Of a stretch of 64,000 nucleotides of DNA, positions 1 through 64,000 are shown one piece after another. A model generated the notes under the pieces. That model was not told the DNA's origin. It saw only the letters and a list, made by a program, of their open reading frames with translations, and searched no databases. This DNA comes from Maribellus sp. YY47 (GTDB lineage Bacteria > Bacteroidota > Bacteroidia > Bacteroidales > Prolixibacteraceae). The first letter of the stretch is position 1, and every line of letters begins with the position of its first letter. The position numbers and the translations under genes were made by a program. The stretch lies in the NCBI RefSeq assembly GCF_023111095.1, contig NZ_JALGYW010000003.1, positions 131,446 through 195,445 on the forward strand, written 5' to 3'.

Positions 1-283
1 CTTCCTGATTGTAATGAACGATCAGATCCCAGTTGTTCTCTTTGGCGTAATTGTCGCGAAACTCAATCATTTCTTTGAACTTCCACTTGGAATCGATGTG
101 CATCAGCGGAAAGGGAACTTTGCCCGGATAAAAGGCTTTTTCTGCGAGACGAACCATCACCGAAGAGTCTTTTCCAATGGAATATAACATTACGGGATTT
201 TCGAATTCGGCAGCAACTTCGCGAATAATATGAATGGCTTCAGCTTCCAGTTCACGAAGGTTGGTCAACGAATATTCATTCAT
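1..283 (-). CDS. cysD: Sulfate adenylyltransferase subunit 2 (partial, C-terminus outside window)
   Basis: CysD is the ATP-pyrophosphatase-type small subunit of ATP sulfurylase, which with the GTPase CysN converts sulfate and ATP to adenosine 5'-phosphosulfate in the cytoplasm. The 94 visible residues start [16 protein letters not shown] and carry the PP-loop motif SIGKDSSV near residue 34, followed by a [14 protein letters not shown] stretch characteristic of CysD. The ATG at 283 is chosen because the protein then begins exactly where the family does. Translation runs off the left edge. The sulfate/anion permease gene lies directly upstream on the same strand, 159 bp away, so the two probably form a sulfate assimilation operon. 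Confidence 0.93.
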
Positions 284-442
284 GTCAATAATCTTATTTC
301 AGCAGCTACCAAGGCATACCACGAAGATGGAATGGTTATGTAGCTGTTCGTTTTTTTTGCTATAAACTTTCAATAGTGTGGCAAAGATAGAATTTTATTC
401 CGTTCACCGATTTGTAGCTTCGAGGAACCCAAAAATAAAGGA

Positions 443-2251
443 CTAAAAACTCCAGAAATAAGGAATTAATAACATTGAAAGCAGGAAAGCAATCATGTTA
501 AGCGGAAGGCCAATTTTAACATAATCGATGAACTTATAGTTTCCAATCGCCTGTACAATAAGGTTTGTCTGATAACCGACAGGAGTAGAAAAGCTGGCTG
601 AAGCTGCAATGGCAATGGCAACAAAAAAAGGTTTTGGATCGATCCCCATTTGTTGTGCCGCCGACAATGCAATCGGAAAGACCAGAGCAGCGGCGGCATT
701 GTTGGTTATAATTTCGGTAAAAATAGTGGTGATAATGTACAGGGCTGCCAGCACCCCCACCGGGCCAAAGCTTTTGGAAAATTCGATGGTGGTGCGCGCA
801 ATTCCTTCTGCAGCTCCGGAACTTTGCATCGCTTTGCTAATGGTAAAGGCACAGGCGATGGTGATCAACACATCCCAACTGATGGCCTTTGTGTATTTTT
901 GGTGGGGCATAATTTTCATCCAAACCAGTAATACGGCAGCTATCGAAGCAAAATAGAACATATCGGGTTCAATCCTGCCCGGTTTTTGCAAAAAATCGCC
1001 AAACGTAGTTCCCAATATCATCAGCAAAAGGATGATAAAAGCTAACCACTTTTTCCAGAAAGACCCCGTAGTTCTGTAATCCCGGATATAGGATGTAAGA
1101 TAAAAGATCTTTGATTCGCCCCAGTTCTGTGCAAATTTTTCGGTGGTAAGCAACACCAGATTATCCCCGGCTTTCAGCTTTAGGTTATCCATATTCGAGG
1201 TGATACGTTCCCCATTTCGATGTATGGCCAAAACTACAGCCTGGTAATGCTCATAGAAATTAAATTCGTGGATCGTTTTCCCAACTGCAGGAAAACGCGG
1301 AGCAATAACCGCCTCGTATTGCTTTAACTTATCTTTTGAGATTCCCTTTAACAGATCTATTCCACTTAACTTGATACTATCGCTGCCAAGAATGTAGGTT
1401 AGACGATCGGATTTACCGGCCACCAAAAGCTTATCGTTGGCTTCCAGCTCAAACGTTCCTTTGCGGGCCTCAATCACCTTTCCCCCACGATTTATGCACT
1501 GAATAAAAAGTCCCTTCAGCTCTTTGATTCGCCCGTTTTTAATCTCCTGCCCGACAAGACTGCTGTTTTCAGTAACAATCACATCGTAATAGTAATCTTT
1601 GTATTCCGTCGAACTTTTGGAGTTGAAAACAATTTTTTCACCCGGCAGAAGCAGATTCCCAAAGAGTATGATATAAATGGTACCTGCTACCGTAATAAAA
1701 CCACCCACTTTAGCCAACTCAAACATACTGAAACCTTCATAGCCATTTTCGAGAATCAATCCGTGCACCACAAGATTGGTCGATGTGCCGATTAAGGTGC
1801 ACATCCCTCCAAAAATTGTAGCGTACGATAGCGGAATCAGAAATTTCTTCGAAGATAGATTCAGGTTCTCCGACCATTTTTTGATAATGGGAGCAAAAAT
1901 GATCACCACAGGAGTGTTGTTCAAAAAGCCTGACATAATGGAAACCGGCACCATAATCTGTGGAATCATCGACACCATCTTTCGTCTTTTTCGCGGGAGA
2001 TAGGTTTGAGCCACCCGGTTTAAAACGCCGGATTGTCGAACGCCCTCACTAACCAGGAAAAGTACCCCAACAGTGAGCATCCCTTTATTGGAGAATCCAG
2101 CCAGCATTTCTTCGCTTGAGATAATGCCGGTGGCCAGCAAAATGGTAGACGCGGAAAATAAAATCAGCCCGGGGCGCATTAGTTCTTTCGCCAGGGCAAC
2201 GATCGTGAGTACCACGACCGCAATAACAATATATCCTTCTGTACTAACCAA
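443..2251 (-). CDS. SLC13/DASS-family anion (probably sulfate) permease with RCK_C domains
   Basis: A 602-residue inner-membrane permease of the divalent-anion:Na+ symporter family. Two membrane halves are visible, each with the family's conserved Asn/Thr motifs: NNTPVV and GTSTNLV in the first half, ITNNAAAALVFP and STPVGYQTNLIV in the second. Between them, at about residues 215-380, lie two soluble RCK_C (TrkA-C) domains, a layout seen in many bacterial sulfate permeases. The substrate is inferred from the neighbour cysD, not from the sequence. The start is TTG at 2251: no in-frame ATG precedes the first membrane helix, and an in-frame TGA lies at about 2281-2279. The frame begins MVSTEGYIVIAVVV. 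Confidence 0.88.
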   Translation of the reverse strand: MVSTEGYIVIAVVVLTIVALAKELMRPGLILFSASTILLATGIISSEEMLAGFSNKGMLTVGVLFLVSEGVRQSGVLNRVAQTYLPRKRRKMVSMIPQIMVPVSIMSGFLNNTPVVIIFAPIIKKWSENLNLSSKKFLIPLSYATIFGGMCTLIGTSTNLVVHGLILENGYEGFSMFELAKVGGFITVAGTIYIILFGNLLLPGEKIVFNSKSSTEYKDYYYDVIVTENSSLVGQEIKNGRIKELKGLFIQCINRGGKVIEARKGTFELEANDKLLVAGKSDRLTYILGSDSIKLSGIDLLKGISKDKLKQYEAVIAPRFPAVGKTIHEFNFYEHYQAVVLAIHRNGERITSNMDNLKLKAGDNLVLLTTEKFAQNWGESKIFYLTSYIRDYRTTGSFWKKWLAFIILLLMILGTTFGDFLQKPGRIEPDMFYFASIAAVLLVWMKIMPHQKYTKAISWDVLITIACAFTISKAMQSSGAAEGIARTTIEFSKSFGPVGVLAALYIITTIFTEIITNNAAAALVFPIALSAAQQMGIDPKPFFVAIAIAASASFSTPVGYQTNLIVQAIGNYKFIDYVKIGLPLNMIAFLLSMLLIPYFWSF

Positions 2252-2485
2252 GCTAAATTGAAATATATACCGGCTCCTTCAACGAAAGTTTACTTTTAGA
2301 ATGACTCAAAACTACAATTAAATTTTTTCCCTTCAAATCTTTGATTTTTTCTTCATATCGGCCGGCACACTAATTTTAAATATTCAAAAAACTAAAAATC
2401 AGTGGTTTATTTCTAAAAAAGAGCTAAATTTCCGTGAGACAAAAAGAACGAAGCATCAAAAAAAATCAAAAAAGTTGAAGATGCG

Positions 2486-2516
2486 TTTGTGTGGAAAAAA
2501 ATAAATACTACTTTTG
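2486..2516 (+). promoter_or_regulatory. Promoter of the first tRNA-Lys gene
   Basis: A textbook Bacteroidota sigma-ABfr promoter: TTTG at 2486-2489, a 19-bp spacer, and TACTTTTG (TAnnTTTG) at 2509-2516, ending 37 bp before the mature tRNA. Between the box and the tRNA, CCTTTG and CAAAGG can pair into a small leader hairpin. Confidence 0.8.
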
Positions 2517-2553
2517 CACCCGCCTTTGAGAAACAAAGGAACATACAAAGGAT

Positions 2554-2629
2554 GACTCAGTAGCTCAGCAGGTAGAGCACATCCCTTTTAAGGATGGGGT
2601 CCTGGGTTCGAGCCCCAGCTGAGTCACCA
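2554..2629 (+). tRNA. tRNA-Lys (anticodon UUU), copy 1
   Basis: A 76-nt tRNA with a complete cloverleaf. The acceptor stem pairs GACTCAG with CTGAGTC, the anticodon stem pairs CATCC with GGATG around the loop CTTTTAA (anticodon TTT), and the T arm is CTGGG-TTCGAGC-CCCAG. The CCA end is encoded (2627-2629). It reads lysine AAA/AAG codons, which are common in this AT-leaning genome. Confidence 0.98.
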
Positions 2630-2632
2630 AAC

Positions 2633-2665
2633 AAAAGCTCTGAAGAAATTCGGAGCTTTTTTGTT
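2633..2665 (+). terminator. Intrinsic terminator after tRNA-Lys copy 1
   Basis: A 12-bp stem (2633-2644 with 2649-2660, one G-U pair) closed by a GAAA loop and followed directly by a T-rich tail. Confidence 0.85.
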
Positions 2666-2733
2666 TTTATCAGCCAATCGAAAAATAAAGCATAAGTTTT
2701 GCATGAAATAATTTACTGTGAAAAAATAAATAC

Positions 2734-2741
2734 TACCTTTG
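2734..2741 (+). promoter_or_regulatory. -7 box of the second tRNA-Lys gene
   Basis: TACCTTTG fits TAnnTTTG at the same distance from the tRNA as in copy 1. The expected -33 position (about 2711-2714) reads ATTT rather than TTTG, so this copy may be transcribed more weakly. Confidence 0.65.
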
Positions 2742-2778
2742 CACCCGCCTTTGAAAAACAAAGGAACATACAAAGGAT

Positions 2779-2854
2779 GACTCAGTAGCTCAGCAGGTAG
2801 AGCACATCCCTTTTAAGGATGGGGTCCTGGGTTCGAGCCCCAGCTGAGTCACCA
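2779..2854 (+). tRNA. tRNA-Lys (anticodon UUU), copy 2
   Basis: Base-for-base identical to copy 1, including the encoded CCA end at 2852-2854. Both copies should be functional. Confidence 0.98.
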
Positions 2855-2857
2855 AAC

Positions 2858-2886
2858 AAAAAGCAGTTCTAACGAACTGCTTTTTT
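2858..2886 (+). terminator. Intrinsic terminator after tRNA-Lys copy 2
   Basis: A 12-bp perfect stem built on AAAAAGCAGTTC and its complement (2858-2869, 2874-2885) with a TAAC loop. The 3' arm is itself a run of six T. It is unrelated in sequence to the terminator of copy 1. Confidence 0.85.
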
Positions 2887-2904
2887 CGTTTATAGCATCC
2901 GTCG

Positions 2905-2921
2905 AACATCTGGACAAAGTA
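2905..2921. repeat. 17-bp intergenic repeat, copy 1
   Basis: AACATCTGGACAAAGTA occurs here, just behind the tRNA-Lys pair, and again at 8880-8896 beside a truncated AraC-type pseudogene. Both copies are intergenic and in the same orientation. It may be an insertion or recombination scar, but a 17-base match in 64 kb could also arise by chance. Confidence 0.4.
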
Positions 2922-2973
2922 CTATTGAGGAAATGTTCTATGAAACTGCAAAAAGCTGAAAAGCAAATCTAAA

Positions 2974-4164
2974 TTACCAATCCAGTAACCTTTTTTCCCC
3001 TTCCAATGATTGGATATCGGATATTTCCTGCGAAACTTCAATTACGCCTTTGTATTGTCCCGCCTGATCTCTCACCGCAAAATAGCGAATAAGAATAAAT
3101 TCGCCTTTCATTTTTATCCAGAAAGAAGCCTGATCTTTTTCACCGGAGCGGAAAGATTCAACAATTCTCTCTACCACATGAACACTTTCAGGCGGATGGC
3201 AGTTTTTTACCTCACGCCCGATGATGGCTGTGGTGCGCGGAAAAATCCTTTTGGGAGGAGTCGAAAAATACTGCACTTTATTGTTTTCATCCACGTAAGT
3301 AATGTCAACCGGCAGGTGGTTAAAAATTAAGCTGATTTGTTCGACACTTAAAACACCGGTTCCCAGGTTGATAAAACCATCGCCCCTGCTTACTTCCTCT
3401 TTCCCTGCTGTTGCGTGGGAGGGGTGAATATAGGGGTAACCCATTTCAAAGCCCAGTCGATTCATCGACTGCAGTTCTTCGTCGCTGATGGTAGAGAGAA
3501 TAGCCGGAAACAGTATGTGTTCTTCCCTGAATTTGATGGCCAGCATGTTGAAGTAGATATCCCCCACACAGCGGTTAAATTGCCGGGCATCCACCTGTCC
3601 GCTTTCCAGTTGTTGTGTAACTGTTTTCAGATTTTTGCGGATGTCGTCGTGAATCGACCACATAATTTGCAGACAGCGGTAATCGGGCCAGGTTTTCTCA
3701 ATTACCGGAAACAAAACATTTTCCTTGATGGTGTAGTGCTTTACAAATACTTCGAGCTTCCTGAAGTGTTGGAGTAATTCTGCCCTCAAAGTCTTATCCC
3801 GAGTATCTTTGGCGAAGGCCTTAAAAACGGGCCGTATCTGATCCAGAACCTGCACCATATGGCGGTTGTTTTGTTCCAGAACATCCAAAAATGAACCGGC
3901 GGGTGGCTCTATCCGCAGATAATTTTCAATCGGGATGTGAAAAATATTCAAAACCTTGTTGGCAAGCATTTTCAGTTTGTCAACCGGAATTTCTTCCTGA
4001 ACAAGAAAATCGAACAGCGCAATAAAATCGGAGGGAACAACGGTTGGAATAAAGCTTTTGTTGGCCATCACAAAAGAATGTGCATTTCCTGTTTCGAGAA
4101 TCATTTTTGAAACTTCCCGTAATTTCGCCAGTCTTTTTTCGTTGGTTGTTGTGAATTCTGACAT
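2974..4164 (-). CDS. DUF438 / hemerythrin-like / PAS protein
   Basis: A soluble protein of 396 residues from the ATG at 4164. An N-terminal DUF438-type helical region is followed at about residues 95-245 by a hemerythrin-like region with scattered His/Glu (HYTIKENVLFPVIE, SIHDDIR, FREEHILFP), and at about 265-390 by a PAS-type domain with the segment CHPPESVHVVERIVESF typical of this family. Proteins of this layout are thought to bind a di-iron centre and react with O2 or NO; the exact reaction is not known. A longer TTG frame would overlap the upstream ferredoxin by 20 bp, so the ATG is preferred. It is last in a minus-strand run with a ferredoxin, a racemase, an Rrf2 regulator and the RIC repair protein, which supports a nitrosative-stress role. 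Confidence 0.85.
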   Translation of the reverse strand: MSEFTTTNEKRLAKLREVSKMILETGNAHSFVMANKSFIPTVVPSDFIALFDFLVQEEIPVDKLKMLANKVLNIFHIPIENYLRIEPPAGSFLDVLEQNNRHMVQVLDQIRPVFKAFAKDTRDKTLRAELLQHFRKLEVFVKHYTIKENVLFPVIEKTWPDYRCLQIMWSIHDDIRKNLKTVTQQLESGQVDARQFNRCVGDIYFNMLAIKFREEHILFPAILSTISDEELQSMNRLGFEMGYPYIHPSHATAGKEEVSRGDGFINLGTGVLSVEQISLIFNHLPVDITYVDENNKVQYFSTPPKRIFPRTTAIIGREVKNCHPPESVHVVERIVESFRSGEKDQASFWIKMKGEFILIRYFAVRDQAGQYKGVIEVSQEISDIQSLEGEKRLLDW

Positions 4165-4177
4165 AATCGTAATCAAC

Positions 4178-4387
4178 TCAATTACTCTGTTCCTCAAATT
4201 TTATAATTTGTACCGGGCAGTTTTCTGCCGCTTCTTTGATTTCCTGTTCGTATAAATCGTAGTCGGGCCAGGGCACTACAATCATTTTATCAAACACCTT
4301 GAAAACCCTCGGGGCAAATGCCTGGCAAATTTTGCAGGCTATGCACTGGTTCACACTATCGTCTCTCCAAACTCGTTTAATTCCCAC
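4178..4387 (-). CDS. Single-cluster [4Fe-4S] ferredoxin
   Basis: A 69-residue soluble ferredoxin. Ligands CxxCxxC (C15, C18, C21) and the distal CP (C57-P58) are all present, enough for one [4Fe-4S] cluster as in Thermotoga and Desulfovibrio ferredoxins. The position that is a fourth, non-ligand Cys in many relatives (CxxxCP) is A25 here. The start is GTG at 4387, which lies inside the last codons of the racemase gene (11-bp overlap), indicating translational coupling. The next gene, the DUF438 protein, follows after 13 bp. The likely role is electron supply to or within the stress block; its partner is unknown. Confidence 0.85.
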   Translation of the reverse strand: MGIKRVWRDDSVNQCIACKICQAFAPRVFKVFDKMIVVPWPDYDLYEQEIKEAAENCPVQIIKFEEQSN

Positions 4388-5084
4388 TCAAACATTCCTT
4401 TAAAATAGCCTCCACATGAATTTTTGTGGTATTCAGAAACGGCATTCCCAAATAAGCTTCTTCCCTGAACATAAGCGGAAATTCGGTGCACCCCAGGATA
4501 ACTGCTTCAATTTCGTGCTCCTTTTTCATGTTGCCAACAATTTCGAGAAAGTCGTTTTTGGTTTCTTCTTTAAAAATTCCCAGTTCAATTTCGTTGAATA
4601 CTTTCTGATTGATGTACTCGATTTGTTCCGGGCCGGGCACCACTATATCCATATTATAGTTGAAAAACACTTTACGGTAGAAATCGTTTTGCATGGTGAA
4701 TTTGGTGCCGATCAGTCCGCACTTTTTTACCGACAGTGATTGAGCTTTCTTTGCGCAGGCTTCTACGATACTAATGAGCGGGACACTTACTCTTTGTTGA
4801 ATTTCATCGAATAAAAGGTGTGGAGTGTTGGCGCTTAAGGCAGCAAAATCAACTCCTGCTTTTCCAAGGCTGTTAACGCCGAGAACCAGGTAGTCAATGG
4901 CCTCATCGTATTTCTTCTGTCCCAAAAGCCCCACCAGTTTCCACATGTCCACACTGTAAATCACAATTTCGGGATAAACAGCATTTCCGGTCTGATTCTT
5001 CAGATTGAAATGGTGGATGATTTCCTTGTAGTAATCGATGGTTGCTTCGGGTCCCAGGCCCCCGATTATTCCAATTGTTTTCAA
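4377..5084 (-). CDS. Aspartate/glutamate racemase family protein with one catalytic residue replaced
   Basis: A 235-residue cytoplasmic protein of the Asp/Glu/hydantoin racemase fold, recognised by the N-terminal IGGLGPEATIDYY and the C-terminal GCTEFP motif, which supplies one catalytic Cys. The residue before the other catalytic-site Asn-Thr pair, normally Cys (CNT) or Thr (TNT, as in E. coli YgeA), is Ala here (ALSANTPH, A85). A standard two-base racemisation is therefore doubtful, and the enzyme may be strongly one-sided or act on another substrate. The start is TTG at 5084 (LKTIGIIGG read as Met), with no ATG alternative. It overlaps the ferredoxin gene by 11 bp and sits 18 bp below the Rrf2 gene. 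Confidence 0.85.
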   Translation of the reverse strand: MKTIGIIGGLGPEATIDYYKEIIHHFNLKNQTGNAVYPEIVIYSVDMWKLVGLLGQKKYDEAIDYLVLGVNSLGKAGVDFAALSANTPHLLFDEIQQRVSVPLISIVEACAKKAQSLSVKKCGLIGTKFTMQNDFYRKVFFNYNMDIVVPGPEQIEYINQKVFNEIELGIFKEETKNDFLEIVGNMKKEHEIEAVILGCTEFPLMFREEAYLGMPFLNTTKIHVEAILKECLSGN

Positions 5085-5102
5085 AACGGTTATTTTTTGG
5101 GT

Positions 5103-5543
5103 TTAAGTAATCGAGCGTTTTAGAACAGCTTCGCCTTTTTTAATTTTTTCAGAGAGAGATTGAATGGTTTCTTTTCGAACAATGTCGTAAAAGCTGTCGC
5201 GAACCACTTTGTACTGCTCGTGCAGTGGGCATGGATTTTCGTTGTTGCACGATTTCAGCCCAAATCCGCAGCGGTGGAAACAGCCGTCGCCTTCCATTAC
5301 ATGAATGATCTTATATAGCGAAAGTTCGGTTTGTTCGTCGTTGAAAAAGAAGCCTCCGCCTCGTCCTTTTGCCGAGTCGAGCAACTGATGCCGGGTAAGG
5401 GTTTGCAGAATTTTGGCCGAAAATGCCTCGGGCGCTTCAATCTCGCGTGCAATTTCAACTACTCCGGGTCGCTTTCCTTCCCAGTTTTTAAGCTGAACAT
5501 AAACCAGTGCCCGTATGGCATATTCGGTACTTTTTGCTAACAT
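5103..5543 (-). CDS. Rrf2-family Fe-S transcriptional regulator (NsrR/IscR-like)
   Basis: A 146-residue DNA-binding protein with the Rrf2 winged helix (MLAKSTEYAIRALVYV, then SAKILQTLTRHQLLDSAKGRGGG). After the helix a cysteine group C88-x3-C92-x6-C99-x5-C105 could hold an Fe-S cluster; NsrR and IscR bind theirs with three Cys in this region. The gene starts with ATG at 5543, four bases after the RIC gene ends, so the two are co-transcribed. The neighbouring NO reductase, RIC and hemerythrin-like genes suggest that it senses NO or cluster damage. Its likely operator is the 26-bp palindrome at 6311-6336. The link to that site is inference. Confidence 0.88.
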   Translation of the reverse strand: MLAKSTEYAIRALVYVQLKNWEGKRPGVVEIAREIEAPEAFSAKILQTLTRHQLLDSAKGRGGGFFFNDEQTELSLYKIIHVMEGDGCFHRCGFGLKSCNNENPCPLHEQYKVVRDSFYDIVRKETIQSLSEKIKKGEAVLKRSIT

Positions 5544-5547
5544 GTCT

Positions 5548-6276
5548 TTAGTTTTTGGAAATAATTTCTTTTTCCAAAGCTAATGCTTTCAAAAATAAAA
5601 TGTTGTTTTCCAAATGAATATGTCGGTGCAGATCCTGCTCGAAGTCGCTTAGCGTCTGATAAGTAATGCGATAGGTGTTGCATCCGTCGGGCGGGCAGGT
5701 ATAGTCAGAAGTTAGGTCCGCTATTTCAAAAAAGCGCTCGCCCTCGGCCTGGTGTTCCTGCAACATTACTTCTATCGGGCCGTTAACGCCTCCAAATTCG
5801 TTCGCAATGCTAGTGTCGCCGTTTTTATATTGAACCATTTTCTGGATGTACGGGAAAAGTACCAACTCCTCTTTTTGCATGTGCATGGTCAGGTTGCCGG
5901 CTGCTGTGCTAAACAAGTCTTTTACTTTGAAAAGCTCCGGATGATTTTCGCCGTGTACATCGCAAAGTTTTTGAAGCTTTTGCTGAAGAAAGGGAATATT
6001 CTGGCTTACATACGAATGATGACGTGCCACAATATAATCACTTAGCTGATCGAGACCTAAACTGTCGATGTATTTTGAATCGGGATCATCCGTAAGAAAA
6101 ACCGTTTCCAGCTCTTCAAGTAAAACCTCCTGCGAAACATTTGCCTTTGAACAGGCATCTTTAACACTGATGGCTCCGCCACAACAAAAATCAATTTTGT
6201 GCTGATCAAAAATCCGGGCTGTTTTGTAGTTTCCTTTTACAATTTCGCCCACTGAAGTATTCAAATTAATTTCCAT
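5548..6276 (-). CDS. ric: RIC-family di-iron protein for iron-sulfur cluster repair
   Basis: A 242-residue protein of the ScdA/YtfE (RIC) family that restores Fe-S clusters damaged by NO or oxidants. The N-terminal ScdA_N domain has the hallmark FCCGG (C31, C32), and the C-terminal hemerythrin domain supplies di-iron ligands in HHSYVSQ, HGENHPE, MHMQKEELVLFPYI and DLHRHIHLENNILF. The ATG at 6276 is used; a TTG six codons upstream lies inside the TACCTTTG promoter box and cannot be the start. It heads the minus-strand run RIC - Rrf2 - racemase - ferredoxin - DUF438 protein and is divergent to the NO reductase gene. Confidence 0.93.
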   Translation of the reverse strand: MEINLNTSVGEIVKGNYKTARIFDQHKIDFCCGGAISVKDACSKANVSQEVLLEELETVFLTDDPDSKYIDSLGLDQLSDYIVARHHSYVSQNIPFLQQKLQKLCDVHGENHPELFKVKDLFSTAAGNLTMHMQKEELVLFPYIQKMVQYKNGDTSIANEFGGVNGPIEVMLQEHQAEGERFFEIADLTSDYTCPPDGCNTYRITYQTLSDFEQDLHRHIHLENNILFLKALALEKEIISKN

Positions 6277-6291
6277 AATTCTATTTTTTGT

Positions 6292-6299
6292 CAAAGGTA
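6292..6299 (-). promoter_or_regulatory. -7 box of the RIC operon
   Basis: On the minus strand this reads TACCTTTG (TAnnTTTG), 15 bp from the ATG at 6276, so the leader is only about 10 nt. No TTTG is found at the -33 position, which falls inside the palindrome at 6311-6336. Confidence 0.75.
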
Positions 6300-6310
6300 T
6301 AATTTTTTTT

Positions 6311-6336
6311 ATAAAAGGACAGCAGGGTCCTTTTAT
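6311..6336. promoter_or_regulatory. Perfect 26-bp palindromic operator between RIC and NO reductase genes
   Basis: ATAAAAGGAC, a six-base spacer AGCAGG, then GTCCTTTTAT: ten-base arms with no mismatch. The site lies between two divergent TAnnTTTG boxes (6299-6292 minus, 6347-6354 plus), 11 and 10 bp from each, so it covers the -33 region of both promoters. Such a site can bind a homodimer and control both units. The Rrf2 protein encoded two genes away is the obvious candidate. The motif differs from the TTGAC/GTCAA type known for HcpR. Confidence 0.8.
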
Positions 6337-6346
6337 GATTTTATTT

Positions 6347-6354
6347 TATATTTG
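6347..6354 (+). promoter_or_regulatory. -7 box of the quinol NO reductase gene
   Basis: TATATTTG matches TAnnTTTG exactly, 27 bp before the ATG at 6382. The -33 TTTG is missing and its place is taken by the palindrome, consistent with a regulated promoter. Confidence 0.75.
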
Positions 6355-6381
6355 CTCCCAGAAACAATAAAAATCAATCTT

Positions 6382-8625
6382 ATGAATTCAAAGAAACTTT
6401 GGATCGGTTTTATCCTGGTTATGGTTATTTCGTTTGGAATACTTGGATACTATGGCCGGGAAATTTATCGCGAAGCACCTCCCATTCCTGAAAAAGTGGT
6501 CACCGAAGATGGCACGGTGGTATTTACTGCTGCAGATATCAAGGATGGCCAAAATGTTTGGCAATCGATGGGAGGGCAGGAAGTCGGAACTGTTTGGGGG
6601 CACGGCGCCTACAAAGCTCCCGACTGGACCGCCGACTGGCTGCACCGCGAGGCTGTTTTTATTCTGAATAAGTGGTCGTTGGACGATTTTTCAAAAAGGT
6701 ACGACGACCTGCCGGATGAAAACCAGGCCCAGTTGCAAAAACGTTTGCAAAACGAATTACGAAAAAATACTTACGACACGCAGTCGAAGAACACGATCAT
6801 TTCGGAGGTGCGCGCAGAAGCTATCCAAAGCAACAGTGCGCATTATGGCGGTTTGTTTATGAACGATCCGGAGCTTGCACATTTACGTGAAGCCTACAGC
6901 ATTCCGGCCAACACAATAAAAGACCCGGAAAGAATGCGGAAAATGAACGCCTTTTTCTTTTGGGCTTCGTGGGCAACAGTAACCGAGCGGCCCGGCATGG
7001 AAATCACCTTCACCAATAACTGGCCGCCCGAAAAACTGGTGGGCAACGAACCAACGGGGGCGCTGCTTCTGTGGACTGGCTTTAGTGTGATTATTTTGCT
7101 GTTTGGCATTGGCCTGCTTGGCTGGTATTACGCCACCAACCGCGAGGAGGAAGAGGACCATGTTGTACCCAAGGTGAATCCTTTATCGGGGACCCAACTC
7201 ACCCCTTCAATGAAAGCGACCTTAAAATATTTCTGGGTAGTAACAGCCCTTATTTTGGTGCAGATATTAATGGGGGTTATTACGGCACACTACGGAGTGG
7301 AAGGGCTCGGTTTTTACGGGCTGCCACTGGCGGATGTATTACCGTACTCCATTTCCCGCACCTGGCACATTCAGTTAGCCATTTTCTGGATCGCCACTTC
7401 GTGGCTGGCTACCGGCTTGTTTATTGCTCCCGCAATCTCGGGGAAAGAACCAAAATTTCAACGCTTCGGAGTTAACTTCTTGTTTATTGCATTGCTGATT
7501 ATTGTTGTGGGCTCGCTGGCCGGACAATGGATGGGAGTAATGCAGAAACTGGGCCTGATCGAAAACTTCTGGTTTGGGCATCAGGGATACGAATATGTTG
7601 ACCTCGGACGATTCTGGCAAATATTCCTGTTTATCGGACTGGTTTTGTGGTTGTTGTTGATGGGACGAGCGATCTGGCCGGCCATAAAGGCAAAAAACGA
7701 GAACCGTCATTTGCTGACGATGTTCCTGATTGCTTCAGTAGCCATTGCAGCTTTTTATGCCGCCGGTTTAATGTGGGGTCGGCAAACGCACCTGGCCATT
7801 GCCGAGTACTGGCGCTGGTGGGTGGTGCACCTTTGGGTGGAAGGCTTCTTCGAGGTGTTTGCTACCGTGGCCATTGCTTTCCTGTTTGTTCGGATGCAGT
7901 TGATTCAGGCAAAAATAGCCACTTCCAGTGTGTTGTTCTCGACCATTATTTTCCTTTCCGGAGGAATTTTAGGGACTTTTCATCACTTGTATTTTACAGG
8001 AACTCCAACCGCGGTGCTCGCTCTTGGGGCAACGTTTAGTGCGCTCGAAGTAGTGCCGCTGGTACTAATGGGTTTTGAGGCCTACCATAACATACGAATG
8101 AGCAGGGCGAAGGAATGGGTTTCAGCCTACAAATGGCCGATTTACTTTTTCGTTTCGGTGGCTTTCTGGAACTTTTTGGGCGCCGGTATCTTTGGTTTCC
8201 TTATCAATCCGCCCATTGCACTTTACTACATGCAGGGGCTGAATACAACACCGGTTCACGGACATACAGCCTTGTTTGGGGTCTACGGAATGCTGGGGAT
8301 CGGGCTTATGCTCTTTGTTTTGCGTGATATGGATTTGAATGTAACGTGGAAAGAAAAAAATATACGCCTTTCATTTTGGATGCTGAATGTTGGACTACTG
8401 TTAATGGTTGTTTTAAGCGTGCTTCCTGTTGGCTTGGCTCAAACCGTTGCCAGTGTGAAACACGGATTGTGGTACGCCCGTTCGGCCGAATTTCTGGAAA
8501 CGCCAACGCTGGAAACAGTTCGTTGGTTACGGGTAATCGGTGATACAATATTTGCGGTGGGCGCATTGTATCTTGGCTGGTTTGTATTTGGGCTGAAAAC
8601 AGGATGGTCTGTAAAAAGAAAATAA
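6382..8625 (+). CDS. norZ: Quinol-dependent nitric oxide reductase (qNOR)
   Basis: A 747-residue inner-membrane heme-copper superfamily enzyme that reduces 2 NO to N2O with quinol. The long N-terminal extension with GQNVWQSMGGQEVGTVWGHG and PDWTADWLHRE is diagnostic of single-subunit qNOR, where the NorC-like part is fused to NorB but lacks the heme c motif. The NorB part shows the metal-ligand helices (RTWHIQLAIFW, WWVVHLWVEGFFEVFA with the conserved Glu, HHLYFTGTP, HGHTALFGVYG) and about 14 membrane segments. The ATG at 6382 is used; the TTG at 6352 overlaps the promoter. It stands alone with its own terminator, and with RIC across the operator it forms an NO detoxification module. Confidence 0.95.
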   Translation: MNSKKLWIGFILVMVISFGILGYYGREIYREAPPIPEKVVTEDGTVVFTAADIKDGQNVWQSMGGQEVGTVWGHGAYKAPDWTADWLHREAVFILNKWSLDDFSKRYDDLPDENQAQLQKRLQNELRKNTYDTQSKNTIISEVRAEAIQSNSAHYGGLFMNDPELAHLREAYSIPANTIKDPERMRKMNAFFFWASWATVTERPGMEITFTNNWPPEKLVGNEPTGALLLWTGFSVIILLFGIGLLGWYYATNREEEEDHVVPKVNPLSGTQLTPSMKATLKYFWVVTALILVQILMGVITAHYGVEGLGFYGLPLADVLPYSISRTWHIQLAIFWIATSWLATGLFIAPAISGKEPKFQRFGVNFLFIALLIIVVGSLAGQWMGVMQKLGLIENFWFGHQGYEYVDLGRFWQIFLFIGLVLWLLLMGRAIWPAIKAKNENRHLLTMFLIASVAIAAFYAAGLMWGRQTHLAIAEYWRWWVVHLWVEGFFEVFATVAIAFLFVRMQLIQAKIATSSVLFSTIIFLSGGILGTFHHLYFTGTPTAVLALGATFSALEVVPLVLMGFEAYHNIRMSRAKEWVSAYKWPIYFFVSVAFWNFLGAGIFGFLINPPIALYYMQGLNTTPVHGHTALFGVYGMLGIGLMLFVLRDMDLNVTWKEKNIRLSFWMLNVGLLLMVVLSVLPVGLAQTVASVKHGLWYARSAEFLETPTLETVRWLRVIGDTIFAVGALYLGWFVFGLKTGWSVKRK

Positions 8626-8631
8626 ATAAAT

Positions 8632-8657
8632 AGCGGGGATATCTTCCCGCTTTTTTT
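8632..8657 (+). terminator. Terminator after norZ
   Basis: An 8-bp stem AGCGGGGA/TTCCCGCT (one G-T pair) with a TATC loop, then seven T, starting seven bases after the stop codon. Confidence 0.88.
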
Positions 8658-8694
8658 AAAGATTTATCCGGTTCTGGGCACGCTTATAAATTAT

Positions 8695-8727
8695 AACCCG
8701 ATGTATTTCTATCCATTACATCGGGTT
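8695..8727. repeat. 11-bp perfect inverted repeat in the norZ downstream gap
   Basis: AACCCGATGTA and its exact complement are separated by 11 bases. No long T-run follows on either strand, so it is not a clear terminator; it could be a leftover mobile-element end or a transcript-end structure. Confidence 0.5.
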
Positions 8728-8879
8728 GTTATTCAAACCCCTGTATATCCTCATGTAGTTTTTTGCTATTTGTCCCATCCTTCTGCTCTGTTTACTCTTT
8801 CAGTTTTCCTGGTCTGCTCTTCTCAATAATCCTGTGCATTTGCATCTTCCCAACCTATTGAAACTACGCATATCCACCT

Positions 8880-8896
8880 AACATCTGGACAAAGTA
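8880..8896. repeat. 17-bp intergenic repeat, copy 2
   Basis: Same 17 bases and orientation as at 2905-2921. It lies 21 bp beyond the broken end of the AraC-type pseudogene. The rest of 8728-8917 shows no gene. Confidence 0.4.
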
Positions 8897-8917
8897 GGAT
8901 CAGGGATTAAATTGTGA

Positions 8918-9154
8918 TTAGCTTATCAGCAAGAATGTTTCCGGCCAACGCTGAACATTATCCTGATCTACTTTATGCGAACCATATCCTCAGATAACAT
9001 AAACTATTTTATAGAATTCCAGTTTTCTTGGAACTGAAAGGTTTTGCTTAGCTTTTTTCCGAATATCTTCTATACTGCGAATAAAAAATCCGTGTGAGTT
9101 ATTGCTATAGTCACTAAACTTTTGAATCGGGATATTATCAATAAGACAGGTCAT
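8918..9154 (-). pseudogene. N-terminal fragment of an AraC-family regulator
   Basis: From the ATG at 9154 the frame reads MTCLIDNIPIQKFSDYS and then LEFYKIVYVI, which matches the sugar-sensing cupin start of Bacteroidota AraC regulators. A TGA at 8992-8990 interrupts it; reading through gives GYGSHKVDQDN and FLLIS, again family-like, before a TAA at 8920-8918. The stop sits where relatives usually have Lys or Arg before GxGxH, so a CGA-to-TGA change is plausible. The rest of the gene, including the helix-turn-helix domain, is absent. No function is expected. Confidence 0.6.
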
Positions 9155-9314
9155 GGTTGACGATTTGAACCTATTTTACAAAATAAGGGGACGTTGTCAG
9201 CACACACAACCCCCATAAATTGGGATATTATTCGTTTCAATTTTATCGCCAATAAACTAGCCGAAATTCCAGAATACCCAACGTCCAAAAACCTTACCTT
9301 TACCAAAAAACCAA

Positions 9315-10268
9315 ATGGTACTCAAGATAGCCCTGTTGCTCTCGATGCTGATTCAGCTGGGAGCAGCCATTACAGCCGTCAGTCTCATTCGGCGTACGCG
9401 TTTTAATATCTCGTGGATCCTTATTTCTGCAGGATTCGTATTGATGGCTTTGCGCCGACTGTTTGAATTTTCATCTCTTTTCTGGGAAACACAGTTGATC
9501 ACAAAAGTTGAATTCAGCAGCTGGATCGGAGTTATGATCTCCATCCTTATGCTGGCCGGTGTAATTTTTATCCGTCAGATTTTCAATTTACAGGACCGGA
9601 TCGAACTGCTTCGAAAAGAGAATGAATCGCGCTTACTAAAAGCTGTGATCCAGGGAGAAGAGCAAGCTCGACGATCGATTGCACGTGATCTGCACGACGG
9701 ATTGGGCCCCGTTCTTTCATCCATAAAAATGACGGTGAGCGCAATTGATTCGGACAAAATGGACCAATCGAATCAGAAAATGATTGAACTCACCTGCAAA
9801 GCAACCGACGAAGCCATTGTTGCCCTAAAGGAAATATCGAACCACCTGAGCCCTCATCTTTTAAAAAATTATGGATTGACAAAGTCGCTGGAAACCATCA
9901 GCAGTCAAATGCTTGCCAACTCTACCATCGCTTTTAACCTGAGTGGCAATATTGAAGCAAAACGTTTCCGCTACGATATCGAGATTGGCTTGTTTCGGGT
10001 AATTTCCGAACTTCTGAACAACAGCCTAAAACACGCCGCCCCTGATAAAATCTCACTGAATATAACTGAAACCGGAGATCTTTTAAAAATGACTTATTCC
10101 GACAACGGAGTGGGTTTCGAAATGAACAATCAACCCAACTCACTGAAAGGCAAAGGTATGGGATTCGAGAATATCCGTTCGCGCATAAAATCGATGAATG
10201 GTGTTTACTACCTCGATTCGGAACCGGGAAAAGGAATGAACATGACGATTCAAATTCCCCTGAAATGA
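9315..10268 (+). CDS. Sensor histidine kinase, NarL-system type (HisKA_3)
   Basis: A 317-residue membrane-bound kinase. Two N-terminal membrane helices (about residues 3-24 and 67-90, with a shorter hydrophobic stretch at 35-47) leave almost no periplasmic domain. The HisKA_3 region holds the phospho-acceptor His127 in ARDLHDGLGPVLSSIKM, and the HATPase domain has the N box (SELLNNSLKHA) and G boxes (DNGVGF, GKGMGFENI). The stop overlaps the start of the response regulator gene by four bases (ATGA), so the pair is translationally coupled. The lack of a sensor domain suggests that the signal is read in the membrane or cytoplasm. The target genes cannot be told from the sequence. Confidence 0.92.
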   Translation: MVLKIALLLSMLIQLGAAITAVSLIRRTRFNISWILISAGFVLMALRRLFEFSSLFWETQLITKVEFSSWIGVMISILMLAGVIFIRQIFNLQDRIELLRKENESRLLKAVIQGEEQARRSIARDLHDGLGPVLSSIKMTVSAIDSDKMDQSNQKMIELTCKATDEAIVALKEISNHLSPHLLKNYGLTKSLETISSQMLANSTIAFNLSGNIEAKRFRYDIEIGLFRVISELLNNSLKHAAPDKISLNITETGDLLKMTYSDNGVGFEMNNQPNSLKGKGMGFENIRSRIKSMNGVYYLDSEPGKGMNMTIQIPLK

Positions 10269-10906
10269 AAAAGATAAACATTTATGTGATTGACGACCAT
10301 TCGCTGTTTCGCGAAGGATTAAAGTTTTTGCTTTCGCAGCTCGATTTTGTCGATGAAATTTATGAAGCCGAAAATGGATTGGATTTCCTGAAAGGCATAA
10401 AAGAAAAGAATGTTGACGTGGCGCTTCTGGACATTGAAATGCCCGGAATGAACGGCACCGAAGCCGCTAAAAAAGCACTCGAAATTCATCCCGGAATAAA
10501 AATCATTGCAGTATCGATGTATTCCGACGAAAGCTATTATGCCACCATGATTGAAGCGGGAGCAAACGGATTTCTTCTGAAAAATTCCAATTTCACGGAA
10601 GTGAAAAAGGCCATTACCGATGTATTGGAAGGAAGGAACTATTTTTCGATGGAGATCCTTCAGTCGATCGTAAACCGCATGAATGACAGATCTGCCGGGA
10701 AAACCGACTACGAACTCACCGAACGTGAAACGGAAGTACTAAGCCTGATTTGTAAAGGTTGCTCCAACCAGGAAATTGCCGATATTTTATCGATCAGCAA
10801 AAGAACCGTTGACAAACACCGGGAGAATTTGCTCTTGAAAACGCAATCAAAAAATACAGCGAACCTTGTTGTTTTTGCAATTAAAAACGGCTATTACAGC
10901 ATCTGA
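10265..10906 (+). CDS. NarL/FixJ-family response regulator
   Basis: A 213-residue regulator. The receiver domain has acidic residues D10 and D11, the phosphorylation site D56 (LLDIEMPGMNG) and a conserved Lys near residue 106. The C-terminal LuxR-type helix-turn-helix is clear: LTERETEVLSLICKG, then SNQEIADILSISKRTVDKHREN. It is the partner of the kinase gene it overlaps. Phosphorylation should promote dimerisation and DNA binding. Confidence 0.95.
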   Translation: MKKINIYVIDDHSLFREGLKFLLSQLDFVDEIYEAENGLDFLKGIKEKNVDVALLDIEMPGMNGTEAAKKALEIHPGIKIIAVSMYSDESYYATMIEAGANGFLLKNSNFTEVKKAITDVLEGRNYFSMEILQSIVNRMNDRSAGKTDYELTERETEVLSLICKGCSNQEIADILSISKRTVDKHRENLLLKTQSKNTANLVVFAIKNGYYSI

Positions 10907-10940
10907 TTTCTTTCCGCACAACATCTCTTTTCAAAACACA

Positions 10941-10985
10941 AACCGCAAGCAAAAACAGCTTATGCTCCTGGTTGCGGTTCTTTAT
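10941..10985. terminator. Bidirectional hairpin between convergent genes
   Basis: AACCGCAA (10941-10948) pairs with TTGCGGTT (10972-10979), with short T-rich flanks on both strands. It lies between the ends of the response regulator and the DUF5686 gene and could serve both. Confidence 0.5.
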
Positions 10986-10992
10986 TATCGAT

Positions 10993-13437
10993 TTAGAAAC
11001 TCATTTCAGTCCGGAAGAATATACCGTTTTTGTCGGTGAAATGGGCATTGCGGTATGTACCGCCCAAATGTCTTACGTATTCCACGCGAAGCACTTTAAA
11101 CACATTGGTTACCCCGAATCCGATTTCGGCATACGGCGCGTTTTTGCTGTTGTCGTAAAAACCAGGCAAATCAAAAATCGGGTTGTACGCTTTGGTCAGG
11201 CTTCCGTAATGGGCCTTTATCGAAACAATTTCACGCAATTTAAACGACCGGATTACCGGTATCTTGTTCAAAATAAAACCGCCACCATTTAAATGTGCAT
11301 GAAAGTTGGTGTACGCATTGTGGGCAAACGACGCATGATGCAAGAGGTTAAACCGGTACTTGGCAAATCCGAGCGACATGGAACCCACCGGTTGATCAAG
11401 CAAATCGTAAGGGGCATCGCCAAACAAATAACCGCCGTTCAGCATATAATTGACAAAAAGCTGCCCCAGCAACACGCGCCCTGAAATCGATCCGTGGAAA
11501 TGCGAATAATAACCCAGATCGCTTTTGTTTACGCCGGGAATGGTGGTTGTTCCCACATCCCAACCTAAGTTAATAACCGGCACCGGGGTGATGTAATAAA
11601 CACGCTCGAAGAAATACTTGTCGTAGTGCTGGCGAAATGCAAGACGCAAATCAAACAACACACCATAGTTATTATACTTCGGATACGAAATTCCATCCCT
11701 GACAAACTGAACAAAAGGCGTATTTCGGTTCCAAAGCACATAAGGCGAGGCTTCCAGATGCACATCTTTTTCACCGTTATAATCCACACGGAATTCTACA
11801 TATTTTTCCTCTTTCAGATAGGGATTTTTTTCGCGAGTAGTAAAAGATGCAATAAAGTTGGCATTTCCTTTATTGTTGGGATTATTCTTTATGAACCGCA
11901 AAAACTTATCCTGCGAAATCAGGTTGTAATCGTTGTAATACCTGAAGCGCAACAAAAACTTATCGGTAGTGCCGGGTTGGTAGATTAAGTTTCCACCGTA
12001 CTTAAACTCTTTACTCATGGAACCGTATCCGAGGAAACCGCCCACCGAAAAGCGCTTAAACATTTGCTCGCTGGTTCGCAGGGGCACTGTCAGTCGTGTT
12101 CCCTCAATGCGGTTGGTGGTGTAAATATCAAACACCGGCCCCACATCGAGTTTTCCCGCGTTATAGTAGCTGGAAAGCGCCATTCCTCCCACTTTATCAA
12201 TCCCCTTTACCACTTTCTGCTCTTTGAGCTTATTTACGGTAAAATAGGTTTCTTCGCCCAAATGATCGACTGAAAACTCGGGCTGATTTTTCCATTCGCC
12301 CGGTTTTATTTCACCTAAGCGTTCGGCATTCGAATACTGTGTGGTTTTATTGATCAGCCAGTTTCCACTGGCAATCTGGTCCATTCGCCGCGAGCTGTAC
12401 GAGGTAGAATCCTTGTTCAGCCTGATCGAAAGATTGATTCCAATGTTCTGTGCATCGTAAAAATATTGTCCGTCGGGTAATGTTTTGTAGTTTACTGTAC
12501 CTCTGAAACCGTTAACAAAATTCAGGTTGGCTTTACCCGAAATAAAGGCTTCAATACTCTTTAGGGCAAATGTTTCGCTATCGACCAAAAAGCTACCCGA
12601 AAACAAGGGATTCAGCGGGTTCTTTGGGGTGTAGGTCATATGATAGTAGGTGTGATCACCTTCGTAAACGCTGTCGTTAAAAAAGATGTTGTAGTACATC
12701 CAGGCCGTGCTGGCAATCGGCGAAATAAAACCACGATCGAGGATGCGAATCTGCTCCTTGTAGAAATCCAGATCCACCACAACGTTGTTCAGAATCAGAC
12801 TTTCGATGGCAGGATTTAAACGCGGGAATATTCCATCTTTTTTCGTGTAAACCACACTCATCGAATCGGGCGAAACAAGCTCCGCTTCCTCCAACAGATA
12901 AATCGGAGAGAAACGGAGATTTTGTCCTTCCATTTCCATGGTCACCTCTTCCATGTTATCAAAAAAGCGATTGATTTTAGCCGTGGTATCTACCGCAATG
13001 TAAACGGTAGTGTTTTCCAGCTGTTTGTAATCGCGAACCTGATGCAGCTTGTCGTGGTTATCCTTTTTGTGTTTTTGTATCAGGTTGAAAACAACTTTGG
13101 CAAAAGGAATATCCGACTTAACGGTAACCTCTTCGATTTTCTGAACTACTTTTTTTAATTCAACCGTGAATTGCTCGTTTTTACCGTTAAGTACTATTTC
13201 CTTTTGCTGGTAGCCAACCGAAGATATCGCCAGAGTGTCTCCCTGTGTCTTTTTCAGGATGAAACGCCCCTCCGCATTTGACTGGGTCCCCTGCATGGTT
13301 CCTTTTATCCAGATATTGGCAAACGGAATGGCTTCTTTTGTATCCACATCCTGCACAATTCCGGAAATCTCCTGAGCGGCACCCCACCAACTTACCACAA
13401 GCAAAAGCGTGGCAGTTGTAAATATCCTTCTCAACAT
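10993..13437 (-). CDS. DUF5686 outer-membrane protein with CarboxypepD_reg-like N-terminal domain
   Basis: An 814-residue exported protein. The N-terminal signal peptide (MLRRIFTTATLLLVVSWWGAAQ) is followed by a carboxypeptidase-regulatory-like beta sandwich at about residues 23-95 (ISGIVQDVDTKEAIPFANIWI), the same plug-side domain found on many SusC-type proteins. The remainder matches the DUF5686 family, whose C-terminal half looks like an outer-membrane beta barrel and here ends in the aromatic signature FFRTEMSF. The function is unknown. It is the last gene of the lipid cluster, five bases after the CDP-alcohol transferase gene, so it may handle the cluster's product at the outer membrane; that is inference. 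Confidence 0.85.
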   Translation of the reverse strand: MLRRIFTTATLLLVVSWWGAAQEISGIVQDVDTKEAIPFANIWIKGTMQGTQSNAEGRFILKKTQGDTLAISSVGYQQKEIVLNGKNEQFTVELKKVVQKIEEVTVKSDIPFAKVVFNLIQKHKKDNHDKLHQVRDYKQLENTTVYIAVDTTAKINRFFDNMEEVTMEMEGQNLRFSPIYLLEEAELVSPDSMSVVYTKKDGIFPRLNPAIESLILNNVVVDLDFYKEQIRILDRGFISPIASTAWMYYNIFFNDSVYEGDHTYYHMTYTPKNPLNPLFSGSFLVDSETFALKSIEAFISGKANLNFVNGFRGTVNYKTLPDGQYFYDAQNIGINLSIRLNKDSTSYSSRRMDQIASGNWLINKTTQYSNAERLGEIKPGEWKNQPEFSVDHLGEETYFTVNKLKEQKVVKGIDKVGGMALSSYYNAGKLDVGPVFDIYTTNRIEGTRLTVPLRTSEQMFKRFSVGGFLGYGSMSKEFKYGGNLIYQPGTTDKFLLRFRYYNDYNLISQDKFLRFIKNNPNNKGNANFIASFTTREKNPYLKEEKYVEFRVDYNGEKDVHLEASPYVLWNRNTPFVQFVRDGISYPKYNNYGVLFDLRLAFRQHYDKYFFERVYYITPVPVINLGWDVGTTTIPGVNKSDLGYYSHFHGSISGRVLLGQLFVNYMLNGGYLFGDAPYDLLDQPVGSMSLGFAKYRFNLLHHASFAHNAYTNFHAHLNGGGFILNKIPVIRSFKLREIVSIKAHYGSLTKAYNPIFDLPGFYDNSKNAPYAEIGFGVTNVFKVLRVEYVRHLGGTYRNAHFTDKNGIFFRTEMSF

Positions 13438-13442
13438 TTTGG

Positions 13443-14045
13443 TTAGTTTAAAGACTGCCTTTTTTCACTCTGAATTAACCAGTACAGTCCTTTTACTCCA
13501 ATCCGAATGTCGTTAAGCCGAAGCAATACAAAAATCTTTTCGATGTAGGCAAATACTCCCCAACCTACTGCGAGGTAGTACATCCAGGTATAAAAGCCAA
13601 AAACGAAGAGTACAAAAAAGAATATACTTTGAATGTATCCGGCCGAAACAGCCGAGTATAAATGCAATCCCGGTATTTTACCAAAACGGTAAAATGAAAT
13701 AATGTAACTTAATACAAAAACCGTCAGGAACAAATACAAGATCCACGCATGCGGTTCAATTTCTGTCCATTTGAACAGAAATAATCCCAGCAATGCCATG
13801 GCATATGTACATATATCTGCCAGATTGTCAAGCGCTGCGCCAAAATTGGTTTGAAGTTTAAAGAAACGCGCTATATTTCCATCCAGCACATCACTCACCA
13901 GGCTAATGCACAAGAAAATAACGTAGTATTTTTCCTGTCCGGTAAGTGCAAAATAAAATATCAGGGGAAATGCCAAAAGCCTGTAAAGGCTAATAAAATT
14001 GGGCACGTTTATTATTTTTTCCCCTCTTACTGTAATCTGTTTCAT
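13443..14045 (-). CDS. CDP-alcohol phosphatidyltransferase family protein
   Basis: A 200-residue inner-membrane enzyme. The family motif DxxDGxxARx8Gx3Dx3D is complete: D52, D55, G56, A59, R60, G69, D73, D77. These enzymes transfer a phosphatidyl group from CDP-diacylglycerol to an alcohol acceptor (glycerol phosphate, inositol phosphate, serine and others). The acceptor cannot be read from the sequence; the protein is not obviously PgsA or PssA. About five to six membrane helices are visible. It lies in a cluster that also encodes CDP-DAG synthase, the enzyme that makes its donor substrate. Confidence 0.88.
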   Translation of the reverse strand: MKQITVRGEKIINVPNFISLYRLLAFPLIFYFALTGQEKYYVIFLCISLVSDVLDGNIARFFKLQTNFGAALDNLADICTYAMALLGLFLFKWTEIEPHAWILYLFLTVFVLSYIISFYRFGKIPGLHLYSAVSAGYIQSIFFFVLFVFGFYTWMYYLAVGWGVFAYIEKIFVLLRLNDIRIGVKGLYWLIQSEKRQSLN

Positions 14046-14063
14046 TTGTAAAAATTGTTAATT

Positions 14064-14145
14064 CCCGGCCTAAACCGGGTGTTTTAGCGTGATTGATTCA
14101 ATCCTCCGGCAATATAATTGCCCGTTCCGATAGAATCAATCACGC
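14064..14145 (-). other. Strongly structured spacer inside the lipid operon
   Basis: The 128-bp gap between the SDR and CDP-alcohol transferase genes holds a perfect 13-bp inverted repeat (14087-14099 with 14133-14145, GCGTGATTGATTC), an inner hairpin GGCAAT/ATTGCC within its loop, and next to it a second hairpin CCCGG/CCGGG (14064-14068, 14075-14079). On the transcript this gives a branched stem just upstream of the next start codon. It could be an mRNA processing or stability site, an attenuator, or a small mobile repeat. Confidence 0.6.
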
Positions 14146-14173
14146 CTTATCTGATTCTGCTTTTCATTCTCTG

Positions 14174-15271
14174 TTAACTGGCAATCCGCGCCTTTTTATC
14201 GGATGCCTTATCCAAAAAATATTCCAACATTTTCCGAATCGATTCCTCGCTGGCTTCATTTGCTTCCAACTGCATCACTTCATCCAGTTTGGTGGTATCA
14301 AAATTCATGTTTGTATCGGTGTAACTGGCCGTAAAAGACATCCCGATAGAAATGATCCTTTCATAGGAATCCATTTCCGAAACTTCCAGCTCAGGTAGAG
14401 ACAACAGTGAAATCGGGACCAACTCGCTCAAACAGCTTAATATAAAACCATTCCGAATTCCCTGCTTAGCTACCACATTCATAATTACGGGGATCTCCGA
14501 AATTTTAACAACCTGCATCAGGTAGCTTACTACAGTATCAATCGGAATCAGGTTCTGTGTGGTTTCGGGATTTACCTTTACACGCACTTTGCGGTACGGA
14601 TGCCGGTTGGCCATGCTCTGAATACGGCGCGCAAAGTCGAAAATGCCATAATCGGTTTTGGTTACTCCCGTTTTGTTGTTCCCAACTACTTGCGATAAAC
14701 GTAAAATATGTCCATTCAGTCCCTCCTCTTCAATTTGTTTTCTGATCAGATTTTCGGCAAAACGTTTCGACTGCTCGTAATAATTGCGGAACATGGAGAT
14801 ATCGGCATTATCGTAGAATTTCTCTTCAAATTTTCCTTCCATTATTCCGCTCGAATACGCTGTACTGATAAAGAAAAAGCGCGATTTCTTTGATGCAAAT
14901 TTTGAGAATACCCGCATTGAATTCTGAACACCGTCGAGGTTTGTCTGAAAAATCTCATCTTTTGCTTTGAAATCGTACTTCAAACTTGCTGCAAAATGAA
15001 AATAATCCACATCGCTGCCAAAGATCTCGTTTAGCTGCTCTTCAGCAATTGAAAAATTTTCGTCGACCAGCGAGTAATCGTATACTTTAAGTTTGTCAGA
15101 TTTAAATTCCTTCCCATCATTTAGATCGGAAAGCATATTGATCATTCTCTCCTGCGCCGGGATTTTTCCCGCTCGCACGAGGGCAATGATCTTGAAATCC
15201 TCCAAAAGTAGCTCGTTAATAAAATTGGCCGCTACATAGCCATTTGCTCCGTTAATGACAATCGTTTTCAT
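14174..15271 (-). CDS. NAD(P)-dependent SDR oxidoreductase (extended type)
   Basis: A 365-residue Rossmann-fold protein. The cofactor loop GANGYVA is at residues 8-14, the active-site Ser lies in the ISTAYSSG segment (S136/S140), and the YxxxK pair is Y165/K169. The layout (long C-terminal half, LDGVQNSMRVF and RLSQVVGN segments) resembles the NAD-binding_4 group, which includes acyl-CoA/acyl-ACP reductases and lipid-modifying dehydrogenases, and also nucleotide-sugar epimerases. Given the cluster it may act on a lipid head group or acyl thioester. The substrate is unknown. Confidence 0.82.
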   Translation of the reverse strand: MKTIVINGANGYVAANFINELLLEDFKIIALVRAGKIPAQERMINMLSDLNDGKEFKSDKLKVYDYSLVDENFSIAEEQLNEIFGSDVDYFHFAASLKYDFKAKDEIFQTNLDGVQNSMRVFSKFASKKSRFFFISTAYSSGIMEGKFEEKFYDNADISMFRNYYEQSKRFAENLIRKQIEEEGLNGHILRLSQVVGNNKTGVTKTDYGIFDFARRIQSMANRHPYRKVRVKVNPETTQNLIPIDTVVSYLMQVVKISEIPVIMNVVAKQGIRNGFILSCLSELVPISLLSLPELEVSEMDSYERIISIGMSFTASYTDTNMNFDTTKLDEVMQLEANEASEESIRKMLEYFLDKASDKKARIAS

Positions 15272-15332
15272 GTTTCTTGTTTTCTCTTGAGAATATCTAC
15301 TACCGTATATCTATTTTTTCCAAATTATCCGA

Positions 15333-16007
15333 TTAAAGAAATAATACCAATATCAACACCGCACTAAGTGGAATGGTTAGGTTATCAGATCCGCGCCAGC
15401 TAACGAGTTCGCCGGTTGTGGTTGCCACAGCAACCGAAAGCGCCAATAAAAATGTTTTCAGATCAAACACATGTCTGTGAAAATACAGTGCGATCAAGCT
15501 GATTACAAAGCTGGTCACCAGAAAACTCCCCGATCCCAACCATGTTTTGTTCAATTTGTGCCCAAATAATACTATGCGACCATTATAGTTTTTAATATTG
15601 ATCCCTAGTATAGCCGCAATTGGGTCGCAAATGGCCAGAATCAGCATGGGCAAAATGTAAATGAACTTATTGTCAAGCAAGTTTGCTATTAAAAAGGTAA
15701 CATAAATTGAGAGGGGAAGCAAGTAACTGCCTATAGATTTTCGCTCGATATCGTGAATTGATTTTAGTTGTTTACTGTACTGGGTAACAAAAAGCGCTAA
15801 AAAGAACAGCGAGGCCAGTACCAAAATGTACCAGTGCGACGGAAAAATGTAGGGGAAAGGCACCACGGCCAATGTAGCTACAAAATGAGCAAACTTACGT
15901 GTGAATTCGCCTTTCAGGTTGAGCCTTCTGTAATTTAACTCATTAAAAGCCAGCAACAACACAATCCCGACGAGGTAAACAACCGATAAAACAATAATAT
16001 TTCCCAT
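15333..16007 (-). CDS. Dolichol/diacylglycerol-kinase-like CTP-dependent lipid kinase
   Basis: A 224-residue membrane protein of the SEC59/DGK1/VTE5 superfamily, which use CTP to phosphorylate polyprenols, diacylglycerol or phytol. Family motifs seen are RKFAHF near the start, ICDPIAAILG, KTWLGSGSFL and, at the C-terminus, ELVSWRGSDNLTIPL. The fold is related to CDP-DAG synthase, which is encoded immediately upstream. The start is ATG at 16007; the TTG frame start at 16028 would overlap the cdsA stop. The substrate is unknown. A DAG or polyprenol kinase would feed phosphatidate or a carrier lipid to the neighbouring enzymes. Confidence 0.8.
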   Translation of the reverse strand: MGNIIVLSVVYLVGIVLLLAFNELNYRRLNLKGEFTRKFAHFVATLAVVPFPYIFPSHWYILVLASLFFLALFVTQYSKQLKSIHDIERKSIGSYLLPLSIYVTFLIANLLDNKFIYILPMLILAICDPIAAILGINIKNYNGRIVLFGHKLNKTWLGSGSFLVTSFVISLIALYFHRHVFDLKTFLLALSVAVATTTGELVSWRGSDNLTIPLSAVLILVLFL

Positions 16008-16024
16008 ATCTTTTATAGTTCCTG

Positions 16025-16753
16025 TCAAAAATTAAAAACCAGAATATATAATGCCACCCAAGCTCCGCCGGCAATCAGGCTGTCGAACCGATCGAGCAGT
16101 CCACCGTGCCCCGGAATTAGGCGACTAAAATCTTTTACAGTAAATTTTCTTTTGTAAAATGAAGCCGACAAATCGCCGGCAAAAGCAAATGCAATCACAC
16201 CAATAGCTAAAACAAGTGCATCCAATGTTTCTCCTGCGTACAAATCTTTCAGCAAATAACTACTCGCCAGGGCTACCGAAGCACCGCCAACCAGTCCACC
16301 GACTGTTTTTTTAGGGCTTATTTCGGGGAACAGTTTTTTCCGCCCCCACAACTGACCGATAATCTGACTAAAACTATCGAAGATGGAAAGCACCAGGAAG
16401 GCAAATAAAATCAAGCCTTTCTCCAATCCGCCAAAAGCAATGAATCCTGCAGATAGAATAGCAAAAATCAGCAACGATATTGCAAAGAATTCTTTCTTCT
16501 GAAAACCACTGTTTCTAAATAATTTCAGCAGTTCGAAAAGTCCGCCAACGGTAATAACTATTGTCAGGAGATGAAAAATGGACGAATTGATGGTGATACT
16601 AAAAAACAAGGCGTTAATGATCAGAAAGTAAACACCAAATTTGGTATAACTCTCTTTTGCAACCGCCGGATCTTTCTTTCGGTTAATAAAATAGAATCCG
16701 ATCCCACCCAGCAGGAAGTAAATAAGGATAATATAGTAAATAGCCTGAATCAT
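16025..16753 (-). CDS. cdsA: Phosphatidate cytidylyltransferase (CDP-DAG synthase)
   Basis: A 242-residue inner-membrane enzyme making CDP-diacylglycerol from phosphatidate and CTP. The C-terminal CDS signature is complete: SASFYKRKFTVKD, then PGHGGLLDRFDS (the family pattern S-x-x-K-R-x4-K-D to H-G-G-x-x-D-R-x-D). It is a little shorter than the usual 270 residues. It lies 17 bp upstream of the lipid-kinase-like gene and 15 bp downstream of the TauE gene, in one transcription unit. It may be a second, cluster-specific copy rather than the housekeeping enzyme; the window cannot decide this. Confidence 0.93.
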   Translation of the reverse strand: MIQAIYYIILIYFLLGGIGFYFINRKKDPAVAKESYTKFGVYFLIINALFFSITINSSIFHLLTIVITVGGLFELLKLFRNSGFQKKEFFAISLLIFAILSAGFIAFGGLEKGLILFAFLVLSIFDSFSQIIGQLWGRKKLFPEISPKKTVGGLVGGASVALASSYLLKDLYAGETLDALVLAIGVIAFAFAGDLSASFYKRKFTVKDFSRLIPGHGGLLDRFDSLIAGGAWVALYILVFNF

Positions 16754-16768
16754 CTTCTATACATAAAT

Positions 16769-17575
16769 TTATTTTTTCAACCCTGCGATCATCAATACGC
16801 CAATCAGCACCATTACTGCTGCGTATATGTATCTCGCTTTATTTTCTGATTTATCCGTTTTCATTTTTGACAAAAGATTGGGTCCCAGTAAAGAACCAAT
16901 CACTGAACCACCGGTAAGAAACATTACCAAAGTAAAATCGATCTGTCCGACCAGGAAATGAGCCCCAATAGCAAAAACCGTGTTGGCAAGAATAACCAGC
17001 AAAGAGGTTCCGATTACTAATTTCAAAGGAATTTCCATCGAGAAAAGTCCGGCGATTACCGGCGCTGTTCCGCTCGTTCCGAATGTTCCGGTTATAATGC
17101 CGGCAAACAATCCGAAAAACGATCCTTTGGCTTTCTTTTTCAAATCGAGGTGCTGCCCCTCTTCCTGCTTCTGTCCGTTCGATCCATCCTTCCTAACAGT
17201 GCCATAGGCAATATGGACGGCAATCAAAACCGAGTATACTCCAAAGCTGATCCTCAGCTGATCTGGACTAACCAGGCTGGTAATTCCGGCGCCAATAAAA
17301 GCCCCGATAATTCCGGCAACGGCAAACATAAAGCCTGTTCTGAAATCGATGTTCGACTTCCGCGAATGCCCGACCGTTCCGACTATAGCAATTGGCAGGG
17401 TTGCCACCAACGAGGTAATGACGGCCGTCTGCATCGGAACACCGATTAAAATGGAGAGCACCGGAAGAAAAATAAAACCTCCGCCGCCGCCCAGCATGGT
17501 CCCGAACAACCCCACTATAAAGCCGATTATCGGCAACAGGTAATAAACAGGTTCTATGTCAGAATATACAATCAT
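16769..17575 (-). CDS. TauE/SafE-family anion (sulfite or organosulfonate) exporter
   Basis: A 268-residue permease with about eight membrane helices. The two repeated glycine-rich halves of the family are clear: GLFGTMLGGGGGFIFLPVL near residue 24 and GIITGTFGTSGTAPVIAGL near residue 157. Family members export sulfite, sulfoacetate or related anions. The ATG at 17575 is preferred; the upstream TTG at 17584 overlaps the spacing to the previous stop at 17588. Its place in a lipid operon is unusual and raises the question of a sulfonated product or precursor. Confidence 0.88.
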   Translation of the reverse strand: MIVYSDIEPVYYLLPIIGFIVGLFGTMLGGGGGFIFLPVLSILIGVPMQTAVITSLVATLPIAIVGTVGHSRKSNIDFRTGFMFAVAGIIGAFIGAGITSLVSPDQLRISFGVYSVLIAVHIAYGTVRKDGSNGQKQEEGQHLDLKKKAKGSFFGLFAGIITGTFGTSGTAPVIAGLFSMEIPLKLVIGTSLLVILANTVFAIGAHFLVGQIDFTLVMFLTGGSVIGSLLGPNLLSKMKTDKSENKARYIYAAVMVLIGVLMIAGLKK

Positions 17576-17587
17576 TCGTACCAATGT

Positions 17588-18181
17588 CTATATTACTCGT
17601 TTTAAATAAATCGTTGCCAAAGGATGTTTTAATTCTGCCTGTTGCAAAATTCCATCCTTGTAACTGTACTCGTGTGCTTTCTTGTTTTTCTCGTCGGTAA
17701 TTAAGTAGGAATGGTCTGCTATCTTTTCAATTTTCTGAACCTCGCCACTCCTTTCTTTAAATATCTTTGAAATTCCTTTGGGTTCGTTAAAGTACAGCAG
17801 GCTACCACTAAAGGTGATGTTTTCGTTCACCACGGTCGAATCACCGTCTTTCACCAACACATAGGCGTTCCCTTCCCGCTCGAGCCTGGTATCTGAATTT
17901 ATTTTTCCGTTCTTCAAGGTCTGCACATGAAAATTGGCCAGACTTCCTTGTTTGTATGCACTATTCTGGATAAATTTTACCCGGTACGGAACAATTAGTT
18001 TTACTTCCACATCAGTTACGGCTTGTATGTCTATATTTCCGTTTTTTTCTTTTTGAGTTACCGAGAACTCCCCGATATTCATCCCAAATACCCATATATT
18101 ATACCGGGCACTTTGTTCCTCCTGTGCGAATGATGAATTAATCCATAAAATGACAAATAAAAGGCCAGCCAAATATTTCAT
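17588..18181 (-). CDS. Secreted protein, DUF6134/DUF3108-like
   Basis: A 197-residue protein with a clear signal peptide (MKYLAGLLFVILWINSSFAQ, cleavage after FA). The mature part is all beta-like with the pattern YNIWVFGMNIGEFSV at the start, resembling DUF6134 and DUF3108 periplasmic proteins, which may form a lipid-binding beta fold. The family assignment is from memory of the pattern and is tentative. It is the first gene of the lipid cluster, behind a TACTTTTG promoter box. Confidence 0.65.
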   Translation of the reverse strand: MKYLAGLLFVILWINSSFAQEEQSARYNIWVFGMNIGEFSVTQKEKNGNIDIQAVTDVEVKLIVPYRVKFIQNSAYKQGSLANFHVQTLKNGKINSDTRLEREGNAYVLVKDGDSTVVNENITFSGSLLYFNEPKGISKIFKERSGEVQKIEKIADHSYLITDEKNKKAHEYSYKDGILQQAELKHPLATIYLKRVI

Positions 18182-18224
18182 ATAATAATCCTAGTGCAAC
18201 TTGTTGTACTTATTTTCAAAACTT

Positions 18225-18232
18225 CAAAAGTA
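18225..18232 (-). promoter_or_regulatory. -7 box of the lipid operon
   Basis: TACTTTTG on the minus strand, 43 bp before the ATG at 18181. No clear TTTG is found at -33. Confidence 0.6.
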
Positions 18233-18250
18233 CAATTAAGAGAAATGTAC

Positions 18251-18346
18251 CTAACATTTTCCGCTAAGGGGAATCTGCTTACCTTTTACTTCTTCAATCA
18301 TTTTACTGATTTTTCTTTTGCTTCCCTGCGTGTAAATATTTCCCAT
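18251..18346 (-). CDS. Possible small protein of 31 residues
   Basis: ATG at 18346, TAG at 18253-18251. The product starts MGNIYTQGSKRKISKMIEE and ends PLSGKC: basic, lysine-rich, with codon use like the neighbours. A TATTTTTG box (TAnnTTTG) lies at 18427-18420 on the same strand. I do not recognise the protein, and the call rests only on composition and context. The remainder of the gap, 18347-18781, shows no gene. Confidence 0.22.
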   Translation of the reverse strand: MGNIYTQGSKRKISKMIEEVKGKQIPLSGKC

Positions 18347-18781
18347 ATCAAGTCGATTGTTCTTTACTCCCTTTGTCTAATCTCTCTTCTCAAATCACCC
18401 GACAGATCCGGTATCTTCACAAAAATAACTACCAGGCTCATCTGGTGAACTTTGCTGTTTTACCTTCCTGCTTCAAAAATACAATTTATTATCCAATTCA
18501 ACATAAAGTACTTTTTTTAGCAATATGATATCCAACACATTACACACCAGCCACTAAAACAAAAAATCTAAAATAAACCAATCTGACATAAAAACGCGGA
18601 TTTCAGAAAGCCAGTAATGAGCCAACAGCACTTTTCTTTTTCTATCGCGTCTTACATTTTCTGCCGCGGTTAATTGTTTTCATGACTTTAAATTGCTGCT
18701 CATTCGGCAAGGCACAAAGATCCATATTCTGAAATGGTCTAAGAATAGACTATGTTCGGGAAAGCATGTCTGAATTACGGA

Positions 18782-19630
18782 TTAAATCGATGAAAAACTG
18801 CTGCTATATTCGGTGGGACTACTATTGGTTAAGCGCTTAAAAAACTTACTAAAGGCAAACTGATCGGAAAAATTCAACTGATCGGAAACCACTGCAACTT
18901 TCACATTATCATTTACTAGCAACACTTTTGCTTCGCAAACCAACGCCATATTGATTAGCTCCCGACCGGTAAACCCGGTTACTTTTTTCAGGTTCTCCGA
19001 TAAATGTTTTGATGTCACCCCTAAACGCTCGGCGTAAAAATTAAGATTATGTTGTTCGCGGAAATGAACATGCAACAAACGAATAAATTCCACGGTCAAC
19101 TTTTCGCGTCTCGATTCGTTCGGATTCTTCAACGGCATGTTCTCGTTGATCTGCTTGGCCATCATATAAGAAACCGCCACCAACAAGGTGTGCAACAAAT
19201 CGATCGTAAAAGGAAACTGACTTTGATGCTGCCTTTTTTCCATAATCCGGACAATTTCCCAAACTTCTTCAAATTCATTTTCGGGAAAGGAGATCTGCAA
19301 AATGGGCGATGTTGCAAAGTACTGAATCATATCAAGCTTACTAAACCGCATAGGCACCCTGTTCTGAAAATCGTTATCGATCACCACCATCAACAATTCC
19401 GCATCTTCAGAAATCTCTAAAAACTCAAATACTACCAGCCGGTTCAGGAGCATCACGCTGTTACTTTGCACAACGTATTCACGAAAACGGTACCGAACTG
19501 TTAACATGCCTTGTTTTACCGCCAACAGCGCACTGTACGAAGGCACAAATGGCTGATTCATCACAAAGGTTTTTCTTATTTCCCTCGTTTTCAGAATCTC
19601 AACATCCGTATTTTCTTTCTTTTTTCTCAT
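18782..19630 (-). CDS. AraC-family transcriptional regulator
   Basis: A 282-residue regulator from the ATG at 19630. The N-terminal half (PSYSALLAVKQGMLTVRYRFREYVVQSNSVMLL, cut here into its recognisable run) is a cupin-type sensing domain. The C-terminal half has the two AraC helix-turn-helix units: NLNFYAERLGVTSKHLSENL and then VAVVSDQLNFSDQFAFSKFF, followed by TNSSPTEY. A TTG frame extends 15 codons upstream but adds no family-like residues. It is a single gene with no operon partner, divergent from nothing obvious and followed by the empty gap 18347-18781. The ligand and targets are unknown. Confidence 0.87.
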   Translation of the reverse strand: MRKKKENTDVEILKTREIRKTFVMNQPFVPSYSALLAVKQGMLTVRYRFREYVVQSNSVMLLNRLVVFEFLEISEDAELLMVVIDNDFQNRVPMRFSKLDMIQYFATSPILQISFPENEFEEVWEIVRIMEKRQHQSQFPFTIDLLHTLLVAVSYMMAKQINENMPLKNPNESRREKLTVEFIRLLHVHFREQHNLNFYAERLGVTSKHLSENLKKVTGFTGRELINMALVCEAKVLLVNDNVKVAVVSDQLNFSDQFAFSKFFKRLTNSSPTEYSSSFSSI

Positions 19631-19770
19631 TCGAATTGTGAGGGCAAAAATGGGAAAACCATTTACGTTCTCCAAATAGACAACTGCAATTTAACGGAGC
19701 AACAACCATGCATGCCCTACAAAATCATTTAAATTTTCCAGAAAGCGTTATCGATTAGAATAAAGAAAAA

Positions 19771-20182
19771 TTGGCAGGCCTGTAAGCCGGGTTCTGTCAA
19801 TCCCGATTACTCGGGAAAGCTTTATCATTTATCTAGCCCAGGTATCACTACCTGGGTCCTGCAGCCTACCCCTCCCGGTTCCTTTGTGCGTTAGGAACAA
19901 AACGGGCCGTTCTGCTGTACCGCAACAGCGGCAAACAACCGGGATATACATGGCTTTGCAACCCGTGAGACATACGGCTGGCGATGTTGCCACCACCACC
20001 GGTGCGCTTTTACCGCACCTTTTCACCCGTACCCTGCTGCAGACACGCCACTGCAAGGTGGTTATTTTCTGTTATGTTGCTATCCCCTTTCAAAGATCTT
20101 CCCGCTAAGAAGCACGGTGCCCTGTGTTGCCCGGACTTTCCTCCCTCCCGAAAACTCGGGAGAGCGATAAAGCGGCCTGCCG
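19771..20182 (-). ncRNA. rnpB: RNase P RNA (catalytic RNA subunit)
   Basis: The minus strand carries the universal RNase P core: GGAGGAAAGTCCGGGC near the 5' end (P4 and CR-I), a central GGGTGAAAAGGTGCGGTAAAAGCGCACC-type region with purine-rich loops, and ACAGAACCCGGCTTACAGGCC at the 3' end (P4 complement). The ends pair as helix P1: GGCAGGCC (20181-20174) with GGCCTGCC (19780-19773). About 410 nt, normal for a type A RNA. It matures tRNA 5' ends with RnpA. A TACTTTTG box lies directly upstream. Open frames across this interval are not genes. Confidence 0.95.
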
Positions 20183-20185
20183 CTG

Positions 20186-20193
20186 CAAAAGTA
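20186..20193 (-). promoter_or_regulatory. -7 box of rnpB
   Basis: TACTTTTG on the minus strand, ending five bases before the P1 helix, exactly where the start of transcription would give a mature 5' end. Confidence 0.75.
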
Positions 20194-20323
20194 ATCAATA
20201 TGTTTTTCATCTGGCGTATATTTTCGTAAATTGATTTTTACCTTGCCGTTCTGATCAAACCGTTTACATTGAAAACCGGAACTGCTGTTTAAACCAAAAG
20301 TCAAATCCAAAGAACCATTCCTT

Positions 20324-22657
20324 ATGAATGTATCAAAATCGGAAAAACAGGAACTCCTCCAAAAATTAAACGAGTTACTAAAAAAGCAATCAGATTTCCA
20401 GCAGGAAATAAATGAGCTGCAACGGCACATTATCCGTTTACAAGTTGAAGAACCGAAACCTGTTACCCAAGAAACCCGGGAGTTCACGCCCCAGCAACCC
20501 ACCGCTGTTCAAAAACCGGAAATACCAAAAGAGCAACCTCGACACGCAGAGCATTTCATAAAAAAGGAAAGTAAAAAAGCTTCAAGCTTCTGGGGGAAAA
20601 GTGGCATTACCACCGAATTTGAGCAGTTTATTGGGACTAACCTCATTAACAAAATAGGAATGATCGTAGTTATCATCGGAGTGGGGATCGGTGCGAAATA
20701 TGCTATCGACAACAACCTGATTTCTCCTTTAATGCGCATCGCCCTTGGCTACCTCGTTGGGGGAATCCTGGCTTTTTTTGCCGTTCGCTTAAAAGAAAAA
20801 TATTTCAATTTCAGTGCAGTTCTTTTTAGCGGCGGAATGGCCATTTTTTACTTTATCAGTTATGCCGCCTACACCTACTACAACCTCTTCCCGTATGTAG
20901 TAGCTTTTCTGCTTATGGTTTTGTTTACCGTCTTCACCGTGGCACTTGCCCTGTATTACGACCGCCAGGTGATCGCACACTTTGGTCTGGCCGGCGCTTA
21001 CATTGTGCCCTTTATTCTACACAGCCCTGTTTCGAGTGCGCTTGTTCTGTTCACTTACATGGCAATTATTAACCTGGGGATACTCTTCATTTCCACGAAG
21101 AAACAATGGAAGCCGCTCAACTACATTGCCTTTCTCGCTACCTGGGGTATTTTTATTTCATGGTTTGCCTCAAAAGATTACGGTCATCAAATCGGCACGG
21201 CACTTACCTTTGCCTCACTTTTTTTCGTCATCTTTTACCTGGTACTTTTATCCTACAAACTCATTTTGAAGGAAAAATTTGCCATCGACGATATCATTTT
21301 TCTTATACTGAATGCAGGAATGTACTTTACCATTGGCATGATTGCGCTCGATATGAACGATCTTAGCCAGACATACGGAGGACTTTTCACGTTCATCAAT
21401 GCCATTGTACACGGGAGCACGGCTTATCTTGTTTACCGCTCGGAAAAGAAAGAACTTTTTTACTGGACCATCGGACTGGTCATTTTACTGGTTACCATCG
21501 CTATCGGCATTCAGTTTGAATCTCACCTTATAACCATGCTTTGGGCAGCAGAAGCAGCTTTCCTGTTTTGGTTGGGGCGCAGTAAGAAAATTCAATTGTT
21601 CGATTATATTTCGGCATCGCTGATGCTCCTGACTTTTTTTGCACTTACGGTGAACTGGTTTTCGGTGTCCTACAATTTCTATCCGGACTCGATCTCAGAA
21701 GTATTCACCCCACTCCTCAATCTCACATTTTTGGCTTCGCTGATCGTTACCGGATCATATGCATTTGTTTACTACATCAACAACAAATGGTCGCCGGAAG
21801 AAGGTAAGATGAAAAGCTGGCTCGAAGTGTTTAACATCCTGTTCGGAGGGCTGTTTCTCCTCACTATTTTCCTCTCTTTTTATAATCAAATCGATCTCTA
21901 CTGGAACAACCGGCAAATCTACACCACCTATGAGATGAGCTACGACGGAACCTGGGTAAAGACATACGAAAATCTCAACAACGACATTTCCACTTTTAAG
22001 ACGATCTGGATGATGAATTATACCATATTGTTCTTTTCAGCCCTGGCATCTATCAATTTTAAACGCATTAAAAACATGCTCCTGAACGGATTCATTCTGG
22101 TGATGGGCTTTTTAGTTATCCTGATATTTCTGTCTGGCGGATTAAATGCGCTGGGATCGCTTCGCGACAGCTACCTGGCAACCGATCTGGCCGACAATTA
22201 CCATGTCACGACCTATTACCTGCTGATCAGATACGTGGCTTATTTGTTCCTGGCTTTGCTCTTTTATTCGATCTATAAGTTTTCACTCTTACAAATTAAC
22301 CAGGAATGCATTGTGAATGCATTCGAGGTATTTCTGAGTATCACCCTGATCGTAATTTGTAGTAGCGAACTAATCCATTGGCTAAACTTGTCCGATTCTG
22401 TCAATGTATATAACTACAGTCTCAGCATTTTGTGGGGCATCCTCTCCTTTTTGCTGATTGTTTACGGAATATGGAAAAAGAAGAAACACCTGCGGCTCAC
22501 ATCGATTATTTTATTTGGCGGAACCATCGTCAAACTGTTTGTTTACGATCTTTCCAATCTGGCAACCATTCCAAAAACCATTGTGTTTGTCTTAGTCGGA
22601 GCCCTGCTGCTAGTGGTTTCTTTTCTTTACAACAAGTACCGCAAAATTATTTTCTGA
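20324..22657 (+). CDS. DUF2339 polytopic membrane protein
   Basis: A 777-residue inner-membrane protein. The first 45 residues form a Lys/Glu/Gln-rich coiled coil, followed by a Pro/Glu/Gln linker to about residue 85. The DUF2339 hallmark FEQFIGTNLINKIGMIVVIIGVGIGAKYAI comes next (quoted in two parts: FEQFIGTNLINKIG and VGIGAKYAI), and some 20 or more hydrophobic helices fill the rest. Members occur widely in Bacteroidota and Proteobacteria; the function is not known, although a transport or cell-envelope role is often assumed. It is a single gene. No regulation is visible. Confidence 0.85.
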   Translation: MNVSKSEKQELLQKLNELLKKQSDFQQEINELQRHIIRLQVEEPKPVTQETREFTPQQPTAVQKPEIPKEQPRHAEHFIKKESKKASSFWGKSGITTEFEQFIGTNLINKIGMIVVIIGVGIGAKYAIDNNLISPLMRIALGYLVGGILAFFAVRLKEKYFNFSAVLFSGGMAIFYFISYAAYTYYNLFPYVVAFLLMVLFTVFTVALALYYDRQVIAHFGLAGAYIVPFILHSPVSSALVLFTYMAIINLGILFISTKKQWKPLNYIAFLATWGIFISWFASKDYGHQIGTALTFASLFFVIFYLVLLSYKLILKEKFAIDDIIFLILNAGMYFTIGMIALDMNDLSQTYGGLFTFINAIVHGSTAYLVYRSEKKELFYWTIGLVILLVTIAIGIQFESHLITMLWAAEAAFLFWLGRSKKIQLFDYISASLMLLTFFALTVNWFSVSYNFYPDSISEVFTPLLNLTFLASLIVTGSYAFVYYINNKWSPEEGKMKSWLEVFNILFGGLFLLTIFLSFYNQIDLYWNNRQIYTTYEMSYDGTWVKTYENLNNDISTFKTIWMMNYTILFFSALASINFKRIKNMLLNGFILVMGFLVILIFLSGGLNALGSLRDSYLATDLADNYHVTTYYLLIRYVAYLFLALLFYSIYKFSLLQINQECIVNAFEVFLSITLIVICSSELIHWLNLSDSVNVYNYSLSILWGILSFLLIVYGIWKKKKHLRLTSIILFGGTIVKLFVYDLSNLATIPKTIVFVLVGALLLVVSFLYNKYRKIIF

Positions 22658-22785
22658 AGAAGCAAAACATCATTTCCTGGCTACATTCACAGAAATGAAA
22701 TGTCTTAACTCTCAGATAACTACTCTCTTCGGTTTTTGTCGGGACGGTTCCTTCTTCTCCCTATGCTATTTTTTAAAACATAATT

Positions 22786-22920
22786 GAGTCTGAAATAAAA
22801 AATAGAGAATAAGGAATAACGAATAAAAAAGTGTTGAAAAGGAATAATTTGAGCCAATATTTCCTGATTTTTATTCCTTATTTCATGTTTCTTATTTAAA
22901 ACCGTTTCTGTTTTTTTCAA
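22786..22920. repeat. AT-rich imperfect inverted repeat (AATATTC/TTGAAT-word type)
   Basis: Contains a perfect 12-bp pair AATAAGGAATAA (22808-22819) and its complement (22871-22882). The vocabulary (GAATAA, CCAATATT, TTATTCC) recurs at 35457-35540, 39757-39827 and 40802-40915. The gap 22658-23019 holds no convincing gene. Confidence 0.5.
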
Positions 22921-23019
22921 ATTCCAATGAAAAAAAGATGTCTACAGCGCAGCTGCAAACAGGAAAGGATAAGTGGAGGGAATAAATTGCGACCGAAACT
23001 AATTTTCAGCGTTATTGCA

Positions 23020-24057
23020 TCACCTTCTCAGAATTACCATAGTTGCTCCATAGCCATATTCCTTAAACGAAGCATCCTGGAAGTAATACTTTTTGAATTT
23101 GCGGTTTAGGACGTTGGCCACTTCCTGTTTCAAAACGCCCTGTCCCACTCCGTGAATAAATACAATCCGCTTTACGTGATCGCGAATGGCATTGTTCATT
23201 TCCGATTCCACTTTTTCAAGCTGAATTTCCAGAATTTCGCGGTTGCTCAAACCTTCCGGCTGATCCAGCAATTCGTTGATATGCAGATCAAAAACTACCT
23301 CATCAGAAGGTTTCTTTTTCTGAATTTTTACAGGAGTTTCAACCTCTGATTTTTCTTTTACCAACTGCTTGAATTCAGCTTCGGTAATCGCATCCAGATT
23401 ATCGGTTAACGGATTGGCGGTAATTTTTAAAACCATTGCAGGCCGTTTAAAATAAGAGCTTTGCTGAAAGGTAGAAGCCTTGTAAAACCTTACCGGATTT
23501 ACTTTAAAACGTTTGATTACCGGCTGAAACCACTCATTTCCCGTGTCTTTGAAACGCAGTATCTGAAATCCAAAATCCGGCAGGCTGCTTAAATCTTCCT
23601 GCGTCAGCGAATCGATCTTTAGCCTTGAATTTGATTTCAGGTTTCCGGTTTCCACCGTTTTTACATCACTTTCGGTTAAATACGAATAGGTAAACAGAAT
23701 TTTGAAGTTGCTGTCGTTAATCAGAAAAACCTCTATTTCTCCCGACAACGGATTTTTGGCATCCTTCGGAACAAAGCAAAAATAAAAATCTGGTGCATCT
23801 TTCCCGTTGATCACTTCGCCTTCCGGCTCGATGTATTCCGGCTCAACAACTTTTGTCTCAACAACAGGAGCAGCTTGCGAAACAGTGCCTTTGGCATTTA
23901 GCTCAGGTGCATTTACATTTACCAGTTGCGAAATGGGGTACGGTACCTCAAAACCATCGTCGCCCTCCACATTCACCATACTCTTGCTGATAAAACCGGT
24001 TACAACACCGCCACCTACGTCGTTCAGGAATTTTACTCTGTCTCCTACTTTAATCAT
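23020..24057 (-). CDS. DUF2027 and Smr domain protein
   Basis: A 345-residue soluble protein. The N-terminus (MIKVGDRVKFLNDVGGGVVTGF) is an SH3-like DUF2027 module, a beta-rich middle domain follows at about residues 85-220, and the C-terminal Smr domain carries the motif FDLHINEL and the nucleic-acid-contact loop FIHGVGQGVLKQEV. Smr domains, as in MutS2, nick branched DNA or cleave mRNA on stalled ribosomes. The specific role of the DUF2027-Smr fusion is unknown; it is common in Bacteroidota. It is divergent from queA, with 118 bp between the starts. Confidence 0.88.
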   Translation of the reverse strand: MIKVGDRVKFLNDVGGGVVTGFISKSMVNVEGDDGFEVPYPISQLVNVNAPELNAKGTVSQAAPVVETKVVEPEYIEPEGEVINGKDAPDFYFCFVPKDAKNPLSGEIEVFLINDSNFKILFTYSYLTESDVKTVETGNLKSNSRLKIDSLTQEDLSSLPDFGFQILRFKDTGNEWFQPVIKRFKVNPVRFYKASTFQQSSYFKRPAMVLKITANPLTDNLDAITEAEFKQLVKEKSEVETPVKIQKKKPSDEVVFDLHINELLDQPEGLSNREILEIQLEKVESEMNNAIRDHVKRIVFIHGVGQGVLKQEVANVLNRKFKKYYFQDASFKEYGYGATMVILRR

Positions 24058-24147
24058 GTTACATCGTTTTGTGCAAAGGTAAACTTTCTCTCAGCACTTT
24101 TGCGTTTTTGGTTTTCAAAGTAAGAACAGCACTACCAAAGAAAATAT

Positions 24148-24155
24148 TACTTTTG
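24148..24155 (+). promoter_or_regulatory. -7 box of queA
   Basis: TACTTTTG, 20 bp before the TTG start at 24176. The leader would be about 15 nt. Confidence 0.7.
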
Positions 24156-24175
24156 CACCGCAAATAATTTTTGGT

Positions 24176-25393
24176 TTGACTTCATACAAAGACATAAAAA
24201 TCAGTGATTTCACTTATGATCTGCCCGATGAACGGATTGCAAAATACCCGTTAAAGGAGCGCGACAAGTCGAAATTACTTACCTGGAAAGATGGCAAAAC
24301 AGGAGAAGATATCTTTGAAAACTGCATCTCCTATCTTCCTGACAATGCACAACTTGTATTTAACAACACCCGTGTTATTCACGCCCGTTTATTCTTTTTC
24401 AAGGAAACCGGGGCCAAAATTGAGATCTTCTGCCTGGAGCCGGTTGAACCCGGTGATCACCAGCTCGCTTTTCAGCAAACCGAAGAAGTAACCTGGAAAT
24501 GCATGGTGGGAAATTCAAAAAAATGGAAAGAAGGATTTCTAACACATACGTTTGAACTGGAAGGCAAAACAATCAACCTGACTGCCGCAAAAATTGCACA
24601 GGAGGAAAACACTTTTCACATTCGGTTTATCTGGAACGGCGGCGTTCATTTTTCAGAGATCATTGAGCACATCGGGCAATTGCCGATTCCGCCTTATTTG
24701 AACCGCGAAACGGAAGATTCGGACGAAGAAACCTATCAAACCGTTTATGCCAAAATCGATGGTTCGGTGGCTGCACCAACTGCCGGACTGCACTTTACCG
24801 AAAATGTTTTTGAGAACCTCCGCAAAAAGAATATCCAAACCCGTGAAGTGACCCTTCATGTGGGAGCCGGTACTTTTCAGCCTGTAAAATCGGAAACCAT
24901 CGACGGGCACACCATGCACCACGAACAGGTTGAAATTCCGATCGAAATTCTGAGAGCTTTTCTGGAGGACACAAGCAACATCATTGCGGTGGGAACCACA
25001 TCGGTGCGCTCAGTTGAAAGTTTATACTGGATTGGATTGCAGCTCGAAGAAAAGCGCTTCGATCCCTTTCGTCCCGAGGTAAAACAATGGGAACCTTACG
25101 AAAATAAAGCCAGCATCAGCGTTGAAAAAGCACTGCAAAACATCATCTATTTTCTGGCAGAAAACAACGAAAAAGCCATTCGTTTTTCCACCCAGATCAT
25201 TATTCTGCCGGGTTACAACTTTAAATTGATCAGCGGCATGTTTACCAATTTTCACCAACCACAAAGTACGCTGCTTTTACTGATCAGTGCATTTTTAGGT
25301 GATGACTGGAAAAAGGTATACAAATACGCACTGGCGAATAATTTTCGTTTCCTGAGTTACGGAGACAGTAATTTGTACCTGAAACACAAATAA
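24176..25393 (+). CDS. queA: S-adenosylmethionine:tRNA ribosyltransferase-isomerase
   Basis: A 405-residue cytoplasmic enzyme that moves the ribosyl part of SAM onto preQ1 in tRNA to form epoxyqueuosine. Family motifs are present: FNNTRVIHARL, GQLPIPPYLNR, SVAAPTAGLHFT, HVGAGTFQPVK, GTTSVRSVESL and FTNFHQPQSTLLLL. The N-terminus needs the residues before DFTYDLPDERIAKYPL, and no ATG exists between the promoter box and that point, so TTG at 24176 is the start. It is somewhat longer than the usual 345-360 residues because of an extended middle segment, as in other Bacteroidota. No queuosine partner genes lie next to it. Confidence 0.93.
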   Translation: MTSYKDIKISDFTYDLPDERIAKYPLKERDKSKLLTWKDGKTGEDIFENCISYLPDNAQLVFNNTRVIHARLFFFKETGAKIEIFCLEPVEPGDHQLAFQQTEEVTWKCMVGNSKKWKEGFLTHTFELEGKTINLTAAKIAQEENTFHIRFIWNGGVHFSEIIEHIGQLPIPPYLNRETEDSDEETYQTVYAKIDGSVAAPTAGLHFTENVFENLRKKNIQTREVTLHVGAGTFQPVKSETIDGHTMHHEQVEIPIEILRAFLEDTSNIIAVGTTSVRSVESLYWIGLQLEEKRFDPFRPEVKQWEPYENKASISVEKALQNIIYFLAENNEKAIRFSTQIIILPGYNFKLISGMFTNFHQPQSTLLLLISAFLGDDWKKVYKYALANNFRFLSYGDSNLYLKHK

Positions 25394-25527
25394 ATAAACA
25401 CAAGCCAACCTCTTTATTAAGTTTAGGTTTTGGTTTTACCTTCGACTAAAATTCATTGAAAACATTCAGAAATAATTAGTTAGGTTTGCAAGCCCTTTTT
25501 GTGGGGTATAATGGAAAAATGGATTAG

Positions 25528-27146
<1,619 letters not shown>

Positions 27147-27147
<1 letters not shown>

Positions 27148-27347
27148 TGGACGGCAGGCAACGTAAAAATATCCAGCCAGGAATGCTGGTCGAAATAGTT
27201 TTAAAAAAAGACCAGCGCACCGGGGAATTGACCGAAGGATTTGTAAAACGAATTCTTACCAAATCTCCGAATCATCCACATGGCATTAAAGTGATGCTGG
27301 ATGACGGACAAGTGGGACGCGTTAAAAATATTATAGAAGAGAGCTAA
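27147..27347 (+). CDS. ywbE: YwbE family protein
   Basis: A 66-residue protein of the YwbE (DUF2196) family, recognised by RKNIQPGMLVEIVLKKDQRTG and GIKVMLDDGQVGRVKNI (given here in separate runs of the family pattern). It is predicted to be a small SH3-like beta fold. The function is unknown. The ATG overlaps the TAA of the ABC-F gene, so it is co-translated with it; the pair suggests a shared role near the ribosome, which is inference. Confidence 0.88.
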
Positions 27348-27447
27348 GAGCTATCAGCTTCGAGCCACGAGTCAGGTAATAATAAATGATGATTCTCCGT
27401 CGACCTGTGCTTTCGGTCAAGGAACAAACTCTGAACTTCGAACGAAG

Positions 27448-27560
27448 AGTCATCGGTCATTAGTCATCAGAGAATTAAACTGGAAACTGTGACTGGAAAC
27501 TTGCTTCTAAAAATCTGAAAGCATTCAATACGCTCATTTCGCTGAACGTACGAGCTATTC
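27448..27560. repeat. Duplicated 3'-flank segment, copy 1
   Basis: About 113 bp sharing long runs with 27661-27787: AGTCATCGGTCATTAG at the left, AACTGTGACTG, TTGCTTCTAAAAATC, AAGCATTCAATACGCTCA, TTTCGCTGAAC and GTACGAGCTATTC at the right. The last bases equal the stop codon context of the convergent acyltransferase gene, so this looks like a copy of that gene's 3' flank. Confidence 0.75.
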
Positions 27561-27569
27561 TCTGTCCGG

Positions 27570-27626
27570 AAAAAAGGATGGCATCCGTCTGAGTCGATTC
27601 AGAAACGGATGCCATCCTTTTTTTTA
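27570..27626. terminator. Strong bidirectional terminator
   Basis: A perfect 19-bp stem (27570-27588 with 27605-27623) around GGATGGCATCCGT, with A6 on the left and T8 on the right, so it works on both strands. It stands between ywbE and the convergent acyltransferase gene, flanked by the two copies of the duplicated segment. Confidence 0.9.
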
Positions 27627-27660
27627 TACAGACAAACTGAAGTACCAGCTGTCAGCTAAA

Positions 27661-27787
27661 AGTCATCGGTCATTAGCCTCCGAAAAATAAACTGAAAACT
27701 GTGACTGATAAATTGCTTCTAAAAATCCGAAAAGCATTCAATACGCTCATTTCGCTGAACCCTGAACTCTGAACGTACGAGCTATTC
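27661..27787. repeat. Duplicated 3'-flank segment, copy 2
   Basis: Second copy of the 27448-27560 segment, with an extra CCTGAACTCTGAAC near the right end. It runs into the TAG stop codon of the acyltransferase gene (27784-27782). Confidence 0.75.
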
Positions 27788-29560
27788 CCGGTTGCCATAA
27801 AAACGATCCAAAATAGAACCGTCGTTTGCTTCTTTCGATAGTGATTCGATCGTATTTTTCGGAACATCGTACACATCCAGCACAATTAGTCCGTCGAGGC
27901 AATTGTTGAATTTCGGATCTACATTAAAACCGATGATCTTGGCATTCAGTTTAATGTATTTTTTGAGCAAAACTGGTAAGCCCGAATTCAGCTCATCCAC
28001 ATCGCCAATGGTTTTGTCGAGCCGGTCGATGCTGTCCATGTTTTCCATCAGCAGGTTAAGATCGGTATTGTCGCTCGTGAAAGTATAGCTGTTTCGGGAG
28101 CGGACATATTTTGCCAGTTGCCAGTTCAAATGATTTCGCAGAATATAACGAACAATCATATCTTTCGAAACCTTTGAATAGTTATTGCTGATACTCACCG
28201 GTCCGATCAGATAACGATACTCCGGATTTTTCAGCAGGAAGTACAAAATTCCCTTCCACAGCAAAAACAGCGGCATTGGTTTTCGCTGGTATTCCTTGAT
28301 TACAAACGAACGCCCGAGTTCTAGACTTTCTTCCAAAACCGGCTTCAGTTTGTCATCGAGGCGAAACAATGTTTGCAGGTAAAATCCCCGCTTCCCGTAC
28401 TGCTCCATTATATCTCTTCCCTGCCCGATACGATAAGCGCCAACAATTCGTTCTTCTTCTTCGTCCCAGATAAACATTTGATTGTAGTACAAATCAAACT
28501 CATCGATATCGATGCTGAGATTCGTTCCCTCCCCCACTTCGCGAAACGTAATCTCGCGCAGGCGTCCAATCTCGTTCAGAATATTCGGGATCAACTTCGT
28601 AGGGACACAGTACGAAATATAGTTTTTAAGTTTAAACAGGGTATATTCCGATTTGATCGACTGAATCTCTTTCATGATCACGTCTCTTGGAACCGGATCG
28701 ATAATCGGCTGCGGTTTTACCTCGGGTTTTAGCGAGTAATTAAAAAAGCGCCGCACTTCAATATCCGACTCCATACTGTAGGTTTTTGCACGAAGGAAAC
28801 GGCCAAACTGGTAAATGTCGCGAAAATGATTCTGTTCGGTTACCGAAATCGCGCTTCCGATCCTCACCTTAATGTTCTTGTGCCGTTTGCTCAGCAATTC
28901 AGAAGAAAGCCTTGCATGTTTCAACGACGGGTGAATTTTTGCAACAAAATGAAGAAAGCGGCTATTGGTGCCCTGGAACAAAACCGGTACTACCGGAACC
29001 TGCGCCTCCTTTATAAACTTAACCACCGGAATCTGCCAAACGGTATCGGTTACTCCGGCAAACGAATCTTTCACGCTGGCATCAATCGCCGGAAACAAAC
29101 ACAACACCCCGTTATTTTTCAAATGGGTATCCGCTTCTTGCCAACCGGCCATATTTTCCTCTTTCCTTTCAAAAGGATTTTCAGATAAAAAATACTCCGA
29201 AACCGGTTCAATCTTTTTCAACAGGAAACTCGACAACACTTTTACATCGCTCCGCACCATCGAAAGATACTTGATCAGCAGCAAGCCATCGAATCCTCCC
29301 AGCGGGTGATTGGCCACAACTACCAGCGGGCCTTCTTTCGGAATCTTTTTCAATTCATTTTCATCAAAGACCATGTTAATTTCCAACGTTTTTATCAACT
29401 CGTCAATAAAACCAACTCCTTGCTTTTGTGCAATTTGACGGTACATTTTATTGAGTTTGTTAAAACGAAGAATATACATGAGAAATTTAGCGAAATAATC
29501 TCCGCTGGCCAGAATGGCAGGACGATCACTAAACAGATCTTTCGGATTTTGTAAGTCCAT
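27782..29560 (-). CDS. Bifunctional acyltransferase (OlsF/GlsF type) for amino-acid lipids
   Basis: A 592-residue protein with two acyltransferase parts. Residues about 75-290 are a PlsC-like O-acyltransferase with the motif NHPLGGFDG (H85, D91) and LFPAIDASVK. Residues about 310-530 are a GNAT/hemolysin-type N-acyltransferase (EIGRLREITFREVGEGTN, DLYYNQMFIWDEEEERIVGAYR region). Ornithine lipids (OlsF) and glycine lipids of Bacteroides (separate GlsB and GlsA) are made by exactly these two activities. The fused form suggests one enzyme making a mono- and then di-acylated amino-acid lipid in the membrane. The amino acid, Gly or Orn, cannot be read from the sequence. Confidence 0.85.
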   Translation of the reverse strand: MDLQNPKDLFSDRPAILASGDYFAKFLMYILRFNKLNKMYRQIAQKQGVGFIDELIKTLEINMVFDENELKKIPKEGPLVVVANHPLGGFDGLLLIKYLSMVRSDVKVLSSFLLKKIEPVSEYFLSENPFERKEENMAGWQEADTHLKNNGVLCLFPAIDASVKDSFAGVTDTVWQIPVVKFIKEAQVPVVPVLFQGTNSRFLHFVAKIHPSLKHARLSSELLSKRHKNIKVRIGSAISVTEQNHFRDIYQFGRFLRAKTYSMESDIEVRRFFNYSLKPEVKPQPIIDPVPRDVIMKEIQSIKSEYTLFKLKNYISYCVPTKLIPNILNEIGRLREITFREVGEGTNLSIDIDEFDLYYNQMFIWDEEEERIVGAYRIGQGRDIMEQYGKRGFYLQTLFRLDDKLKPVLEESLELGRSFVIKEYQRKPMPLFLLWKGILYFLLKNPEYRYLIGPVSISNNYSKVSKDMIVRYILRNHLNWQLAKYVRSRNSYTFTSDNTDLNLLMENMDSIDRLDKTIGDVDELNSGLPVLLKKYIKLNAKIIGFNVDPKFNNCLDGLIVLDVYDVPKNTIESLSKEANDGSILDRFYGNRE

Positions 29561-29769
29561 TTTTTGTTGCTAACGGTATAAAAACCACAAGTAGTTCACT
29601 TACAAAAATAGGATGTTTTTTGATTTTTCATTTTGGATACCTGTTTTTTTACCGCGGCAACACTGCCTTTTCATCATTCATCAGATAAACAACACGATAG
29701 TACAATCGAGTGCTTTTTTTTGATCATATTTGCCCTCGATTTGTTATAAGTGGAGAAAAACAAGAAACA

Positions 29770-31605
29770 TTGGAAAATAAAACAGATACAAGCCTTTGGC
29801 TTCCCACATCGAAAAAAGAAGTACAGCAGCTGGGATGGAATGGAATTGATGTGATCCTTTTTACGGGCGATGCCTACATCGATCATCCGTCGTTTGGCGC
29901 CGCCGTTATTGGAAGAGTTTTGGAGCACGAAGGATTGCGTGTGGCCATTGTACCGCAACCCAACTGGAAAGACGATCTGCGCGATTTCAAAAAGCTGGGA
30001 CGACCCAACCTGTTTTTTGCAGTTACCGCCGGAAACATGGATTCGATGGTCAACCACTATACTGCGGGAAAGCGCAAACGCTCGAGCGATGCTTATACGC
30101 CCGGAGGAAGATCGGGACAGCGCCCCGACTATGCCTCGATAACCTATTGCAATATTCTGAAGAAACTTTACCCTGATGTTCCGATTATACTGGGAGGGAT
30201 TGAAGCTTCGCTGCGACGCGTTACGCATTACGACTACTGGTCGGATAAACTGATGCCTTCGATTTTGGAGGACACTAAAGCCGATCTTTTGTTCTACGGG
30301 ATGGGGGAAAAAACAATCGTGGAATTTGCCAAACTGGTAAAACGAGGTATTCCGGTAGAAAGTCTTACATCGATTCCGCAAACCGCCTTTATGGTCGGGG
30401 CCGATGAAGCCTACGCCACAAAAAAAGGCTGGGATGAACTGGAACTGGCTTCTCATGAAACCTGTCTGGCCGATAAGAAAGAGTATGCACGAAACTTCAT
30501 GCACATCGAGGAAGAGTCGAATAAAATGGAAGCCAAAAAGCTCGTTCAGCGTGTGGGCAAACGAAAAGTAATCGTTAATCCGCCATGGCCAACCTTTAAG
30601 GAAAGTGAAATCGACCGGGTCTACGACCTGCCTTATACCCGCCTTCCTCATCCGCGTTACCACAACAAGGAAACCATTCCGGCCTACGAAATGATCCGTC
30701 ATTCGATTAACATTCACCGGGGTTGTTTCGGGGGATGTACCTTTTGTACCATTTCGGCCCACCAGGGGAAATTTATTGCCAGCCGTTCCGAAAAATCCAT
30801 CCTGAAAGAAGTGGAAAAGGTAACGCAAATGCCCGATTTCAAAGGTTACATATCCGATTTGGGCGGCCCCTCAGCCAACATGTACAAAATGAAAGGCATT
30901 CACGAAGAAATTTGCAAAAAGTGTAAACGCCCCTCGTGTATTTTTCCTTCGATTTGTAAAAATCTGGATACCAATCACCAACCAATGCTCGATTTGTACG
31001 CAAAGGTGCGTCAGCATCCTAAAGTCAAGAAAGCTTTTGTGGGCAGTGGCATCCGTTACGATATGATCCTCGAAAAAACCAACAACGAGGAATGGAACAA
31101 AGCCAACCGCGAATATTTGCGCGAGGTGATCAAACACCATGTTTCGGGACGTTTAAAAGTAGCGCCTGAACATTCTTCGGATGAAGTGCTGAAATTTATG
31201 CGAAAACCGTCATTCAAATTGTTTGAGGAACTCAACGAGGAGTTCAAACGCATCAATAAAGAAGAAAATTTAAACCAGCAGTTGATTCCGTATTTTATTT
31301 CGAGCCACCCCGGCAGTAAATCGGAAGACATGGCTAATCTGGCCATTCAGACAAAAAATATGGATTTCAGGCTGGAGCAGGTGCAGGATTTTACGCCCAC
31401 GCCGATGACACTGGCCACCGTCGTTTATTATTCGGGCTACCACCCCTATACCATGGAAGAAATTTACACGGCCAAAAACAGTGACGCCAAGGAAAAACAA
31501 CGCCAGTTCTTTTTCTGGTACAAAAAAGAATTCAAAAACAAGATCATTAACGACTTAAAAGCTAAAGGGCGTGAGGATCTTGTAAAAAAACTGTTCAAAA
31601 AATAA
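29770..31605 (+). CDS. ygiQ: YgiQ-family radical SAM protein
   Basis: A 611-residue radical SAM protein of the UPF0313/YgiQ family. The N-terminal domain (LFTGDAYIDHPSFG, PNLFFAVTAGNMDSMVNHYTA) is family-specific. The cluster motif C319-x3-C323-x2-C326 lies in HRGCFGGCTFC, and further cysteines (KKCKRPSCIFPSIC) follow near residue 385. The C-terminus has APEHSSDEVLKFMRKPS and FTPTPMTLATVVYYSG. The reaction is not known. The start is TTG at 29770, giving the family-like N-terminus; a GTG at 29710 lies before a TATTTG promoter-like box and is unlikely. The DUF4197 gene follows after 21 bp. Confidence 0.9.
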   Translation: MENKTDTSLWLPTSKKEVQQLGWNGIDVILFTGDAYIDHPSFGAAVIGRVLEHEGLRVAIVPQPNWKDDLRDFKKLGRPNLFFAVTAGNMDSMVNHYTAGKRKRSSDAYTPGGRSGQRPDYASITYCNILKKLYPDVPIILGGIEASLRRVTHYDYWSDKLMPSILEDTKADLLFYGMGEKTIVEFAKLVKRGIPVESLTSIPQTAFMVGADEAYATKKGWDELELASHETCLADKKEYARNFMHIEEESNKMEAKKLVQRVGKRKVIVNPPWPTFKESEIDRVYDLPYTRLPHPRYHNKETIPAYEMIRHSINIHRGCFGGCTFCTISAHQGKFIASRSEKSILKEVEKVTQMPDFKGYISDLGGPSANMYKMKGIHEEICKKCKRPSCIFPSICKNLDTNHQPMLDLYAKVRQHPKVKKAFVGSGIRYDMILEKTNNEEWNKANREYLREVIKHHVSGRLKVAPEHSSDEVLKFMRKPSFKLFEELNEEFKRINKEENLNQQLIPYFISSHPGSKSEDMANLAIQTKNMDFRLEQVQDFTPTPMTLATVVYYSGYHPYTMEEIYTAKNSDAKEKQRQFFFWYKKEFKNKIINDLKAKGREDLVKKLFKK

Positions 31606-31626
31606 CACACTTTAAAACACAAAAAA

Positions 31627-32379
31627 ATGATCCGAAAAAAACTTTTACCGCTGTTACTGATTTTGTTGACAAGCTGTGCCGAATTGACCCAACTGGCCCA
31701 GCAAACCCTCGATGCAAACGCTCCGCTAACTCAAAATGAAATAGTAGCCGGACTAAAAGAAGCCCTGGTTACCGGCACCAATAAATCGGCTCAGTTGCTG
31801 GGGAAAACCGACGGCTACTACAAAGACGAGCTGGTAAAAATCATGCTTCCCCCCGAAGCCAATGTAATTGTCGACAACCTGAACAAAATTCCGGGAGGAG
31901 ATAAACTGGTGGAAGACGTTCTGCTGACCATTAACCGCGCTGCGGAAGATGCAGCCAAAGAAGCCGCTCCCATTTTTGTGAACAGCATTAAAAGCATGAC
32001 CATTTCTGATGCCGTGGGCATTTTAAAAGGACAAGACAATGCCGCTACGCAATACCTCCACAAAACGACTTACGACCAGCTTTTTGCACTTTACCAACCC
32101 AAAATTAAAAGTTCGGTAGAAAAAGAATTGGTGGGCGGACTTTCCACAAAAGAAAGTTGGGATAGCCTGACCAGAAAATGGAACACCCTTGCCAACAGTG
32201 TAGCCGGTAAAATTGCCGGATTAAAACCGGTTAACACCGAGTTGGAAGACTACCTGACCACAAAAGCACTCGACGGCCTTTTCCTAAAAATTGCAGGAGA
32301 AGAAAAACTGATTCGGGAAGATCCGGCGGCACGGGTTACCAGCCTGTTGAAACGCGTGTTCGGTTCGGTTGATGCATAA
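31627..32379 (+). CDS. DUF4197 lipoprotein
   Basis: A 250-residue exported protein. The signal peptide ends in a lipobox (LLILLTSC), so it is a lipoprotein with Cys at residue 17. The body matches the DUF4197 family (EIVAGLKEALVTGTNKSAQLLGK, YLHKTTYDQLFALYQPKI) and is mostly alpha-helical. No function is known for the family. It follows ygiQ in the same direction with a 21-bp gap and probably shares its promoter. Confidence 0.88.
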   Translation: MIRKKLLPLLLILLTSCAELTQLAQQTLDANAPLTQNEIVAGLKEALVTGTNKSAQLLGKTDGYYKDELVKIMLPPEANVIVDNLNKIPGGDKLVEDVLLTINRAAEDAAKEAAPIFVNSIKSMTISDAVGILKGQDNAATQYLHKTTYDQLFALYQPKIKSSVEKELVGGLSTKESWDSLTRKWNTLANSVAGKIAGLKPVNTELEDYLTTKALDGLFLKIAGEEKLIREDPAARVTSLLKRVFGSVDA

Positions 32380-32510
32380 ACGATCGTTTCTTTTTATTTT
32401 GTTCGACATATTTAATTGAGTTTTACATGAATAATTCTTAAATTAAATATGCCTTTCGCAGTGAAGGTTCAAAAAAGCAAAGGCTGGTATAAACTTAAAA
32501 CATAAACGCC

Positions 32511-32936
32511 ATGCGACTCGAATTTTGCAAAGTGGAAGAAGCCAACGGCTTGTTAAATCAGCTTATTGAACATCATCCCCATGCTATTTTCCTGACCGAT
32601 CATGATTTCAGGGTGAAGTATTACAACAAATCGTTCCAGGTACTTACCGAAAGTAGCAAGGGCGACATTCTTGATCATGAATTTTGTGAGATTATGGGAT
32701 GCACGCAGCGTGAAAAAATGCTGGACAGGAAAGAAGATCTGTGCAGTCATTGCCAGTTACGCGATCTGCTTTCGGGCTCCAACCTTTCGGAAGTGGAACT
32801 GATTCGCGATTTTGTAATTAAAAACCAGGTAAAAACCAAGCATCTGCACATCGATGCACATCGGGTGGTGATGGACGGACACAAATACCGCCTGATGGTG
32901 ATTGACGACCGGACAGTAAAAAACAAGATTGACTGA
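32511..32936 (+). CDS. Stand-alone PAS domain protein with a four-cysteine cluster
   Basis: A 141-residue soluble protein that is a single PAS fold (LLNQLIEHHPHAIFLTDHDF to the C-terminal strand YRLMVIDD) with no kinase, cyclase or DNA-binding domain attached. Inserted in the helical part are C59, C64, C78 and C81 (EFCEIMGC, then LCSHCQL). A cysteine insert of this type is found in PAS domains of some anaerobe sensor kinases and may bind an Fe-S cluster or other metal. It could be a redox sensor acting on a separate partner. It lies between the DUF4197 gene and GH92 with its own spacing, so it is probably a single gene. Confidence 0.75.
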   Translation: MRLEFCKVEEANGLLNQLIEHHPHAIFLTDHDFRVKYYNKSFQVLTESSKGDILDHEFCEIMGCTQREKMLDRKEDLCSHCQLRDLLSGSNLSEVELIRDFVIKNQVKTKHLHIDAHRVVMDGHKYRLMVIDDRTVKNKID

Positions 32937-32944
32937 AGTATATC

Positions 32945-32970
32945 TCCGGATCAAAACTCCGGAATTTTTG
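32945..32970 (+). terminator. Probable terminator after the PAS gene
   Basis: TCCGGA (32945-32950) pairs with TCCGGA (32958-32963), followed by ATTTTTG, nine bases after the stop. Confidence 0.5.
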
Positions 32971-32994
32971 AATCTTCAAATCATACCTTTCCCC

Positions 32995-33002
32995 TAAATT
33001 TG
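32995..33002 (+). promoter_or_regulatory. -7 box of the GH92 gene
   Basis: TAAATTTG, a full TAnnTTTG match 58 bp before the ATG at 33061. Confidence 0.6.
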
Positions 33003-33060
33003 ATAGCTTTACAGGCGTTTCGAAATAGCTTCGAATAAATAACCTGATACAACAAATCTT

Positions 33061-35382
33061 ATGATTAAGAAAATTGCACTGCTGACTATTCCAGTAATTA
33101 CCTTGTTTTCCTGCCAACCTACGCAATCGCCACCAGAAAAAGAAAATACACCCGCACCCGACCTTGCAAAATACGTCAACCCGATGGTCGGCACCAAAAA
33201 TATGGGACATACCTATCCCGGTGTTACCACGCCATTTGGCGGCGTGCAGCTCAGTCCTGACACGAATGAGGAACCTTATTCAATCGACGGCCAGTACAAT
33301 GGAGAAGCTTACCGCTATTGCTCGGGCTATCAATACGACGATAATACAATTTTTGGATTCAGCCATACACATTTTAGCGGCGTCGGTCATTCCGATCTGG
33401 GCGATTTTCTGGTGATGCCGACCACCGGTCAGCTGAACCTCGAGCCCGGAAAAGCCGTTGAACCGGGAAGTGGTTATCACTCGCAATTTTCGCACGACAC
33501 TGAAACTGCCGAGCCGGGTTATTACAAGGTTTACCTCGACGATTATAATATTGAAGCAGAATTAACCGCCAGCGACCGCGTGGGATTTCATCAATATACT
33601 TTTGAAAAACCGGGTGATGCACACATTCTGCTCGATCTTGTGTACAACATCTACAATTATCCCGAGAAAAATGTGTGGACCTTTATCCGCGTTGAAAATG
33701 ATTCGCTGGTAACCGGATTCAGGCAAACAAAAGGCTGGGCCCGCAACCGCAAAGTTTATTTTGCCATGGCTTTCTCAAAGCCTTTTGAAAGTTACGGGCA
33801 CAAAAAATACGATCCGGCCAGCTACAACGGATTTTACCGCCGCTTTAAAGAGGATGAAAACTTCCCCGAAATGGCCGGCAGAAATATTCGTGCCTACTTC
33901 AATTTCGATGCAAAACAGGATGAAAAAATCAAGATAAAATTTGCGCTTTCATCTGTAAGCACTGAAGGTGCCCTGAAAAATATGGCTGCCGAAATACCCG
34001 GATGGAATTTTGAAGCAGTAAAAACGGAAGCACGCCAAAAGTGGAATGAAGAATTGGCAAAAGTGAAAGTGGAGACTTCTACTGAGGAAGAAATGTATTC
34101 CTTTTACACCGCGCTTTACCACTCGAAACTCAGCCCGATTATTTACGAAGATGTGGACGGACAATACCTCGGCCTCGATCAGAATATCCATGAAAGCAAT
34201 GGTTTTACCAACTACACCATCTTCTCGCTCTGGGATACTTACCGGGCGCTGCATCCGCTGTTTAACATCCTCGATCCGCAACGTAACAGCGACATGGTAA
34301 AATCGATGCTGGCCCACCAGGAACAAAGTGTTCATCACATGCTCCCGATCTGGAGCCATTATGCCAACGAAAACTGGTGTATGATCGGCTACCATTCGGT
34401 TTCGGTAATTGCCGATGCTTTTGCCAAAGGAACCACCGACGCCGATCTCGAAAAAGCGCTCGATGCCTGCATCAGCACTTCAAAAGTGGCGTACTTTAAT
34501 GGAATTGGTGAGTACATGGAGGAAGGTTATGTTTCTGAAGAAGGTAGTCCGTATTCGGTTTCACTTACGCTCGAGTATGCCTACAACGACTGGTGCATTG
34601 CACAGCTTGCCAAAAAACTCGGAAAAACCGATGTTTATGACGAATACATAAAACGTTCGGAATCGTACAGAAATGTATATGACAGCCAGATCGGTTTTAT
34701 GCGGCCCAAACACCGCGACGGAAGCTGGCGAGAAGAATTTGACCCAATGGACACCGAAGGCCAGGGTTTTATTGAAGGCAATGCGTGGAACTACGGTTTA
34801 TATGTTCCGCAAGAGATTGACACCATGGTGGCAATGATGGGCGGGAAAGACAAATTTGCAGCTCAACTTGATGAGCTTTTTACTACCGAGGTAGCCGATA
34901 AATACATTGAAAAGAACGAAGACATTACCCGCGATGGAATGATCGGAAATTATGTACACGGTAACGAGCCCGGACATCACATTCCGTATTTGTACAACTG
35001 GACCAACCAGCCCTGGAAAACACAGGAGCGGGTACGGATGATCCTGGATACCATGTACAAAAACAAGGAGGACGGACTTTGCGGAAACGACGATGCCGGA
35101 CAAATGAGTGCCTGGTACATCTTTAGTTCGCTGGGCTTTTATCCAGTACTTCCAGGTTCAGACGAATACGCTTTGGGAAGCCCCATGGTTAAATCGGCAA
35201 CACTCAAGCTTGACAACGGAAAGATTCTAAAAATTGAAGCCATAAATCAAAGCCCGGGAAATGTATATGTTGAAAAAGTAGAGTTGAATGGTCAGCTTTT
35301 AAACTCCCTTTCGATCAAACATAGCGATATTGTGAATGGAGGCGACTTGAAGTTTTACATGAGCGACAAACCAAAGATCTAA
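33061..35382 (+). CDS. Glycoside hydrolase family 92 alpha-mannosidase (lipoprotein)
   Basis: A 773-residue exo-alpha-mannosidase of family GH92, calcium-dependent enzymes that invert the anomeric centre and trim mannose from N-glycans or yeast mannan. The signal peptide ends in a lipobox (VITLFSC), so it is surface- or periplasm-anchored. Family motifs are seen throughout: VNPMVGTKNMGHTYPG, TPFGGVQLSPDT, FGFSHTHFSGVGHSD, FSLWDTYRALHPL, and the catalytic segments GFIEGNAWNY (acid E572) and GNDDAGQMSAWY (D677, D678). It is not in a polysaccharide utilisation locus: no SusC/SusD genes lie near, and it is monocistronic with its own promoter box and terminator. Confidence 0.96.
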   Translation: MIKKIALLTIPVITLFSCQPTQSPPEKENTPAPDLAKYVNPMVGTKNMGHTYPGVTTPFGGVQLSPDTNEEPYSIDGQYNGEAYRYCSGYQYDDNTIFGFSHTHFSGVGHSDLGDFLVMPTTGQLNLEPGKAVEPGSGYHSQFSHDTETAEPGYYKVYLDDYNIEAELTASDRVGFHQYTFEKPGDAHILLDLVYNIYNYPEKNVWTFIRVENDSLVTGFRQTKGWARNRKVYFAMAFSKPFESYGHKKYDPASYNGFYRRFKEDENFPEMAGRNIRAYFNFDAKQDEKIKIKFALSSVSTEGALKNMAAEIPGWNFEAVKTEARQKWNEELAKVKVETSTEEEMYSFYTALYHSKLSPIIYEDVDGQYLGLDQNIHESNGFTNYTIFSLWDTYRALHPLFNILDPQRNSDMVKSMLAHQEQSVHHMLPIWSHYANENWCMIGYHSVSVIADAFAKGTTDADLEKALDACISTSKVAYFNGIGEYMEEGYVSEEGSPYSVSLTLEYAYNDWCIAQLAKKLGKTDVYDEYIKRSESYRNVYDSQIGFMRPKHRDGSWREEFDPMDTEGQGFIEGNAWNYGLYVPQEIDTMVAMMGGKDKFAAQLDELFTTEVADKYIEKNEDITRDGMIGNYVHGNEPGHHIPYLYNWTNQPWKTQERVRMILDTMYKNKEDGLCGNDDAGQMSAWYIFSSLGFYPVLPGSDEYALGSPMVKSATLKLDNGKILKIEAINQSPGNVYVEKVELNGQLLNSLSIKHSDIVNGGDLKFYMSDKPKI

Positions 35383-35403
35383 AAGATACTTAACATACTT
35401 TAA

Positions 35404-35437
35404 AAGCGGCTTCACCTAAAAATGGAGCCGTTTTTTT
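35404..35437 (+). terminator. Terminator after the GH92 gene
   Basis: CGGCT (35407-35411) pairs with AGCCG (35426-35430), and CA/TG extend the stem across a mismatch. Seven T follow. Confidence 0.8.
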
Positions 35438-35456
35438 CTGAAAGTCAACTTTTAAA

Positions 35457-35540
35457 AATATCCAATTCTCAATTTTGAATGTAAAATATCCAACAAAATC
35501 CGGAAAATTGGAATTTGGGAATTCTACATTGGATGTTCTG
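35457..35540. repeat. AT-rich imperfect inverted repeat (AATATTC/TTGAAT-word type)
   Basis: ATCCAATTCTC is mirrored by GGGAATTC and TTGGAT further right. CCAACAAAATCC and AAAATTGGAATTTGG are built from the same words as the repeats at 22786, 39757 and 40802. Confidence 0.45.
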
Positions 35541-35600
35541 GATAAGAGTAACCATCTTCACTTTCATTCCTGTTGGTGATTCCCCGGAATCATGATTTTT

Positions 35601-36548
35601 TTATGACGTGTACAACCTCCCCTGCCAGGTATTTCGCTCAGCAAGGCGTTTTTCAACTTTGGCTACAAATTCAAAGTTTTTAAGCCCCCACTTGGGTGCG
35701 ATCAGCATGTCGGGCGGCGCCTGGCTGATAAAGCGCTCTACAATAATTTTCGGATTCAGCAACTCGAGGTAATCCACCACCAGTTCGATGTATTCTTCTG
35801 CAGTGTAAAGCTTAAACTGTCCGGGGTTTTCGTTGTATTGCCGTTCCAGAATAGTACCGCGATGAATTTGAAGCTGATGTAACTTCAGGTTTTTTACCGG
35901 CAATTCTGAGACGGTTCGCGCCTGATCAAGCAGTTCATCGCGGCTTTCGCCCGGAAGTCCCAGAATCATGTGTGCACAGTTGTTAATTCCCCGCTTGGCG
36001 GTTTCTTCCAGCGCCCATACCGATTCAGAAAAACTATGTCCACGATTGATGCTTTCCAAAGTACGGTCGAGATGCGATTCCAGTCCAAGCTCAACCATTA
36101 CGTATACTTTCCTGCTCAATTCGGCCAAATAATCCAGCAACTCAGGATAAACCGCATCGGGCCGGGTTGAAATGACCAGACCCACAATTTTCGGGTGCTC
36201 CAGCGCCTCTTCATACAAACGTTTTAAATCGTCGAGTGGCGCATAAGTGTTAGTGTAGGCCTGGAAATAGGCCAAAAACTTCATGGCCTCGTATTTCTGT
36301 GCAAAGAAATCGATTCCTTTCTGCACCTGGCTGCTTACGCTGTTTTCCAGATTGCAATAGGTAGGCTTAAAGGTTTTGTTGTTGCAATACGTGCATCCGC
36401 CCAACCCTTTTGAGCCATCACGATTGGGACAGGTAAATCCGGCATCGATCGATACCTTCTGCACCCGCTCCGAAAAAAGCATTCTGAAATATGTAGGAAA
36501 ATCGTTGTACCGGCGCCCGTGCCCCCAACTATAAACTGTTTCACCCAT
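35601..36548 (-). CDS. TIGR01212 (YhcC) family radical SAM protein
   Basis: A 315-residue radical SAM enzyme of the YhcC/TIGR01212 family. The N-terminus MGETVYSWGHGRRYNDFPTY is family-like and fixes the ATG at 36548, 20 bp behind a TACTTTTG box; the frame extends upstream from a TTG through that promoter box, which cannot be coding. The cluster Cys are C40, C52 and C55 with the long first spacing typical of this group (FTCPNRDGSKGLGGCTYC). Other motifs: YFQAYTNTYAPL, STRPDAV, VELGLES and HMILGLPGESRDE. The substrate is unknown; a role in RNA or protein modification is often assumed. Confidence 0.9.
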   Translation of the reverse strand: MGETVYSWGHGRRYNDFPTYFRMLFSERVQKVSIDAGFTCPNRDGSKGLGGCTYCNNKTFKPTYCNLENSVSSQVQKGIDFFAQKYEAMKFLAYFQAYTNTYAPLDDLKRLYEEALEHPKIVGLVISTRPDAVYPELLDYLAELSRKVYVMVELGLESHLDRTLESINRGHSFSESVWALEETAKRGINNCAHMILGLPGESRDELLDQARTVSELPVKNLKLHQLQIHRGTILERQYNENPGQFKLYTAEEYIELVVDYLELLNPKIIVERFISQAPPDMLIAPKWGLKNFEFVAKVEKRLAERNTWQGRLYTS

Positions 36549-36567
36549 TGGCAGTTGATTGATGCCG

Positions 36568-36575
36568 CAAAAGTA
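36568..36575 (-). promoter_or_regulatory. -7 box of the YhcC-family gene
   Basis: TACTTTTG on the minus strand, 19 bp from the ATG, giving a leader of roughly 14 nt. Confidence 0.7.
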
Positions 36576-36710
36576 GATAAAATTTGGGAGGAGCCTCCAC
36601 AAGAGAAAAACTTATCAACAGCTCTTGAAAACTTTAAACCATTCTTCTCCCAATTCCGTTTTGTTTCAAAATTCTTATGCCTATTTTTATTTTAAGTTAA
36701 TTGAAGGATT

Positions 36711-38237
36711 ATGTTTTCAGAAAAGGATAAACAACAGATCAGGCAACGTGGGAGTGAATTACATACCGTTCTGACACAAATCGAAAATTTCAAAAAAGGC
36801 TTTCCCTTTCTTCCTATCAGGGAAGCAGCTTCTGTCGGCAACGGCATCATACAGCTGACTCCGGAAAACCTGGCAAAACGAATCGAATTATACGACGAGA
36901 AAGTAGCCAAAGGTATCAAACCCTTAAAATTTGTACCTGCGTCGGGAGCTGCCAGCCGCATGTTCAAAGCGCTTTTCGAAGGTTTGGAAGCGTTTGAAAC
37001 AGCATCGGAAGAAGAAGTAACAGCCAACAACAAAGACGTAAAGCAATACCTCGAAGAACTGGATAAATTTGCTTTTGCCGATGAATTAAAAGAAGCGATT
37101 GAAGCTGACGGAGCAGCATTAAACGCCAAAACAAAAGTGGAGTACCTGCTCTCGGACAAGGGGCTTGATTACGGATCAAAACCCAAAGGGCTGCTGAAAT
37201 TTCACTCGTACGAATCAGGAGCCAGAACACCGTTTGAAGAACATTTGGTGGAAGGTGCAAAATATGCCTGCGATGCAACAGGCAAGGTAAAAATACATTT
37301 TACGGTTTCGCCCGAACATCAGGAAGGATTTGAAACACTGCTGAACAATGTAAAAGAAAAGTACGAAGAAGAACTCGGAGTAAGGTTTGACATTAGTTTC
37401 AGTCAGCAAAAACCGGCTACCGATACCATTGCCGTTGATTTAAAAAACGAACCGTTCCTGAATCCGGATGGCAGTTTACTTTTCCGGCCGGCGGGACACG
37501 GAGCGCTGATCGAAAACCTGAACGATCTCGACGCAGATGTCATTTTCATCAAAAACATCGACAATGTGGTGCCCGACCGCTTAAAACAGGCAACGATCGA
37601 CTACAAAAAAGCGCTGGCAGGTGTACTGTTAAAACATCAGCAAAAACTGTTTATCTACCAAAAAGAGCTAAACGAAAAACACCCGGTAGCCTTACAAAGT
37701 GGCTTCCTGGCAGAAGTCGCCAATTTTTTGGAGAACACGCTGAACACCAAGCCGGAGACCAATCATTACTACACCGAAAAAGACGAGTTATACCATTACC
37801 TGAAAGAAAAACTAAATCGTCCGTTGCGCGTGTGCGGAATGGTACGCAACCAAGGTGAACCCGGAGGAGGGCCATTCTGGGCCATGAACCCCGACGGAAC
37901 CGTTTCGCTGCAGGTGGTGGAGAGTTCGCAGATCGATCCCGATAGTGTACAGCAACAAAGCATTGCCAAAAATGCCACACACTTTAATCCGGTTGATTTG
38001 GTTTGTGCGGTTAAAGATTACAAAGGCGAAAAGTACGATCTCAGAAACTATACTGATCCGGAAACCGGTTTTATTTCAAAAAAATCGAAAGACGGAAAAG
38101 AACTGAAAGCGCAAGAGCTTCCGGGACTTTGGAACGGCGCCATGAGCAATTGGAACACGCTGTTTGTTGAAGTACCGATTGAAACATTTAACCCCGTAAA
38201 AACAGTGAACGATTTGTTGCGCGAACAACATCTTTAA
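36711..38237 (+). CDS. DUF4301 protein (nucleotidyltransferase-like)
   Basis: A 508-residue soluble protein of the DUF4301 family, found mainly in Bacteroidota. The segment FVPASGAASRMFKALF at about residue 76 resembles the glycine-rich nucleotide loop of sugar-1-phosphate nucleotidyltransferases (G-x-x-x-R), and RPAGHGALIENLNDLD with IKNIDNVVPDR at about residue 270 resembles the UTP-binding and product-site segments of the UDP-sugar pyrophosphorylase fold. Activity has not, to my knowledge, been settled. It is likely expressed together with the TPR gene 54 bp downstream. Confidence 0.85.
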   Translation: MFSEKDKQQIRQRGSELHTVLTQIENFKKGFPFLPIREAASVGNGIIQLTPENLAKRIELYDEKVAKGIKPLKFVPASGAASRMFKALFEGLEAFETASEEEVTANNKDVKQYLEELDKFAFADELKEAIEADGAALNAKTKVEYLLSDKGLDYGSKPKGLLKFHSYESGARTPFEEHLVEGAKYACDATGKVKIHFTVSPEHQEGFETLLNNVKEKYEEELGVRFDISFSQQKPATDTIAVDLKNEPFLNPDGSLLFRPAGHGALIENLNDLDADVIFIKNIDNVVPDRLKQATIDYKKALAGVLLKHQQKLFIYQKELNEKHPVALQSGFLAEVANFLENTLNTKPETNHYYTEKDELYHYLKEKLNRPLRVCGMVRNQGEPGGGPFWAMNPDGTVSLQVVESSQIDPDSVQQQSIAKNATHFNPVDLVCAVKDYKGEKYDLRNYTDPETGFISKKSKDGKELKAQELPGLWNGAMSNWNTLFVEVPIETFNPVKTVNDLLREQHL

Positions 38238-38291
38238 TACTGTTTTTGTGTTTACGGCTTAATTATTAATTTCGCGAACTCATTTGGAGCA

Positions 38292-39704
38292 ATGAACGAG
38301 GAAAGAGATAATTACAGGGAAGAGGATATGAGCGAAGCTGTTCAGCAGTTTAAAAGCTCACTTATTTCCGGAAGAAAAAAATATTTTGATGTTGCTGAAT
38401 TCGAAGGAATTGCAGAGGTTCTAATGGAAGAAGGTGACCTCAATTCATCAGAAATAGCGATACAGCAAGGCATTCAGATCCATCCGAATGCCATTCCGCT
38501 TCAGCTAAAATATGCACAAATACTGATTAGCAAAGGAAAATACAACCTGGCTCACCAGTACCTCGACTTTGCAGAACGGGTCGAAACCCAAAATCCGGAC
38601 GTTCACCTGTTGAAAGGATCAGCGTGGTTGATCACCGGCAATGAAATCAGGGCTCAGAAATCGTTCAAAAAAGCCGTAAAATTTGCTGATGGCGAAGAAG
38701 ATGAGATTTTGTATCACATTGGATCGGCTTATGTTCAGATCGGCGAAATGAAAAAAGCGGTTTCTTATTTTGAAGAAGCGCTGGAATACAATCCAAACAA
38801 CGAAATGGTTTTGTACGACCTTGCTTTTTTCTGTGATCAGATGGGCGATTACGACCGCAGTATTGAATTCTACAATCGTTTTATCGATAACGATACCTAC
38901 AATTACACGGCCTGGTTTAACCTTGGGATTGTGTTCAATAAAGCCGACATGCACGATAAGGCAATCGAAGCTTATGAGTATGCTCTGGCGATCAACGAGA
39001 GTTTCAACATGGCACTTTTCAATATCGGAAATGCACTGGCCAACGCCAATCGCTTTGAAGAGGCCATTGAAAAATACCACGAATACCTTGAGCTGGAGCC
39101 CGATAACGACGATGCCTATTGCTATATTGGCGAATGCTGGCTGAACCTCGACAATAGTCAGAAATCGGAGTATTATTACCAGAAAGCCGTGAATATGAAC
39201 CCCGAAAACGATACTGCGTGGTTTGGGATCGGGTTGATTATGTGGATCGAGCAAAAGTTTGACGAAGCTATCGTCTTTATTCGGAAAGCCATCAAACTCG
39301 ATAAAGACAACTCAGAATACTGGCTCACGCTGGGCAAGGTTTACACCGACGCAAAAAAAGTTCCGGAAGCCGTGAAAGCCTTTAAACAAGGGGCAAAGAT
39401 CGATTCGGAAAATTCTGAGATCTGGTTAACATGGGCCGAACTTTACCGGAAAGAGGGCGAAAAAGAACAGTCGATCGAGGTAATTAAGAAAGCCATCGCA
39501 AAAAACGACGACTCCATGCTGAAATACCGGTTGGTAGCCTTATTGCTCGAAGATAAAAACCAAAAAGAAGCTTTTTCCTGGTTAAAGGTTGCCATGAAGC
39601 AGGATTTTGGCAACATCAACTATCTCTTCGACATTTATCCGAAATCGTTAAAAAGCAAACGACTGAAAAAAGTAGTCGACGAATTCAGAAAGGGAGAAAA
39701 ATAG
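38292..39704 (+). CDS. Tetratricopeptide repeat protein
   Basis: A 470-residue soluble protein made of about eleven TPR units from residue 45 to the end (for example AWFNLGIVFNKADMHDKAIE and NPNNEMVLYDLAFFCDQMGDY). No signal peptide or membrane segment is seen, so it acts in the cytoplasm as a protein-binding scaffold. The partner is unknown. It lies 54 bp behind the DUF4301 gene and is conserved in Bacteroidota. Confidence 0.9.
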   Translation: MNEERDNYREEDMSEAVQQFKSSLISGRKKYFDVAEFEGIAEVLMEEGDLNSSEIAIQQGIQIHPNAIPLQLKYAQILISKGKYNLAHQYLDFAERVETQNPDVHLLKGSAWLITGNEIRAQKSFKKAVKFADGEEDEILYHIGSAYVQIGEMKKAVSYFEEALEYNPNNEMVLYDLAFFCDQMGDYDRSIEFYNRFIDNDTYNYTAWFNLGIVFNKADMHDKAIEAYEYALAINESFNMALFNIGNALANANRFEEAIEKYHEYLELEPDNDDAYCYIGECWLNLDNSQKSEYYYQKAVNMNPENDTAWFGIGLIMWIEQKFDEAIVFIRKAIKLDKDNSEYWLTLGKVYTDAKKVPEAVKAFKQGAKIDSENSEIWLTWAELYRKEGEKEQSIEVIKKAIAKNDDSMLKYRLVALLLEDKNQKEAFSWLKVAMKQDFGNINYLFDIYPKSLKSKRLKKVVDEFRKGEK

Positions 39705-39756
39705 CCGCTTCCCCTTTCCATATACCCTATATTTTGTATTTTGGCACCTCATTTAA

Positions 39757-39827
39757 ATTGTGCATTGAATACGGATTATTCATTGTTGAATAGTGAAATA
39801 CCAATGTTCAATTTCCAATAATCATGT
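39757..39827. repeat. AT-rich imperfect inverted repeat (AATATTC/TTGAAT-word type)
   Basis: GTGCATTGAATACGG, ATTATTCATTGTTGAATAG, CCAATGTTCAATTTCCAATAATCAT: alternating ATTGAAT/TTCAAT words able to fold back on each other. It lies directly before the DUF368 start. Confidence 0.45.
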
Positions 39828-39833
39828 TTTAAA

Positions 39834-40769
39834 ATGAACAGAACAGCAAAAGATTACTTCCTTTTAGTGCTCAAGGGAATGGGCATGGGCGCAGCAGATG
39901 TGGTACCGGGTGTTTCGGGCGGAACCATTGCTTTTATTTCCGGAATTTACGAAGAATTGATCAACTCGATAAAATCAATCAACCTGAAAGCAGTGAAACT
40001 GTTTTTTACCGGCAAGTTCGCCGAATTCTGGAAAGCCATAAACGGCACCTTCCTTTTGAGTGTGGTTGCCGGAATCGGGATCAGCGTTTTTTCGCTGGCA
40101 AAAGGGCTCGAGTTTTTACTCACCCACTACCCGATTTTGGTGTGGTCGTTCTTTTTTGGATTGATTGTAGCTTCTGCCATTTATGTAGCCCGCTCGATTA
40201 AAACGTGGAATGCCGGAACCATTATTTCAGGGTTGATCGGGATTGCAATTGCCTATGCCATTACCGTTATCAGCCCGGCCGAAGCCAACACCGCTTACTG
40301 GTTTGTTTTTATCTCGGGAATGATCGCTATTTGCGCCATGATCCTCCCTGGAATTTCAGGTAGCTTTATCCTGGTACTACTCGGCATGTACAAATTTATT
40401 TTGGGGGCGGTTGGCGATATGAACATTGCCGTGATCTTTACGTTTCTGGTAGGTGCAGCCATCGGCATTATCTCGTTCTCCAACGTTCTTTCATGGCTAC
40501 TCAAAAAATACCACAACCTGACAATTGCGATGCTGGCAGGTTTTATGGTGGGTTCGCTGAACAAGGTTTGGCCGTGGAAAGAAGTGACAGAAACCATTAT
40601 CGACCGTCATGGAGAACTAAAACCGATTGCTGAAAGAAATATCCTTCCGGGAACCTACGAACAGATTACCGGGCACGAAGCATGGATGCTGGGAGCCTTT
40701 GCACTGGTGATCGTTGGTTTTGTGCTGATATTTGTAGTGGAAGGAATCGGAAAAAAACTTTCGAAGTAA
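39834..40769 (+). CDS. DUF368 polyprenyl-phosphate translocase (PopT-like)
   Basis: A 311-residue inner-membrane protein with about eight to nine helices. The family motif GMGMGAADVVPGVSGGTIAFISGIYEEL at residues 15-42 (seen as AADVVPGVSGGT) and its partner PGISGSFILVLLGMY near residue 180 are the two pseudo-repeat signatures of DUF368. Family members (PopT) were recently shown to flip undecaprenyl phosphate back across the membrane for reuse in peptidoglycan and polysaccharide synthesis. Intergenic repeats on both sides make co-transcription with neighbours uncertain. Confidence 0.9.
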   Translation: MNRTAKDYFLLVLKGMGMGAADVVPGVSGGTIAFISGIYEELINSIKSINLKAVKLFFTGKFAEFWKAINGTFLLSVVAGIGISVFSLAKGLEFLLTHYPILVWSFFFGLIVASAIYVARSIKTWNAGTIISGLIGIAIAYAITVISPAEANTAYWFVFISGMIAICAMILPGISGSFILVLLGMYKFILGAVGDMNIAVIFTFLVGAAIGIISFSNVLSWLLKKYHNLTIAMLAGFMVGSLNKVWPWKEVTETIIDRHGELKPIAERNILPGTYEQITGHEAWMLGAFALVIVGFVLIFVVEGIGKKLSK

Positions 40770-40915
40770 GCAGTTGCAGTTTTCAGTTTGACAGTTTTGA
40801 TCCTGAAAAATATTAATAACCAATATTCAATGCTCAATCAATGAATATCCAACATTCAGATCAAACTCGTTTTTTATGTTGGACATTGATAAATGAATAT
40901 TCTGAATTGGAAATT
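40770..40915. repeat. Composite intergenic repeat (CAGT words, then AATATTC words)
   Basis: 40770-40800 is built from GCAGTTGCAGTTTTCAGTTTGACAG-type words (CAGT class). 40802-40915 carries CCAATATTCAATGCTCAATC, AATGAATATCCAACATTC and, as rough complements, TGTTGGACATTG and AATGAATATTCTGAATTGG. Confidence 0.5.
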
Positions 40916-40928
40916 AAAAAGTAAGAAC

Positions 40929-41678
40929 ATGAAGAAATACGGATTACTAGGATACCCACTTACCCATTCATTTTCAAAACGTTTTTTTACAGAAAAGTTT
41001 GAAACCGAAAAGATCGATTCTACTTACGATAATTTTGAGATCGACAGCATTACCAAATTTCCGGAAGTGGTAAAAAACAATCCGGAAGTGATTGGTTTCA
41101 ATGTAACCATTCCCTACAAGGAACAGGTAATTCCCTATCTCGATGATTTGAACGACGCAGCCCGCGAAATTGGCGCCGTTAACACCATCAAAGTAACAAG
41201 AAGCGGCGATTCGGTGCACCTGAAAGGCTTTAATACCGACACGTACGGATTCGAATCTTCATTATCGCCCTTGCTGAAAGAACACCATAAAAAAGCGCTG
41301 ATCCTGGGCACTGGTGGAGCTTCCAAAGCTTTAAAATATGTGCTGAATAAACTGGGTATAGAATATATTTCCGCCTCTATCGAGGAATTGAAAGAAAATG
41401 AAATCCGTTACGATGACATCGACGAAAGAATGATGCAGGAACGTTTACTCATCATTAACGCCACTCCGCTGGGCACCTACCCGAAAGTGGATACTTTCCC
41501 CAGCATTCCTTACGAATTCATCACCGATAAACACCTTCTTTTCGACCTGGTTTATAATCCGGAAGTAACGCAGTTTATGGCCAAAGGAAAGGAAAAAGGC
41601 GCGACGGTGAAAAACGGGTACGATATGTTACTCGGGCAGGCCCGCCGTTCATACCAAATCTGGAACACGGAAGATTAG
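40929..41678 (+). CDS. aroE: Shikimate dehydrogenase
   Basis: A 249-residue cytoplasmic enzyme reducing 3-dehydroshikimate to shikimate with NADPH, in aromatic amino acid synthesis. The shikimate site residues are visible: S14 and S16 (LTHSFS), the catalytic pair K64 (NVTIPYKE) and D104 (GFNTDTYG). The nucleotide loop LGTGGASKA and the C-terminal NGYDMLLGQA motif follow. The ATG at 40929 is used; the upstream in-frame ATG at 40893 falls in the repeat-derived leader. At 249 residues it is at the short end of the family. Other aro genes are not adjacent. Confidence 0.95.
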   Translation: MKKYGLLGYPLTHSFSKRFFTEKFETEKIDSTYDNFEIDSITKFPEVVKNNPEVIGFNVTIPYKEQVIPYLDDLNDAAREIGAVNTIKVTRSGDSVHLKGFNTDTYGFESSLSPLLKEHHKKALILGTGGASKALKYVLNKLGIEYISASIEELKENEIRYDDIDERMMQERLLIINATPLGTYPKVDTFPSIPYEFITDKHLLFDLVYNPEVTQFMAKGKEKGATVKNGYDMLLGQARRSYQIWNTED

Positions 41679-41765
41679 TGTGCAGTCACAGTATACAGTC
41701 ACAGTGTGTAAAAACTAAATTTTCAAAAAGCTCGCGGCTCATAGCTCATAGCACGTAGCTCAAAA
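41679..41765. repeat. Composite intergenic repeat (CAGT words, then AGCT words)
   Basis: 41680-41710 reads GTGCAGTCACAG, TATACAGTCACAGTGTG (CAGT class). 41727-41762 reads AAAAGCTCGCGGCTCATAGC, TCATAGCACGTAGCTC (AGCT class). Both classes recur elsewhere between genes of this window. Confidence 0.55.
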
Positions 41766-41767
41766 AA

Positions 41768-42250
41768 ATGGAAAAGAAAAAGATATTATTTGTTTGCCTT
41801 GGGAATATTTGCCGGTCGCCCAGTGCCGAGGCAGTTTTCAATGGCCTTATCAAACGCGAAGGTTTGACTGCTGAATTCGAAGTGGATTCGGCCGGTACCT
41901 CGGGCTGGCATGCAGGTGAGCCTGCCGACCAAAGAATGCAGTCGCATGCCATAAAACGCGGTTTTAACCTAACCAGCCTTAGCCGCAAGTTTGATCCACG
42001 AACCGATTTCGACTATTTCGATATGATTATTGGAATGGACGACAGCAACGTGGAAAACCTGAAACGAATGGCCAATGGGACTGCCGACCTGAGTAAAATC
42101 TACAAAATGACAGACTTTAGCAAAGCCTTTGATTACGACGAAGTACCCGATCCGTATTACGGTGGCGCCGATGGTTTTGAGCTGGTTTTGGATTTACTGG
42201 AAGATTCTTGCGAAGGATTGCTGGCACACATAAAAAAGAATGAGATCTAG
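41768..42250 (+). CDS. Low-molecular-weight protein-tyrosine phosphatase
   Basis: A 160-residue cytoplasmic phosphatase. The P-loop CLGNICRSP gives the catalytic C10 and R16 of the CX5R motif, with S17 following, and the general acid is in the VPDPYYGG segment near residue 128. DSAGTSGWHAGEPAD is also typical. In bacteria these enzymes counter tyrosine autokinases of polysaccharide export or act on small arsenate-type substrates; no kinase gene is near. It lies 89 bp downstream of aroE, across repeats. Confidence 0.94.
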   Translation: MEKKKILFVCLGNICRSPSAEAVFNGLIKREGLTAEFEVDSAGTSGWHAGEPADQRMQSHAIKRGFNLTSLSRKFDPRTDFDYFDMIIGMDDSNVENLKRMANGTADLSKIYKMTDFSKAFDYDEVPDPYYGGADGFELVLDLLEDSCEGLLAHIKKNEI

Positions 42251-42301
42251 GCATAAAGCTTAGATCTCATTGTCTATAGGCTGTCAATTAAAATATTCTA
42301 G

Positions 42302-42766
42302 CTATTCGAAATGGTAGAGAAAATTTACCAAAGCATCGTAAGCCGGCTTTTTTTCTCCTTCAATGTCCACCACTATTTGCACCTGGATACGGGCAATTCC
42401 CCTTAGGTTTTTAATATCGTTTAGCGAAACTGTCGCCCGAATGCGATCATTCACCTTCACAGGCGCCTGAAAACGAAGACTCTCGATGCCGTAATTCACA
42501 ATCATTTTTACGTTACGAACATCCACTACATTATACCACAAATACGTTAACATCGACAACGACAGATAACCGTGTGCAATGGTACTTCCAAATGGTGATT
42601 CTTTGGCTGCACGTTCCGGATCAGTATGAATCCACTGGTGATCCATGGTAGCATCTGCAAATTTATCGATTTGCTCCTGTGTAATCTGAACATAGTCTGA
42701 TACCCCGATCACCTGACCGAGGAGGGCTTCAAATTCTTCGTAGTTGTTGATGATTCTTTTTGCCAT
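42302..42766 (-). CDS. MaoC-family hot-dog dehydratase
   Basis: A 154-residue soluble protein of the (R)-specific enoyl-CoA hydratase type. The hydratase-2 motif is present: ATMDHQWIHTDPERAAKESPFGSTIAHGYLSLS, with the catalytic Asp and His in DHQWIH and a Ser/Gly-rich loop (given here in parts: DHQWIHTDPERA, PFGSTIAHGYLSLS). It would hydrate trans-2-enoyl-CoA or a related thioester. The ATG at 42766 is used; a TTG seven codons upstream adds no conserved residues. It is convergent to the phosphatase gene and divergent from the EamA gene. The substrate is unknown. Confidence 0.9.
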   Translation of the reverse strand: MAKRIINNYEEFEALLGQVIGVSDYVQITQEQIDKFADATMDHQWIHTDPERAAKESPFGSTIAHGYLSLSMLTYLWYNVVDVRNVKMIVNYGIESLRFQAPVKVNDRIRATVSLNDIKNLRGIARIQVQIVVDIEGEKKPAYDALVNFLYHFE

Positions 42767-42950
42767 ATCTGTAATTTGAGCTGCCAATTTAAATTTTTTT
42801 AAAAGCGTAAGAAAAGATTTACCTCACGAATCCACACATTTTAAAATCACGCCCTCTCATTTTATAGAATATTTTTACTCCATGTTCTAATTTTAAACAT
42901 AAACCCAATTATTCTGTTAATTTTCTAATCTTTGCGCTTCATAAAATTAT

Positions 42951-43871
42951 ATGAGAAATATTATAAAAAGCACCACATTTCTGGCGATTCTGGCGTGCTG
43001 GCTTTGGTCAACAGCTTTTGTCGGTGTTAAAATCGGGCTTACCTATCATACTCCGCTACAGTTTGCCGGCGTACGTTTTTTTATCTCCGGAATACTCATC
43101 TTTCTGTATTTCGGCAAACCTGCAAGGTATTTCGCGGAATTGAAAGCAAACCTGAAATTCATTCTCAAGCTTTCGCTGGTGCAAACCTTTATTCAGTATT
43201 CGCTTTTTTACAGCGGTCTGAACCTGGTCCCCAGTTCACTTGCTGCCATGATAATTGGCTCGCAACCCATGTTCATTGCACTGGTTGCACACTTTTCGTT
43301 TCATAACGATAAAATGACGCCTTTGAAAACAGGCAGTATTTTGATAGGAGTAGCAGGGATTGCAGTGATTACACTTGGCCGATCGGGCGTGGAAATGAAA
43401 GGAAGTCTTGAATACCTGGGAATTGCCTTGCTGCTGGTCAACAACATGGTAGCGGGCTATTCCAACGTCATGGTTGCCAAACATTCACAGGGCATATCGC
43501 CGGCCGTAATAAGCTCCACTTCATTAATGATTGGCGGAGTACTGTTGTCGGTTGTTTCGGTGCCGGTGGAAGGCATTCATTTAGGACCGTTTCCACCCGA
43601 ATACTGGTATGCACTGGCCTGGCTTAGTTTTTTATCGGCTGCCGCTTTTACCATCTGGAATTCGCTTTTAAAACGACCGGGCGTAAAAGTATCCCTTCTT
43701 AATGTCTGGAAATTCCTTATTCCTGTTTCGGGCGCGACACTCAGTTGGATAATCATGAAAAACGAAAATCCGGATACCCTTTCATTAACCGGAATGGCCA
43801 TTATCGCCTTATCGTTGTTGTCGCTTAACTATGCCAACCGACGGGCACAAAAACAAAAAGCCGGCTCCTGA
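42951..43871 (+). CDS. EamA/DMT-family transporter
   Basis: A 306-residue inner-membrane permease with ten helices and the internal duplication of the drug/metabolite superfamily: CWLWSTAFVGVKIGL and PLQFAGVRFFISG in the first half, VPSSLAAMIIGSQPMF and ALAWLSFLSAAAFTIWNSLL in the second. The substrate is unknown; amino acids or other metabolites are usual for export by this group. A TAATCTTTG near-consensus box lies at about 42931. The last codons double as part of a terminator hairpin for the convergent gene. Confidence 0.92.
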   Translation: MRNIIKSTTFLAILACWLWSTAFVGVKIGLTYHTPLQFAGVRFFISGILIFLYFGKPARYFAELKANLKFILKLSLVQTFIQYSLFYSGLNLVPSSLAAMIIGSQPMFIALVAHFSFHNDKMTPLKTGSILIGVAGIAVITLGRSGVEMKGSLEYLGIALLLVNNMVAGYSNVMVAKHSQGISPAVISSTSLMIGGVLLSVVSVPVEGIHLGPFPPEYWYALAWLSFLSAAAFTIWNSLLKRPGVKVSLLNVWKFLIPVSGATLSWIIMKNENPDTLSLTGMAIIALSLLSLNYANRRAQKQKAGS

Positions 43872-43883
43872 CGAAACCGGCTT
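43846..43883 (-). terminator. Terminator of the DUF1080 gene, embedded in the EamA gene end
   Basis: On the minus strand AAGCCGG (43883-43877) pairs with CCGGCTT (43864-43858), followed by TTTTGTTTTTG. The tail lies in the coding sequence for the EamA C-terminus, a lysine/glutamine-rich AQKQKAGS. The same stem overlaps the EamA stop codon. Confidence 0.75.
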
Positions 43884-43903
43884 CCACGTTGTATACAATA
43901 TCT

Positions 43904-44722
43904 TTATTCCTCCAGCATCAGCAATTCCACTGTTCTGAAATCAGTGGGTCCACTTTCAGCCTGAAGTGAAATTGTTCCCTTGGTGATGATAAGATCGCCA
44001 CTATCCGGAATCAGTTTTTGCGCGTATTGATCTTTGGGATCGTATTGTGGTTTTTCGTATGAAAGCACTTCCTGTCCGTCAATTAAATGCCGTATTACAT
44101 CGCCTCCGTGCACTTCCACTTCAACCGTAACCCACTGGTCGCCATGAAAAGTTTTGGAGTCCGAACTCATGCAATGTTGCTCGGTAAGAATTCCATCCAT
44201 TACAATATTGGTTCCCGGTGTACAAACATTCAGTGTGGGGCGATCATCCGTTCCGTTTCCCCCCAGCAATTGCACTTCAATAGAAGTTGGAAAATCCTGA
44301 TCCAGCTCCATCGATTCGGCGCTTTGTCCGTGAAGCATCAAACCATTATTGCGATAAGCCCAACCGGGGCCTCCTTTTACCTGATCGCCAACAAAACGAT
44401 ATTCAACCCTGAGCTTATAGTGCGAAAACTCGCCTTTGTAAAAAATATGACCAAACTTGCCATTCCACTCGTCCCAGTTATCATACGAAACGCGAAGTAA
44501 TCCGTCTTCAACCCGGAAAGTATTGTTGTAATTTACACCCAGTTCTTCACCTTTAAACTTGATATCCCAGTCGTTCAGATCTTTCCCGTTAAACAACTGT
44601 ATCCATTTTTCAGCCGATTTTGTCTCTTCAACCTTCTGCACTTTCGGCTTCGAGGTGCAAGCAGCAAGCACAACTGCCAATGCCACCACTGATAAAACTC
44701 CCAATTTTTTTATTGAATTCAT
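43904..44722 (-). CDS. DUF1080 (3-keto-disaccharide hydrolase domain) lipoprotein
   Basis: A 272-residue exported lipoprotein; the signal peptide ends in AVVLAAC with a lipobox Cys at residue 22. The remainder is one DUF1080 domain, a concanavalin-like jelly roll (WIQLFNGKDLNDWDIKFKG, FRVEDGLLRVSYD, NNGLMLHGQ). Relatives bind or cleave 3-keto-glycosides produced by periplasmic oxidoreductases. No such oxidoreductase gene is adjacent. It is divergent from the tetR gene across the operator region. Confidence 0.92.
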   Translation of the reverse strand: MNSIKKLGVLSVVALAVVLAACTSKPKVQKVEETKSAEKWIQLFNGKDLNDWDIKFKGEELGVNYNNTFRVEDGLLRVSYDNWDEWNGKFGHIFYKGEFSHYKLRVEYRFVGDQVKGGPGWAYRNNGLMLHGQSAESMELDQDFPTSIEVQLLGGNGTDDRPTLNVCTPGTNIVMDGILTEQHCMSSDSKTFHGDQWVTVEVEVHGGDVIRHLIDGQEVLSYEKPQYDPKDQYAQKLIPDSGDLIITKGTISLQAESGPTDFRTVELLMLEE

Positions 44723-44791
44723 TTTCGCTTGATTTTGTTAGATTACTTATTGAGTAAAGGTATAAGATTTTTAAAAATACCGAAATTAACT

Positions 44792-44850
44792 ATTTGGTTA
44801 AATTATTTGGTCAATATAAATATTTAATCTAATTTTGACCAATTGGTTAA
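44792..44850. promoter_or_regulatory. Probable TetR operators upstream of the efflux operon
   Basis: Two related sites: ATTTGGTTAAATTATTTGGTCAAT at 44792-44815 (quoted as two runs, ATTTGGTTAAAT and ATTTGGTCAAT) and TTGACCAATTGGTTAA at 44835-44850, the latter centred on the perfect palindrome ACCAATTGGT (44838-44847). TTGGTCAA and TTGACCAA also face each other across an 18-21 bp AT-rich core. The second site ends 26 bp before the tetR ATG. Confidence 0.65.
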
Positions 44851-44875
44851 ATTAAACAGTTAAACAAATTTCGCA

Positions 44876-45490
44876 ATGAACGACCTTAAAAAAGACAATA
44901 CCGAAGAAAAAATTCTGATTGCCGCTCAAAATGTATTCATCGAAAAAGGAATGGATGGAGCCCGAATGCAGGCCATTGCCGACGAAGCCGGAATCAACAA
45001 GGCCTTACTTCACTACTATTTCAGGACAAAAGAAAAACTATTTAATGCGATTTTCATAAAAGTATTCTCGCAAATTTTCCCGAACCTGATGACAATGGTT
45101 CTTTCTGACTTACCGCTGGAAGAAAAACTTGGCGCTTTTGTTGAAACCTACATCGATATGCTGCAAAAAAATCCGTTTCTACCCACTTTTATTTTAAAGG
45201 AAATGAACCGGAATCCCGATTTCCTGGCAAGTGTAATCAAAGGTAGCGGAGTAAATCCGCAGGAAATATCCAATATGTTCAAAAAGGAAATGGAGGCCGG
45301 AAAAATCAAGCGGATGGATCCAAGGGAAGTTCTTATAAACATTATCGCGCTGAGCATTTTCCCGATTGCTGCAGGGCCACTCATCTCCGTTATGTTTTTT
45401 GAAAATGATAAAACCGCTTACAACGAATTCATTGAAAAGCGGAAAAAAACAATCACCGAGTTTGTATTAGATTCAATTTTATTAAAATGA
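44876..45490 (+). CDS. TetR/AcrR-family repressor
   Basis: A 204-residue regulator. The N-terminal helix-turn-helix is classical: EEKILIAAQNVFIEKGMDGA, MQAIADEAGINKALLHYYFRTKEKLF (quoted in shorter runs, AIADEAGINKALLHYYF). The C-terminal domain is of the type found with Bacteroidota efflux pumps. The last four bases (ATGA) overlap the start of the TolC gene, so it is the first gene of the efflux operon and very likely represses it together with itself through the sites at 44792-44850. The inducer is unknown. Confidence 0.93.
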   Translation: MNDLKKDNTEEKILIAAQNVFIEKGMDGARMQAIADEAGINKALLHYYFRTKEKLFNAIFIKVFSQIFPNLMTMVLSDLPLEEKLGAFVETYIDMLQKNPFLPTFILKEMNRNPDFLASVIKGSGVNPQEISNMFKKEMEAGKIKRMDPREVLINIIALSIFPIAAGPLISVMFFENDKTAYNEFIEKRKKTITEFVLDSILLK

Positions 45491-46749
45491 AGAAGCTGAT
45501 CATCTTATTATTCTTACCCGTACAATTTGCTTTTGCACAGAATGAGGTTTCGCTGAACGATTGCTACGGCTGGGCCCGCGAGAATTACCCGAATCTGAAG
45601 CAGGCAGAAATATGGACGGAAATTACTTCGCTTAAGAAGGAGAATAACAAAACCAACTACCTGCCAACCGTAACGCTGAACGGTCAGGCCACTTATCAAT
45701 CGGATGTGCCCCACATTGGCATTTCGCTGCCCAATGTATCAATACCAACAGTAGCGAAAGACCAGTACAAAGCCTATGCTGAAGTAAAGCAAAGTATCTG
45801 GGATGGTGGAATTACACAAGCAAACGCTGAGTTGGTAGATGCAATTCTGCAAAGTAATCTTAGCCAGGTGGAAGTGGAGGTGTACCAACTAAATGAGCAG
45901 GTTTCGCAAGCATTTTTTACTGCGCTTGCGGTTGAAAAGCAAAAAGAAGTGCTGGCCCAACAAAAGAAAGTGTTGCAGGAAAAACTAAAAAAGGTTGAAT
46001 CGGGTGTCAGAAACCAGGTGATTGAAAAATCGGCTGCTCTGCAACTGGAAGCAGAAATCCTGAACCTTGATCAAAATGATTTACAGTTGGATGCAGCAAA
46101 AAAAACGGCTATCCGAATGTTATCCGTTTTAACCGGAAAAACCATCCCCGATGACTCAAAACTTTTGCACAACTCTGCCCCGGTTGAATTTAACGGAGAA
46201 CTAACGCGGCCCGAACTGGCGCTTTTTATGGCTCAAAAAAACCAATTGGATAAACAGTCGGATTTTCTTTCCAAAACCCGGAATCCAAAACTTTTCGGAT
46301 TTGGACAGGCAGGTTACGGACGCCCCGGATTAAATATGCTGAACGATAAATTTGACTCCTACTACATGGTCGGTGTTGGTATGTCGTGGAACGTCTTCGA
46401 CTGGAAGAAAACCAATCGCGAAAAACAGATGCTCGTGTTGCAATCCGACAGGATCGCTCTCCAGGAAGAAACATTTAATCAAAATATTCAGTTGCTGATT
46501 GTTCTGCAGAATGAACAGATTAACAAGCTGGAAAAATTGATGGAGACCGATTCAAAAATTGTAGCACTACGTACTGAAATTGCACAAACATCCGCCTCAA
46601 AGCTGGAAAACGAAACAATTACAATATCAGATTATATCCAGGATGTGCAGGCCGAAACCATTGCCAAACTGAATCGGGAACTTCATCAAATTCAGCTGAA
46701 CGAAGCCAAAGAGAAGTATCAACTTATTCTGGGAAAAAACCTTTGGTAA
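45487..46749 (+). CDS. TolC-family outer-membrane efflux protein
   Basis: A 420-residue exported protein with signal peptide MKKLIILLFLPVQFAFAQ. It has the two-fold repeated helical hairpins of TolC (SLNDCYGWARENYPNLKQAE at the start, YSGF-less outer strands such as VGVGMSWNVFDWKKTN near residue 305) and long coiled coils at about residues 150-215 and 325-400. It would form the trimeric outer-membrane channel for the pump encoded downstream. Confidence 0.9.
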   Translation: MKKLIILLFLPVQFAFAQNEVSLNDCYGWARENYPNLKQAEIWTEITSLKKENNKTNYLPTVTLNGQATYQSDVPHIGISLPNVSIPTVAKDQYKAYAEVKQSIWDGGITQANAELVDAILQSNLSQVEVEVYQLNEQVSQAFFTALAVEKQKEVLAQQKKVLQEKLKKVESGVRNQVIEKSAALQLEAEILNLDQNDLQLDAAKKTAIRMLSVLTGKTIPDDSKLLHNSAPVEFNGELTRPELALFMAQKNQLDKQSDFLSKTRNPKLFGFGQAGYGRPGLNMLNDKFDSYYMVGVGMSWNVFDWKKTNREKQMLVLQSDRIALQEETFNQNIQLLIVLQNEQINKLEKLMETDSKIVALRTEIAQTSASKLENETITISDYIQDVQAETIAKLNRELHQIQLNEAKEKYQLILGKNLW

Positions 46750-46792
46750 GCAGTCGCAGTTTTCAGTCACAGTTCTCTATTGCAGTTTTCAG
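46749..46792. repeat. CAGT-word intergenic repeat
   Basis: GCAGTCGCAGTTTTCAGTC followed by ACAGTTCTCTATTGCAGTTT and TCAGG, between the TolC stop and the HlyD start. The same words occur at 27478, 27688, 40770 and 41680. Confidence 0.5.
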
Positions 46793-46824
46793 GAATAATA
46801 AAAAACAAAATAAATCAGGATAAT

Positions 46825-47736
46825 ATGAAACGAAATTTATTAATGATATTGATTTCAGTCGTGCTCTTCGGTTGCAGCAGCAACGACGAGAAATCGGACG
46901 CTTTCGGCAATTTTGAAGCCGATCCGGTAATTGTTTCTTCCGAATCATCAGGTAAAATTCTACAGTTAAATATTGAAAAAGGTCAGAAGATCGACAAGGA
47001 TTTTATTTCGGCTGTGATCGATACTGTTCAGGTTCATTTAAAGCTCCAGCAGCTGGAGGCACAGAAAGCAGCTGTGGTCGCCAAACGTCAAACGATTCAG
47101 TCGCAGATCGGTGTTTATGAAGAACAGATTAAAACCCTGAAATTAAATGAGGAGCGCGTGGCAAAAATGGTAAAAGACCAGGCAGCCACACAAAAACAAC
47201 TGGATGATATTAGCGGCCAGATCAGTGTTATTCAGAAGCAGATTGAAAGTACCAAAACGCAGTTTGTTTCGGTGAACAAAGAACTGGAAGTATTGGAAAC
47301 CCAAAAGGTAACTACTGAAGATTTGCGGGACAGGTGTACTGTTAAATCGCCTGTGAGCGGAACAATCCTGGAAACATATGTGGAGCAGGGAGAACTGGCT
47401 ACCCCCGGGAAACCCCTGTTCAAAATTGCTGACCTGGATGTTTTGACACTAAAAGTTTATGTAAGCGGGGCACAACTCCCAAATGTCAAAATCGGCCAGA
47501 AAGTAAATGTTCTGATTGACAAATTGGCAACTGAAAATCAAACACTTTCAGGACAAATTACCTGGATTTCTTCGGAAGCAGAATTCACGCCCAAAATCAT
47601 TCAAACAAAAGAAGAACGGGTAAAACTGGTTTACGCGGTAAAAGTGGAAGTGAAAAACGACGGAACATTAAAAATTGGAATGCCGGGAGAAGTGAGTTGG
47701 CAAGCCCCTCCCAACCTCCCCAAAAGGGAGGAGTAA
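46825..47736 (+). CDS. HlyD-family periplasmic adaptor (lipoprotein)
   Basis: A 303-residue membrane-fusion protein. Signal peptide with a lipobox (ISVVLFGC), biotinyl-lipoyl halves (SGKILQLNIEKGQKI and VKSPVSGTILETYVEQGE), a coiled coil at about residues 65-155 between them, then beta-barrel and membrane-proximal parts. It links the ABC pump to TolC. The ATG at 46825 is used; an upstream ATG at 46780 lies in the repeat region. The last residues, QAPPNLPKREE after GMPGEVSW, are encoded by a GC-rich palindromic repeat and are probably an addition to the ancestral C-terminus. Confidence 0.9.
   Translation: MKRNLLMILISVVLFGCSSNDEKSDAFGNFEADPVIVSSESSGKILQLNIEKGQKIDKDFISAVIDTVQVHLKLQQLEAQKAAVVAKRQTIQSQIGVYEEQIKTLKLNEERVAKMVKDQAATQKQLDDISGQISVIQKQIESTKTQFVSVNKELEVLETQKVTTEDLRDRCTVKSPVSGTILETYVEQGELATPGKPLFKIADLDVLTLKVYVSGAQLPNVKIGQKVNVLIDKLATENQTLSGQITWISSEAEFTPKIIQTKEERVKLVYAVKVEVKNDGTLKIGMPGEVSWQAPPNLPKREE
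47702..47733. repeat. GC-rich palindromic repeat, copy 1 (HlyD gene end)
   Basis: AGCCCCTCCCAACCTCCCC, AAAAGGGAGGAG: the arms CCTCCC and GGGAGG can form a hairpin. It codes for the last 11 residues of the HlyD protein. Confidence 0.7.
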
Positions 47737-47791
47737 TTCTAGAAAGCGCAGATAATTATTCAATGAAAAATGAACAGATAAAAGTTTCAAA

Positions 47792-47822
47792 TTCCCCTCC
47801 TTTGGAGGGGTTAGGGGAGGCT
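47792..47822. repeat. GC-rich palindromic repeat, copy 2 (before first ATPase)
   Basis: TCCCCTCCTTTGGAGGGG then TTAGGGGAGGCT, the reverse orientation of copy 3. It ends one base before the ATG at 47823, or codes for NSPPLEGLGEA if the ATG at 47763 is used. Confidence 0.75.
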
Positions 47823-48803
47823 ATGATAGAAATAAAAAACATATCAAAATCCTACAACGACATCCAGGCACTGAAGGAGATTTCACTTACCGTTGAAAAA
47901 GGCGAACTGTTTGGGTTAATTGGTCCTGACGGCGCCGGAAAAACAACCCTCATGCGCATTTTGATGACGCTGCTTCTGCCCGATTCTGGAGAAGCAAAAA
48001 TGGACAATCTGGATGTAGTGAAAAACTTCAAAAAGATAAGACATATTGTAGGTTATATGCCGGGACGTTTTTCTCTGTACCAGGACCTGAGTGTTGAAGA
48101 AAACCTCAACTTTTTTGCAACCGTATTTGGGACGACAATTGAAGAAAACTACGACCTCATCCGCGATATTTATTATCAGATTGAGCCTTTTAAAACCAGA
48201 CGGGCCGGTAAACTTTCGGGCGGAATGAAACAAAAACTAGCCTTATCCTGCGCACTCATTCACAAACCCAAAATTCTGATACTGGACGAACCAACAACGG
48301 GGGTGGATGCGGTTTCGAGAAAGGAATTCTGGGAAATGCTGAAATCGTTGCAGCAAAAGGGAATTACCATTTTGGTTTCAACACCGTACATGGACGAAGC
48401 TTCGCTTTGCGATCGCGTTGCACTGATTCAAAAAGGAGTTATGCTAGATGTGGATTCACCCTCCCGCATTACCGAAAAATTCCCGCGAAAAATCATCCAG
48501 GTACATTCCGAAGAAATGTTCCGGCTGATTCAGGATTTAAGGTCATTTCCCAAAGCGGAATCAGTATTTGCATTCGGGCAGTTTGTGCATTTTACAGGCA
48601 TCGATGACGAGGTGGAAATAACGGAACTGGATAAATTCCTGACCAACCGGAAACACACCAATATTATTGTGGAAGAGATACATCCCGGAATTGAAGATGT
48701 GTTTATGAGTATGAGCCTCCCCTGCCCCCTCCCAAAGAGGGGAACTGAAAAACGACTCTTAAGAAAAGAAGTAAAATACAATGCACGACAAACAACAAAA
48801 TAA
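47823..48803 (+). CDS. ABC transporter ATPase (drug exporter type), first
   Basis: A 326-residue cytoplasmic ATPase from the ATG at 47823, where the ABC fold naturally begins (MIEIKNISKSYND). Walker A GPDGAGKTT, signature LSGGMKQK, Walker B LILDEPTTGVD and a switch region STPYMDEA are intact. An in-frame ATG at 47763 would add 20 residues encoded partly by a palindromic repeat. The C-terminal tail (LPCPLPKRGTEKR) is also encoded by a repeat copy. The gene overlaps the next ATPase gene by 23 bp. With it and the two permeases it forms an ABC-2 export pump. Confidence 0.9.
   Translation: MIEIKNISKSYNDIQALKEISLTVEKGELFGLIGPDGAGKTTLMRILMTLLLPDSGEAKMDNLDVVKNFKKIRHIVGYMPGRFSLYQDLSVEENLNFFATVFGTTIEENYDLIRDIYYQIEPFKTRRAGKLSGGMKQKLALSCALIHKPKILILDEPTTGVDAVSRKEFWEMLKSLQQKGITILVSTPYMDEASLCDRVALIQKGVMLDVDSPSRITEKFPRKIIQVHSEEMFRLIQDLRSFPKAESVFAFGQFVHFTGIDDEVEITELDKFLTNRKHTNIIVEEIHPGIEDVFMSMSLPCPLPKRGTEKRLLRKEVKYNARQTTK
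48715..48744. repeat. GC-rich palindromic repeat, copy 3 (first ATPase end)
   Basis: GCCTCCCCTGCCCCCTCCC then AAAGAGGGGAAC. It is read as SLPCPLPKRGT near the C-terminus of the first ATPase. Confidence 0.72.
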
Positions 48804-49560
48804 CGATCTTGCCCCCTTTGGGGGAAATCCCGGAAGGGAAAGGGGGCCAATAATAACAGTCAGGAATCTGGTGAAGAAATTCGGATCGTTTATAGCAAAC
48901 GACAACCTCACTTTTGATGTGTACAAAGGGGAGATTTTCGGATTCCTGGGAGCAAACGGCGCCGGAAAGACAACAGCCATTAGGATTTTGTGCGGCCTTT
49001 CAGCACCTACTTCAGGCGAAGTAAAAATTGCAGGTTACGACATTTATAACGAGACAGAAAAAATCAAAAAGAATATCGGCTACATGAGCCAGAAATTCTC
49101 GTTATACGAGGACCTGACCGTTTCTGAAAACATACGATTGTATGCCGGCATTTATGGAATTCCGCTAAAAAAGGCAAAAGAAAAAGAAGCAGAACTTCTT
49201 GAAAAACTGGAAATGAGTGACGCCCGAAAAAAACTAATTGCCGGACTACCACTCGGCTGGAAACAAAAGCTCGCATTTTCGGTAGCCATTTTCCATGAAC
49301 CGAAAATCGTATTTCTCGACGAGCCCACCGGTGGAGTGGATCCGGTTACGCGAAGAAAATTCTGGGATCTGATTTACGAGGCTTCAAATAACGGAATTAC
49401 AGTGTTTGTAACCACTCATTACATGGACGAAGCAGAATATTGCAACCGGGTTTCCATTATGGATGCCGGAAAAATTGAAGCGCTTGATACCCCCAAAATG
49501 CTAAAGGAAAGGTACAGTGCAAAGAATATGGATGAGGTGTTTTTAAAAATAGCAAGATAG
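48781..49560 (+). CDS. ABC transporter ATPase (drug exporter type), second
   Basis: A 259-residue ATPase. Walker A GANGAGKTT and Walker B IVFLDEPTGGVDP are intact, and the signature is the variant LPLGWKQK known from YhiH/RbbA-type exporters. The first 20 residues (MHDKQQNND then APFGGNPGRERGP) precede the fold proper (IITVRNLVKKF) and are largely encoded by the fourth palindromic repeat. It starts inside the end of the previous gene. Two different ATPases with two different permeases suggest a heteromeric pump. Confidence 0.9.
   Translation: MHDKQQNNDLAPFGGNPGRERGPIITVRNLVKKFGSFIANDNLTFDVYKGEIFGFLGANGAGKTTAIRILCGLSAPTSGEVKIAGYDIYNETEKIKKNIGYMSQKFSLYEDLTVSENIRLYAGIYGIPLKKAKEKEAELLEKLEMSDARKKLIAGLPLGWKQKLAFSVAIFHEPKIVFLDEPTGGVDPVTRRKFWDLIYEASNNGITVFVTTHYMDEAEYCNRVSIMDAGKIEALDTPKMLKERYSAKNMDEVFLKIAR
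48810..48849. repeat. GC-rich palindromic repeat, copy 4 (second ATPase start)
   Basis: TGCCCCCTTTGGGGGAAATC then CCGGAAGGGAAAGGGGGCC, an in-frame insertion coding for LAPFGGNPGRERGP. It is a variant of the other three copies. Confidence 0.7.
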
Positions 49561-49630
49561 CTGTGAGCTGCAAGCCTCTAGCTGCGAGCCTCAAGAAAAA
49601 AAGCTTGAAGCCAGAAGCTAAAAACTAAAA
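49558..49630. repeat. AGCT-word intergenic repeat
   Basis: CTGTGAGCTGCAAGCC, TCTAGCTGCGAGCCTCAAG, AAGCTTGAAGCCAGAAGCTA: many near-copies of (A/G)AGCTxxAAGC between the second ATPase and first permease genes. It fills the gap and leaves no room for a gene. Confidence 0.6.
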
Positions 49631-49632
49631 AT

Positions 49633-50739
49633 ATGAAACAACTAAAGTCATTTATACAAAAGGAATTTTACCACATTTTTCGTGATCCGCGAACGATCAT
49701 GGTACTTTTCTTTATTCCCATTGCACAGCTTTTGATTTTTGGTACCGTTATCAAAAACGAAATACAGGATGTGCACATCGCCATTTACGATCAGGCGAAA
49801 GATGAAACCACCCTGAAAATTACCAACAAGATTCTCTCTTCGGGCTATTTTATTCTCGACAAGAACCTTGAAAACATCAACGATATAGAGTCGATATTCA
49901 GAAAAGGGAAAGTAAAAGAGGTAATTGTTTTCGAAAGCAATTTTGGTGATAAACTCATAAAAGAAGGCAAAGCGAACTTGCAACTGATTGCCGACGCATC
50001 GGATCCGAACATGGCCCGACTGGCCATTTCCTACACTTCCGGAATTATAAATGACTATGTAAAAAAAATGCACCCAAATCTTCAGATGCCCCTGCAAATC
50101 GAGCCGGAAATTCGCATGTATTTCAACGAAGAAATGAAAAGCGCTTATATGTTTGTTCCGGGAGTAATGGCACTGATCCTGATGCTGATTTCTGCCATGA
50201 TGACCTCTATTTCCATTACCCGTGAAAAAGAACTGGGCACCATGGAAATTTTACTTATATCTCCCTTGCGCCCAAGTCAGATCATCGTCGGGAAAGTACT
50301 TCCCTATTTATTGTTGTCGGTTGCCAATGCTTTTGTAATTGTGCTGATCGGACATTTTGTATTTGGAGTTCCGGTACTTGGAAGCTTTGTTCTTTTGATG
50401 CTCGAAACCATTCTCTTTATAACAATGGCGCTTTGTCTGGGCATCTTTATCTCGACAGTTGCCAAAAGCCAGATGGCAGCCATGTTTATCTCAATGATTG
50501 TACTGATGCTACCCACCATTCTTCTTTCCGGTTTTATTTACCCGATTGAGAATATGCCAAAAGTACTGCAGGTTGTCAGCCATATTATGCCGGCAAGGTA
50601 TTTCATTTCAATTGTTCGTGCCATCATGTTAAAAGGTACGGGACTTCTGTTTGTATGGAAAGAAACAGCGGTTCTAATCGGAATGACCTTATTTTTTATT
50701 GCACTAAGTGTGAATAAGTTTAAGATTAGACTAGAGTAG
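49633..50739 (+). CDS. ABC-2 type permease, first
   Basis: A 368-residue inner-membrane protein. One N-terminal helix (residues about 22-42) precedes a periplasmic domain of roughly 130 residues, and five more helices fill the C-terminal half (from YMFVPGVMALILMLI), the layout of YhhJ/YbhS exporters. The coupling-helix region ITREKELGTMEILLISPL and the motif PTILLSGFIYPIENMP are typical. It partners the second permease and the two ATPases. Confidence 0.93.
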   Translation: MKQLKSFIQKEFYHIFRDPRTIMVLFFIPIAQLLIFGTVIKNEIQDVHIAIYDQAKDETTLKITNKILSSGYFILDKNLENINDIESIFRKGKVKEVIVFESNFGDKLIKEGKANLQLIADASDPNMARLAISYTSGIINDYVKKMHPNLQMPLQIEPEIRMYFNEEMKSAYMFVPGVMALILMLISAMMTSISITREKELGTMEILLISPLRPSQIIVGKVLPYLLLSVANAFVIVLIGHFVFGVPVLGSFVLLMLETILFITMALCLGIFISTVAKSQMAAMFISMIVLMLPTILLSGFIYPIENMPKVLQVVSHIMPARYFISIVRAIMLKGTGLLFVWKETAVLIGMTLFFIALSVNKFKIRLE

Positions 50740-50755
50740 AATAGCTAAAAGAATT

Positions 50756-51168
50756 AAGCTACAAGCTGCAAGTAAACATGAATAATGAACCTTAAAACAA
50801 AATAGGATGAAAGACTTTAAAAATCTCAAAATTTGGCAAAAAGGAATCAATCTCGTAGTTGATATTTACCAGACATCTCAAAATTTCCCAACAGAAGAAT
50901 TATACGGTCTGACATCTCAGATGAAACGTTCAGCTGTATCAATACCATCAAATATTGCAGAAGGTTCCGGAAGAAATTCAGACAAAGATTTTAGCAGATT
51001 TCTTGATATTTCCTTGGGATCATCATTTGAGCTTGAAACACAAATCATCATTGCGCACAAGCTATCATTCATTAACGACGAGAAATTTAAAGAACTGACT
51101 GATGATATTCAGGAAGAACAAAAAATGATTACAGGTTTACAAAAAAGTATAAAATAGGCTTGTAGCTT
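50756..51168. mobile_element. Candidate mini-element: four-helix-bundle gene between 11-bp inverted repeats
   Basis: AAGCTACAAGC (50756-50766) faces its exact complement GCTTGTAGCTT (51158-51168). Between them lies only the four-helix-bundle gene. Both ends are part of AGCT-word clusters. The block separates two permease genes that would otherwise be adjacent. Mobility is an inference; no transposase is encoded. Confidence 0.4.
50807..51157 (+). CDS. Four-helix-bundle protein (23S rRNA intervening-sequence family)
   Basis: A 116-residue protein of TIGR02436, recognised by FKNLKIWQKGINLVVDIY, FPTEELYGLTSQMKRSAVSIPSNIAEGSGR (in parts: ELYGLTSQMKR, IPSNIAEGSGR) and SRFLDISLGSSFELETQI. The family was found first in intervening sequences of 23S rRNA genes and shares its pentameric fold with Avd of diversity-generating retroelements. 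The molecular role is unknown. No reverse transcriptase or rRNA is near. It interrupts the efflux operon and is framed by inverted AGCT-word repeats. Confidence 0.93.
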   Translation: MKDFKNLKIWQKGINLVVDIYQTSQNFPTEELYGLTSQMKRSAVSIPSNIAEGSGRNSDKDFSRFLDISLGSSFELETQIIIAHKLSFINDEKFKELTDDIQEEQKMITGLQKSIK

Positions 51169-51194
51169 GAAGCTAATAACTTGAAGCTTTAATT

Positions 51195-52313
51195 ATGAAA
51201 ACAATTAAATACATATTACAAAAAGAATTCAGGCAGATTTTCCGTAACCGCACCATGCTGCCGATGATTTTTGGAGTGCCTTTGTTACAAATGCTGGTGC
51301 TGGTTTTTGCAGCCACCTTCGACATGAAAAAAATCGACATGGTCGTGGTTGACAAAGATCTCTCGGAAACCTCACGCGAACTAATTGCCAAATTCGATGG
51401 CATTCCCTTTTATCATCTTGAAACAGCTGTTCCGGATGCGACGTTTGGAGAAGAAATGCTGCTCACTGACGATGCTGATGTAGTATTGGTCATCCCTCCC
51501 AACATGGAGAAAGACCTGGTACGTGACGATAAAGCGCAAATTCAGCTGCTGGTAAATGCCATCGATGGAAATACCGCGCAACTCATATTTTCATATTCAT
51601 CCCAAATTATCGGAAACTTCAATAAAAATCTGATTGCGGAATGGAAAGGATTGCCAAAATTCACTCCACCAACTGAAGTCACTATAACAGAAAACTACTG
51701 GTACAACTCCGAGCTTGATTACAAATGGTACATGGCGCCGGGGATTCTAGCCATTCTGGTTACCATTATCGGAATGTTTATGTCGGGCATGAACCTGGTG
51801 CGCGAAAAAGAAATTGGCACTATCGAACAACTTAATGTAACACCAGTAAAGAAATACCAGTTTATCATCGGAAAGTTGGTGCCATTTTGGGTAATCGCCC
51901 TTTTCGATCTTGCCTTCGGATTATTCATTGCCTGGCTGGTTTTTGATCTGCCGATTGTCGGAAGTCTATGGCTTTTGTTTGGGCTGGCCAGCGTATACCT
52001 CATCAGTGTACTCGGACTTGGTTTATTTATCTCCACTGTTACCGACACTCAGCAACAGGTCATGTTTATCAGCTTTTTCTTTATGATGATATTTATTTTG
52101 ATGGGTGGAATTTTCACACCGGTAGAAAGCATGCCACATTGGGCTCAAATGCTCGACCGGGCAAACCCCATTTACTACTTCATGCGGATTATGCGGCATG
52201 TGGTGTTGAAAGGCTCCGGATTTTTCGATTTGCTCCAGGAATTTGTTTCATTACTCATTTTGGGAACTACTTTCCTAAGCCTGGCTATCTGGAGATACCG
52301 GAAGACTTCCTGA
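51195..52313 (+). CDS. ABC-2 type permease, second
   Basis: A 372-residue permease with the same plan as the first: an N-terminal helix (PMIFGVPLLQMLVLVFAATF), a periplasmic domain at about residues 45-175, then five helices starting at YMAPGILAILVTIIGM. The segment LVREKEIGTIEQLNVTPVKK is the coupling region, and GGIFTPVESMPHWAQ the conserved loop. It is the last gene of the efflux operon. Confidence 0.93.
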   Translation: MKTIKYILQKEFRQIFRNRTMLPMIFGVPLLQMLVLVFAATFDMKKIDMVVVDKDLSETSRELIAKFDGIPFYHLETAVPDATFGEEMLLTDDADVVLVIPPNMEKDLVRDDKAQIQLLVNAIDGNTAQLIFSYSSQIIGNFNKNLIAEWKGLPKFTPPTEVTITENYWYNSELDYKWYMAPGILAILVTIIGMFMSGMNLVREKEIGTIEQLNVTPVKKYQFIIGKLVPFWVIALFDLAFGLFIAWLVFDLPIVGSLWLLFGLASVYLISVLGLGLFISTVTDTQQQVMFISFFFMMIFILMGGIFTPVESMPHWAQMLDRANPIYYFMRIMRHVVLKGSGFFDLLQEFVSLLILGTTFLSLAIWRYRKTS

Positions 52314-52427
52314 CAAAGTAGATATTTAGGATATAAATCAAAAGTTAAAAGATCACTTCTTCTAAATCGACTTAACAAAACGAACATATAATCAAAATAC
52401 GGATCTTATTCCTAAGGATATTATTTC

Positions 52428-52435
52428 TATCTTTG
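52428..52435 (+). promoter_or_regulatory. -7 box of the methyltransferase gene
   Basis: TATCTTTG matches TAnnTTTG. Transcription from here would give a leader of about 200 nt. Confidence 0.65.
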
Positions 52436-52481
52436 CACCATCTAAAAATTTTGGATGTTTAAAATTAATTCGGATCTGGTG

Positions 52482-52618
52482 AAGTAAATAACTCCGGGTA
52501 ATAATCAGGAGTTATCACTTATTTTATCCGGGCATATTCTTGCCCCGGACTATTTTCATTTTATATATTTTCTAACAAACACGAAGCAATAATAAAATTA
52601 AGAAAATAGAATGCTTCG
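52482..52618 (+). other. Structured 5' leader of the methyltransferase gene (candidate RNA regulator)
   Basis: Three stems in order. Stem 1 is AAGT-ATAACTCC with GGAGTTAT-ACTT (52482-52495, 52508-52520), with a small internal bulge. Stem 2 is TCCGGG/CCCGGA (52527-52532, 52544-52549), followed by a U-rich tail as in an attenuator. Stem 3 is CGAAGCA/TGCTTCG (52582-52588, 52612-52618) close to the start codon. I cannot match it to a known riboswitch class. The remainder of the gap, 52314-52427, is plain AT-rich sequence. Confidence 0.5.
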
Positions 52619-52641
52619 GGTACCAATTAATTTTAAATACC

Positions 52642-53415
52642 ATGAGTAACGAAATTAAATCAATTCACGAGTTTGACTTAAATATCATCTGCGAATATTA
52701 CGCCACTGTGGAAAGACAGGGTCCGGGTAGTCCGGAAATTACCTTAAAAGCTTTGAGTTTCATAGAAGGGCTTACACCTGAATCGCGTATCGTCGACATA
52801 GGCTGTGGAACAGGCGGACAAACGATGACACTAGCTAAAAACACCTCAGGACAAATCACAGGAGTTGACTTATTTCCCCTGTTCATTCAGCTTTTTAACG
52901 AGAACGCACAAAAAAACAACGTTCACGACAGAGTGAAAGGTGTAGTGGGTTCAATGGACAATCTTTCTTTTCAGAACGAGGAGTTAGACCTTATTTGGGC
53001 TGAAGGATCGATTTACAACATTGGCTTTGAAAGGGGAATTAACGAATGGCGCAAATTTCTCAAACCAGGTGGTTACATCGCAGTATCGGAAGGAACGTGG
53101 TTTACCGACCACCGTCCGCAGGAAATCGAAGATTTCTGGATGGATGCTTATCCTGAAATTGACACTATCCCGCAAAAAGTAATGCAAATGCAGAAAGCCG
53201 GATACATTCCTGTTGCAACCTTTATTTTACCCGAAAACTGTTGGACGGATCATTTCTTTGCACCGCAAGTTGAAGCTCAGAAGAATTTTCTGAAAAAACA
53301 CGCCGGAAGTAAACCTGTAGAAGAGTTTATTGCTAACCAGCGGCACGAAACCGTGTTATATAATAAATACAAAGCGTTTTACGGTTATGTTTTTTATATC
53401 GGCAGGAAGATCTAA
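52642..53415 (+). CDS. Class I SAM-dependent methyltransferase
   Basis: A 257-residue soluble enzyme. Motif I is [15 protein letters not shown] at about residue 51, the acidic end of strand 2 is GVDLFP, and motif IV/post-IV reads [15 protein letters not shown] and [11 protein letters not shown]. Close homologues are frequent in gut Bacteroidota; some are annotated as small-molecule methyltransferases of unknown substrate. It is a single gene behind a long structured leader, which suggests control at the RNA level. Confidence 0.9.
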
Positions 53416-53452
53416 ACCACTGAATTCCTGATTTTCACAAATAAAATTGTGT

Positions 53453-53505
53453 CGAACTCCTGCCTTTCCGGATGAAACAAACCGGCAAGGAAGAACAGGA
53501 GTTCG
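53453..53505 (+). terminator. Long hairpin behind the methyltransferase gene
   Basis: CGAACTCCTG (53453-53462) pairs with CAGGAGTTCG (53496-53505), and CCTT-CCGG with CCGG-AAGG inside. No T-run follows, so it may act as a transcript-end protector or a factor-dependent stop. Confidence 0.5.
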
Positions 53506-53631
53506 TCCATCGATTTTAGTCCTTACTGTCCGTTTAAACTTTCCGTTTCTCCCCAACAAAAAACAAATTATAGAAAGCCACTCTACTTCTTGAGAAATCA
53601 TTCGTATTTTGGGCTTTCTAAACAACTTTAT

Positions 53632-54669
53632 ATGGAAACCAGCAAAAAGATTTACATTTTTCTGATTCTTGTCATCGCAGTGATTGTGTGTATTTATGCC
53701 CAATCGATCATCATCCCGTTTGTGCTTGCCATTTTGTTCTGGTTCCTGATTCGGGTGATCAAAAAGCTACTTTCACGAGTAAGATTTATTGGCCGCCTGC
53801 CAAGATGGATCCTCACGCTTTTTTCATCGCTGGTATTGATCGGCTTTTTGGTTCTCACGGTTACCATGATTTCAAGCAATATCTCCGAATTATCAAAAAC
53901 GCTTCCGCAATACGAAGCCAACGTAAAACAAATCACCGCAACTATCAACCAGACGTTTAATATTGACCTGGTTTCGTTACTTGGCGATTTCTCGAAAGAC
54001 ATAAAATTCGGAACCATGTTATCGTCGTTGCTTTCAACGCTGACATCGCTGTTTGGCAACGCATTTACGGTGTTGCTTTACCTCCTCTTTTTGTTGCTCG
54101 AAGAGCCCATTTTCCCAAAAAAGTTGAGGGCCATGTATCCCGACGAAAAAAGGTACCAACACATGAACGAACTGGTGAATAAAATAGATCATTCGATTGG
54201 AAATTACATCGCACTGAAAACACTTACCAGTATCATGACCGGTGTGATGAGTTACGTCGCACTTCTGCTTATCGGTGTAGATGCACCGCTCTTTTGGGCT
54301 TTCCTGATTTTTGTACTGAATTTTATCCCCACCATCGGTTCGCTGATCGCGACAGCTTTCCCTACACTTTTTGCGGTTTTGCAATTTGGAGAATTGGGTC
54401 CCGGCTTGTGGGTTTTGGCCGTGGTTGGTGTCATCCAGATGGTAATCGGAAACGTGGTGGAACCTCGCCTGATGGGTAATTCATTAAACATCAGTCCGCT
54501 GGTGGTTTTCCTTACACTGGCCATTTGGGGCATGATCTGGGGAATTTCGGGGATGTTGCTCAGTGTTCCGATAACTGTAATCTTAATCATCATTATGTCT
54601 GAATTTCCGGGAACAAAGCCCTTCGCCATTTTACTCAGTCAGAACGGAACGGCAAACGACACACAATAG
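53632..54669 (+). CDS. AI-2E family (YdiK/PerM-like) membrane permease
   Basis: A 345-residue inner-membrane protein with about eight helices. Family features are an N-terminal pair of helices (IYIFLILVIAVIVCIYAQSIIIPFVLAILFW, in parts VIVCIYAQS and IPFVLAILFWFLI), a soluble helical stretch at about residues 90-150, and the conserved C-terminal LNFIPTIGSLIATAFP and VVEPRLMGNSLNISPLVV. Members were named for AI-2 export by TqsA, but others move Na+/H+ or unknown substrates. The ATG at 53632 is used; a TTG 14 codons upstream adds no conserved residues. Confidence 0.92.
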   Translation: METSKKIYIFLILVIAVIVCIYAQSIIIPFVLAILFWFLIRVIKKLLSRVRFIGRLPRWILTLFSSLVLIGFLVLTVTMISSNISELSKTLPQYEANVKQITATINQTFNIDLVSLLGDFSKDIKFGTMLSSLLSTLTSLFGNAFTVLLYLLFLLLEEPIFPKKLRAMYPDEKRYQHMNELVNKIDHSIGNYIALKTLTSIMTGVMSYVALLLIGVDAPLFWAFLIFVLNFIPTIGSLIATAFPTLFAVLQFGELGPGLWVLAVVGVIQMVIGNVVEPRLMGNSLNISPLVVFLTLAIWGMIWGISGMLLSVPITVILIIIMSEFPGTKPFAILLSQNGTANDTQ

Positions 54670-54829
54670 AATTTCCTACTTCAAACAATCAAATCAAACT
54701 AGTTGGCTTTCAGTTCCGTTGGTTTGATTATCGGATAAAAACAGCAAACTCAGTTATCTGAATCATCCTGTTTTTTGCCCATTTTATTGTACCTTCAACT
54801 GATTTTTAACAGAACGAAAAAACGCATTC

Positions 54830-56284
54830 ATGAAAACATTGTCACAATTAGAACCGCAACCGCTGTTCAATTATTTCGAAGCGATTTGCCAGGTGCCGCG
54901 GCCGTCAAAAAAAGAAGAAAAAATCAGGCAATTCCTGCTCGACTTTGCCTCGAAAAACGGGTTGGAAAGTAAAACCGATACTATTGGCAACGTGCTGATT
55001 TTGAAACCGGCGACTCCCGGAAGAGAAAAAACACCAACGGTAATTCTGCAAACTCATATGGACATGGTTTGCGAAAAAAACTCTGACAAGGTTTTCGACT
55101 TCGATAACGATGCCATTGAACCCATGGTAGTAGATGGATGGGTAAAAGCCAACGGTACCACATTGGGTGCCGATTGCGGCATTGGAATAGCCGCTCAGTT
55201 GGCGGTGCTGACTTCCACCGACATTCAACACGGCCCGATTGAGTGCCTGATCACGGTTGACGAGGAAACCGGTTTATCCGGTGCCTTTGCGCTGCAACCG
55301 GGCTTTTTGAGTGGCGATATTTTACTCAACCTGGATTCGGAAGACGAAGGCGAACTTTTTATCGGTTGCGCCGGTGGTGTCGACACCCTGGCTGTTTTCA
55401 GTTACCAGCCGGAAAAAGTCCCCACAGGTTCGGTAGCTTTAAAAATCTCCGTTTCCGGACTACTCGGAGGACATTCGGGAGATGACATTCATAAAAACCG
55501 CGGGAATGCCAATAAAATTCTAAATCGCTTTTTGTGGAAGTTCTCCAATGCGTTTAACGCCCGGCTTTCCGATTTTAATGGAGGAAACCTGCGGAACGCC
55601 ATTGCCCGTGAGGCTTTCGGAATTGTAACCATTCCTGCAGGTCAGCAAAAAGATGTGCTTGCAGCTTTTGAAAATCTTTCTTCAGCTATTAAAAATGAAT
55701 TTGAATTTGCGGAAAGCAAGCTTCAGATCAAATGCGAAGATGTTAGTATTCCAGAAAGCGTGATTGACAGCCAAACACAATCGAACCTGCTGAATGCGAT
55801 TTATGCCTGTCCGCACGGCGTGCTGGAAATGAGCTCGCGCATGGACGGAATGGTGGAAACATCAACCAATCTGGCCTCTGTAAAATTTCAGGAAAACCAT
55901 CAAATTGTAGTGACGACCAGCCAGCGCAGTGAACTGGAAAGCCGGAAATACTATGCCGCAGAGACCATCGAAGCGGTTTTCAAACTGGCAGGCGCAACGG
56001 TTAGTCATTCCGATGGTTATCCGGGCTGGGCTCCCAACCCGAATTCTGAAGTGTTAAAGATTACCGTGGATTCCTACAAAAAACTATTCGGCACCGATCC
56101 CATCGTGCGCTCGATCCATGCCGGTTTGGAATGTGGTTTATTCCTCGAAAAATACCCGCATCTCGACATGGTTTCGTTTGGCCCCACCATTCGCGGAGCC
56201 CATTCGCCCGACGAACGGCTGGACATTGAAACCACTGGCAAATTCTGGAAACACCTGGTGGATGTATTGGGAAACATTCAATGA
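54830..56284 (+). CDS. pepD: Aminoacyl-histidine dipeptidase (beta-alanyl-histidine dipeptidase)
   Basis: A 484-residue cytoplasmic zinc peptidase of family M20. Metal and catalytic residues are visible: H76 and D78 (QTHMDMV), D115 (GADCGIGIA) and E145/E146 (VDEETGLSGA). The C-terminus shows SIHAGLECGLF and GPTIRGAHSPDERL. It cleaves Xaa-His and other unblocked dipeptides. It is a single gene, with a hairpin behind the stop. Confidence 0.96.
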   Translation: MKTLSQLEPQPLFNYFEAICQVPRPSKKEEKIRQFLLDFASKNGLESKTDTIGNVLILKPATPGREKTPTVILQTHMDMVCEKNSDKVFDFDNDAIEPMVVDGWVKANGTTLGADCGIGIAAQLAVLTSTDIQHGPIECLITVDEETGLSGAFALQPGFLSGDILLNLDSEDEGELFIGCAGGVDTLAVFSYQPEKVPTGSVALKISVSGLLGGHSGDDIHKNRGNANKILNRFLWKFSNAFNARLSDFNGGNLRNAIAREAFGIVTIPAGQQKDVLAAFENLSSAIKNEFEFAESKLQIKCEDVSIPESVIDSQTQSNLLNAIYACPHGVLEMSSRMDGMVETSTNLASVKFQENHQIVVTTSQRSELESRKYYAAETIEAVFKLAGATVSHSDGYPGWAPNPNSEVLKITVDSYKKLFGTDPIVRSIHAGLECGLFLEKYPHLDMVSFGPTIRGAHSPDERLDIETTGKFWKHLVDVLGNIQ

Positions 56285-56314
56285 TTTGCCTGAAATAAAA
56301 CCGAATTTCATAAT

Positions 56315-56343
56315 GCGCTTAGCGGCTTAAAGCCGCCAGGCGC
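56315..56343. terminator. Hairpin between convergent pepD and AsmA-like genes
   Basis: GCGGCTT (56322-56328) and AAGCCGC (56330-56336) form a perfect stem, with outer GCGC/GCGC pairing. Only short T runs flank it. Confidence 0.55.
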
Positions 56344-56396
56344 TTATTCCATATATTGAAAAACCTTATTTACCAACTCCCAACCACTTCAATAAT

Positions 56397-57665
56397 CTAA
56401 AATTCAAACCCTTTTATGGTAGGTCGGGCAAGTTTTCCGCTTAATTCCAAAACGATTACATCGTCTTCTCGCGGAACATCTTTGCCCACATACTGTTCAA
56501 AAGTCTTCAGCATCTCTTCCAATTCGGGCGCCAGGTTTTTTACTTTTACGGTTGCCTCTTTTATCGCAGAATTGGCCGGATTTAACGGATCCATATCCAC
56601 ATCGGCAAAAACATCCGCGTCCAGTAAGGAGCTTTTTATTTGAGTATTTGTTATGCTTAGTTTTTTATCGTTTAATCGATAATTGACATCCAGCTTTTCA
56701 ATATCAAAATTATTGAAGGATATTTTCGACCGGGATGCACCCTTATTTTCCTTTCCTCCACTATTGTGTACACTTAAGTTTACAACCTCCAGTTTCATTT
56801 CACCTTCCGGAAAACCTTTATTCGCGAATAAAACCGTTGAATTTGTGTCGAACCGCAGTTTATCCATGCTAAATTTCCCCTTATTCCCATTTTTATCTTC
56901 CCATTCAAAATCTTTTGGATGCAAAATCAAGCTGGCCTCCATTTTAGTTCTTTCGGGCATAAAATCCGACATGCCTTTCCCATCAAATTTAAAAGTCGCG
57001 TTTCCCGTGTAGGAAAGAACCGGCGATTTAATCGAAAATTCCTTAATATCCAGTTCTCCCGAATCGGCCATATAAACAATTGTATAACTTCCCTTATCAA
57101 TCTCAGTAAACTGATTCAGCAATTCGGAAACCGCGGGCTGCTTGTATAAATCACCGGGCATATGAGCTTTTAATCCCGAAAATGAAAGTTGCAGTTCTTG
57201 ATTTTGATCAGGAAAACGTTCTGCCAGATTTTGAAAATCAGCTTTTGTCAGATGCCCGTTAAAATCGATTGTGATGTCATCAAGCATGGCCAGTAAAACG
57301 GAATCATTTCTCAGAATTTCAGGCTGAACCAGGGTTAATCCAAATGAATTGATCTCTTTAAATTCGGTACTATCCAGCATACTAAGTGCCTCACCATACG
57401 GAATATCAATGGCTATAGTTTTGCATCGAAACATATTTTCTCTATTCAGGTCAGAAACTGAAACATCGATCATTTTCACCTTTGAAAACAGTGGATTTAC
57501 TTTCACTTTAGCATAACTGACTGATACCGGAGCTTCGCTTTGCGAAATTTTAGCCTTTAGTTGTGTATCAATCTCTTTGGCTATTTTGTTCCCGTAAATT
57601 CCGTTAGCGACAAAAACGACAACAATCAGAATAATGACAACGGGCAGAATGATTTTCTTTTTCAT
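56397..57665 (-). CDS. AsmA-like membrane-anchored protein
   Basis: A 422-residue protein with one N-terminal membrane helix (residues about 4-23) and a long periplasmic part. Stretches such as YAKVKVNPLFSKVKMIDVSVSD and LDVNYRLNDKKLSITNTQIKSSLLDADVF (seen as VNYRLNDKKLSI, SSLLDADVFADVD) follow the repeating beta pattern of AsmA/YdgA-type proteins, which are thought to form grooves for phospholipid or substrate transfer between membranes. The assignment to a named family is uncertain. It is convergent to pepD and divergent from the GH28 gene. Confidence 0.6.
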   Translation of the reverse strand: MKKKIILPVVIILIVVVFVANGIYGNKIAKEIDTQLKAKISQSEAPVSVSYAKVKVNPLFSKVKMIDVSVSDLNRENMFRCKTIAIDIPYGEALSMLDSTEFKEINSFGLTLVQPEILRNDSVLLAMLDDITIDFNGHLTKADFQNLAERFPDQNQELQLSFSGLKAHMPGDLYKQPAVSELLNQFTEIDKGSYTIVYMADSGELDIKEFSIKSPVLSYTGNATFKFDGKGMSDFMPERTKMEASLILHPKDFEWEDKNGNKGKFSMDKLRFDTNSTVLFANKGFPEGEMKLEVVNLSVHNSGGKENKGASRSKISFNNFDIEKLDVNYRLNDKKLSITNTQIKSSLLDADVFADVDMDPLNPANSAIKEATVKVKNLAPELEEMLKTFEQYVGKDVPREDDVIVLELSGKLARPTIKGFEF

Positions 57666-58006
57666 AAGTTAATCTTGGTTTTTGAGTGTTTTTTGAGTTT
57701 ATGTTAAAACTATAACAGGCAATTTACAGAATAAAATAATACTGATCATAATAAACATTCATTTGCCAGCACATACACTAAAACTACCAATCCATGCATT
57801 TTTAGTACCTCCAAACGAGAATTCATTACACCGAAAGGACGGTCAAAAGTAGAAAATCGTAACCCACAAACTACCGGTTTTTAACAAAGTTGCTTATTTT
57901 TAAAGTACAATACGATGATTTGCATGATATAAACCAGAAACAAATGAAACGAGCATGTTAAACAACTACATCTTAGAGAATTATTAAAAATACACACGAG
58001 TCCCGT

Positions 58007-58020
58007 CCGTCAGCTGACGG
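58007..58020. repeat. Intergenic palindrome CCGTCAGCTGACGG
   Basis: A perfect 14-bp palindrome inside CCCGTCCGTCAGCTGACGGG. It lies in the 480-bp gap 57666-58145, which shows no gene; the remainder carries two loosely similar GAAACGAGCATG and GAAATGAGCATG segments. Palindromes of this wording are frequent in other Bacteroidota genomes as scattered intergenic repeats. Confidence 0.6.
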
Positions 58021-58145
58021 GCCGTTGAAAACAAACAATTTTAATAGTATGAAATGAGCATGATAATGAGATTCACACCAAACTACATGATTAAATCTCA
58101 TGCGAATTCCATCTGTTACCGTGTAAAGATTAAAAATTTAAACAG

Positions 58146-59489
58146 ATGAAAAAACCAGGAATCTTTCGGACGCCCCTCATTCTTTCAATAATTTTCATGA
58201 CAATCATTGGAGTGTCGTGCCGGATGGAAGATACTTTTCCGGACGGGACAGTGATTCCCGCCTGGTTGGCCGATACAACGAAAACCGATCCCATTGGCCT
58301 GGGAAGAAGATATTACATCAGCGACGCCGGCGCCATTGGTGACGATTTCACCATGAACACCAAAATCATTCAGCAACTCATCGACAGTGTTTCGTCGAGT
58401 GGAGGTGGAGTAATTGTGTTCACTCCGGGAGTCTACAAAAGCGGGGCGCTGTTTTTCAAGCCCAATACGCATTTGCGTTTGGAGATAGGCGCTGTGCTCA
58501 AGGGTTCTGACAATATTGAAGATTACCCCATACAAGCATCGCGGATGGAAGGCCAAAACCTGGATTACTACCCGGCACTGGTAAATGCATACAAAGTTCC
58601 GGGCTTCACGATTACCGGAGCAGGGACGATCGACGGAAACGGGAAAAAATACTGGGAAGCTTTTTGGCAACGCCGACAGGAAAATCCTCAATGCACCAAC
58701 CTCGAAGTTTCGCGGCCACGACTGGTTTTTATCCGCGAATGTGATGATGTGAGAATTGAAGATGTACATTTGGTAAACTCAGGGTTCTGGACGGCACATC
58801 TTTACCAGTGCAATCGCGTTAAAATACTCGGCGCTTATATTTTTGCACCACGCGAGCCCATTCCTGCACCAAGTTCAGATGCCATCGATCTGGATGTTTG
58901 CTCCGATGTGTTGATCAACGGCTGTTACATGTCGGTAAACGACGATGCCATTGCGCTAAAAGGCGGGAAAGGACCGTGGGCCGATAAAGATCCCAACAAC
59001 GGACCCAATACAAACATTTTGATTCAAAACAACACCTTTGGATTTTGCCATTCAGCGCTTACCTGCGGAAGTGAATCGATTCACAACCGGAACATTATCA
59101 TGCGCGACTGCAAAGTGGAGGACGTTGCACGTTTAATTCATTTAAAAATGAGGCCGGACACGCCACAGTTGTACGAATACATTACGCTGGAACGGATCAC
59201 GGGAAGTGGTGACAATTGCATCTACATTCGACCGTGGACTCAGTTTTACGATTTGAAGGACCGCAAAACACCACCACCATCGGTTTCCGAAAATATCACC
59301 TTCAAATACATTACTATGAAGGTTAAAAGCTTTACCAAAATCGGGATGACCGAAAACGACCACCTCAAAAATTTTACTTTTGAAAACATGACAATCGACG
59401 CAGAAGATCCTCAGATAGAAACCTCGGTTTTTGAAGGACTGAAAATGAAAAATGTAGTGGTAAACGGGGAGCTTGTGAAAGCCAAATAA
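58146..59489 (+). CDS. Glycoside hydrolase family 28 (polygalacturonase-like) lipoprotein
   Basis: A 447-residue exported lipoprotein; the signal peptide ends IIGVSC with the lipobox Cys at residue 25. A parallel beta-helix follows. The N-terminal part (YYISDAGAIGDDFTMNTKIIQQLIDS) and the catalytic segments SSDAIDLDVC and VNDDAIALKGGKG carry the three conserved Asp of GH28. In place of the usual GHG segment it has FCHSALTCGSE. It should act on pectin-type chains, polygalacturonate or rhamnogalacturonan. No pectin PUL genes are adjacent. Confidence 0.92.
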   Translation: MKKPGIFRTPLILSIIFMTIIGVSCRMEDTFPDGTVIPAWLADTTKTDPIGLGRRYYISDAGAIGDDFTMNTKIIQQLIDSVSSSGGGVIVFTPGVYKSGALFFKPNTHLRLEIGAVLKGSDNIEDYPIQASRMEGQNLDYYPALVNAYKVPGFTITGAGTIDGNGKKYWEAFWQRRQENPQCTNLEVSRPRLVFIRECDDVRIEDVHLVNSGFWTAHLYQCNRVKILGAYIFAPREPIPAPSSDAIDLDVCSDVLINGCYMSVNDDAIALKGGKGPWADKDPNNGPNTNILIQNNTFGFCHSALTCGSESIHNRNIIMRDCKVEDVARLIHLKMRPDTPQLYEYITLERITGSGDNCIYIRPWTQFYDLKDRKTPPPSVSENITFKYITMKVKSFTKIGMTENDHLKNFTFENMTIDAEDPQIETSVFEGLKMKNVVVNGELVKAK

Positions 59490-59491
59490 TC

Positions 59492-59980
59492 TTAATCCGG
59501 TTTATTGAAATAAAGCGAATGCAAGATACATTTTGACTTTCCAGAGTTATTTCCCGGAACCATCCGGATTTGCAAGGTATGCTTTCTGTTTTTCAAGCCG
59601 GATTCCAGCGTGAAATACCAAAGTTTGTTTTCAGAAGTCCTTTCGCTCTTCAAATCGAGTCGTTCCCAATCGGCCTCATCCACACTAAACTCCATTGCAC
59701 CTTCACTCCGTTCTGAAACCGAAATGCCCACAGCATTTCCGCTGAATTGAAATTTAACGATTTTACCGGGATACTCCCCCACCAAAACAGCTCCTGCTAT
59801 ACCATTGCCGGTTACTGATGGGGAATTCTCAATAAAAGTCCATCCCTTAATAGCTTTGGGAGGTTGCGGCGCTACAAAAACGGGATCAGAAAAAACAGTA
59901 ACATCCACTTTTCCCTGATCTTGTGCTGATGCATGAAAGAGACAAAACAACGTCAATATTGCAAAAACAAGCTTCTTCAT
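59492..59980 (-). CDS. Small secreted jelly-roll-like protein (CE2 N-terminal domain type)
   Basis: A 162-residue exported protein with a clean signal peptide (MKKLVFAILTLFCLFHASAQ). The mature part (FQFSGNAVGISVSERSEGAMEFSVDEADWERLDL, in parts FSGNAVGISV and MEFSVDEADWERLDL, then YFTLESGLKNRKHTLQIRM) resembles the N-terminal carbohydrate-binding-like domain that precedes SGNH esterase modules in Bacteroidota, but no esterase module follows here. It could bind sugars on its own. It converges with the GH28 gene, with stops two bases apart. Confidence 0.6.
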   Translation of the reverse strand: MKKLVFAILTLFCLFHASAQDQGKVDVTVFSDPVFVAPQPPKAIKGWTFIENSPSVTGNGIAGAVLVGEYPGKIVKFQFSGNAVGISVSERSEGAMEFSVDEADWERLDLKSERTSENKLWYFTLESGLKNRKHTLQIRMVPGNNSGKSKCILHSLYFNKPD

Positions 59981-59992
59981 ACCATAATTTTA

Positions 59993-60565
59993 TTATTTCC
60001 ACTCCGTCAGGGCACGCACATCTCCCCTTCCCGGTGAAGGATACTCCATCATGATTTCGCCAACATAAAAGAAACCGAGTATTTTCTGTCCCGACTGAAT
60101 GTCGAGTACCTCATCAAACAACTCCATAAAACCGGGTGTTGCCCAAAATGCGCCCAGACCTTTTTCGGTAGCCGTTAACCACATGTTTTGAACCGCAATC
60201 GATACTGCCGCAACTTCTTCCCACTCGGGTAATCGCTTAGAAGGATCAAATTGAACGATAATAGCAATAGCAACCGGCACTTTCTGCAGGTTTCCCACAA
60301 ACTTGGCAATTTTATCTTCTGCAACCGGGTAACCTTCCCCATGTTTTGCTTCCAGAATCCGGTGGCAATCTTCCGCCATTTTTTGCTTCGACTCCCCTGT
60401 GTAAACTTTAAAACGCCAGGGTTCTGTTTTCTTGTGGTTAGGCGCCCACGAAGCATTCTCCAGCAGCTCTTCAATGACTTCCTTTGAGATCTCTTTTTTC
60501 ATCAGCATCCCGGGAGGTGTAGCCCTTCGTGCCTTTATAATTTCAGAAATAGATTTGTAATTCAT
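59993..60565 (-). CDS. Nitroreductase family flavoprotein
   Basis: A 190-residue FMN-dependent oxidoreductase like E. coli YdjA. Family features: IIKARRATPPG at the start (FMN phosphate contact), LENASWAPNHKKTEPWRF, the central AVSIAVQNMWLTATEKGLGAFWATPG and C-terminal GFFYVGEIM. The physiological substrate is unknown; reduction of nitroaromatics or quinones is common in the family. It lies 12 bp upstream of the jelly-roll protein gene in the same direction. Confidence 0.93.
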   Translation of the reverse strand: MNYKSISEIIKARRATPPGMLMKKEISKEVIEELLENASWAPNHKKTEPWRFKVYTGESKQKMAEDCHRILEAKHGEGYPVAEDKIAKFVGNLQKVPVAIAIIVQFDPSKRLPEWEEVAAVSIAVQNMWLTATEKGLGAFWATPGFMELFDEVLDIQSGQKILGFFYVGEIMMEYPSPGRGDVRALTEWK

Positions 60566-60707
60566 AATAAAGTTAGTTGAAAACAGAAAAACACAGTACC
60601 CGTGAAAAAGTTGTATAAAAAAGACAAAACATCACCCGGTCAGGACCTTTCTTTGCCCAACTATTTCCTTGTTCAACTAACTGAATGAATATTACCCGAA
60701 TGAAACC

Positions 60708-62150
60708 TTAAGCTGGCTTGTCTGAGCCCTTCTTTTCCTCGATTTCTTTAGCGTATCCCAGAATTTTAAACATATCCTGCGCCGATTGCTCATTCCGGTA
60801 AACAAAGTCGATAATGTTTCCTTTCTCGTCGCGATCGATAATTACGTGCTTCGGAGAAGGAATCAGACAGTGTTTAATACCGCCGTAACCGCTAATGGCA
60901 TCCTGATAAGCTCCCGTGTGGAAGAAACCAACGTAAAGCGGTTCTTTGTCGTTATCGGAATACGAAGGCAGCAAAACCTCCTGGTTAAAGTCTTCAGAGT
61001 TGTAGTAATCGGAGTGATCACAACTGATACCGCCAATGTTTGCCCGCTTGTATTCGTTGTTCCATTTATTGATGGGCAGAAGGATAAACTTCTCGAAAAT
61101 CGACCAAGCATCCGGGATGGTGTTCATCAAACTGTTGTTAATGATGTACCAGCTTTCTGTATCGTTTTGTTGTTTTTGCTCCAGCACCTCAAAAATAATC
61201 GCACCGCTTTCGCCCACAGTATATTTCCCGAATTCGGTAAAAATATCAGGCTCCGGAAGATTTTCGTTCTCACAGGCGGTTTTGATGTTCGACACAATCT
61301 CCTTGATCATGTACTCGTAATCGTACTCAAAGCCAAGGTGGTTACGAATAGGAAAACCTCCGCCCAGGTTGAACGAATCGAGGGTATCGCACTGCTTTCT
61401 CAGGTCGATGTACAACTTCAGCGCTTTCTGGAATTCACCCCAGTAATAAAGGCTGTCTTTGATTCCCGAATCAACAAAAAAGTGAAGCATCTTTAATTCG
61501 ATGTTCTTCTTTCCTTTAATGCTTTCATTGAAAAAATCGAGAATTTGGGTATTACGAATTCCCAAACGTGAGGTATAGTAGGCCGACTGCGATTCTTCGT
61601 TGATCGCCATTCGGATACCGATTTTTACTTTTTCACCGTTAGCCAGTCTTTCAATACGGCTTAACTCGTTGATACTGTCGAGTACGATGATGTTGTTTTT
61701 AAAACCCAGCTTTTGCAGCGAAAGAATTTTCGTCAGGTATTCCTCGGTTTTATAGCCGTTATGAACGATGATACGGTTCTTGTCGATTTTCTTTTCGTGA
61801 AAAAGGTACAGAATCAGATCGATGTCGTACGAAGAGGAAGTTTCGAGGTTTACGTTATGTTTCAAAGCCTCGGCAACCACGTGCGAAAAGTGGTTACATT
61901 TGGTACAGTAACAATAAAAATACCGCCCCTTGTAGTTGCTCTTCTTTATGGCTTTATTAAAAAGGTTACGCGCCTTTTTGATTTGATCGCCAATTTTAGG
62001 CAGGTATATGAACCTAAACGGCGTTCCGTATTTTTTAATCAGATACTTTAAAGAGATGCCGTGAAACGTCAGGTAATTGTCTCTTAAATCAAAGCCTTCC
62101 TGCGGAAAGTAGTAGCTTTGTTCAATCAAATCAAAATAGCTATTCTTCAT
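60708..62150 (-). CDS. PLP-dependent basic amino acid decarboxylase (arginine decarboxylase-like, fold III)
   Basis: A 480-residue enzyme of the alanine-racemase-fold decarboxylase family. The PLP Lys is K84 in YCYCTKCNHF, the phosphate-binding loop reads FNLGGGFP near residue 250, and FFHTGAYQDAISGYGG near the C-terminus supplies the substrate-side residues. The N-terminus (YFPQEGFDLRDNYLTFHG) matches the group annotated as arginine decarboxylase in Bacteroidota. Arginine decarboxylation gives agmatine, the first step to putrescine and spermidine. The divergent carboxyspermidine dehydrogenase gene and nspC next to it support a polyamine role. Confidence 0.88.
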   Translation of the reverse strand: MKNSYFDLIEQSYYFPQEGFDLRDNYLTFHGISLKYLIKKYGTPFRFIYLPKIGDQIKKARNLFNKAIKKSNYKGRYFYCYCTKCNHFSHVVAEALKHNVNLETSSSYDIDLILYLFHEKKIDKNRIIVHNGYKTEEYLTKILSLQKLGFKNNIIVLDSINELSRIERLANGEKVKIGIRMAINEESQSAYYTSRLGIRNTQILDFFNESIKGKKNIELKMLHFFVDSGIKDSLYYWGEFQKALKLYIDLRKQCDTLDSFNLGGGFPIRNHLGFEYDYEYMIKEIVSNIKTACENENLPEPDIFTEFGKYTVGESGAIIFEVLEQKQQNDTESWYIINNSLMNTIPDAWSIFEKFILLPINKWNNEYKRANIGGISCDHSDYYNSEDFNQEVLLPSYSDNDKEPLYVGFFHTGAYQDAISGYGGIKHCLIPSPKHVIIDRDEKGNIIDFVYRNEQSAQDMFKILGYAKEIEEKKGSDKPA

Positions 62151-62192
62151 TCTACGTAACCATAAAGAGTTTATTCGTTTTTATTTTGACCG

Positions 62193-62200
62193 CAAATTAA
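62193..62200 (-). promoter_or_regulatory. Probable -7 region of the decarboxylase gene
   Basis: TTAATTTG on the minus strand, one base off TAnnTTTG, within ATTTAATTTGC. The same ATTTAATTTGC string occurs on the plus strand upstream of the dehydrogenase gene. Confidence 0.4.
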
Positions 62201-62454
62201 ATCATTTTTTTCCGAGAAATATTATGTGAATTCTTAAAAATTGAAAACTGTAGATTACAATCGGAAAACACGGCCTCACACAAAGATAAAAACCTGATGT
62301 TCAGCACAAAATAAAAACAACCAAAACTTCACATTTCATATTTCAATAAATCGCAGCCTCTTCATTCCCGGTTCAACTTCAGCTACATTTTAATTCCATG
62401 TCTAATTTATGCTATTCATTCAAAAACAGATGAATTTGGCATTAAAAAAAATAT

Positions 62455-62462
62455 TTAATTTG
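62455..62462 (+). promoter_or_regulatory. Probable -7 region of the carboxyspermidine dehydrogenase gene
   Basis: TTAATTTG within ATTTAATTTGC, mirrored by the same string on the opposite strand at 62200-62193. A TTTG lies 16 bp upstream at 62435-62438. The rest of the 400-bp divergent gap shows no gene. Confidence 0.4.
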
Positions 62463-62550
62463 CCCCCTGTTGGAATAAATCGTGAGGATCATTCCGGCAT
62501 TCAACTAAAGTTCAGTATTTTTAAAGGAATTTTTAAAACAGGAAATTAAA

Positions 62551-63744
62551 ATGAGTAAAGTATTAATAATCGGAGCCGGGGGTGTTGGCCGTGTTGTTGC
62601 CAGTAAATGCGCCGACAATCCGGAAGTTTTTTCAGAAATTTTGCTGGCCAGCCGTACTAAATCGAAATGCGATGTAATTGCAAAAGAAGTGGGGAAAGGC
62701 CGGATTCAAACTGCGCAACTCAATGCTGACAATGTAGCTGAAACAGTTGCCCTGATTAAATCTTTCAAACCGGAACTCGTTATTAACGTGGCGCTTCCTT
62801 ACCAGGACCTGCCTATTATGGATGCTTGTCTGGAAACCGGCGTTAACTATCTTGATACCGCCAATTACGAACCCAAAGACGAAGCCAAATTTGAATACAG
62901 CTGGCAGTGGGCTTACCACGACCGCTTCAAGGAAAAAGGAATTATGGCAGTACTGGGTTGCGGTTTCGACCCGGGAGTAACCAGCATTTACACCGCTTAT
63001 GCAGCCAAACATCATTTCGACGAAATGCATTATCTCGACATCGTTGACTGCAACGGCGGAGACCACGGTAAAGCATTTGCCACCAATTTCAATCCTGAAA
63101 TCAATATCCGCGAGATTACGCAGAACGGCCGCTACTGGGAAAACGGCCAATGGGTGGAAACCAAACCATTTGAAATCAAGAAAGCCTTGAATTACCCGAA
63201 TATCGGCGCACGTAATTCGTATGTTCTTTATCACGAAGAGCTGGAGTCGTTGACGAAAAATTTCCCGAGTTTGAAACGTGCCCGTTTCTGGATGACTTTT
63301 GGCGACGAATATTTAACTCATCTTCGCGTAATCCAAAACATTGGCATGTCGCGCATCGACCCTGTTAAATACAAAGGAGTTGACATTATTCCGCTGGAAT
63401 TCCTGAAAGAAGTACTTCCAAACCCGGGCGATCTGGGCGATAACTACACCGGCGAAACTTCGATTGGTTGCCGCATTAAAGGGATTAAAGACGGACAGGA
63501 AAAAACCTATTACGTTTGGAACAACTGCAGCCACCAAAAAGCTTACGAAGAAACCGGAACACAAGGCGTATCTTATACAACCGGAGTACCGGCCATGTTA
63601 GGCGCCATGATGGTGCTTACCGGAAAATGGAAAGGTGAAGGCGTATTTAACGTTGAAGATTTCGATCCGGATCCATTCATGGAACGCATCGGAGAATTCG
63701 GACTTCCGTGGCAGGAAGAAATAAACGGCGATCTGGAACTTTAA
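62551..63744 (+). CDS. Carboxynorspermidine/carboxyspermidine dehydrogenase (saccharopine dehydrogenase family)
   Basis: A 397-residue cytoplasmic NADPH enzyme. The Rossmann loop is IIGAGGVGRVVASK at residues 6-19, and NVALPYQDLPIMDACLETGVNYLDTANYEP (in parts NVALPYQDLPIMDAC, GVNYLDTANYEP) and LGCGFDPGVTSIY are the family core. It condenses putrescine or diaminopropane with aspartate semialdehyde to carboxy(nor)spermidine, which NspC then decarboxylates. The nspC gene begins about 107 bp downstream. This route replaces the SAM-dependent SpeE pathway. Confidence 0.93.
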   Translation: MSKVLIIGAGGVGRVVASKCADNPEVFSEILLASRTKSKCDVIAKEVGKGRIQTAQLNADNVAETVALIKSFKPELVINVALPYQDLPIMDACLETGVNYLDTANYEPKDEAKFEYSWQWAYHDRFKEKGIMAVLGCGFDPGVTSIYTAYAAKHHFDEMHYLDIVDCNGGDHGKAFATNFNPEINIREITQNGRYWENGQWVETKPFEIKKALNYPNIGARNSYVLYHEELESLTKNFPSLKRARFWMTFGDEYLTHLRVIQNIGMSRIDPVKYKGVDIIPLEFLKEVLPNPGDLGDNYTGETSIGCRIKGIKDGQEKTYYVWNNCSHQKAYEETGTQGVSYTTGVPAMLGAMMVLTGKWKGEGVFNVEDFDPDPFMERIGEFGLPWQEEINGDLEL

Positions 63745-63761
63745 TTAAGATAGAAGCTTCG

Positions 63762-63792
63762 AGCCCCGAGTCAAAAGCTTGGGGCTTTTTTC
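63762..63792 (+). terminator. Terminator behind the dehydrogenase gene, made of AGCT words
   Basis: AGCCCC (63762-63767) pairs with GGGGCT (63781-63786), then six T (63786-63791). The surrounding GAAGCTTCGAGCCCCGAGTC has the same wording as the AGCT-class repeat at 27340. Confidence 0.7.
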
Positions 63793-63811
63793 TCTCCATT
63801 CTGAACAAATA

Positions 63812-63819
63812 TACTTTTG
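63812..63819 (+). promoter_or_regulatory. -7 box of nspC
   Basis: TACTTTTG, 31 bp before the TTG start at 63851, so nspC probably has its own promoter. Confidence 0.6.
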
Positions 63820-63850
63820 CCTTTTTACTTTACACTTTTAAATTGAAACA

Positions 63851-64000
63851 TTGAACTACCAAGAAATTCCTTCCCCGGCTTTTGTGCTGGACGAAAAATT
63901 ACTGAGGAAAAACCTCGAACTCATTAACCGGGTGCAAAACGAAGCCGGGATTGAAATTATCCTTGCATTTAAAGGTTTTGCCATGTGGAGTGCATTCCCT
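63851..64000 (+). CDS. nspC: Carboxynorspermidine decarboxylase (partial, N-terminal 50 residues)
   Basis: The visible frame reads NYQEIPSPAFVLDEKLLRKN and ILAFKGFAMWSAFP, the N-terminus and PLP-lysine segment (AFKGFA) of NspC, a fold III decarboxylase that turns carboxynorspermidine or carboxyspermidine into the polyamine. The start is TTG at 63851; an in-frame TAA lies at 63839-63841 and no ATG intervenes. It runs off the right edge. Confidence 0.88.
   Translation, partial: MNYQEIPSPAFVLDEKLLRKNLELINRVQNEAGIEIILAFKGFAMWSAFP

Follow-up and report, generated by a model that had tools for sequence, protein, structure and literature searches.

The window, by which we mean the whole stretch of 64,000 nucleotides that was analysed, carries two divergent units for nitric oxide (NO) defence, one headed by ric and the other by norZ. 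This raises the question of what switches them, and whether a single regulator could serve both. Between the two starts lies the palindrome ATAAAAGGAC-AGCAGG-GTCCTTTTAT (6311-6336); its arms (6311-6320 and 6327-6336) are perfect and separated by the spacer AGCAGG. We consider it likely that this palindrome is the operator of an NsrR-like Fe-S Rrf2 repressor, encoded in the ric operon, that would cover the -33 regions of both promoters and have NO as its signal. The perfect 26-bp palindrome, the flanking -7 boxes and the gene order had been pointed out in an initial annotation, and the sequence bears them out.

The features of the region are listed in Table 1. The genes of the ric operon are closely spaced or overlapping, and rrf2 starts 4 nt after ric. 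NorZ is predicted to be of the quinol type, based on its fused cytochrome c-like domain. Among the window genes beside the site, Pfam and NCBIfam revealed no isc or suf genes. A NarX/NarL-like kinase and response regulator pair is present at 9315-10906, starting 0.7 kb after norZ.

Table 1. Features of the divergent ric and norZ units, with positions as in the window
Feature	Position	Strand	Basis
Hemerythrin-PAS protein, last gene of the ric operon	2974..4197	-	PF01814 and PF13596; overlaps the ferredoxin gene
Small single 4Fe-4S ferredoxin-type protein, operon member	4178..4387	-	PF13370; overlaps the racemase gene
Asp/Glu racemase-type gene, operon member	4377..5084	-	TIGR00035, 168.7 bits; 18-nt gap after rrf2
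rrf2, Rrf2-family regulator, proposed operator ligand	5103..5543	-	Pfam PF02082; second gene of the ric operon
ric, ScdA/YtfE-type di-iron repair protein, ATG at 6276	5548..6276	-	NCBIfam TIGR03652, 236.7 bits (cut-off 204.7)
-7 box TACCTTTG of the ric-rrf2 unit	6292..6299	-	Direct sequence; plus-strand letters CAAAGGTA; start 24 nt from the palindrome centre
Proposed Rrf2 operator, 30 bp	6309..6338	.	Direct sequence; consensus TTATAAAAnGAC-N6-GTCnTTTTATAA
-7 box TATATTTG of norZ	6347..6354	+	Direct sequence; start 23 nt from the palindrome centre
norZ, NO reductase	6382..8625	+	PF22085 and PF00115; no NCBIfam family

Within the window the site stands out by its sequence, scoring 30.7 bits with the position matrix described below against 5.5 bits for the runner-up anywhere in the window, and the palindrome pattern with at most three mismatches is expected 0.01 times. 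The 5.04 Mb genome contains a single exact copy of the site. With up to three mismatches the pattern was found at 48 places in this genome vs 136 for a reversed control pattern, i.e., there is no excess of additional sites, and a search for a second site with the exact 22-bp pattern gave no convincing candidate; a copy with two mismatches lies inside a peroxiredoxin-like gene. Perfect inverted repeats (arms ≥10, gap ≤12) are present at four places in the window (six overlapping hits), and ten shuffles of the window gave 0-4 such hits. The particular pattern is rare while a repeat of this size is not, and the palindrome by itself is not beyond chance and is weak evidence. Since perfect inverted repeats of such size arise by chance in the window, the case must rest on conservation.

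Rrf2 relatives were collected from whole genomes of the kin and from named genome records, the best 80 of 287 relatives being used (L055-L134). A first matrix built from 13 sites identified the same kind of site beside rrf2 in most of 92 loci, and 77 sites were kept for the final matrix, the consensus of which is given in Table 1; with their own sequence left out, these 77 sites score 18.0-38.0 bits. Of the 80 named Bacteroidota loci (best 80 of 287), 72 carry a site scoring 15 bits or more in the 1,300 bp ahead of rrf2 (leave-one-out, which removes the own sequence alone so that similar sites of kin stay in), with 74 at a cut-off of 12 bits and 78 at 10 bits. Thirty matrices with symmetrically permuted columns gave a mean of 0.2 and a maximum of 2 loci. 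The remaining eight loci are L092, L097, L099, L102, L107, L109 and L122 (9.1-14.4 bits) and L082; in L082 the upstream stretch ends at a contig end. Nine loci that carry different Rrf2 genes (33-36% identity) yielded no site, the best match being 9.3 bits and located inside a coding region.

The independent search covered 395 genomes spread over the phylum, 48 of which have an Rrf2 relative at E 1e-40 or less, and provided a test set of 29 new loci from other families, none used in training. Here a site of at least 15 bits is present in 20 of the 29 loci (17 of these within 1,300 bp upstream of rrf2), compared with a mean of 0.24 and a maximum of 4 for 50 permuted matrices; nine of the 29 have no recognisable site at this cut-off. 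Hence, the scan of related Bacteroidota for the palindrome upstream of ric and norZ orthologues, of which a negative outcome would, according to the initial annotation, have refuted its proposal, identified the site across the phylum. Moreover, compensatory double changes across the arms number 57 compared to 31.2 ± 4.1 after shuffling (0 of 500 shuffles as high), and sliding the arm pairing abolishes the signal. Such compensation is how a symmetric dimer site should behave, with the reservation that shared descent inflates these counts.

These data bear on the idea that the palindrome arose by chance, or represents a terminator-like or RNA hairpin without operator role. The shuffled windows and similar AT-rich hairpins elsewhere speak for it. 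However, the palindrome is positioned between divergent starts and upstream of both -7 boxes, and it should therefore be in neither transcript; this, the compensated arms and the conservation in both sets of loci make a chance repeat or hairpin extremely unlikely.

The site follows rrf2 through changes in gene order. A script labelled the 92 Rrf2 rows as ric-rrf2 (41), ric<>rrf2 (27), nor<>rrf2 (9) and other (15), and the site stays beside rrf2 in the arrangements ric-rrf2<>norZ, rrf2<>ric-norZ, rrf2<>norZ and rrf2<>cydAB. In the kin of the window ric-rrf2 faces norZ, while in a clade of 31 rows (support 100/100) rrf2 faces ric in 27 rows with the site between them. In L091 rrf2 faces the cytochrome bd genes cydAB and the site is kept. 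In L101 it faces a SLAC1-type channel gene (Pfam) near a narG-like gene, other such loci being recognised by eye; for the SLAC1-type-channel loci L101, L102 and L107 the site scores just 12.3-16.2 bits.

Among 61 related genomes, 21 hold a ric-linked Rrf2 (E below 1e-31) and all 21 have ric. NorZ at 65% identity or more is encoded in 18 of the 61, and 17 of these 18 have the ric-linked Rrf2. In four of the 25 genomes with ric no ric-linked Rrf2 was detected; three of these have a site ahead of ric all the same (G001, 12.6 bits; G025, 24.4 bits; G027, 19.3 bits), and in the fourth, G047 (61% complete), we found neither the ric-linked Rrf2 nor the ric site. We are not comfortable with G027, which is rated 99% complete, such that a missing contig is a poor excuse for the absent Rrf2. 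Taken together, site conservation and linkage to rrf2 favour, as first proposed, one putative Fe-S sensor of the Rrf2 family that as a dimer serves both units; this is the best-supported reading.

Two side observations concern the distribution of rrf2. Locus L060 (Lutibacter sp. B1 record) is the sole one of the 80 named loci whose record carries the label Flavobacteriaceae; the Rrf2 it encodes clusters with Marinilabiliaceae, and the operator is identical to that of L059, which would fit either horizontal transfer or a misassigned contig. Second, a third Rrf2 subgroup with C-x6-C-x5-C (L181, L182 and L185) adjoins a distant NO reductase (≈33% identity to NorZ). No match to the operator above 3.6 bits was found in these three loci, and this subgroup may use a different DNA code.

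The -7 consensus reported for Bacteroidota promoters is TAnnTTTG (PMC7366714). Both window boxes fit this consensus and the palindrome stands nearly symmetrically between them, as did the initial annotation have it (for distances from the centre to the box starts, see Table 1). It also stated correctly that neither promoter has the TTTG -33 element: none is present 22-24 nt ahead of either -7 box, and at the ric promoter GCTG stands in register where TTTG would be. This absence means little because most other promoters are without TTTG too (12 of 72 have it 22-24 nt ahead of the -7 box), and we rejected it as a sign of an activator.

Distances were determined from the palindrome centre to the start of the best-matching -7 box, which had 5 or 6 of the 6 fixed positions. 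For the 34 sites located more than 600 bp ahead of rrf2, the box on the ric-rrf2 side is 22-26 nt from the centre in all 34; on the opposite side the range is wider, with 24 of the 34 at 22-26 nt and 23 nt being the commonest distance (15/34). For the 43 loci where rrf2 is the nearest gene, the target-side box lies 23-26 nt from the centre in 34, and the box of rrf2 itself 28-34 nt away in 26 (commonest 33), roughly one helical turn further. The independent set from other families shows a box at 22-26 nt in 13 of 13 sites that start 58-71 nt ahead of rrf2. Because of these measured distances the operator is predicted to cover roughly -20 to -50 of target promoters, including both -33 regions in the window. 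In 17 of the 43 loci the spacer contains TTTG oriented toward the target promoter, and in 16 of these (the exception is L121) it lies 22-25 nt from the -7 box, so that the operator can enclose the -33 element.

This geometry argues for a repressor, although an activator would fit the narrow spacing as well. The same Rrf2 protein might thus bind the palindrome and activate, or activate one side and repress the other, replacing at -33 the missing element. In addition to the narrow range of distances to the -7 box, the lack of TTTG ahead of both window promoters could mean that an activator is needed, and the distance to the box of rrf2 itself is near the usual activator position. On the other hand, a dimer bound with its centre near -35 would clash with sigma region 4, and the spacer TTTG places the site over a likely promoter element. 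Moreover, NsrR represses where it has been studied (PMC11500311). We therefore regard activation as unlikely, and repression by Rrf2 as the preferred reading.

Is the protein encoded in the ric operon equipped for such a role? It scores 82.9 bits with PF02082 (cut-off 30) and 77.6 bits with TIGR00738 (cut-off 73.3), which places it in the Rrf2 superfamily. The initial annotation described an Rrf2 protein with four Cys one gene into the ric operon. Its position and the four Cys (C88, C92, C99 and C105) are correct, but the conserved set is three Cys plus one His: C92, C99, C105 and H108 are present in all 81 relatives, E7 is present in 80 of them, whereas C88 occurs in 18 of 81 and is not conserved. 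The motif C-x6-C-x5-C-x2-H was also seen by eye in all 29 loci of the second set. The three Cys of Escherichia coli NsrR align with C92, C99 and C105 and its D8 with E7, while the His of IscR, which is a cluster ligand, aligns with H108.

The best PDB profile match of the Rrf2 protein is NsrR (5n07, E 5.4e-10). Its predicted structure has a pLDDT of 91.9, and the best fold match by E-value (Foldseek) is [4Fe-4S] NsrR on its operator (7b0c). CymR chains, which are not known to carry a cluster, give a higher TM-score than NsrR (0.73 and 0.68, respectively); the matches recognised among the top 34 are Rrf2 proteins. In an NsrR studied in detail, Asp8 serves as fourth ligand and forms a pair with Arg12, while the connection between cluster and DNA-binding domain is made by Glu85 (PMC11500311). 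The corresponding places are occupied by E7, R11 and E84, each present in at least 90% of the 81 relatives. The fourth cluster ligand would be either E7 of the partner subunit or H108, its rival. Thus, the parts for NsrR-type NO sensing appear to be present, as judged from alignment and predicted fold. The curated models were nevertheless missed: NsrR (NF008240) with 26 bits vs a cut-off of 182, IscR (TIGR02010) with 37.2 vs 207.55, and RirA with 58.5 vs 193.

Another factor might instead occupy the palindrome, e.g. HcpR or another protein of the Crp/Fnr family, or the NarL-type response regulator (10265-10906) of the kinase-regulator pair close to norZ. HcpR is required for hcp induction in Bacteroides thetaiotaomicron (PMC13370916) and regulons have been predicted for it in Bacteroides and Porphyromonas gingivalis (PMC1274295). 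However, motifs for HcpR, DNR and NsrR have no match in 6277-6381 within 2, 2 and 3 mismatches, respectively, and for the HcpR motif GTAACnnnnGTTAC this extends to 3045-7240 (2 mismatches), in keeping with the early remark that the operator is unlike that of HcpR. No counterpart of the kinase-regulator pair (50% identity or more) was found in the examined stretches of 80 related rrf2 loci, in which site and rrf2 stay together. On these absences we rejected the response regulator, HcpR, DNR and a classical NsrR site, and consider it very unlikely that a factor other than Rrf2 uses the palindrome.

With Rrf2 as the candidate ligand, the sites in other families point to further targets. In the test set they precede norZ in eight loci, the flavohemoglobin gene hmp in L239 and L242, the copper nitrite reductase gene nirK in L240 and, in L262, a cytochrome c gene followed by nosZ, which is truncated at the end of the locus. 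In the eight loci with a norZ site (L243, L244, L247, L248, L250, L251, L253 and L259) the site is ≈1,040 nt after the rrf2 start, shortly before the norZ ATG and directly after a hairpin that by eye resembles a terminator. None of the eight has TAnnTTTG between site and start; in L243 and L250 it is found upstream of the site, inside the hairpin. In L244 an azurin gene is present between rrf2 and norZ.

A covariance model of the site gave matches in 29 of the 61 genomes at E 0.5 or less; of the 21 genomes with ric-linked Rrf2, it recovered the site beside rrf2 in 15. It also matched 12 genomes without this Rrf2, in part at AT-rich hairpins, and the motif alone thus defines no regulon. Extra members from this search were not counted, the matches away from rrf2 being a mix of candidate targets and AT-rich hairpins.

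Two groups of matches are mentioned as observations. Strong matches lie ≈220 bp ahead of a peroxiredoxin gene (L135:1501-1530 and L142:1501-1530) in genomes in which no ric-linked Rrf2 was found; they could represent a terminator or the site of another factor, and given the distance of some 220 bp from its start this gene was not counted as a regulon member. Sites of 21.7-26 bits are present at L057:1775-1804, L038:108-137 and L151:1501-1530. A CHRD-domain lipoprotein gene follows the site in L057 (Draconibacterium mangrovi; Pfam) and L151 (by eye; genome G002, away from rrf2), while in L038 a similar site has the same position after norZ and the next gene is outside the stretch. The CHRD-domain lipoprotein gene may be an extra regulon member, and was not counted as one.

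From the sequence data we infer binding of Rrf2 to the site, repression and NO as the signal, and the switch might operate as follows. Without NO, the Rrf2 dimer with its Fe-S cluster, held by C92, C99, C105 and the fourth ligand discussed above, would occupy the palindrome. The bound dimer would cover about -20 to -50 of both promoters and keep norZ and the ric-rrf2-racemase-ferredoxin-hemerythrin/PAS operon off. NO would attack the cluster and the dimer would leave the DNA, such that NO reduction (NorZ) and Fe-S repair (Ric) come on together; with rrf2 within the operon, the switch would be reset.

Beyond this locus, we lean slightly towards the view that Bacteroidota possess, across the phylum, their own equivalent of NsrR: a Fe-S sensor of the Rrf2 family that recognises a GAC-N6-GTC core in AT-rich arms and governs NO defence together with parts of denitrification (norZ, ric, hmp, nirK, cytochrome c-nosZ and cydAB), with an operator that replaces or contains the -33 element and two recurring spacing rules. 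By the first rule the distances are about 23/23 nt where ric-rrf2<>norZ share one control region; by the second, targets are at about 25 nt and rrf2 at 33 nt, further away by one helical turn. If true, a single dimer could switch two promoters together, or treat its own gene unlike its targets. Bacteroidota occur commonly in sediments and soils, habitats in which the turnover of NO and N2O is important. With a defined operator the Bacteroidota regulon could be read from sequence, and exact promoters and residues can now be named for bench tests. The role of Rrf2 in clade II nosZ clusters has been described as hard to predict, with knowledge limited to Proteobacteria and Firmicutes (PMC6264515).

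In the open-access library searched we found no earlier description of an Rrf2 operator for Bacteroidota (subscription papers and RegPrecise lay outside the scope of this search). Rrf2 genes are known beside clade II nosZ in sediment metagenomes, from a survey of nos clusters with query proteins from Flavobacteriales, and our loci resemble these in having Rrf2 genes in such a setting; the available text of that report gives no operator or regulon (PMC6264515). HcpR, a heme-binding member of the Crp/Fnr family in Bacteroides and Porphyromonas, likewise serves nitrosative defence in this phylum and is predicted to regulate dnrN in B. fragilis (PMC1274295), but belongs to a different protein family and its motif was not found here. 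IscR, the regulator of Fe-S assembly, shares the three Cys and the His in the aligned C-x2-H position; yet it is 19% identical to the window Rrf2, and the site has no isc or suf gene beside it. NsrR, the NO-sensing repressor of E. coli and Streptomyces coelicolor, shares the Rrf2 fold, the three Cys ligands at aligned positions, an acidic residue at the Asp8 position (here Glu) with matching Arg and Glu, and the NO-defence targets ric, nor, hmp and nirK, assigned here by site position alone. Differences from NsrR are the identity of 22% to the E. coli protein, the C-x6-C-x5-C spacing with an extra conserved His, and the operator, which in NsrR reads gATGyAT-N5-ATrCATc (PMC1274295) and in the window follows TTATAAAAnGAC-N6-GTCnTTTTATAA. 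Because the curated NsrR model is missed and the operator differs, the protein is set apart from NsrR and, while it would work like NsrR, is classed as a variant of the Rrf2 superfamily.
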